IMG/VR virus record: IMGVR_UViG_3300005827_000091
Coordinates: 1 to 26,455 of that record
Source of the DNA: a virus
Length of the DNA: 26,455 nucleotides
Reading direction: 5' to 3' (one strand)
Part shown: piece after piece, positions 1-26,455 of the stretch
How the letters are laid out: each line of letters begins with the position of its first letter
How positions within the stretch are numbered: position 1 is the first letter of the stretch
Program-made: the position numbers and the translations under genes
The notes under the pieces: generated by a model
Seen by the model: only the letters and a program-made list of their open reading frames with translations
Databases searched by the model: none
What the model was told of the DNA's origin: nothing

Positions 1-294
1 ACTCGCGGATTACCTGACCCAGCGGCTTTCTTATATGCGGCAAGCAAGCGAGCGCCTCAAGAGCTAGAGAGAATCTCGCGGCTACAAGACCCATACGCAC
101 AAATGATGGAAATGGGCAAATTAGAGGAGCGGCTTAAAAAATCACCAGCGGTTACAAAAACCCCTAAACCGCTTTCAAAGCCAAAGGATGATTTACCCAT
201 CCCTCATCCAGGCAATAAAAAAGAAACCATCGAAGATTTAATAGCCGAATCAAACGCTAAACGACTTCAGCTCGTCAACTCAAGAAGACGTTAG
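1..294 (+). CDS. Probable scaffolding protein, C-terminal part (5' end outside window)
   Basis: The reading frame is open from the first base to the stop at 292-294, giving the last 97 residues of a protein that starts left of the window; the first internal Met (103) is not the true start. The visible part is helical and charged, with 'ELERISRLQDPYAQM' followed by 'GKLEERLKK', a Pro/Lys-rich linker and a basic C-terminus ending 'NSRRR'. It lies directly before a P22-type coat gene, where such phages usually encode the internal scaffold, and scaffolds commonly end in a basic helix that binds coat protein. The scaffold role is therefore inferred from position and composition, not from a diagnostic motif. 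It could be another head-assembly protein. Confidence 0.6.
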   Translation, partial: TRGLPDPAAFLYAASKRAPQELERISRLQDPYAQMMEMGKLEERLKKSPAVTKTPKPLSKPKDDLPIPHPGNKKETIEDLIAESNAKRLQLVNSRRR

Positions 295-300
295 TCAATT

Positions 301-433
301 CGCACCTCTTGCATTTTTTAGTTCTTTGATCAAATAATGTGACAGGTGCGTATCTCAAGCCTTGCGGCCGCCTAGCAAGCAATTTAGACGTGTATAAGTC
401 TCCCGTCGGACGAAAGAGTAATTAGCGAGTAAT
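301..433 (+). promoter_or_regulatory. Structured leader between scaffold and coat genes (four predicted hairpins)
   Basis: Four inverted repeats follow one another: 301-307 with 344-350 (7 bp, CGCACCT/AGGTGCG), 361-365 with 375-379 (CTTGC/GCAAG), 404-407 with 409-412 (CGTC/GACG, probably part of a larger fold with 386-401) and 421-424 with 430-433. None is followed directly by a T-run, so a simple terminator is unlikely. The stretch could hold a structured 5' leader for the coat mRNA or an RNA processing site. A weak promoter could also lie here (TTGATC near 326, TATCTC near 351, 19-base spacer). Function is not known. Confidence 0.35.
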
Positions 434-468
434 CGTTTTTTGTTTAATTGTTTAATTGGGGCTATACC

Positions 469-1710
469 ATGGCTAATATCATGCGTACTACGCAGTACGT
501 TTTGAACGACGTGTTCGTTCGTTTCTGGAACTCTTTATCATTTGCTCGCACAGCTAATCGCAACCTCGAGGCAGACTTTAAAAACCTGACTTTCGCGACT
601 GGCGACACTTTAAACTATCGTTTAGAAGAACGTTACATGGGTGGCCGTGGCGCTACCGCTGTAGCAGAAGCACGCGTACAGGTAATTAGACCTTTATCAA
701 TTACCGATCAATTCCATATTATGCTCGACTACACCGGTTGGAACTTAACGTTTGACCGCGCACGTGACGAGCCCTATTTGGAAATGGCTAACGCTCCTCG
801 CGCTAAACGCCTGGGTAACCTAGCAGAGCAATTTATTGCATCTGAAAATTTCCAGTTAAAAACTTATCAAGCAGTCGGCACCCCTGGCGTTCCCGTTGAT
901 TTTGACGTGATTTCGCTTTGTGATGCTTACATGACTGAATTAGCTATTCCCGAAGATGGCAAACGCTATTGCGGCGTTCCACCTCGCGTAGCTTCAAACC
1001 TGAACACCGATTTACAAAACTCATTCAATAACACCGTTAACACAGGCGCGTTAATTGATGGTTTCATTGGTCAATTGTCAGGTTTTACTTTCTTCAAAAC
1101 CAACTTCTTGACCAGACAAATTGCTGGTACAGGTCAAGCAGCTGGTGCGCCTCCTGCGGGTTTCCGCTTAGGCGGAACAATCACCAACGGCCCAATCAGC
1201 TCAGGCAATACCTTTGTTGTGACTGGCTTAGTAATTAACTCAACCGCTTTCCGCAAAGGCGATATTATTGAAATCGCTGATGCCGCAGGCGTGTTTATGA
1301 TTAACCCGCTAACCTATCAACCACTCTCACAAAGAGCACAGTTCGTTGTAACTGCTGACTCATTGTCAGATGGCGCGGGTAACGCAACTGTTTTTGTAAG
1401 CCCTGAAATTGTTGTTGGTGGCGCTCGCGCTAACATTTCCGCTGCAATTCCTAACGGCGCTCAGTTGTTATTGTCTTTAGACCACACCGTGAGTATCGCT
1501 TATCACTCACAAGCGGTTGTATTTGCTGCACCTCCTATCAAAGAATTGAAAGGCGGCGTGGAAGCAGTTACCACCTACTCAGACCTTTACAAGCTATCTT
1601 TGACTTACACTCTTGGTGCAGACATTCGGAATTATCAACAATTAGACCGAATCGACTTCATCTCCGGCGTGCAAATCAACGCAGAGTTTGCAGTTAGAAT
1701 TCGCTCCTAA
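469..1710 (+). CDS. Major capsid (coat) protein, P22 gp5 type
   Basis: This 413-residue protein forms the icosahedral head shell. It is close in length to P22 coat (430 residues). The recognisable part is the N-terminal half, with 'FVRFWNSLSFARTANR', 'GDTLNYRLEERYMGGRG' and 'DYTGWNLTFDRARDEPYL', the pattern of the P22 coat family (HK97 fold with an extra insertion domain). The ATG at 469, giving 'MANIMRTTQYV', is preferred over an in-frame TTG at 448 because P22-type coats start 'MAN' and GGGG lies about 10 bases upstream. The gene has its own leader and is closed by a strong terminator, which fits a need for very high expression compared with its neighbours. Confidence 0.93.
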   Translation: MANIMRTTQYVLNDVFVRFWNSLSFARTANRNLEADFKNLTFATGDTLNYRLEERYMGGRGATAVAEARVQVIRPLSITDQFHIMLDYTGWNLTFDRARDEPYLEMANAPRAKRLGNLAEQFIASENFQLKTYQAVGTPGVPVDFDVISLCDAYMTELAIPEDGKRYCGVPPRVASNLNTDLQNSFNNTVNTGALIDGFIGQLSGFTFFKTNFLTRQIAGTGQAAGAPPAGFRLGGTITNGPISSGNTFVVTGLVINSTAFRKGDIIEIADAAGVFMINPLTYQPLSQRAQFVVTADSLSDGAGNATVFVSPEIVVGGARANISAAIPNGAQLLLSLDHTVSIAYHSQAVVFAAPPIKELKGGVEAVTTYSDLYKLSLTYTLGADIRNYQQLDRIDFISGVQINAEFAVRIRS

Positions 1711-1721
1711 CTGTTTTTTAG

Positions 1722-1759
1722 CAGGGCCACTTTTGATCATTTTTGTGGCCCTGTTTTTT
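1722..1759 (+). terminator. Rho-independent terminator after the coat gene
   Basis: A perfect 9-bp GC-rich stem (1722-1730 CAGGGCCAC with 1745-1753 GTGGCCCTG) closes a 14-base loop and is followed by six T (1754-1759). It starts 12 bases after the coat stop codon and ends 15 bases before the next start. It probably ends most coat mRNA and lets some transcripts read through to the head completion genes, which are needed in few copies per virion. Confidence 0.88.
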
Positions 1760-1774
1760 AACTAAGGAATAGCA

Positions 1775-1960
1775 ATGACCGAATGGGTTTCATATTGCGG
1801 AAGGCAAGTGCCGAAAGAAAACTTTCGTGTCTTCGTCTATTCGCTAAACGATGAACAAAAAGTCGTAAATTCATGGGATGAATACCAAGAAGCCATTTCA
1901 AGCGGTGTCTGGTTCCCAACTAAAGATTTTGAAGAAGCTCCGAAAAAAAGGAAAGCTTAA
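1775..1960 (+). CDS. Small conserved phage protein of unknown function, head module
   Basis: This 61-residue protein is preceded by AAGGAA at the right distance and its stop directly abuts the next start at 1961, so translation is probably coupled to the tail accessory gene. It contains 'TEWVSYCGRQVPKENFRVFVY', has several aromatic residues and ends with a basic 'PKKRKA' tail. Small proteins sit at this position between coat and gp4-type genes in many P22-like phages, but no role can be read from the sequence. A head-tail joining or assembly function is a guess from position only. Confidence 0.75.
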   Translation: MTEWVSYCGRQVPKENFRVFVYSLNDEQKVVNSWDEYQEAISSGVWFPTKDFEEAPKKRKA

Positions 1961-2677
1961 ATGCCAACAATTAAGCAGTTTGCCAGGGGTTGCTATAATT
2001 TAATCAACGCCCACAATCCCTCGATGACGCTTATTGACGATGAGCTTTCAATAGCAATTGACATTATCAATCAGAATTTACAATCATATGCCTCGACAGG
2101 CTTAATGATTACAATTGCCAAAACTATCACGACACCAATTGTTGCTGGCCAAAATGAACTAACATTTGGCGCGGCTAATGTTATTCCAGTGCCAACAATT
2201 ACCCAGGGCCGATTAGCAAATATGGATTCCGCATGGCTAACCCTAACCGGCGTGGATTATCCATTAATCTATATCTCAAAAGGGGAATTTAATTCCGCAT
2301 GGAAATATAGCCCATTGCAAGGCTTGCCCCGATTTGTAGTTTTATACCCAGAAGTCGACGTGACAAGATTAAGATTGTATCCGGGGCCAAGCCAAGGATA
2401 TCAATTCTCTTTGCGTGGAAAATTCCAATTACCCACGCTTGAATCCGATGATGATATGGGGATTATCCCTCAGTACCAATTATTATATTTAAAATTTGCC
2501 TCTGCAAAACAAGTTGCCTTTGAAACCGGCAGAGCTGATGCTTGGACACCTAAGCTTGAGGCTGAATTAGTTCGCTTAACGGATTTGATGGAATCAGCAT
2601 CAGAAATGAATCTGTCTATTGTTGGTGATAGAGAAAGTATGCTCAATGGTAGCTGGCGTGTGCAGGCAGGTATCTGA
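1961..2677 (+). CDS. Tail accessory factor / head completion protein, P22 gp4 type
   Basis: The 238-residue product fits the P22 gp4 family, which binds under the portal, extends it and closes the filled head. The N-terminal part 'FARGCYNLINAHNPSMTLIDDELSIAI' is followed by 'INQNLQSYASTGL', the usual helical start of the family; the middle is beta-rich with 'LRLYPGPSQGYQF', and the C-terminal part is helical. It is longer than P22 gp4 (166 residues), as in many distant relatives. An AAAGGA-type ribosome site lies in the end of the preceding gene. The stop overlaps the next start by one base (TGATG). P22 gp4 is reported to have peptidoglycan hydrolase activity; whether this one does cannot be judged here. 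Confidence 0.85.
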   Translation: MPTIKQFARGCYNLINAHNPSMTLIDDELSIAIDIINQNLQSYASTGLMITIAKTITTPIVAGQNELTFGAANVIPVPTITQGRLANMDSAWLTLTGVDYPLIYISKGEFNSAWKYSPLQGLPRFVVLYPEVDVTRLRLYPGPSQGYQFSLRGKFQLPTLESDDDMGIIPQYQLLYLKFASAKQVAFETGRADAWTPKLEAELVRLTDLMESASEMNLSIVGDRESMLNGSWRVQAGI

Positions 2678-4437
2678 TGCCCATAACAGATTTTCCAATA
2701 TTTTCATATTACGACCGCCAGCGGTTTGCGCAATTTGGCCCTATGGATTGCGCAAACTTTTACGGAATCCAGGTTAAGGATTCAAAAAAGGTTCAGGCAC
2801 TATACCCATGCATGGGTAGAAAGCATATTGAATTCATGGGTCAGAACAAATTAGTTTTCACCTCTGAACCTCGCGCAATGTTCAAAACTATCAACTTCAT
2901 GTATGTGATTATCGGCACTCAGGTAATCCAAATTGATAGGTATTTTAATGAAAAAGTTATCGGTAACGTAGCGCTAGGAACGCAGGTTTGGTTTGATTAT
3001 CTAGCCGTTGGAACCACAATTTACGGTTTACTAACTGACGAGCAAAATTGCTTTATCATCACAGAAGATTCAAACCCGGTAACGATGGTAGCTGTAACAG
3101 ACGCTAACAGACCAACTTCACCGCAATACGTTGCGGCATTTGGAAATAGATTTGTAGTAAGCGGCAAAGGCTCCCCTGATTATTATTTAACCCAAATCAA
3201 TTTAGGAACGCCTGCTAATTGCTTTACCGTTGACGGTGCACCATTATTTAACCGAGCGTCCGGTATTATTGTTCAATTTGGCGTACTGCATAATCAGCTT
3301 TATATATTCTGCAATTTCCAAACTGATGTATGGGCCAATATACCGTCTAACATCACATTTGCGGGCGCAACAAGGCAATTCCCATGGAAGCAAAACACCT
3401 CTTACAATTTCGACTTTGGGTTATATGACCCTTTCAGTTTAAGCATAGAGTTTGGAATGATGGTTTTCTTGGCCCAAAACAAAGCTGGCCTTGTAAGCTT
3501 CATGATGTCCACTGGGCAAAGACCAGAGGATATATCATCCCAAGCAATTAACGTTTTGCTAGAAAACTCTCGCTCAAGCACAGATGAGGAAAGCCCATTT
3601 TTAATAGGCCCGACTAACGGATTTCTCTATCAATACGAAAACACCATATTTTACCGAGTGTCCGCAGGCAGTTACCTTCATTACGGCGAATTAGACAGAA
3701 ATGATTCTGCTAATTGCTTAGAGTTTAACTTTTCAACCGGAACTTGGGGGCGAGCCATTGAGCTTAATGGCGAAAGAAATCGCATTCAAAAACATGTGTT
3801 CTTTAACAACAAGCACATTGTTTCTGTTCAAGATGACGGCGCGCTGTATGAAATGGCCGGAAACATATACCGAAACGAATTAAGGCGAGCCGATACCGCA
3901 TCACAGGCACCGAACGCCTTTGTTAAATACCCCATGCGCTATGCATTAGTTACAAAACCAATATTTCAGCCGGACTACTCAGAATTTAAAACTGAATACA
4001 TTGAAATTGATTTTGTATTCGGCGACAAAACCTTTTATCAAAATGAAACCGCATTTGATAACACGGTATTTGTCATCACAGAGGATAGCGACCGGTGCGG
4101 ATGCCCGATTTATGTCATCACAGAAGATGCAAATAATGGTCAACCTGTATTTGTTATTACAGAAGACGGCAATACGCCTACTTTCGATGATATACATTAC
4201 AATCAATTATTTAAGCCCTCTATTAATCTATATTTCTCCGATGATGGCGGTATTACTTTTTATCCTACGGCAACTCATGAATTTTCTAGACTGGGTCAGT
4301 ATAGATGGCGTATGCGCTGGTATAGATTGGGCGTTTCGCGTAACAGGGTTTACAAATTAATCTGCGTGAGTTCCGCTCCAATTGTTATCCTTGGGGCAGT
4401 GCAAAGCACATCTCGCACAAGCGGAGGGGCTAATTGA
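2677..4437 (+). CDS. Packaged DNA stabilisation protein, P22 gp10 type
   Basis: This 586-residue protein matches the gp10 family, which plugs the portal after gp4 and holds the packaged DNA. Typical pieces are the start 'PITDFPIFSYYDRQRFAQ', 'DCANFYGIQVKDSKK', 'GNRFVVSGKGSPDYYLTQ' and 'NCLEFNFSTGTWGRA'. It is longer than P22 gp10 (472 residues), partly because of an insertion at residues about 464-500 with three close copies of a '(F/Y)VITED' motif; a fourth, 'FIITEDSNP', lies near residue 126. The start overlaps the gp4-type stop by one base and its own stop overlaps the next ATG by one base, so the three genes are translationally coupled. Confidence 0.9.
   Translation: MPITDFPIFSYYDRQRFAQFGPMDCANFYGIQVKDSKKVQALYPCMGRKHIEFMGQNKLVFTSEPRAMFKTINFMYVIIGTQVIQIDRYFNEKVIGNVALGTQVWFDYLAVGTTIYGLLTDEQNCFIITEDSNPVTMVAVTDANRPTSPQYVAAFGNRFVVSGKGSPDYYLTQINLGTPANCFTVDGAPLFNRASGIIVQFGVLHNQLYIFCNFQTDVWANIPSNITFAGATRQFPWKQNTSYNFDFGLYDPFSLSIEFGMMVFLAQNKAGLVSFMMSTGQRPEDISSQAINVLLENSRSSTDEESPFLIGPTNGFLYQYENTIFYRVSAGSYLHYGELDRNDSANCLEFNFSTGTWGRAIELNGERNRIQKHVFFNNKHIVSVQDDGALYEMAGNIYRNELRRADTASQAPNAFVKYPMRYALVTKPIFQPDYSEFKTEYIEIDFVFGDKTFYQNETAFDNTVFVITEDSDRCGCPIYVITEDANNGQPVFVITEDGNTPTFDDIHYNQLFKPSINLYFSDDGGITFYPTATHEFSRLGQYRWRMRWYRLGVSRNRVYKLICVSSAPIVILGAVQSTSRTSGGAN
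4066..4173 (+). repeat. VITED repeat insertion inside the gp10-type gene
   Basis: Three copies of a hydrophobic strand plus 'VITED' follow one another at intervals of 14 and 13 residues, separated by short variable turns; the first turn contains 'CGC'. The DNA of the copies is similar but not identical, which points to an old or selected repeat. A single related copy lies near 3052-3078. The pattern suggests stacked beta hairpins. Confidence 0.7.
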
Positions 4438-4730
4438 TGGCAATATTTTTAGAGCGCGTTAGCTCTGCTCCATTAAATGCAGATGATTTGTCAGATGAAT
4501 TGGACAATTGGTTTTCAACTTCGGTAGATTCTTTAAATGAAACAATCGATGACATTCAGACGGCTTTTAACGAGTTTGCAGCGCCGCCGCTTACTCAGGC
4601 AGAAATAATTGCTATTGCTCCAGCTGCCCAAGACGGTCGTTTTTGGTATTGTACAGATTCAGTGCCACCTGTTTTTGTTGGCAAAGAGAATGGCGTATTA
4701 GTTAAATTCACAACAACGCCGTTCCCGTAA
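4437..4730 (+). CDS. Small phage virion-associated protein, unknown function
   Basis: The ATG at 4437 overlaps the gp10-type stop by one base; the TTG at 4434 would add one residue and is less likely. GGAGGGG lies about 10 bases upstream. The 97-residue product has an acidic helical first half ('DDLSDELDNWFSTSVDSL') and a compact second half with 'QDGRFWYCTDSVPPVFVG', 'NGVLVKFTTTPFP'. That C-terminal pattern is one I associate with small tail-region proteins of P22-like phages, but I know of no assigned function. Its place between the head plug and the ejection proteins fits a minor virion or tail-assembly role. Confidence 0.7.
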   Translation: MAIFLERVSSAPLNADDLSDELDNWFSTSVDSLNETIDDIQTAFNEFAAPPLTQAEIIAIAPAAQDGRFWYCTDSVPPVFVGKENGVLVKFTTTPFP

Positions 4731-4739
4731 GGAATTATC

Positions 4740-5387
4740 ATGACTAACATGCTATCAAGCTTTTTAAATCCTGGGAAAGCCTACAAAAAGGCCGGCAGAG
4801 AAATGGATAAATACTACCAACAAGGCCAAGCGGCTTTGAATCCATTTATTGAACGCGGCGCATCGGCTTATGAGCCTATGAATAATGCTATGAATGCATT
4901 ACTTGACCCAACCGCTTTGCAGGGACAATGGATTGATAGTTATGAAACCAGCCCTTGGGCCCGAGACTTAATGAGCAGGGCATCTTCTGAAGGCATGAAT
5001 GCAGCAAGCGCCATGGGATTGATTGGTTCAACCCCTGCCCTGCAAGCAATGCAAGCTGGAAATACTCAAATTGGCAATGCCGATAGACAAGCCTATCTTG
5101 ATGACATTATGAATAAATATATGTCCGGCGCTCAAATGGCTCAATCTCTATACGGCTCAGGTCAAAATGCCGCAATGCAATTTGGTCAAAATGCCATGAA
5201 TCAAGGTCAACAAATGGGTCAAATGGCTTACGCCCAACAAGCTGCGCCGGGACAAATGCTGAATAATTTAATTAACACCGGAATTGGAGCAGCCGTCCCT
5301 ATGTATGGCATGTCAAAAATGGGCGGCTGGAATACTGGCGGCGCATATAATCCCATGGGCGGCGGTAACAGGATTGGGGGTTATTAA
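4740..5387 (+). CDS. Internal virion / DNA ejection protein (p7/p14-like)
   Basis: The 215-residue product starts 'MLSSFLNPGKAYKKAGREMDKYYQ' after a few residues and continues with 'NPFIERGASAYEPM', 'SPWARDLMSR' and 'SAMGLIGSTPALQAMQAG', a pattern common to the small ejection proteins of podoviruses. The C-terminal third is rich in Gln, Met, Gly and Ala, ending in a Gly-rich tail. Such proteins are packed inside the head and injected with the DNA to help form a channel through the envelope. GGAATT lies 9 bases before the ATG. It overlaps the following gene by one base, and three ejection-type genes in a row match the P22 arrangement. Confidence 0.75.
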   Translation: MTNMLSSFLNPGKAYKKAGREMDKYYQQGQAALNPFIERGASAYEPMNNAMNALLDPTALQGQWIDSYETSPWARDLMSRASSEGMNAASAMGLIGSTPALQAMQAGNTQIGNADRQAYLDDIMNKYMSGAQMAQSLYGSGQNAAMQFGQNAMNQGQQMGQMAYAQQAAPGQMLNNLINTGIGAAVPMYGMSKMGGWNTGGAYNPMGGGNRIGGY

Positions 5388-6661
5388 TGGCTATTCCATT
5401 ACCTAACGCTTCTGGCTTTGGCGATTTTAGCCAAGGCATGGATGTCGGTTCTGGCTTATTTCAAAGAATGATGCAGCCTGTTATGCAGCAACGTGGAATG
5501 AATCAGGCGCAAAATCAGTTTTTGCAAAATATGGCATTGAAGCAAAAGCAACAAGCTATGGCAGAACAATTGCTCCCTTTTCAGATTCAGCAAGCGCAAG
5601 CGTCCATGGGCCTTACTAATGAGCAGGCTGAAAAGTTGCGATTTGAGCGCGACCCAGAAAAGCAAGTCGCCATGATTAGACAGATGATTGAAGGCGTCAA
5701 AGGAATGGGCGGTGACTTTGCCGACCCTATGAAAATGAACCCCTTAGTTAAGGCTGTTGTTGAAAAGACGCTTGGAAGGCCGCTGGGATATCAACCTACC
5801 CCGCAAATGAAAAACGCTAATTTTGTTTACAACGAGGATAACGATCCGCAGGCTAGACAATTTGTAGCGGATTCATCTAGACAATTAGTCAATGTTCCAG
5901 GCGCTCAACCTGGACAGGAGATAATACAGCAAGACATTGCTAGACAATTCCCCGCATCCAACCCTGAAGAATTGGGCGGTATTATCTCGCAATTAAATAG
6001 TTCCTCCTCCATGAACTATCTTTACCCTGGAGAAAGAGGCGCGAAACAAAAAGAAATGGCAGAAGAACTAAAGGATATTCAAACCGCAAAAGTTACCAAA
6101 AGTTTAATTGGCCAAGCCAAAGAAATCATGAGAGAAAATCCTGATTTGTACCGAAAAGCTGTTGGTATCATTGTTAATCCAGAGCAAGACCCTAAAAAGA
6201 TTGATAGCGCATTGCGTGCGGTTATTCCAAAATCGCAATTAGAGCCATTTTTGCAGCTTAACAAATTATATTCTGACATTCTTGTTAAGCAGGCGTCAAA
6301 AAACAATATGACTCGTTCTGTTTATGGCATGAAATTGCAGCAGCAGGCTAAGCCTCAAGCAAAAAACCCAAATGAAGTAAATGAATTAATATTTAAAAAT
6401 ATTCTTCATGAAATTGAGCCGCAAATTGGTAGAGAAAAAGCTTTGCTTTATGCAATGAAGAATAATTTATATTTACCAAGGAGCTATGATTACGCGCCCG
6501 CTGAAGGCGCTAGCGGCGCACCCGTTAGCTCTGCGCAATTGGCTAATGTGTCGACCCCTACCCCCATCGGAATGATGAAGGGTATTTATAAAGGCCAAGA
6601 AGTTGATGTTCATCCTGATAACGAGCAGGCATTCATTGCAAAAGGCGGCAAATTACGATGA
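5387..6661 (+). CDS. Internal virion / DNA ejection protein (second of three)
   Basis: The 424-residue protein has a Met/Gln-rich helical N-terminal region (about residues 20-90), a central helical domain and a short C-terminal element 'GIYKGQEVDVHPDNEQAF'. It shows no catalytic motif or signal peptide. Its start overlaps the preceding stop by one base and its stop overlaps the next start by four (ATGA), so the three proteins are co-translated. Position and composition point to an ejection protein like P22 p20 or p16, but I cannot assign a specific counterpart. The C-terminal element looks like a small beta module that could anchor the protein in the virion. Confidence 0.65.
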   Translation: MAIPLPNASGFGDFSQGMDVGSGLFQRMMQPVMQQRGMNQAQNQFLQNMALKQKQQAMAEQLLPFQIQQAQASMGLTNEQAEKLRFERDPEKQVAMIRQMIEGVKGMGGDFADPMKMNPLVKAVVEKTLGRPLGYQPTPQMKNANFVYNEDNDPQARQFVADSSRQLVNVPGAQPGQEIIQQDIARQFPASNPEELGGIISQLNSSSSMNYLYPGERGAKQKEMAEELKDIQTAKVTKSLIGQAKEIMRENPDLYRKAVGIIVNPEQDPKKIDSALRAVIPKSQLEPFLQLNKLYSDILVKQASKNNMTRSVYGMKLQQQAKPQAKNPNEVNELIFKNILHEIEPQIGREKALLYAMKNNLYLPRSYDYAPAEGASGAPVSSAQLANVSTPTPIGMMKGIYKGQEVDVHPDNEQAFIAKGGKLR

Positions 6662-8571
6662 GCAAAGAAATGGAAATTGACTGGTCTAAGCCATTAAATC
6701 AAGGCGGCGATGATATCGACTGGTCTAAGCCATTATCTAAATCAGCGCCAAAAAAGAACGTTGGGTTAAAAGAAATGTTCTCGATGGCCTATGGGCCAAA
6801 GGGTAGACAGGAGCGAAGAGATTTTGAGGCGCAATCTAGAAGACAGGTGCCAAAAGTCGCTGCAAACGTTGGTTTGGGGGCATTGCAGGAAATTGCTAAT
6901 TGGCCGCCTAATATTGCCGATGCGCTTGGTATAAACCTTGAAAGAGCAGACGAGGGTTTTACGCAATACGCTCCACAGATAGAAAATCCAGAAATAGCGC
7001 AAGGTATTGGCGCATCTATCCCACACATCTATGGGTTGACTGGCGCTTATAAATCTCTTGGGAAATTCACGCCAAAAAGTGCACTTGGTCGTTATGGTGC
7101 GGATATAGCAAAGCTCGGTGGATTAGAATATTTATTTTCTGACCCTGACAAAAAACTTTCTTCTGCTGCTGGAGCAGGTGCGGCGGCGGCTATTTTGAAC
7201 CCATTGATGGCTATTGGTTCTCAGATTGGTAAAAATGCACCAGGTAATTTATTAAAGAAAAATCTTGCCGAAACGACGCAAAAAGAAGCAGCGCTTGCTA
7301 GCAGTGAAAAGGTTCAGCAAGAATTATTGAGACGCGCGGAATTAGAGGGCGCAGAGAGATTTGCAACAGGCTCAATTGAAAGCCAACGTGCCGCAGAAGA
7401 AATACAAGGCCGTTTAGGTCAGCAATTCCCCGATACGCCCATTGAGAATTTGCAGCAATTAACCGAAAGCTTAAAAGGCGCTCGCGGAGAAATAAAAGAT
7501 ACCTATCAAAAGATGTACGAAGGATTCAAGGGAAGCCAGGCCGGACAGCGCAGCATCAAGAATCCTGTCGCATATAAAGATATTGAGCAGATTGGCTTAA
7601 AAGACATGCCATCGGAGTTATCTAGAGACATTGAAAAATACATTGGAAAGAAAAATTTCACCGAGGCGGCTACAGATATTATTCACGGCTCCGTTCCTGC
7701 AAAAACAGAATATTTTGGCGCAGAGGGCAATATTCAGAATTATTTGGATATTAGCAAAAAAGCTCGTGACGAATCTTTGAAGTATAGAGAAATGGCTCGA
7801 AATAGAAACGCGACCATTTCTGAAAAAGAACGCTATACAAAACTTGCCAATCAATATGGCGACCTGCAAAGAAAAGTAGATGAAAGCATTGTTGGTTCTT
7901 TAGCGCCACAAGAGGCCGCACAGTATCAGCAAATACAAGATTTTTTTAAGAAATATGAAATTCCATTTAGGGAAAAGTCTTTGCTTAAAAAAGCCGTTTC
8001 AAATAGACCTACGGTTAAAACGGAAGATTTCTACCAATCTTTGGTTAAAGAAAATGAACCTGCTTTAATGGAGAGATTGTTTGAAAAGCATCCCGGCGTG
8101 CAAGAAGCTATTGCACGATTTGACTTGCGAGGCGCTGATTTCACCACTGTTAAGTCAATAGATAAAATATTGAGCGGACAACGGGCGTCTACTTTGCCTG
8201 CCGCCGTTACGAAAGACTTAAAAGCTTTGCGCTCAGAATTACAGGCTAAAGAAATATACGAAAAACTTTTGCCTGAGGTTGGGAAAAAAGAATTGGCATT
8301 TATTAAGAAATACCCAGACCTAAATAAGGTATTTACTGAAAGGCCAGACTTAAGAATGCCGTTTGATAATATCCGGCAAGAATCTTTGAGATTAAAAGAG
8401 GTTCAGTCTCAACTGGAAACTGCCGGAATCGAAAGGCGTGAAGCTGAAAAAATTCTCCGTGAATATAGAGAGTCAATTCGCGGCCTTGGTAGCTTGCTTT
8501 CCACTATCATGGGAAGCAAAGTATATTATGGCTCTAGGGCGATATCGTCATTAAGCGACATGAAGAAATAA
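6658..8571 (+). CDS. Large internal virion / DNA ejection protein with IDWSKPL repeats
   Basis: This 637-residue protein begins with two copies of 'IDWSKPL' 13 residues apart, a short repeat I associate with the N-termini of large ejection proteins in P22-like and related phages. A region around residues 100-190 is Gly/Ala-rich with hydrophobic stretches ('GASIPHIYGLTGAYKSLG', 'AGAAAAILNPLMAIGS') that could insert into a membrane. The rest, to the end, is strongly helical and charged, with likely coiled coils. No lysozyme, transglycosylase or peptidase motif was recognised. As third gene of the ejection set it is a candidate for the main channel protein. It is followed by 145 bases without a large gene. 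Confidence 0.7.
   Translation: MSKEMEIDWSKPLNQGGDDIDWSKPLSKSAPKKNVGLKEMFSMAYGPKGRQERRDFEAQSRRQVPKVAANVGLGALQEIANWPPNIADALGINLERADEGFTQYAPQIENPEIAQGIGASIPHIYGLTGAYKSLGKFTPKSALGRYGADIAKLGGLEYLFSDPDKKLSSAAGAGAAAAILNPLMAIGSQIGKNAPGNLLKKNLAETTQKEAALASSEKVQQELLRRAELEGAERFATGSIESQRAAEEIQGRLGQQFPDTPIENLQQLTESLKGARGEIKDTYQKMYEGFKGSQAGQRSIKNPVAYKDIEQIGLKDMPSELSRDIEKYIGKKNFTEAATDIIHGSVPAKTEYFGAEGNIQNYLDISKKARDESLKYREMARNRNATISEKERYTKLANQYGDLQRKVDESIVGSLAPQEAAQYQQIQDFFKKYEIPFREKSLLKKAVSNRPTVKTEDFYQSLVKENEPALMERLFEKHPGVQEAIARFDLRGADFTTVKSIDKILSGQRASTLPAAVTKDLKALRSELQAKEIYEKLLPEVGKKELAFIKKYPDLNKVFTERPDLRMPFDNIRQESLRLKEVQSQLETAGIERREAEKILREYRESIRGLGSLLSTIMGSKVYYGSRAISSLSDMKK
6679..6735 (+). repeat. 18-bp direct repeat encoding the IDWSKPL motif
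   Basis: The 18-base string GACTGGTCTAAGCCATTA occurs at 6679-6696 and again at 6718-6735, 39 bases apart and in frame. The identity at DNA level suggests a recent duplication or gene conversion of the short motif at the protein N-terminus. Confidence 0.85.
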
Positions 8572-8602
8572 TCATAATATCCTTGGTAAAAGGAATATTA
8601 AG

Positions 8603-8659
8603 ATGACAGTAATAATGAACACAGCTATACCAGGCATAGTTAGTCTCCGAGATAAATAA
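8603..8659 (+). CDS. Possible 18-residue leader peptide before the fibre operon
   Basis: An ATG at 8603 follows AAAAGGAA at a workable distance and opens an 18-codon frame ending TAA at 8659; the product is 'MTVIMNTAIPGIVSLRDK'. The ribosome site lies in the right arm of an imperfect inverted repeat (about 8577-8600), so its access could be controlled by folding. It may be a true micropeptide, a translational leader or chance. Nothing identifies a function. Confidence 0.25.
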   Translation: MTVIMNTAIPGIVSLRDK

Positions 8660-8676
8660 ATATGATTTAATTTATC
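8651..8676 (+). promoter_or_regulatory. AT-rich inverted repeat upstream of the first fibre gene
   Basis: GATAAAT (8651-8657) pairs with ATTTATC (8670-8676), and the pairing extends inward with a one-base bulge, giving an AT-rich hairpin 41 bases before the fibre start. It could be a regulator site or part of a promoter region for the fibre operon. No convincing -35/-10 pair was found. Confidence 0.3.
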
Positions 8677-8716
8677 ACAAAACTAACAGAACAATAAGTG
8701 TATATAAGGAAAAGCC

Positions 8717-10840
8717 ATGGCTTGCGAATGTATAACTGGCCCAGGGATACGGGGATTTAACCCCATCTGGTACAACGTCAATCTGGATGGCATCCAATTT
8801 GATGACACTTATTATCTATGGGTTTTGCAGAATGAAGTCCCTTATATTCCTGCGCTTGTTTACCATGATGCGCAATTAACGCAGCCTTGGACTAGTCCAA
8901 TTCAATTCTTGGCTAATGGTACTTTGCCAATTGATATTTATTGGAGCCCAACGTCTGTTTACCGTCTTGAGTATCGCAAGAATAACGGCACGCAACCTCC
9001 TTCGCAAAACGACCAATTGGTTTATGAAGTTCCTAACTACATCCCTGGTCAGGAAGAGGCCACGCCGACAGATATCACTGATGGCTCTACTAATAACCAG
9101 ATTACTAATAGCCAGTTTAGCGAAGTGTTTTTTGAAAATACTTACACGCTGACGGCAACAAATCCTGACCCGATTGAGATTGCGCCAGGTTGGTTTTTAG
9201 AGTTGGCTGGTAACGGCACAGTTGAATTGCAAAGAATATCGCTTAACAATGCGACATCGAATCCAACAAATGCACCTTATGCATTGAGAATTAATTTAAC
9301 AGGAAGTTGGACAGGAAATCCTGTGCTTCGTCAAAGATTGCAGCAAAACGGTATGCTGTGGGCGAATAAATATGTTTCGACATCTATTACTGCGAGAATG
9401 GATGGAACGTTACAAGCATTGGTTGCTAGATTAGAAGCCTCAAACGGTGCCCCATTGGCTGTGTTGATGAACACAGGGACGCTAACAAATGCGTTTGTTC
9501 AATATCAGGGTAACGCATTATTGCCAGCGACGACTAATCCTGATTCACCGCCTAATGCTTACATTGACTACAAGATTTTATTGCCTGCAAATGTAGATTT
9601 ATACATTACAAGCATTCAAGTTACATCGTCTTCGGTTGCGGGTAATTTTGCTTATGAGCAAGATACTATTGACCGTCAGATTGACCACACGTTCCATTAT
9701 TACAAGCCGCAATTGGAATATAAGCCAATTTCATCTTATTTAACCGGCTGGAATTTCCCGCTAAATCCTGCGCAATTTGCTCCTGCTGGCGCTGTTGCAA
9801 CGGGCGCAAATGGTTCTTTTTATGCATGGGATCAAACGATAGTGTTTCAGTCGGTTGATAACGGGGTTTTGGTAAGTCGCTCTGCGAGTGGTGGTTTAAC
9901 GTTAACATCAAATAACGTTGCTGGCGTTCAAATGGCAATTATTCAGTATTTAGACCAAGCGCAAGCTAGGGATATTTTGTCGGGCCGCACATCTGTAAAA
10001 ATTAGATTAGCTAGTTCTGACATTGGAGAAACCCTTACCGTTGGATTATATGCGACAAATGACGCAACGTTGCCGGATTTAAAAACACCTAATTTTGATT
10101 CTCTTGTGGCAACTTTGGATGCAAGAGGGAAGGTAGCAACATTCAATGGCTCATGGACTCCTTTGTTAAGGGCTATTCCTGCATCTAACGAAATTACCGC
10201 TTTAATTATTGAGCAAGAATACGATTTAAACTCTTGGATTGACAATATAACTACACCAAGAGTTTCTGATGCGACTTATTTTGCAATTGTTATTGGCACG
10301 GACAATATAGCAAATACAGAAAGCATAACATTTGATTATGTAACGCTAACGCCTGGAGATATTGCGACAAGACCTCCTGCTCAAACTGCGGGTGACGTTC
10401 TAAGTCAATGTGAGCGTTATTATGAAATGAGCTACGAAGATTCTACGGATGTTGCAACGGCAACTAATGTGAATGCTATATTGGTTCCACAGAGTGTTAA
10501 GCATGACATAGGTGTTGATGTTACAAGCGCGTATTTAGCAAGCTCTTTTACGGTTGATTTCAAAGAGCCCAAAAGAGTTAATAATCCAACAATAGCTATT
10601 TATTCTCCGATTACTGGAACAATTGCTAACGTGGATGTTTACATGCTTGGATCAGCTGCTGTACATACAGATGTAACTCTTGCTAGATGGACTGCGACGC
10701 TTGGTAATAAAAGTGTTAATTATTTAGTAAACACCAATTCGCTAACGCCTGCTACAGCATCCGTTAACGTAAACACACCAAATCTATGCTCTCTAGGATT
10801 TCAATATGTCGCCGATGCTAGACTCGGCATAGTGCTATAA
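8717..10840 (+). CDS. Tail fibre / tailspike-like protein with virion-binding N-terminal domain
   Basis: The 707-residue protein starts with a compact domain (about residues 15-115) containing 'YHDAQLTQPWTSPIQF', 'LANGTLP' and 'SVYRLEYRKNNG', the general pattern of phage fibre N-terminal domains that attach to the tail. The long middle is beta-rich with Asn, Thr and Gly repeats. Near residue 560 it has 'QCERYYEMSYEDS', a motif shared by many fibre proteins, followed by a beta-rich C-terminal domain. AAGGAAAAG lies just upstream. It probably is the main adhesin or the trunk to which the following fibre genes are joined. No glycan-depolymerase catalytic motif was recognised. Confidence 0.78.
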   Translation: MACECITGPGIRGFNPIWYNVNLDGIQFDDTYYLWVLQNEVPYIPALVYHDAQLTQPWTSPIQFLANGTLPIDIYWSPTSVYRLEYRKNNGTQPPSQNDQLVYEVPNYIPGQEEATPTDITDGSTNNQITNSQFSEVFFENTYTLTATNPDPIEIAPGWFLELAGNGTVELQRISLNNATSNPTNAPYALRINLTGSWTGNPVLRQRLQQNGMLWANKYVSTSITARMDGTLQALVARLEASNGAPLAVLMNTGTLTNAFVQYQGNALLPATTNPDSPPNAYIDYKILLPANVDLYITSIQVTSSSVAGNFAYEQDTIDRQIDHTFHYYKPQLEYKPISSYLTGWNFPLNPAQFAPAGAVATGANGSFYAWDQTIVFQSVDNGVLVSRSASGGLTLTSNNVAGVQMAIIQYLDQAQARDILSGRTSVKIRLASSDIGETLTVGLYATNDATLPDLKTPNFDSLVATLDARGKVATFNGSWTPLLRAIPASNEITALIIEQEYDLNSWIDNITTPRVSDATYFAIVIGTDNIANTESITFDYVTLTPGDIATRPPAQTAGDVLSQCERYYEMSYEDSTDVATATNVNAILVPQSVKHDIGVDVTSAYLASSFTVDFKEPKRVNNPTIAIYSPITGTIANVDVYMLGSAAVHTDVTLARWTATLGNKSVNYLVNTNSLTPATASVNVNTPNLCSLGFQYVADARLGIVL

Positions 10841-10849
10841 GGAATTAAT

Positions 10850-11197
10850 ATGGCCATTCCATACAATGAAAATTACAATCAAACTGTTGCGTTCAGCGAT
10901 ACTTGCGCGCAATTAGCATTGGCAACAAATACTAACCTGGCTTACACAATCCCAGGCTCTCCCACGCAAAAATACCAGGCTCGCATTAGTTACACTCAGG
11001 GCTCAAACGTATTTTGCAGAAAAAATGCTGCAGCAACGGTCCCTGGAGCGGGTTTGTTAACCCAGGTTCAGTATTTGGAATTTAGACCTGGCTCAGATGG
11101 GTCTAAAAGAATTGTTCAAGGTGGTGACACTTTAAACTTTATTACACCAGATGCTTCGGCCTATGTTGGCGTTGCTCTTGCTGCAATTCCTAGCTAA
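10850..11197 (+). CDS. Small beta-rich virion protein in the fibre cluster
   Basis: This 115-residue protein follows the first fibre gene after nine bases, with AAGGAATT as ribosome site. It is beta-rich, with 'QKYQARISYTQGSNVFC', 'VQYLEFRPGSDGSKR' and 'INFITPDASAYVGV'-like C-terminal strands (here 'LNFITPDASAYVGV'). The size and strand pattern suggest a single beta-sandwich that could decorate the capsid or the tail. Neighbouring genes are all fibre-like, which favours a tail role. No function is known to me for this family. Confidence 0.65.
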   Translation: MAIPYNENYNQTVAFSDTCAQLALATNTNLAYTIPGSPTQKYQARISYTQGSNVFCRKNAAATVPGAGLLTQVQYLEFRPGSDGSKRIVQGGDTLNFITPDASAYVGVALAAIPS

Positions 11198-11210
11198 TTA
11201 AGGAAATAAA

Positions 11211-12983
11211 ATGGTAGATACTAGGAAGTTTAGCCAATTCGACAACCGGCCATTAAATGAAAAAGTGGGGCTTGGTTCTGGGGCAAACTCACGCACGCCA
11301 GACAGTGCTGGAAGTTCAGGAAATATTATTAAAGTTATTGACCAGGACACGTCAGGGTTAGCTGTAAATAGATGGGTTAGAATTAACTCGGCTGGTTTAT
11401 ATGTGTTAGCTTTGGCTGATACGGCAGAAAATGCTGATGTTCGCGGCGTGGTGCTAAACATTCTAGGCCCAAACCAATTTACTTTACAGCAAGCGGGTTA
11501 TATTGACGTTGGTACGCTTGGGTTCTCTGGGTTTATTCCAAATCAAGATTATTTCCTTAGTGATACCATGCTAGGTCAGGCAACCCAAACTTTGCCAACG
11601 ACCAACGGTCATATTAATAAACCGCTCTTCTCGGCTGATAGCGCAGAAAGTGGCTGGATTATTTGCTTATCTCGCGGCATGGTTATCGGAACGCCTGGAC
11701 CAATTCCAGCAAGTACACCTACCGTTACAGATACTAACATTAGGGAATTTTCACAACCTGGCAATACCTTTATGATTGGTGACTGGGTAAGAGTAACTGG
11801 TGACAATGTTCATGGCTTGGCTAATGGCAGCACTCTTGCAAATGCTCAGTCTGATGGCGTTGTAATTCAAAATGGCGACCCATTGTTTACTGTGCAATTT
11901 AGCGGATTTAATGCAAATACCGTAACCGCTGCATATGATTCTGCTGGCGTGATAATTCCTGGCGGAATTGTCGCTTCTACTGTTTACTATATTTCAGATG
12001 TTGTGCCAGGGCAGTTAACACCTACCCCTCCGACTAGTTTAAATTCAGCATCAAGACCTGCGTTTATTAGTGTTAGTGCCATTGATGGAACTGGATGGGT
12101 TTTACCGCAAAGGCCATTACCGTATTTCTCGGCAAACCCTCCAGGTATTAAATTAATTAATCAGCCTGCTCATGGATTCCTATCCAATGGCCTAGTTGTT
12201 AAACCAAAAACAGGTGCTTTAAACGTTGGTAAATACGAATTGGCTCAAGCTAATACATTAACAGGCGCTTTTGGCGTTGGCATGATTAAGATTGTTGATG
12301 CTAATAATTTCTATATCCAGCAAGATGGGTATTTTGAGGATTTTCTAGAGGTTCCTCCTGTTATGGGCGGCATTGCAAATCCTTCCGGGATGTTAATTAA
12401 TGGAACACCCTATTATTTAAGCGCTTCTACCCCAGGATTAATAACCGATGCAGAGCCAGCTCAGCCTTTGTACTCTAAGCCTATGTTTATGCCAGATCAA
12501 ACGGACGCAGGCTGGATATTGCCAATGAAGCCGACCAATAGTAGTGGTGGAAACATTCCAGATATTGAAAATGTTGATGTTATCACTTGCGTAGCTCCCG
12601 AAGTTGTTCCTCTCCCGGCTGGCGTGTGGACTGATTTGCCATGCTTAGAATTGACAATTACACCACAAAACATAGCTAGCAAGTTCTTGCTTTCTGGCGT
12701 TTTAAATGGCGACAGAGCAAGCGTTAATGCTGTTTACTTCAGAATAACAAGAAACGGAACTCCTATCGGTATAGGGGCAGGCCCGGGCGTAGCTGCTAAT
12801 GGAAGAATTCTCACGGTAACATTTAATCAGAATATTTTGTATGTAGATGTTCCAGCAACCGTTGTTTCTATTACATATAAATTACAAGCCATGGCTCCTA
12901 GCGGAAACACCCTTTATCTCAATACTGATTCCGCCTCAACATTTGCTGGAAGCAGCACACTTACATTAGAGGAATTTATATAA
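11211..12983 (+). CDS. Modular tail fibre with three internal repeats and a C-terminal beta domain
   Basis: The 590-residue protein starts 'VDTRKFSQFDN', a short virion-attachment-like segment. It then has three related modules (about residues 50-155, 185-300 and 318-440), each with a conserved order: 'HG...NG..V' or an equivalent strand, 'FTLQQAGYI'/'FYIQQDGYF', 'P...YYLS..TPG', 'KP.F', 'D..ESGWI'/'DAGWIL'. The last part (about 465-590) is a beta domain with 'GDRASVNAVYFRITRNGTPIG' and 'QAMAPSGNTLYLNTDS'; the next gene is a free-standing copy of it. One module copy also opens the gene at 13421. The set-up suggests a fibre shaft of repeated modules ending in a receptor-binding tip. It overlaps the next start by one base. 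Confidence 0.75.
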   Translation: MVDTRKFSQFDNRPLNEKVGLGSGANSRTPDSAGSSGNIIKVIDQDTSGLAVNRWVRINSAGLYVLALADTAENADVRGVVLNILGPNQFTLQQAGYIDVGTLGFSGFIPNQDYFLSDTMLGQATQTLPTTNGHINKPLFSADSAESGWIICLSRGMVIGTPGPIPASTPTVTDTNIREFSQPGNTFMIGDWVRVTGDNVHGLANGSTLANAQSDGVVIQNGDPLFTVQFSGFNANTVTAAYDSAGVIIPGGIVASTVYYISDVVPGQLTPTPPTSLNSASRPAFISVSAIDGTGWVLPQRPLPYFSANPPGIKLINQPAHGFLSNGLVVKPKTGALNVGKYELAQANTLTGAFGVGMIKIVDANNFYIQQDGYFEDFLEVPPVMGGIANPSGMLINGTPYYLSASTPGLITDAEPAQPLYSKPMFMPDQTDAGWILPMKPTNSSGGNIPDIENVDVITCVAPEVVPLPAGVWTDLPCLELTITPQNIASKFLLSGVLNGDRASVNAVYFRITRNGTPIGIGAGPGVAANGRILTVTFNQNILYVDVPATVVSITYKLQAMAPSGNTLYLNTDSASTFAGSSTLTLEEFI

Positions 12984-13411
12984 TGGCTACAGTTTTACAA
13001 ACTCAATATTTAAATTACACAGGGCAGGCGACAACGGTTCTTGCTCCAGGAGTATGGACTAACGTGGCAGGTCTTACGCTTAATATTACAAACTCAAACG
13101 TATTAAGTGCAGTTAAAATTGATGGGCAATTAACCGGTGACAGAGCGAGTGTTAATGCTCTATATTTCAGACTCACCAGAAACGGCACTCCTATTGGTAA
13201 CGGCGTAGGCCCCGGGGTGGCATGTTATGGAAGATTCTGGTCAATTTGCTTTTTTTCTCCACTATTGTTTGTTGATACACCAGCGTCAATTGCTCTTTTA
13301 ACTTATCAAATTCAAGCGATGGCACCTGGCGGGAACACGATTTACACAAATACCGATTCTCTTGCAAGTTTTTCTGGCGTAAGCACTTTGGTGTTACAGG
13401 AATTAGGATAA
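12983..13411 (+). CDS. Stand-alone paralogue of the preceding fibre's C-terminal domain
   Basis: The 142-residue product matches the last 125 residues of the preceding gene over its whole length after about residue 19: 'APGVWTNV' versus 'PAGVWTDL', 'GDRASVNALYFRLTRNGTPIG', 'GVGPGVA', and 'QAMAPGGNTIYTNTDS'. It probably forms the same small beta-sandwich, comparable to trimeric receptor-binding tips. It may exchange with the tip of the larger fibre, or cap a different fibre. The start overlaps the preceding stop by one base. DNA differs at many third positions, so the duplication is not recent. Confidence 0.72.
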   Translation: MATVLQTQYLNYTGQATTVLAPGVWTNVAGLTLNITNSNVLSAVKIDGQLTGDRASVNALYFRLTRNGTPIGNGVGPGVACYGRFWSICFFSPLLFVDTPASIALLTYQIQAMAPGGNTIYTNTDSLASFSGVSTLVLQELG

Positions 13412-13420
13412 GGATTAATT

Positions 13421-14179
13421 ATGGCCTTTGAAGCTTACCAAGTTAACGCCAATGCGCTTTATCAGGCAGTTAATCAATTGGCCCATGGGTTTGACAATGG
13501 TGACGTTGTAACTTATGACGGCGCCAATTGGATTCTTGCGCAAAGTGATTCTGTTGCAAATTGCGGATTAATTCATATTGTCAGAAAAATTAACGCTAAT
13601 TCATTTTATGTGACTCAGGCTGGTTTTGTTTCTGATTTAGTTCGCACGCCAATAAATCCTGCGACCGCATTCATACCAGGCACAACCTATTATTTGAGCG
13701 AAACAACCGCCGGAAGACTTACCGCAACGCCGCCAACTGGAACCAATCAAATATTGCTACCTTGCTTTAAGGCTTACACGGCAACATCTGGCTTCTTTTT
13801 TGGAAATGACGGGACCGCAATTGAATCAGGAATTTTATTTAATTGGAATTCGGTAAATGCAGACCAGGCTTTAGCAGTAAATAACGGTTACTTAATTACC
13901 GCTGCCGCGCCTTTATCATTTGACCTTCCTGCAAGCTCTGTTATTGGCGATATTATTAGATTAGCAACAACGATAACATCGACTGATAGCGTTTTAATTG
14001 CCCAGGATACCGACCAATATATTGTGATTGCCGAAGAAAGTAGCACACCTGGTCCAGCTGGTGGAATGGAGCTTGAAACAACTAACGGCATAAGGCGCGG
14101 AAGCTGCGAACTTTTATGCATCGAAGCAAACAAAGGCTGGCGTTTATTTTCCGGCACTGGCACTTGGGATTTAATTTAA
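13421..14179 (+). CDS. Tail fibre protein: one shaft module plus a beta tip domain
   Basis: In the 252-residue protein, residues about 20-125 repeat the module of the 590-residue fibre ('LAHGFDNGDVVTYDG', 'NSFYVTQAGFV', 'PGTTYYLSETTAGRL', 'FKAYTATSGFFFG'). Residues about 155-252 form a second beta domain with 'LSFDLPASSVIGDIIRLA', 'QDTDQYIVIAEES' and 'ELLCIEANKGWRLFSGTG'. That domain recurs in the next gene. AAGGATT precedes the start. It is likely to be a fibre or receptor-binding subunit; the receptor is not known. Confidence 0.68.
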   Translation: MAFEAYQVNANALYQAVNQLAHGFDNGDVVTYDGANWILAQSDSVANCGLIHIVRKINANSFYVTQAGFVSDLVRTPINPATAFIPGTTYYLSETTAGRLTATPPTGTNQILLPCFKAYTATSGFFFGNDGTAIESGILFNWNSVNADQALAVNNGYLITAAAPLSFDLPASSVIGDIIRLATTITSTDSVLIAQDTDQYIVIAEESSTPGPAGGMELETTNGIRRGSCELLCIEANKGWRLFSGTGTWDLI

Positions 14180-14188
14180 GGATTTATT

Positions 14189-15022
14189 ATGGGTAGAAGA
14201 AATGCTGCGGGTCTTAACGATCCTATAAATGAATCTCAAGGCGGGACAAACGCCCAAACATTTAACCAAGCTCGCACCAATATGGGTCTAAATGCACTCA
14301 TCAATTCTCAAGGCGGCAGTTACTTGGCTGTTCCGGGAGACAGAAACAAATGGATAAGATTTGGCGGGGTTGGCGGCTATACCTTGACACTTCCTTTAGC
14401 GGCAACATTGTCTGATGGTTGGGCTTGTGTCGCAAGAAATGACACTTTGGGGAGCATTACTGTATCCCCATCTGGCGGAGAATCAATTAATCTCGCCCCT
14501 GGATTGGTGATTGAATCTGGTCAGTCGATTGAAATCGAATGTGATGGCACGCAATTTTTTACTTTAGGAGAAAAGAAACTTCCTGTCCCGTCATCTGGCG
14601 GAACAATGACAGGGTTGCTTATTCTTTCTGCAGACCCAGTTGCAGCGCTAGGAGCAGCAACTAAACAATACGTAGATTCTTCACTTGGCGCTATAAGCTA
14701 CGTTAACCAAAACACAAGCTCAGTCACTATGGCGGCGAATAAAACATATGGATGCAACAATGGCGCAAGCTTAATTACATTTACTTTACCCGCTGTTGCG
14801 GCGGCTGGTGATGTTTTTGAGATTGTTGGCAATAGTTCTGGCGGATGGACTCTTGTTTATGGAGCAGGACAAAGCATTCGTTACGGAAATATTGTAACAA
14901 CCACAACAACAGGCTCTCTTTCTAGCACTGACAGGGGTGATTGCGTTTCTATTATTTGCATTGTGGCAGACACAACATTTTCCGTAAGAACTGGCTCTAT
15001 CGGTAATATTACATGGATATAA
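14189..15022 (+). CDS. Tail fibre protein with phage fibre repeat (TMTG...AATKQYVDS)
   Basis: The 277-residue protein starts with a 'QGGTNAQTFNQARTNMGLNAL' segment, typical of fibre proteins where it precedes a shaft. A central element, 'SGGTMTGLLILSADP' followed by 'AATKQYVDSSLG', is the well-known tail-fibre repeat. On both sides lie beta domains of the same type as the preceding gene's second half: about residues 45-130 ('YTLTLPLAATLSDGWACVARN') and about 180-277 ('ITFTLPAVAAAGDVFEIVGNS', 'DCVSIICIVADTTFSV'). It is probably a structural part of the fibre or a receptor-binding subunit. Confidence 0.75.
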   Translation: MGRRNAAGLNDPINESQGGTNAQTFNQARTNMGLNALINSQGGSYLAVPGDRNKWIRFGGVGGYTLTLPLAATLSDGWACVARNDTLGSITVSPSGGESINLAPGLVIESGQSIEIECDGTQFFTLGEKKLPVPSSGGTMTGLLILSADPVAALGAATKQYVDSSLGAISYVNQNTSSVTMAANKTYGCNNGASLITFTLPAVAAAGDVFEIVGNSSGGWTLVYGAGQSIRYGNIVTTTTTGSLSSTDRGDCVSIICIVADTTFSVRTGSIGNITWI

Positions 15023-15026
15023 TCTG

Positions 15027-15806
15027 ATGGCGACAAATAATTCTATAAACAATCTTGTTGCTGGAGTTGGCACGCAGGTTTCTGGTAATTCCGCATCATT
15101 GATTATTGCTAATAAGGGTGAGTTATTAGTAGGCAATGGGGCAAGCTCAGCTACAACACTCTCTGCCGGAACAGACACTCATGTATTAGTTGCAGATAGC
15201 ACCCAAGCTACCGGTATAAAATACACGGCATCACAACCTGCAGTTACCCAAGTGCCGAGAGCTTTTGGCTATGGAAATACTCTTACAAATTATACTTTCC
15301 CTGTAAATGTTGCATCTGGATCAACCTCTGCGTCGCCAATGGTTGCAAATACAATATATTGCTTTCCATTTAATATAACTATATCAACTACTTTTACATC
15401 AATAGGACTTAGGGTTAATTCTGTTTCAGCAAACACAGTAAGATTAGGAATATACGACGCCACTGGTATTGGCGGATATCCTGGCGCAAGAGTTCTGGAT
15501 GCGGGCACGGTTTCTACTAGCGGAACTAACGGCGAGAAAACAATAGCAATTTCACAATTATTGTATGGAAATTATTGGCTTGTAATGATTTCAAGTGGAG
15601 CGCCAAGTATAAATATTTGCAGCACTGGATTGATTGCTGACAATGTCATTGGCGGCGTTTCTACTACCCAAACATCCCAGCTGATGGCACTTACCAAGGC
15701 TTCTGTGGGAAGCTATTTTACAGCGTTACCTGCTTCTTTATCCTCGGATACATTTACTTATGTCACCACTACAACATCATTTTTTGGTATGTTTTTAAAG
15801 GTATAA
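15027..15806 (+). CDS. Receptor-binding-type fibre protein, tandem paralogue 1
   Basis: This is the first of three adjacent related proteins. Its 259 residues begin with 'NSINNLVAGVGTQVSGNSAS' and 'KGELLVGNGASSATTL', a repeat pattern common in fibre collars, and continue with a beta domain (about residues 80-259) containing 'RLGIYDATGIGGYPG', 'VLDAGTV', 'LLYGNYWLVMISSGAPS'. The last pattern resembles small carbohydrate- or surface-binding beta-sandwich domains. The ribosome site is weak, so translation may be coupled to the preceding gene, whose stop lies four bases upstream. The C-terminal domain is the likely receptor-contacting part. Confidence 0.7.
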   Translation: MATNNSINNLVAGVGTQVSGNSASLIIANKGELLVGNGASSATTLSAGTDTHVLVADSTQATGIKYTASQPAVTQVPRAFGYGNTLTNYTFPVNVASGSTSASPMVANTIYCFPFNITISTTFTSIGLRVNSVSANTVRLGIYDATGIGGYPGARVLDAGTVSTSGTNGEKTIAISQLLYGNYWLVMISSGAPSINICSTGLIADNVIGGVSTTQTSQLMALTKASVGSYFTALPASLSSDTFTYVTTTTSFFGMFLKV

Positions 15807-15807
15807 A

Positions 15808-16587
15808 ATGGCAACACAGAACAGCATTAATGGCCTTGTCGTTTCCAACGGCCTATCGGCATCTGGAAAAACCATATCTACAATAGCAAATACCAAAGGT
15901 GAATTAATAGTTGGTGATGGGGTAAATTCCTCATCAACTCTTAGTCCTGGCTCCGATTATCAATTGCTAGAAGCAAAATCGGCAAATGCCACTGGCCTTG
16001 GGTGGGTTAATGGAACTAGCACCTCAAATGACAATAATAGAATATTTGGATATGGCAATTCTGTAAGCAACTTTACTTTTTCTGTGATTGCTAGAATGGG
16101 AATGTCAAACGCTGCGCTGGTAGCAAATACAATTTATTTTTTGCCGTTTAATATTTATAAAAGCACAACCTTTACAAAAATAGGCGTATCGGTGACTACT
16201 TCTGCGGCATCTTCAAATATAAGACTAGGCATATATAATTGTGATAATGATTTTGGGTTTCCCGGCTCTTTGGTATTAGACGCAGGAACTATAGATAGCT
16301 CTTCAAATGGCGACAAAACAATAACCATATCTCAAACATTATTTGGAAAGTATTGGTTATGTTTAATTTCTAACGGCACCCCTTCAATTGCAACATCATA
16401 TACTATAGCGCCGCCTTTTTCTGAGGTTAATGCCTGGTGGGGTGTTAATAGCTTTGGTTCGACATCAGATTGCGCAAATGCATCAATTGTTGGCGTCTCA
16501 TCGTATTACAGTGCTTTGCCTGCCACCGTAATAGGTGACACAATCCTAAAAACAAATGATTTTTATTTAATATATTTGCAGGTATAA
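15808..16587 (+). CDS. Receptor-binding-type fibre protein, tandem paralogue 2
   Basis: This has exactly the same length (259 residues) as the preceding protein and the same layout: 'NSINGLVVSNGLSASGK', 'KGELIVGDGVNSSSTL', then the beta domain with 'IRLGIYNCDNDFGFPG', 'VLDAGTIDSS' and 'LFGKYWLCLISNGTPS'. Collar and core strands are conserved, while loops and the segment after residue 200 differ strongly, as expected if loops contact different receptors. Start lies one base after the preceding stop, with AAAGG at a suitable distance. Confidence 0.7.
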   Translation: MATQNSINGLVVSNGLSASGKTISTIANTKGELIVGDGVNSSSTLSPGSDYQLLEAKSANATGLGWVNGTSTSNDNNRIFGYGNSVSNFTFSVIARMGMSNAALVANTIYFLPFNIYKSTTFTKIGVSVTTSAASSNIRLGIYNCDNDFGFPGSLVLDAGTIDSSSNGDKTITISQTLFGKYWLCLISNGTPSIATSYTIAPPFSEVNAWWGVNSFGSTSDCANASIVGVSSYYSALPATVIGDTILKTNDFYLIYLQV

Positions 16588-16589
16588 AT

Positions 16590-17387
16590 ATGGGCGGCGT
16601 TACAAATTCAATAAATTCTATAAGTGGAACAGACGGGATTATCGATTCTACTTCTGGTAACAATGTAAGTACTGCCATCACAAAAAAAGGCGATTTATTA
16701 GTAGGAAAATCCTTATCTAGCTCTCAAACAAGAGTGCCAGTTGGAACTAATAATTTTGTATTTATTTCTGACCCAACAAAACCTAACGGCATGGGCTGGT
16801 CAGCTTCTGGAACTGGCAATTGGACATCACGAGGAATTTACGGTCCTTACTCAAGCGGCGGAAACGGCAGTTTAATGCCGGTTACTTTTTCTTCAACGGG
16901 CGGAACGTCGTTTTTAACTGCAAATAGATTGTTATGCTTTCCTTTTTTTATTGACAGGGCCTGGGCTTTTTCAAAAATGTCTATGACTTGTAACAATTTA
17001 GCAGCCTCATCGGTACTAAGAATGGGGCTATATGATGCAACAGGAACAGCTGGTTACCCTGGAAATCTAATAGTAGATGCCGGAACTATAGACACATCAA
17101 CAATTGGCACAAAAACAAATACATTTACAGATGAAATATATTTATATGGACGATATTGGTGCGTTTGCATCTCAGACGGAGCGCCCGGAATGGCTTCATT
17201 GGGGGCGGCTGTTTCTGAATTTGCGCAAGCAGTTGGCAGGCCAAATTTCTCCACAACGACAACACCGTCACATTTAGTTAAAGATAGCGTTAGCTCTTAT
17301 GTGAGTGCGCTGCCATCGTCATTATCAGCTGTGACTTTCACAATGGGCGCAGGCACTTCTAACCCTGCTATAAGCATAATTTTGTAG
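16590..17387 (+). CDS. Receptor-binding-type fibre protein, tandem paralogue 3
   Basis: The 265-residue protein is the most diverged of the three. It keeps 'NSINSISGTDGIIDS', 'KKGDLLVGKSLSSSQTR', 'LRMGLYDATGTAGYPG', 'IVDAGTIDTS' and 'LYGRYWCVCISDGAPG'. The end lacks the 'YYSALPA'-to-'LQV' layout seen in paralogue 2 but has 'SSYVSALPSSLSAVTF', close to paralogues 1 and 2 at the same place. GCAGGT serves as ribosome site. Three such genes in series suggest a branched receptor-binding complex or a store of alternative tips. Confidence 0.7.
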   Translation: MGGVTNSINSISGTDGIIDSTSGNNVSTAITKKGDLLVGKSLSSSQTRVPVGTNNFVFISDPTKPNGMGWSASGTGNWTSRGIYGPYSSGGNGSLMPVTFSSTGGTSFLTANRLLCFPFFIDRAWAFSKMSMTCNNLAASSVLRMGLYDATGTAGYPGNLIVDAGTIDTSTIGTKTNTFTDEIYLYGRYWCVCISDGAPGMASLGAAVSEFAQAVGRPNFSTTTTPSHLVKDSVSSYVSALPSSLSAVTFTMGAGTSNPAISIIL

Positions 17388-17395
17388 GTAAAAAC

Positions 17396-17767
17396 ATGAG
17401 AAATCTTACAGAGCACGAAAAGCAACTACTTGATGGATATGTGGGCGACCACGGCGAAGTTTCGGATGGCAAAGGAAACATCCTTGAACGCTGGGACAAT
17501 CGAGAATTAGAAAAACACAAAGTTCTGATGCACAATCAGCTTTGGGAAAGATTTAATCAAAGATTTGAAGAAGAGGTCCCGCTGCACAAGCAAATTAATT
17601 ACGTAATGGGCGCGATTTCTGAAGATGAAGGCAGAGAACTTAGAGAAAAGAAAGAATTGCTGCATGCTGAATACGAAGAGCACAAAAGAATGATTTACGC
17701 TGCAACCACATGTGACGAAGCTCACGAAGCTGCGCACTATCCAATGGAGATGTTAAAGAATGCCTAA
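17396..17767 (+). CDS. Possible fibre assembly helper, helical
   Basis: The 123-residue protein is charged and helical, with 'LTEHEKQLLDGYVGDHG', 'KQINYVMGAISEDEGREL' and 'AEYEEHKRMIYAATTCDEA'. A small helical protein directly after fibre genes often is a fibre assembly chaperone, and the ending 'I.AATT..EA' resembles such proteins loosely. TAGGT precedes the ATG. No motif is diagnostic, so an unrelated virion or regulatory role is possible. It overlaps the next small gene by eight bases. Confidence 0.5.
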   Translation: MRNLTEHEKQLLDGYVGDHGEVSDGKGNILERWDNRELEKHKVLMHNQLWERFNQRFEEEVPLHKQINYVMGAISEDEGRELREKKELLHAEYEEHKRMIYAATTCDEAHEAAHYPMEMLKNA

Positions 17768-17900
17768 AATTAGTAGATCACATTTAAAAGAAGATAAAAA
17801 AGAATCAAAAGCTATTTATAAGGCTGCTGAAAAAATTGAGAAAAATGCAGAGAAGCTAATGAGTAGAGATAAAAAGGTTAAATCTGGCAAAAAATCATAA
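17760..17900 (+). CDS. 46-residue Lys-rich protein
   Basis: A short gene starts inside the end of the preceding one (8-base overlap) with GGAG about ten bases upstream, and ends TAA at 17900. The product is strongly basic and helical: 'PKISRSHLKEDKKESKAIYK', then a Lys/Glu helix and the tail 'KVKSGKKS'. It is probably a real gene because of the overlap, ribosome site and composition. A nucleic-acid-binding or virion-packaged role is possible, but nothing shows it. Confidence 0.55.
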   Translation: MPKISRSHLKEDKKESKAIYKAAEKIEKNAEKLMSRDKKVKSGKKS

Positions 17901-18015
17901 TTACCATAATTAGCAAGAAACTTTACTTACAGACAGATGACATAATGAATAATGGCGGCTATGATAAGAAAAATGACCGCCCCATAATCGGATTTTAAAA
18001 CTAGGAGACTACAAA

Positions 18016-18663
18016 ATGGCAATAACAAATATTTCCCGTGACTGGGGCGTTGACCCGCAAATCGTTCGTATGACTACTACGGACACATTGGGAACCATCT
18101 GCACGACTGGATATTGGACAACCCAAAAAGCCGCATTATTAGCAATCAATCGCGGTGATTTTGAATGGGTTTCCACCGACATGGTTTTAATCGCCTACAA
18201 TGGCGGCAAAGGCTTTTTTACATGGGATGCGGCAACTTTAAGCTTCTTGCCTGCCGGCTACGGAATGACCCAAGTAGCTGTTACAAGCGCTCAGATTCTT
18301 GGTATGTATGCAGCTCAGGTTCCAATTGTACCTGCCCCAGGAGCAGGAAAATTAGTAATTGTAGGTAGAAATACCTACACCTATTTATTCGGCACAACTC
18401 AATATGCGGCTGGCGGCGTAATTGGTTTAGAATACGGGTTAACCGCAGCATTAGCAGGCCCCGCAGCTTCTACAACTTTAGCTGCCGCTACTTTTAATGG
18501 ATATGCAGCAAGCAATACTTTTGAATTAACCCCTGATAATACGAACGTTTTAGCAAACGTTATTGGACTGGGTATTTCATTGGGTAACCAAACCGCTGCA
18601 TTCACAACTGGTGATGGCACATTGTTAGTAAACCTCGAATACAACATTGTTAAAGCCGCGTAA
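18016..18663 (+). CDS. Fibre-like virion protein, member 1 of a paralogous pair
   Basis: The 215-residue protein begins 'ITNISRDWGVDPQIVRMTTT' and continues to 'FEWVSTDMVLIAYNGG.GFFTWD', a compact N-terminal domain of about 75 residues that recurs in the next gene. The C-terminal part (about 85-215) is beta-rich with many Ala, Thr and Asn, and ends 'LLVNLEYNIVKAA'. The strong ribosome site AGGAGA precedes the ATG. I recognise this N-terminal domain as common in phage virion clusters, without an assigned function; decoration or fibre attachment is plausible. Confidence 0.65.
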   Translation: MAITNISRDWGVDPQIVRMTTTDTLGTICTTGYWTTQKAALLAINRGDFEWVSTDMVLIAYNGGKGFFTWDAATLSFLPAGYGMTQVAVTSAQILGMYAAQVPIVPAPGAGKLVIVGRNTYTYLFGTTQYAAGGVIGLEYGLTAALAGPAASTTLAAATFNGYAASNTFELTPDNTNVLANVIGLGISLGNQTAAFTTGDGTLLVNLEYNIVKAA

Positions 18664-18672
18664 GGATTTAAT

Positions 18673-19329
18673 ATGCCAATCACAAGCATTTCTAGAGACT
18701 GGGGTGTAAACCCCAGTATTGTAAGAATCATAACTACCGACAATCTTGCAACGATTACGGCGGCAAATTATCTCAATACGCAAATTGATGAAATTCAAGC
18801 TTTAAATCGTGGCCCATTCGAATGGGTAGAGCGTGACTTAGTTGCTATTGCCTATAACGGTGGCGAAGATTATTTTACCCGTGATGCCGCAAATAATACC
18901 TTTGTTGTTGACGTTGTCCCGGTCGGAGCAATTCCTTTGGCAAGCGCCCATATTCTTGTTGGTAACGCTGCGGGAATTGGTACTGATGTCGCGATGACTG
19001 GCGACATTGCAATTAACAACGCGGGCCTAACGACTATTCAGCCAGATTCGGTTGATAAAGCAATGCTTAATCCAACGGTTAGACCTTCACATATGATTGT
19101 TTTTGCTGGTCAATTAACCACCGTTGGTGGAGCGGCTGCCGAGGCATTTGCAGTTGCGGGCGCTGTTGCTCTAACTGATCGTGCTTTTGTGCAAATCGTT
19201 GATAATGGCACAAACAACGTAACTGCCTTACAAGCAGTTGTGACCAATAACGTTTTAACCGTGACATTCTCAGCTGACCCTGGGGCAGATACGGTTTTTA
19301 ACTATCAATTAATTAGAGCTACTGCATAG
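18673..19329 (+). CDS. Fibre-like virion protein, member 2 of a paralogous pair
   Basis: The 218-residue protein shares the N-terminal domain of the preceding gene ('ITSISRDWGVNPSIVRIITT', 'FEWVERDLVAIAYNGGEDYF') but has a different middle: 'SAHILVGNAAGIGTDVAMTG' followed by 'AINNAGLTTIQPDSVDKAM', a pattern seen in trimeric fibre shafts. The end is beta-rich ('NNVLTVTFSADPGAD'). AAGGATT lies upstream. A shared attachment domain with different C-terminal parts suggests that both proteins dock on the same virion site. Confidence 0.65.
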   Translation: MPITSISRDWGVNPSIVRIITTDNLATITAANYLNTQIDEIQALNRGPFEWVERDLVAIAYNGGEDYFTRDAANNTFVVDVVPVGAIPLASAHILVGNAAGIGTDVAMTGDIAINNAGLTTIQPDSVDKAMLNPTVRPSHMIVFAGQLTTVGGAAAEAFAVAGAVALTDRAFVQIVDNGTNNVTALQAVVTNNVLTVTFSADPGADTVFNYQLIRATA

Positions 19330-19336
19330 GTGATTT

Positions 19337-19411
19337 ATGAAAGATAAAAAGAAAGGACCAGATATGCCAATGCCCGGTAAAGGCAAAGGCGGCAGGAAAA
19401 AAGGCTGCTAA
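19337..19411 (+). CDS. 24-residue basic Gly/Lys-rich peptide
   Basis: The consensus-like site AGGTGA lies just before the ATG, and the stop TAA abuts the TTG start of the next gene. The peptide is 'MKDKKKGPDMPMPGKGKG' plus a 'GRKKGC' end. Composition and spacing argue for translation. It could bind DNA or RNA, or could mainly couple translation to the next gene. Confidence 0.5.
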   Translation: MKDKKKGPDMPMPGKGKGGRKKGC

Positions 19412-19897
19412 TTGGACATTGACCAGTTCGATGACCTGATTTTAATTCCTTCGATGAAGGTCATCGGCCTTTATTCTTTGTCTGCCCACGTCCTTATGCT
19501 CGGCACTTATTTACTTGAGTCCGAGCTTAAGTTTGTCGAGCAAAAAGGCCCAGGATCCGCTAAGGGGTTCGGCCAAGTAGAAGACGCAACTTACCTAGAC
19601 AATCAAAGATATTTAAACCTAGAAGACAATCAAGAGCTAAAAAATAAATGTCTTGCTGCCTGTTTCTATGATGGATACCCACCCCCAAACGCGCTAATCT
19701 ATAATATTAGATGGTGCATAATTATGTCTCGAATTAAATATTGGATGCAGCCAGAAAAGCTACCAGATTGGGAAGATGCACACGGGATGGCGCTATACTA
19801 TAAAAAGTATTACAACGCCCATGGTAAAGCGAGCTTAGATAATGCGCATGGATTTTTCGCCAAAATCATCAAGAACCGGTTCCAAGGACAAAGTTAG
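19412..19897 (+). CDS. Protein with a lytic-transglycosylase-like motif
   Basis: The 161-residue product probably starts at TTG 19412, which follows AAGG at seven bases; an in-frame ATG lies 14 codons later. Residues 34-60 read 'LLESELKFVEQKG' then 'GSAKGFGQVEDATY'. This resembles the catalytic region of the SLT/lysozyme-like fold (E-S, then G-A-x-G-L-x-Q-x-x-P-x-T), with E36 as the candidate catalytic acid. The C-terminal half is helical with 'RIKYWMQPEKLPDW' and 'YYKKYYNAHGKASLDNA'. It may be a peptidoglycan-cutting virion protein or a lysis enzyme. The relation is my reading of a motif and is not proven. Confidence 0.55.
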   Translation: MDIDQFDDLILIPSMKVIGLYSLSAHVLMLGTYLLESELKFVEQKGPGSAKGFGQVEDATYLDNQRYLNLEDNQELKNKCLAACFYDGYPPPNALIYNIRWCIIMSRIKYWMQPEKLPDWEDAHGMALYYKKYYNAHGKASLDNAHGFFAKIIKNRFQGQS

Positions 19898-19898
19898 A

Positions 19899-20114
19899 AT
19901 GATTTTAATTATCGGATTTGTGCTTTTATGCGGGGTTGGCATCGGCTCAAGTTACATACTTGGGCATGATAATGTTGTAGAAGAGGCGATAGAAGAAGCC
20001 GTAGAAGATTACATAGAAATTAGAATTGAATTGCCAGAAGAAACTTTGCACGGAAAAATTGATTTTTCGCCCTCAACTCCCGAGAAGAAGAGGGCGTACA
20101 TTGATAACAGTTAA
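19899..20114 (+). CDS. Single-pass membrane protein next to the transglycosylase-like gene
   Basis: The start at ATG 19899 (71 residues) is chosen over an in-frame ATG at 19842 because AAGGA lies about ten bases upstream and the protein then begins directly with the membrane segment 'ILIIGFVLLCGVGIGSSYIL'. An acidic helix follows ('EEAIEEAVEDYIEI'), then a short tail. It starts one base after the preceding stop plus one. In position it could be a lysis accessory or an envelope protein used during DNA entry. It has no lipobox and no holin-type second segment. Confidence 0.6.
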   Translation: MILIIGFVLLCGVGIGSSYILGHDNVVEEAIEEAVEDYIEIRIELPEETLHGKIDFSPSTPEKKRAYIDNS

Positions 20115-20302
20115 TGGATTTTTAACAAGTTTAAATACGTGACTACAATCTTTTGGTCTGACATAAGATTCTTCTATAATCCATCCCTCATCTAGGTATT
20201 TTTTTTAATTTCTTTTAATAATTCTTCTTGATTTCCTCCGACAATATCTTCATGAGAATACAATAAGAAAAGATGGTTTCCTCTAAAATTTTCGCGAATC
20301 AT
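20073..20302 (-). pseudogene. Small gene split by a frameshift at a run of eight A
   Basis: Reading leftward, ATG 20302 overlaps the preceding stop by four bases (ATGA) and encodes 'MIRENFRGNHLFLLYSHEDI' and 'VGGNQEELLKEIKK' before TAG at 20192. The -1 frame continues with protein-like sequence 'YLDEGWIIEESYVRPKDC', 'SHVFKLVKNPLTVIN' to a stop at 20073. The switch falls at AAAAAAAA (plus-strand T 20199-20206). Either one A is missing (mutation or sequencing error) or the ribosome slips by -1 there. The joined product would have 76 residues; its last 14 codons overlap the convergent membrane-protein gene. Function is unknown. Confidence 0.6.
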
Positions 20303-20472
20303 TTTTTTACACACGCCAATTCTAAATTTCTGTATTTATTTGTCCACTTCATCATGACTTCACCGGCAGCCTTGCAGGTTTCAAGACTGTTAAATTCGGC
20401 TGACCCCATTGATATGGGGTGAGCGTGATTAAAGCCAGTGCACATAAACCAAATTAAAACATAGGTTGTCAT
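20299..20472 (-). CDS. 57-residue small protein
   Basis: The ATG at 20472 overlaps the stop of the upstream gene by one base (TAATG), and AGAGGGAT lies just upstream. The product starts with a hydrophobic stretch ('TTYVLIWFMCTGF') and continues 'GSAEFNSLETCKAAGEVMM' to 'ELACVKK'. The layout of a short hydrophobic start, 'FNSLETCKAA' and a final 'CVKK' is one I have seen in small phage proteins of unknown function. The two Cys (33 and 54) could pair if it is exported. Its own stop overlaps the next ATG by four bases. Confidence 0.68.
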   Translation of the reverse strand: MTTYVLIWFMCTGFNHAHPISMGSAEFNSLETCKAAGEVMMKWTNKYRNLELACVKK

Positions 20473-20798
20473 TATAATCCCTCTATTTCTTTCTGCTTAG
20501 GCTTTGGGCCACGTTTTTTTGTAGGATTTGATTCCGTTTCTGTAGGTAAAATTTCTGCCCCAGTTTGAGATTGAGCCATCATAGCGGCCTGGTATAATCC
20601 TGCCCTAATAGCCTCTTGCTCTTCCCTGTGACTTTGAATCTGATTTACATGCATTAACCACTCTGACTGGCTAACGCCTTCTAAGCAATGTTGACAAACA
20701 AAGCTTGTTACGATTCTGTCGTGGCCATCCACAAATATATTAGCAGGAATAAACACATGCTCCCCGTTTCTGCAATTAGTATTAATTTTGATTTTCAT
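20472..20798 (-). CDS. Small protein with a zinc-binding-like site and a basic C-terminal tail
   Basis: The strong ribosome site AAGGAG precedes the ATG. The 108-residue product has Cys9, His14, Cys35 and Cys38 arranged as 'NCRNGEH' and 'FVCQHC', compatible with a zinc ribbon. A helix with many Gln and Glu follows, and the C-terminal end 'TKKRGPKPKQKE' resembles an AT-hook minor-groove-binding tail. Together this suggests a nucleic-acid-binding protein, perhaps acting with the recombination proteins of this operon. No named family could be assigned. Confidence 0.65.
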   Translation of the reverse strand: MKIKINTNCRNGEHVFIPANIFVDGHDRIVTSFVCQHCLEGVSQSEWLMHVNQIQSHREEQEAIRAGLYQAAMMAQSQTGAEILPTETESNPTKKRGPKPKQKEIEGL

Positions 20799-20817
20799 TT
20801 TATTCGCTCCTTTGTTT

Positions 20818-21147
20818 TTATTTGTTATTTTCTAGTCGTCTTCTTTCTTTTTCTTCAAAGTCGTAGTGAACCAGAACGGCTACGTATTTATCGGTTCCGA
20901 TTTCTGGCATGTTTGTAATTCCATCTCCAAGTTCAAAATCAGGGTTAAGGTCGCAAATAGCATCAACTTGCTCTTTAAGCTCAGGAAAAGACTTTGCTCT
21001 AATCACTTTAAAAGTTTTAATAGGGCAATATTGCTCACAGGTGCTTAAAACCCTCTCAACGTAGTCATTTTCCTGTTTAACAAATGCTTGCGAAAGAGCA
21101 TCAGCTACGGTTTTTGAACCCGCTGGCGCTATGATAATTTCACTCAT
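20818..21147 (-). CDS. Hypothetical protein of the recombination operon
   Basis: The 109-residue product contains 'APAGSKTVADALSQAF', a Cys pair 'STCEQYCPIKTF', 'SFPELKEQVDAICDLNPDFE' and a charged C-terminal end. Its start overlaps the stop of the small membrane gene upstream by four bases (ATGA), with AAGGGG as ribosome site inside that gene. It is acidic and probably cytosolic. I recognise no family; it is placed in the early leftward operon with exonuclease and annealing protein. Confidence 0.65.
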   Translation of the reverse strand: MSEIIIAPAGSKTVADALSQAFVKQENDYVERVLSTCEQYCPIKTFKVIRAKSFPELKEQVDAICDLNPDFELGDGITNMPEIGTDKYVAVLVHYDFEEKERRRLENNK

Positions 21148-21317
21148 TTATTACCCCTTAAAAATCTCCAAATCTTTGTGTGACATCCTTCCAATACAAA
21201 CATACCCCCTGCGCCAATAGACCCGACAAGGATGCAGTCATCAATGGAACCGTTAAAACTTAGCTGTATTAAAAAGCCGATTGAATATGCCAAAAGAATT
21301 CTTTCAATTGCTGTCAT
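21144..21317 (-). CDS. 57-residue small membrane protein, overlapping both neighbours
   Basis: ATG 21317 overlaps the stop of the upstream gene (ATGA), and its TGA overlaps the next ATG in the same way. The product has two hydrophobic segments, 'IERILLAYSIGFLIQL' and 'CILVGSIGAGGMFVLEG', and a basic end 'KIWRFLRGNK'. The double coupling makes it almost certainly translated. It sits directly behind the bacteriocin-like peptide and could be an immunity-type or holin-like partner, but that is only inferred from order and topology. Confidence 0.65.
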   Translation of the reverse strand: MTAIERILLAYSIGFLIQLSFNGSIDDCILVGSIGAGGMFVLEGCHTKIWRFLRGNK

Positions 21318-21526
21318 CTATTCACCATTTGTTCTAATGTTGGAACATCCCCGTGCTTATGAAGGTGCTCTATGTTTTTAACTCCCGCTGTAGCAATCAC
21401 GCCGCCCGCAGCAATTCCCGCCCCGATAGGGCCGCCCGTGATAAATCCGATTACCACCGGAAACACGAACAACCCCCAGCCAGCGCCAGCCACATACCCA
21501 AGTTCCATTTGAGTTAATTCTTTCAT
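21314..21526 (-). CDS. Bacteriocin/microcin-like precursor peptide
   Basis: The 70-residue protein begins 'MKELTQMELGYVAGAG'. This resembles the double-glycine-type leaders of class II bacteriocins and microcins (for example colicin V 'MRTLTLNELDSVSGG' and the GAG ending of the microcin E492 leader). The next 33 residues are hydrophobic and rich in Gly and Ala ('ITGGPIGAGIAAGGVIATAG'), like membrane-active mature peptides, followed by a polar tail 'KNIEHLHKHGDVP'. No ABC transporter with peptidase domain is in the window. AGAGGA lies inside the upstream gene, whose stop overlaps this start by one base. A holin or other small membrane protein is the main alternative. Confidence 0.5.
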   Translation of the reverse strand: MKELTQMELGYVAGAGWGLFVFPVVIGFITGGPIGAGIAAGGVIATAGVKNIEHLHKHGDVPTLEQMVNR

Positions 21527-21870
21527 TAGTGCGTTTCCTCTTTTGGTGTGTTTCTAGCTTCTGCGCGTGCGGCTTCTTCTGTTCTTGCCTGATTGTACCC
21601 CTCCAAAATACAAGAGGTTACTAACTTTCCGATAACATCTATTTCATTGTTATCTAAAAACGCATTAGCAATGGATGTTTTAAATAAATGCTGGGTAATG
21701 ATTCCTATGAATTGTTTTCCAATAAAACCAGGGTGAGGCCCTGCGTTAATTTCATCCATAATATCAGCAATTGAATTAAGACCACGGCCTGCATAGTTGG
21801 CCGCCATTTCAATTATTTTTTGATGGTCTTCTTTTGATATTACTTCGTCAATAGATATTTTGTTGCTCAT
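21526..21870 (-). CDS. Hypothetical helical protein of the recombination operon
   Basis: This 114-residue protein is mostly helical: 'DEVISKEDHQKIIEMAANYA', 'GLNSIADIMDEINAGPHPG' and 'FLDNNEIDVIGKLVTSCILE', with a charged C-terminal end 'ARTEEAARAEARNTPKEE'. GGGAAA precedes the start, and its stop overlaps the start of the bacteriocin-like peptide by one base. Possible immunity role is conceivable from adjacency but not supported by any motif. No known family recognised. Confidence 0.6.
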   Translation of the reverse strand: MSNKISIDEVISKEDHQKIIEMAANYAGRGLNSIADIMDEINAGPHPGFIGKQFIGIITQHLFKTSIANAFLDNNEIDVIGKLVTSCILEGYNQARTEEAARAEARNTPKEETH

Positions 21871-21871
21871 T

Positions 21872-21988
21872 TCAATTTCCCTTTAAATGCTTAATGGTTT
21901 CAGTTACGGCTTTTTTAAATACGGAATATATTATAATTGCGCCACCAAGTAGCGCCGTTAAAAACAAAGCTTCAATTAAATATTGCAC
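21872..21988 (-). CDS. 38-residue single-pass membrane peptide with GTG start
   Basis: A GTG at 21988 follows AAGGG at about five bases and opens a 38-codon frame ending TGA. The product 'MQYLIEALFLTALLGGAII' continues with 'IYSVFKKAVTETIKHLKGN': one hydrophobic helix and a basic cytosolic end. It fills the gap between the exonuclease and the helical protein, with one base between exonuclease stop and its start. The exact role is unknown. Confidence 0.55.
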   Translation of the reverse strand: MQYLIEALFLTALLGGAIIIYSVFKKAVTETIKHLKGN

Positions 21989-21989
21989 G

Positions 21990-22658
21990 TTAAGCCCTTA
22001 AGTATGCCATTTTGTCATAATCCGCGGAGGTTAGTTCTGGCACAATTACCGGAACATATCGATGAACAGTTATGCCGTTGTCAAATAAGAACATTTCTAT
22101 TCTTTCTTGCATTTCATTTGCTTTAATAAGCAATTTATTAATTACGCTATCGTCGCGCTCAATTCTTTGAACGTGTCCTTCCAATCCAGTTACGCGGGGG
22201 TCAAAACTAATAAAATCATTCCACTCTCGTTGCGCAACAAACATCTCCCATTGCATTTGATAGATAATTTCACTGTCTGGCCCATTGTCACGATAATATA
22301 AATGATTTTTAGAAGTAGGGCATTTAATTTGCGCCATACCATTCTCACCAATTAATAAATCAGGCGAGCAACCAAATATATTATCTTCATCTTCAATGAA
22401 TCCGCAAACTGCAATGTCTTGCTTTGTGTGATTCATATACCAATCAGCGGCGTTTTCTTCGTTATCAATTCCCCACTGCATAGCGTCATTGATATGACCC
22501 TCTGTGACAGTTCTAGTAATTGTTTCCGCCAACAATTCATAGTAATAAGTTTTAAATTTTGCAGGAGTCATTAATTTATGAGCATTGCTACCAGTAATTT
22601 TCCCCAATCTTAACTGAAACCATGTTGCCGAACGTTGGGCGCAATTATGAATAATCAT
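21990..22658 (-). CDS. YqaJ/lambda-type recombination exonuclease
   Basis: The 222-residue protein fits phage exonucleases that resect double-stranded DNA ends to leave single strands for an annealing partner. The N-terminal 'RSATWFQLRLGKITGSNA' is typical of the YqaJ family. The PD-(D/E)xK core is visible as 'SPDLLIGENGMAQIKCPTS': D100, Q110 and K112 have the same spacing as D119, E129 and K131 of lambda exonuclease. The usual Glu is Gln here (codon CAA). 'IIYQMQWEMFVAQREWNDFI' continues the fold. It overlaps the Erf-type gene by one base, with AAAAGGTG upstream, as expected for a two-component recombinase. Confidence 0.85.
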   Translation of the reverse strand: MIIHNCAQRSATWFQLRLGKITGSNAHKLMTPAKFKTYYYELLAETITRTVTEGHINDAMQWGIDNEENAADWYMNHTKQDIAVCGFIEDEDNIFGCSPDLLIGENGMAQIKCPTSKNHLYYRDNGPDSEIIYQMQWEMFVAQREWNDFISFDPRVTGLEGHVQRIERDDSVINKLLIKANEMQERIEMFLFDNGITVHRYVPVIVPELTSADYDKMAYLRA

Positions 22659-23329
22659 TATTTCACCTTTTCATCTATTGCGCGGTTGCACACTCTAACA
22701 GTCTTGTTGTAATTTTCCTCTGTTAATTCTGAAAGTGATTTAATGTTAAATCGCTCGCACACTCGCTCGTTTGTGTAATTAGCTAAAAGAATTAGCTCTT
22801 CAAGTTTTGATTTTAATTCATCATTAAAAACCCATTTTGGTTTTTCTGGCGCTTTTTCAGCTTGCGGATTTGGCTTTTGTTGAGCTTGCGGGAATCTTTG
22901 CTGTGGCTCTTGCGTATATGATTCGGCGTCATTATCGTCATCAGTTTGGGTAAAACCTAGTATGCTTGTAAGGCAATAACGCCGAGCGTAAGAAATCGCA
23001 CTACCCATTTGCTGAGCCACATTAATAACTTCTTTTCCATCGCGAGACATAATTTTAACTAACGGCATGAACATTGATGATGATATCCATTCGTTAGAAG
23101 TGTGCATCAATATATTATTAATAGTAACGCCCGTTGCATCGGAGCTTTCTGGCATTTGACTAATAGATAATCCATGCTTATGCATCAAAGGGCGAGCTAT
23201 TTTTAACACGGCCTCAAGGTCTGCATAGCTATGACTGCGGGCTGTGCTTCCTTTAAATGCGTCCGTAATCTCTCCCTGCACATCCGAAAGAGCTTTAGCT
23301 AAATTTCCAATATCGTCTGACTTGTTCAT
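22658..23329 (-). CDS. Erf-family single-strand annealing protein
   Basis: The 223-residue product matches the Erf family, ring-forming recombinases that bind single-stranded DNA and anneal complementary strands. Family features are 'STARSHSYADLEAVLKI' followed by 'ARPLMHKHGLSISQM', and 'NVAQQMGSAISYARRYCLTS' leading to 'ILGFTQTDDDND'. Residues about 135-165 form a Gln/Pro-rich linker, and a helical C-terminal domain follows, often used for protein contacts in this family. It is the first gene of the leftward operon, directly downstream of the control region, and probably works with the exonuclease in genome circularisation and recombination. Confidence 0.88.
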   Translation of the reverse strand: MNKSDDIGNLAKALSDVQGEITDAFKGSTARSHSYADLEAVLKIARPLMHKHGLSISQMPESSDATGVTINNILMHTSNEWISSSMFMPLVKIMSRDGKEVINVAQQMGSAISYARRYCLTSILGFTQTDDDNDAESYTQEPQQRFPQAQQKPNPQAEKAPEKPKWVFNDELKSKLEELILLANYTNERVCERFNIKSLSELTEENYNKTVRVCNRAIDEKVK

Positions 23330-23427
23330 TTTTTATTTCCTAAGTGTTAACATGCATTTAGTCTAACCTAATTTAAAATAATTGCAAGTATTTACGTCTG
23401 ACATAATTTGTTGTAGAGTTGATAAAA
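23330..23427. promoter_or_regulatory. Divergent early control region with an 18-bp near-palindrome
   Basis: About 98 bases separate the Erf-type and ribbon-helix-helix genes, which diverge. For the leftward operon, TTGCAA (23382-23387) and TAGACT (read on the minus strand at 23365-23360) are 16 bases apart, a plausible -35/-10 pair. An 18-bp near-palindrome, AAATAATTGCAAGTATTT at 23376-23393 (one mismatched pair), covers the -35 and is a good operator candidate. For the rightward side CATAAT at 23402-23407 is a possible -10, but no well-spaced -35 is seen. Confidence 0.5.
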
Positions 23428-23619
23428 ATGAACGAGAAGAAAAGAACAGTAGGCAGGCCAATAGCAGGAGCCGCGCCCAAAAACAAAATGGAATCATTTA
23501 AATGCACAGCGGAAGAAAGCGAAAAAATAAAATTAGCGGCAGAGATTTTTGGTTCTGATAAATCAGAATTTATGCGCGTATGCGTCATGAAAAGAGCAAA
23601 TAAACTATTAAGGGAATAA
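23428..23619 (+). CDS. Ribbon-helix-helix DNA-binding regulator
   Basis: The ATG at 23428 (63 residues) is preferred over TTG at 23419. A basic N-terminal arm 'NEKKRTVGRPIAGAAPK' precedes the ribbon 'KMESFKCTAEESEKIK' and two helices ('LAAEIFG', 'DKSEFMRVCVMKRANKLL'), the Arc/CopG-type fold that binds DNA as a dimer of dimers. As first gene of the rightward operon beside a palindrome it probably controls one or both divergent promoters. The 'GRP' in the arm could reach into the minor groove. Target and ligand are not known. Confidence 0.78.
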   Translation: MNEKKRTVGRPIAGAAPKNKMESFKCTAEESEKIKLAAEIFGSDKSEFMRVCVMKRANKLLRE

Positions 23620-23621
23620 AC

Positions 23622-23759
23622 ATGAATTGGCTATCAATACTAGGGATAGTTGTTTTTTTCCTAACAAATGTAATTGGCACGATTTTAATATGTTGGTTAA
23701 TTAATGCAATTGGAGAAAAATACGATGTTGATGGAATACAAGATAGCAAACAAAGTTAA
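23622..23759 (+). CDS. 45-residue single-pass membrane protein
   Basis: AAGGGAATAAAC precedes the ATG, two bases after the preceding stop. The product 'MNWLSILGIVVFFLTNVIG' continues 'TILICWLINAIGEKYD' and ends with a polar tail; the hydrophobic stretch is about 28 residues, so one membrane helix is likely. It overlaps the next gene by 35 bases. The function is unknown; small membrane proteins of early operons often act on the host envelope or on superinfection, but this is inference. Confidence 0.6.
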   Translation: MNWLSILGIVVFFLTNVIGTILICWLINAIGEKYDVDGIQDSKQS

Positions 23760-24003
23760 TTCTATTTTACGTAATATTCGGGACGAAAAAATGAATAATA
23801 TTTTAATACACACTGATAATCAAAAAGTTGTACACGTTATAAAGGAAATAAACTTAAATCAGGGATGGCACAAAAGAGTTATATCAATTGGCATTTCAGA
23901 AAATAACAACCCTGAAACCACAGTAAAAGCGTGTTTTGAGAATAAAGAAAAATTAAAAATGTTAATTTCCATTTTGCAAAGCCACCTTGAGGAAATGGAA
24001 TAA
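23725..24003 (+). CDS. Hypothetical small early protein
   Basis: The start at 23725 (92 residues) follows GGAGA at ten bases and is preferred over ATG 23704, which lacks a good ribosome site. The protein contains 'KIANKVNSILRNIRDEKMNN', 'DNQKVVHVIKEINLNQGWHK' and 'ENKEKLKMLISILQSHLEEM', a mixed alpha/beta pattern, basic in the first half. The stop overlaps the next ATG by one base (TAATG). No family recognised. Confidence 0.62.
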   Translation: MLMEYKIANKVNSILRNIRDEKMNNILIHTDNQKVVHVIKEINLNQGWHKRVISIGISENNNPETTVKACFENKEKLKMLISILQSHLEEME

Positions 24004-24188
24004 TGGGTAAATTTGCGGCTTTTGTGCCAGTTTTGTTTTTAATATTTTTAACATTAAAGCTGACCAATCTTATTGATTGGTCATGGTTTTGGGTTTTATC
24101 ACCTTTAATAGCGGTTGCTTTGTTTTATGCAATAGCGTGTATTATTGGGATGGTTGTAACTATGAAGCATCTCGGGAAAATAGATTGA
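24003..24188 (+). CDS. Small two-helix membrane protein
   Basis: The 61-residue product has two hydrophobic segments: 'FAAFVPVLFLIFLTLKL' and 'WVLSPLIAVALFYAIACIIG', joined by a Trp-rich loop 'NLIDWSWF', and ends 'MKHLGKID'. It overlaps both neighbours by one base, so it is translated with them. Size and topology would allow a holin-like or superinfection role, but its early-operon place argues against a late lysis gene. Confidence 0.62.
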   Translation: MGKFAAFVPVLFLIFLTLKLTNLIDWSWFWVLSPLIAVALFYAIACIIGMVVTMKHLGKID

Positions 24189-24301
24189 TGACTTTTATCC
24201 TTGCAATAATTGCATTTTGCTCTTGTATGTGGCTCGGCCCTTGGGGCGGTATAACTGTAACAATTTTAACCTTTTTATTAATGGCGGCGCTAAATGAATA
24301 A
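24188..24301 (+). CDS. 37-residue hydrophobic membrane peptide
   Basis: The ATG at 24188 overlaps the preceding TGA by one base. The product 'MTFILAIIAFCSCMWLGPWG' continues 'GITVTILTFLLMAALNE' and is almost entirely membrane-embedded, probably as two short helices around a Gly-Pro turn. A longer frame with upstream ATG exists from 24077 but overlaps the preceding gene too much. Function unknown. Confidence 0.5.
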   Translation: MTFILAIIAFCSCMWLGPWGGITVTILTFLLMAALNE

Positions 24302-24503
24302 AATAATTGATTACGTGGTTATTTGCAGCTCTGATGAGGAAATTATTCAAGAAGAAATTATTGAATATGGCAAAAAAGGTTACGTGCTTGCTGGTGGACT
24401 GTCTGTATCACAGCAGATAAACACTCATAATGAAGATTGTGAATGCTTTGATATATTGTATCAAGCCATGGTGAAATATGAATCTGACAACACTAATAAC
24501 TGA
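24294..24503 (+). CDS. DUF1737-like small protein
   Basis: The 69-residue protein reads 'IIDYVVICSSDEEIIQEEII', 'EYGKKGYVLAGGLSVS' and 'DILYQAMVKYE'. This matches the order of DUF1737 proteins: a first strand, a Glu-rich helix, 'G(W/Y)...GG.SV' and a final '(Y)QAMVK' strand. The domain's biochemical role is unknown. It overlaps its upstream neighbour by eight bases and its downstream neighbour by 26 bases. Confidence 0.65.
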   Translation: MNKIIDYVVICSSDEEIIQEEIIEYGKKGYVLAGGLSVSQQINTHNEDCECFDILYQAMVKYESDNTNN

Positions 24504-24708
24504 ATTGCTTAGCATGTATCGAGCGTATGGTGATATGCCTGTTTTTGTAGACGCGGATAATTTAATCAACGGCCCAAAAACATGTGATTTTAAAATCAAC
24601 ATGGTTGCATACACGACAAAAGCAATTGACCCTAATTGCATATCAGTTGAAAAAGAAGCAGCGGTGTTAATAGTTAGTGGCTACGATGCATTTAAAGGTA
24701 TTAAATAA
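24478..24708 (+). CDS. YGD-motif small protein, array member 1
   Basis: The 76-residue protein opens with 'LTTLITELLSMYRAYGDMPV', the first of five such N-terminal helices in this operon, each followed by (Y/H)GD or a variant and a beta strand. The rest is a beta pattern with 'TTKAIDPNCISVEKEAAVLI'. GGTGA is the ribosome site. It overlaps its upstream neighbour by 26 bases and the next start by one. Confidence 0.62.
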   Translation: MNLTTLITELLSMYRAYGDMPVFVDADNLINGPKTCDFKINMVAYTTKAIDPNCISVEKEAAVLIVSGYDAFKGIK

Positions 24709-24926
24709 TGAAAATTAGCGAACTACAAGCCCAGCTTGAGGCGATAAAACAGGAATATGGCGATCTTCCGACTATGATTATGGACACATGCGGAATAAGT
24801 TTTCATTTATCAATAGGTCACGCCAAACTTTACACCGGGGAAGACTTCGTGGTTTTCGGAAGTGTGTCAGTACAAAATAAAAACTTAAGACCTTATTTAC
24901 ATGAGGTAAATGATGATAATCAGTGA
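24708..24926 (+). CDS. YGD-motif small protein, array member 2
   Basis: This 72-residue protein begins 'MKISELQAQLEAIKQEYGDL' then 'PTMIMDTCG', with the same helix-YGDLP-strand layout as its neighbours, and continues with 'EDFVVFGSVSVQN'. AAAGG precedes the start. The family is common among small phage proteins; I know no assigned function. It overlaps the next gene by 17 bases. Confidence 0.65.
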   Translation: MKISELQAQLEAIKQEYGDLPTMIMDTCGISFHLSIGHAKLYTGEDFVVFGSVSVQNKNLRPYLHEVNDDNQ

Positions 24927-25113
24927 ACTCGAATCGAAGCTAAAAGAACTGAGAGAAGAACACGGGGATTTGCCGGTTTATCAGGCCCATAGCTCCGATA
25001 ATGAATCAGGTTATTTCGAATCTTTGAGAATTAACTTTGAAGACCTAGTATTTTTTGACTCGGAAGAAGACAAAGATTCAAACATTCGGTGTGTAGCTAT
25101 AGACTTTAGGTGA
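24910..25113 (+). CDS. YGD-motif small protein, array member 3
   Basis: The 67-residue protein reads 'ISELESKLKELREEHGDLPV' followed by 'YQAHSSDNESGYFE'. It is the clearest match to member 2. The second ATG at 24913 fits the GAGGT site slightly better than the first at 24910. It is acidic, with 'DSEEDKDSN' before the last strand. Confidence 0.65.
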   Translation: MMIISELESKLKELREEHGDLPVYQAHSSDNESGYFESLRINFEDLVFFDSEEDKDSNIRCVAIDFR

Positions 25114-25117
25114 TTAA

Positions 25118-25303
25118 ATGAGAGTAACGATAGAAAAATTCAACGACTGGATTGACGAAATCATCAAAGAATTCGCACATGACATAAATGACCAACGGGG
25201 TGAGACTGGCTATGCTAACTCCGTTGAGAAAATTAACGACGAAGCATATTTAGATTGCGCAAAATTAATTAAAGAACGGTTTAATGAGGAGTTTTTATTA
25301 TGA
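25118..25303 (+). CDS. Small acidic helical protein within the YGD array
   Basis: The 61-residue product lacks the YGD motif and is helical: 'VTIEKFNDWIDEIIKEF', 'GETGYANSVEKINDEAYL', 'DCAKLIKERFNEEFLL'. AGGTGA lies just before the ATG. It overlaps the next start by four bases (ATGA). No family recognised. Confidence 0.62.
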   Translation: MRVTIEKFNDWIDEIIKEFAHDINDQRGETGYANSVEKINDEAYLDCAKLIKERFNEEFLL

Positions 25304-25503
25304 AAAACAAACAACTTCAAGAATTTCTAGCGCAATATCCCGACGATTTGAGAGTAGATTTGCATTGCGCCAATTATCACACAGGGCAAATTTACCAATA
25401 TGAATGCACGTCAGTTGATTTAGTAAAAAGAGAATTTACAGTTCCAGGATACAAAGGCGTGGAAGAATTTAAATTTATAATTTTAAATGGTAGGGCGGAT
25501 TAA
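25300..25503 (+). CDS. YGD-array related small protein, member 4
   Basis: The 67-residue protein starts 'KNKQLQEFLAQYPDDLRVDL', a variant of the helix-YGDLPV opening with 'YPDDLRV'. It continues 'YQYECTSVDLVKREFTV' and 'EEFKFIILNGRAD'. GAGGAG is the ribosome site. Its stop abuts the next ATG. Confidence 0.6.
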   Translation: MKNKQLQEFLAQYPDDLRVDLHCANYHTGQIYQYECTSVDLVKREFTVPGYKGVEEFKFIILNGRAD

Positions 25504-25710
25504 ATGAAAGCCTCTCAATACATAAAAGAACTACAAAAGCTCATAGACGAATATGGGGATTGCGAGGTTTGCGACCAACAATGGGACGAGGACGCTAAAG
25601 AATATCGAAGCTACCCTGCAAAACCGGACTTTTGGCACAGAGTTAGAATAAATTCAAAGGATAAAGTATTTACAATGAACTGCTTTGGCAGCGTGCCGGA
25701 GGAAGGATGA
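25504..25710 (+). CDS. YGD-motif small protein, array member 5
   Basis: The 68-residue product begins 'ASQYIKELQKLIDEYGDCEV' and then 'CDQQWDEDAKEY', followed by 'HRVRINSKDKVFTMNCFG'. It keeps the helix-YGD-strand opening, here with Cys in place of Leu-Pro. It overlaps the next gene by four bases (ATGA). Confidence 0.62.
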   Translation: MKASQYIKELQKLIDEYGDCEVCDQQWDEDAKEYRSYPAKPDFWHRVRINSKDKVFTMNCFGSVPEEG

Positions 25711-25886
25711 AATGCATAATAACCCTAGCGGGGGCTAGCCCAAATCCCTCATCACTTTATGAATTAGTAGGAATTCGAACTGTAACGCTAGATTGGGATG
25801 AAATTCCTGAAGACATTAAAAAATATATTAAAGATATGATAGATTTCAAAATGAGAAATAAAAATGAAAATCCCCCGCAAGACTAA
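25707..25886 (+). CDS. 59-residue hypothetical protein
   Basis: GGAAGG directly precedes the ATG, which overlaps the upstream stop by four bases. The product reads 'MKCIITLAGASPNPSSLYEL', 'VGIRTVTLDWDEIPEDIKKY' and a basic end. It has an alpha/beta pattern without a known motif. It overlaps the next gene by 23 bases. Confidence 0.55.
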   Translation: MKCIITLAGASPNPSSLYELVGIRTVTLDWDEIPEDIKKYIKDMIDFKMRNKNENPPQD

Positions 25887-26187
25887 CCACAAGCTCGTAA
25901 GGCGCCAAAAAATCCGCGCCGCAGTAAATCTTCATCATTGGAGAAAATCATTTGTTGGCCTTCACAAGACGCTGGGGATATTTGTTAAAGGCATAGACAT
26001 TGAAACGGGCAAATACAGTTGGAAGGACTTAACGACTGTTGGTTATGGCTGTATTAATCCTGGTGTTGTGGTTGATATGAGTGATAGCAAGACATATTTT
26101 TTGCAAAACGATGGGAAATTAGCGTTTCATGATAGCTCAGCGCCGATTAACGGAGAATGGAAATTATTTGGATTAGATAATGACTAA
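25864..26187 (+). CDS. Hypothetical protein with a basic N-terminal region
   Basis: The 107-residue protein starts with a very basic segment, 'KIPRKTNHKLVRRQKIRAA', followed by a beta-rich part with 'LGIFVKGIDIETGKYSWKDL' and 'CINPGVVVDMSDSKTYF'. The basic start could bind nucleic acid. The ribosome site is weak, and translation may depend on the overlapping upstream gene. No family recognised. Confidence 0.6.
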   Translation: MKIPRKTNHKLVRRQKIRAAVNLHHWRKSFVGLHKTLGIFVKGIDIETGKYSWKDLTTVGYGCINPGVVVDMSDSKTYFLQNDGKLAFHDSSAPINGEWKLFGLDND

Positions 26188-26398
26188 CAAAACGTATTCT
26201 ATAAAACCGCCAAAAGACAAATCTAAAATAAAAATAACAAACGCTTCGATAGAAATAATACACATTGCTGGTTGTTGCATTTTTTGTGGGCAATGCACCG
26301 ATTGGCCCAATGATTATTGCGTTTCATGCAAAGAAGAGGGTTTTGACGAAGAAGATAAAAAGCAAAAGGAACTTGAAAAGGATCGTCTACACGCTTAA
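26180..26398 (+). CDS. Small zinc-ribbon-like protein
   Basis: The 72-residue protein has Cys pairs at 33/36 (or 36/39) and 47/50, in 'CCIFCGQC' and 'YCVSC', the spacing of a zinc ribbon. The remainder is basic at the start and strongly charged at the end ('EEDKKQKELEKDR'). It overlaps its upstream neighbour by eight bases. It may bind nucleic acid or a host protein. The 57 bases that follow to the window end hold no supported feature. Confidence 0.62.
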   Translation: MTNKTYSIKPPKDKSKIKITNASIEIIHIAGCCIFCGQCTDWPNDYCVSCKEEGFDEEDKKQKELEKDRLHA

Positions 26399-26455
26399 AG
26401 TGAACGCAGTTTAATTTTGCATGGCCTGCTCAGGCACTAAACTCAACAAGCCATG

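Follow-up and report, generated by a model that had tools for sequence, protein, structure and literature searches.

The window, by which we mean the whole stretch of DNA analysed here (one IMG/VR virus record of 26455 bases), carries a mixed array of five tiny proteins that very probably comprises four members of the GD branch (PHROG 10692 and its neighbours) and one member of a sister family, the YPDD branch. The array is real and exceptional among the records that we surveyed. The family itself is widespread; a literature text search by family names or letters yielded no paper on it, and general searches were likewise empty. The two families are probably related: their members have a common front end, and the rest of each protein perhaps binds a different host partner. 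The identity of these proteins is well supported; we infer that they function as accessory binders.

The array belongs to a phage with a P22-type capsid protein. The capsid gene (448-1710) matches phrog_283 (E 5.3e-31), and its product shows about 27% identity with the protein annotated as 'P22 coat protein' in Vibrio phage VvAW1. Relatives of this capsid protein are found in 50 IMG/VR loci, 20 of which were retrieved as contigs of 16-38 kb each; the one with the most genes in common with the window (G002) is largely collinear with it. Two genes shared with G002 (23704-24188) are followed by the array on the plus strand, the genes of which are closely spaced or overlapping. The features of the region are as follows:

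21990-22658, minus strand: RecE-like exonuclease, adjoining the Erf-like gene
22658-23329, minus strand: Erf-like annealing protein, adjoining the RecE-like exonuclease
24294-24503, plus strand: flank gene, 69 aa, with likeness by eye to a 59-aa gene in the same place in G002
24478-24708, plus strand: P1, GD-family microprotein, 76 aa, YGD at residues 17-19 (MNLTTLITELLSMYRAYGDMPV)
24708-24926, plus strand: P2, GD-family microprotein, 72 aa, profile score 30.5 bits
24913-25113, plus strand: P3, GD-family microprotein, 66 aa, from the second ATG; the upstream alternative at 24910 gives 67 aa
25118-25303, plus strand: 61-aa gene within the array, without the motif and not a family member
25300-25503, plus strand: P4, sister YPDD-family microprotein, 67 aa (MKNKQLQEFLAQYPDDLRV)
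25504-25710, plus strand: P5, GD-family microprotein, 68 aa, YGD at residues 17-19 (MKASQYIKELQKLIDEYGDCEV)

The five ORFs of 67-76 residues reported in the preliminary description are all present where it placed them; the tandem run that it saw is interrupted by the gene at 25118-25303, which lies between P3 and P4 and lacks the motif. This gene has no PHROG at E≤1, is absent from the window's GD and YPDD profile matches, and has one weak Pfam match that falls below the cut-off. The start of P2 and the stop of P1 overlap by 1 nt. P3 more likely starts at 24913 because a GAGGT lies 5 nt upstream of that ATG; read from there, its HGD falls at residues 17-19, in the same register as the motifs of P1, P2, and P5. 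The window has no Rfam match at gathering score and no tRNA, and promoter-like sites occur in it at the level of shuffled sequence. The flank gene and its G002 counterpart have GG[LI]S[IV]...QAMVKYE in common, as judged by eye, and the pair is absent from the tblastn matches at E≤1e-3. Between the window and G002 the exonuclease is 73% identical and the Erf-like gene only 38%. Elsewhere in the window, the neighbouring ORFs 18016-18663 (215 aa) and 18673-19329 (218 aa) may be mutual duplicates, since they match overlapping places in several relatives.

The N-terminal 22 residues of P1, P2, P3, and P5 form a common module, in which Gly-Asp occupies residues 18-19. On a profile built from residues 1-24 of 57 IMG/VR sequences, with the window left out, P1, P3, and P5 score 13.7, 32.7, and 22.9 bits, and P2 has the score listed above; the maximum over 10507 shuffled ORFs is 6.7 bits. 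As judged from these scores, chance is excluded as the source of the start of P2, P3, and P5, as it also is by the swapped control described below, and it is very unlikely for P1, the weakest GD member. The features that mark the branch are an M-K-[IV]-S-E-L start, L10, GD at 18-19, and V22; P2, P3, and P5 display them clearly and P1 more weakly, with departures at MNLTT in P1, MIIS in P3, MKASQ in P5, and T22 in P2. The four proteins also match PHROG 10692 weakly, over the first 23-29 residues only (E 3e-3 to 2e-4, with 0.0021 for P1), and, like the complete outside pattern members (48-93 aa), they are short ORFs (66-76 aa) with the motif at the very start. The opening plan attributed earlier to all five genes is thus upheld by the profile search for these four and fails for P4, which is without the GD motif. 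The accompanying remark that the remainders differ proved correct: past residue 22 there is no clear sequence likeness among the four GD proteins, and global alignments of their C-terminal parts give z values of -0.6 to 3.3, the highest being for P3-P5. Pfam leads on single proteins (DRTGG, DUF2150, DUF7880, and others) fell below the curated cut-offs and were set aside.

Beyond the window, a DNA pattern for the GD module has 79 matches in IMG/VR viral contigs, all in short ORFs: 77 are complete, with 48-93 codons, and two run off the retrieved sequence. A control pattern with the Gly and Asp codons swapped has no match in the same contigs. Positions left free by the pattern are conserved in 57 non-redundant members (S4 in 49/57, E5 in 37/57, and I7 in 47/57), and the proteins are mostly acidic, with a median pI of 4.7 (n=57) and values of 4.35-4.84 for P1, P2, P3, and P5. 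The same pattern has 12 matches in genome contigs, whose carriers include Streptomyces, Methylomonas, Prevotella, Saccharibacteria, Planctomycetota, a Methanobrevibacter MAG, and Weissella. Among annotated phage records at E≤10, P2 has 22 matches and P5 has 16. From these we examined 12 named phages, 11 of them chosen for start-anchored matches; all 11 of those matches begin at an annotated CDS start, and every one is a 'hypothetical protein'. In the remaining phage, S-SSM5, the match falls inside a CDS and the profile finds no member. The named carriers examined include phages of Vibrio, Achromobacter, Pseudomonas, Mycobacterium, Sinorhizobium, and Stenotrophomonas, along with a Psychrobacter phage and a crAss-like phage.

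Existing resources record this module as a set of families of 'unknown function'. At E 0.01, phrog_10692 is matched by 61/61 aligned GD members and phrog_6992 and phrog_38414 by 47/61 each, and the N-terminal module of these three PHROGs is the same as that of the array's GD proteins; two PHROGs annotated 'helicase' are matched by 2/61 (21074) and 1/61 (13643). Used as a search family, phrog_10692 also finds matches in 6/14 control genomes at E≤10, and for this reason its weak matches were not counted as members. The module spans very different phages and one Methanobrevibacter MAG contig, yet 0/61 members match Pfam, NCBIfam, or PADLOC at E 0.01. A sequence search of solved structures gave no convincing GD relative (best E 0.43), and a search for a family member with a tested function found none. 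Positions 25000-73400 of mycobacteriophage LeBron (of 73453; the phage is treated in PMC13148394) hold no GD member, the best score being 5.1 bits. None of EagleEye, Sheen, 20ES, CRB1, LadyBird, and Lokk is named in the main text of PMC7474061.

The closest relatives of P2 and P5 lie in phages that carry one copy each, unlike the window array. For P2 these are the hypothetical proteins VP14_106 of Vibrio phage VPMCC14 and VnaP_063, from phages of about 130 kb; P2 is 39% identical to VP14_106 over 61 aa by tblastn (E 5e-3) and 44% over 55 aa by blastp. For P5 the best relative is WNO48624.1 of Achromobacter phage shaaii_LB5, at 52% over 44 aa, with likeness continuing past the motif. P1 matches four Pseudomonas phage records at E 0.3. 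In the 20 capsid-related contigs, tblastn at E 1e-3 matched only the P2 start, in one contig. Searches of viral contigs gave no relative for P3 and only itself for the G002 member; tblastn in phages gave none for P3 (E 10), P4 (E 1), or the member at locus L132 (E 1), and megablast none for the window's first 25000 bases or for locus L180. A strict pattern around YGDLPV was uninformative, with three matches and no nearby ORF past the filter. A Cys-rich loop (NCCCC, SCCCY, NCCYGD, and similar) follows strand 1 in several GD members, namely those at L189 (G002):2515-2715, L107:3001-3171, L126:1191-1337, L184:187-390, and L113:132-305; to judge from these residues, they are possibly a metal-binding sub-branch.

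P4 is missed by the GD-branch profile. It scores 34.0 bits on a profile of 31 IMG/VR YPDD sequences, for which the shuffled maximum is 7.4 (15905 ORFs), and it has the residues typical of that branch (L6, L10, and Y13-P14-D15-[DE]16). A pattern for its start matched at least 119 stretches; in the 80 of these loci that were checked, 75/82 matches are stop-terminated ORFs of 40-110 codons, and the other seven are shorter, longer, or cut ORFs. The YPDD family appears from sequence to follow the same helix-turn-strand plan as the GD branch, with a helix about three residues shorter and YPDD as the turn. When the alignments of the two branches are compared, the first 27-30 columns or so align (hhalign probability 72%, P 3.5e-5); this link is suggestive only, and the two branches may form one superfamily. 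phrog_5861 is matched by 4/61 GD and 2/23 YPDD members. The sister family corresponds to PHROG 7217 and others; 6/23 of its members match PHROG 7217, P4 itself matches none, and 3/23 weakly match Pfam DUF6225 (best E 0.007).

Copy number was surveyed in whole records, many of them fragments, for 57 of the 79 pattern loci besides G002: 51 hold one GD member, six hold two, and none holds more, and in two of the six (G026 and G035) the second match covers only 15/24 positions. Ten of the 12 named phages have one member, one has two, and one has none. Among the 20 capsid relatives, G002 has two GD members, G012 and G016 have one each, and 17 have none at E 0.01; G011 has one departing GD-like member with YGN, uncounted at that threshold, and G011 and G012 each have one YPDD member. 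The four GD members that the window holds in 1.2 kb are the largest number seen among the surveyed records, and they are exceptional in that surveyed carriers mostly have one and at most two. With both branches searched at 10 bits in 171 loci, four other loci hold groups: L187 has six candidates, of which four score 13.6-22.0 bits; L215 has four; L270 has three, one of them scoring 14.6 bits; and L196 has three, which score 10.2-12.2 bits. Mixed groups are thus rare, yet not unique to the window. A DNA pattern for tandem pairs had no match, which says little because P1, P3, and P5 depart from the start that it requires and it is blind to the window's array also.

AlphaFold models of P2 and P3 bear on how far the likeness extends. 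The P3 model, from 32 aligned sequences, has a helix at 3-17 and strands at 22-25, 45-49, and 59-64, with moderate confidence (mean pLDDT 73.5, pTM 0.51); the P2 model has a confident helix at 3-17 and two low-confidence strands (pTM 0.32). A Foldseek search of BFVD with the P3 model places mostly small uncharacterised phage proteins on top (best E 0.012, probability 1.00). The second and third matches are proteins of phiM9 (58 aa, TM 0.66) and cr116_1 (89 aa, TM 0.56; TM by query length), the same phages and lengths as members found by sequence. No fold match of either model falls below E 0.001, that of P2 has no meaningful match, and in the PDB search with P3 the best E is 2.1 and 0/136 chains reach Z 2. 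The fourth BFVD match of P3 is V9SGP1 of Tunisvirus fontaine2, a giant virus of amoebae (E 0.028, TM 0.53). Since P3 is predicted to have a helix and three strands, its likeness to relatives probably goes beyond a helix. The case in which the proteins have only a common helix, which the preliminary description had set against its own reading, therefore probably does not apply to P3, with its three strands and BFVD matches; the P2 model shows the helix alone. It is highly improbable that the array proteins have nothing in common except an amphipathic helix at the start that arose by chance or convergence. The C-terminal halves, not clearly alike by sequence, and the P2 model, confident in the helix alone, are what such a reading would lead one to see. 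Against it stand the fixed register and the conservation at pattern-free positions, the empty swapped control, the GD and YPDD profile scores above shuffles, and the fact that the fold matches of P3 span most of the chain.

The preliminary description regarded the array as an expansion by duplication, a claim that comparison with other phages does not support. Each GD member has its best score outside the array: for P5, 39.7 bits with the Achromobacter phage protein against a highest array score of 21.6; for P2, 38.9 bits with a Vibrio phage protein against 30.0; for P3, 36.2 bits with a member at L134 (70% over 23 aa) against 30.0; and for P1, 28.9 bits with a member at L184 (50% over 26 aa) against 19.2. 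Against 88 outside members, array neighbours rank 45-89, except for P2-P3, at 8 and 14, although this test is biased toward outside scores, as the outside members are mostly picks by a consensus pattern, and 11 were chosen by similarity to P2 or P5. The first 66 nt of the array genes are identical at only 30-41/66 positions, and the only repeat common to two of them is 13 nt long, around the starts of 25118-25303 and P5. Recent local duplication is argued against in that most members are no closer to one another than to proteins of outside phages. A tandem duplication after which the C-terminal parts diverged rapidly is a reading that we consider unlikely. It would fit a tandem set on one strand and of one length class, the P2-P3 ranks (the two align over 66 columns at 30%), the z of 3.3 for the C-terminal parts of P3-P5, the 13-nt repeat, and the local duplication seen in sister-family arrays at L270 and L215; it sits poorly with the higher outside scores of P5 and P2 and the dissimilar gene starts. 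An old duplication, above all of P2 and P3, may have contributed. We favor a set that would have been gathered from anciently diverged lineages rather than produced by recent duplication. The repeat search also revealed a second short family inside the gene before the array.

Two other loci illustrate how starts can be shared. Two adjoining YPDD genes at L270:2272-3011 are identical at 54/57 nt from the ATG to codon 19, with identity falling to 5/30 in the upstream DNA and 4/23 just after the block. Two YPDD genes at L215:1214-2255 are identical at 52/57 nt over the same span, with 9/30 upstream and 7/23 just after it. One of the L215 genes is a mosaic of its neighbour's start and the remainder of a third gene (30/58 aa identical, z 13.7). 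Among pairs with starts at least 82% identical, the remainders are alike in 7/7 GD and 89/91 YPDD pairs, the two exceptions being these within-genome pairs. Of 90013 pairs of ORFs scanned, each on one strand and within 6 kb, from 205 sources, 13 have at least 38/48 identical start bases; the least similar remainders among the 13 are those of the L270 and L215 pairs, followed by L163 (z 3.6) and a YPDD pair at L237 (z 4.6). The upstream edge alone is not peculiar, as ordinary paralogues, such as those at L157, show the same unlike upstream DNA (starts 45-47/48 identical, upstream 5-12/30). The window genes show no such recent start sharing. Conceivably, a scaffold start cassette of about 57-66 nt occurs across phages of many hosts and is joined to new C-terminal parts, with arrays as the joining sites, a doubtful proposal for which the evidence is two cases in which an assembly error is possible. 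Such joining would resemble the shuffling of receptor gene segments, an analogy as speculative as the proposal itself, and it is no less questionable whether that process, long ago and followed by drift, gave rise to the window's mixed array of five genes. If true, cassette joining would be a route for phages to new small effectors.

The explanation that we prefer overall, though we hold it tentatively and at somewhat less than an even chance, is an array of accessory binders with a constant core and a variable face. The models suggest an alpha-beta-beta-beta fold for the family, and the conserved helix-turn-strand start would probably be its scaffold: the helix would pack on the sheet, with GD (or PDD) ending the helix and leading into strand 1, and the remaining strands and loops would form a variable binding face. 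Each member would then be a small accessory binder of a different host or phage partner, candidates being a nuclease, a polymerase subunit, or a defence protein; that the members bind host proteins seems to us nearly an even matter. The proteins are probably made early in infection, an assumption from gene position. Five such genes kept together offer a compact test bed for the scaffold's binding.

An anti-defence role in particular is one possibility among several, and not a likely one. By analogy, the members could be diversified inhibitors, each blocking a different variant of one defence, a reading that we likewise consider unlikely. It draws on the constant start and variable rest, the presence of several members in a locus that is not conserved in relatives, a single Tad2-like protein encoded near members in other carriers (1/132 neighbours), and analogous proposals for co-resident anti-CRISPRs and for small proteins of the T-even Ip loci. 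PMC12373910 considers GmrSD variants the likely target of all accessory proteins from the two T-even Ip loci. Those loci group small accessory proteins, some of them anti-restriction, and the array resembles them as a cluster of small divergent proteins, a likeness in working only. Conversely, carriers are mostly single-copy, we found no solved inhibitor related by sequence or fold, and no member matches PADLOC, the last of which says little because that library holds mainly defence rather than anti-defence proteins. Alternatively, the start could be a signal for targeting or docking, either for packaging into the capsid or to one phage protein, with the remainder as unrelated cargo; we rate this as improbable. 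A short N-terminal sequence common to the T4 internal proteins directs them to the capsid, and the L215 and L270 gene pairs, near-identical over their first 57 nt and unrelated thereafter, have the expected form. However, conservation in the GD family extends past the helix and turn to strand 1; a single small domain is what the P3 model and several of the BFVD matches show; and the module is present in very different phages.

Gene neighbourhoods were compared through ORFs of at least 90 codons within 2 kb, with 132 scanned and 18 of the 150 selected omitted. Among the 25 of 160 families listed, no partner recurs: the commonest PHROGs are a DNA helicase and a Sak4-like annealing protein (3/132 each), followed by thymidylate synthases, DNA methyltransferases, and others with two each. 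The neighbours in other carriers are often DNA-metabolism genes, and head proteins occur too.

Shared starts also occur at two other loci. On the minus strand of L163, at reverse-complement position 2398, an ORF starts like a neighbouring gene family (MKIYVVGSSKNKFLPL...) and its end resembles, by eye, the GD protein encoded on that contig; the two parts join near 'GDNIEVLSC'. At positions 752-5122 of Vibrio phage vB_VhaP_PG11 (L103), seven small annotated proteins start with MSR[LI] and then differ.
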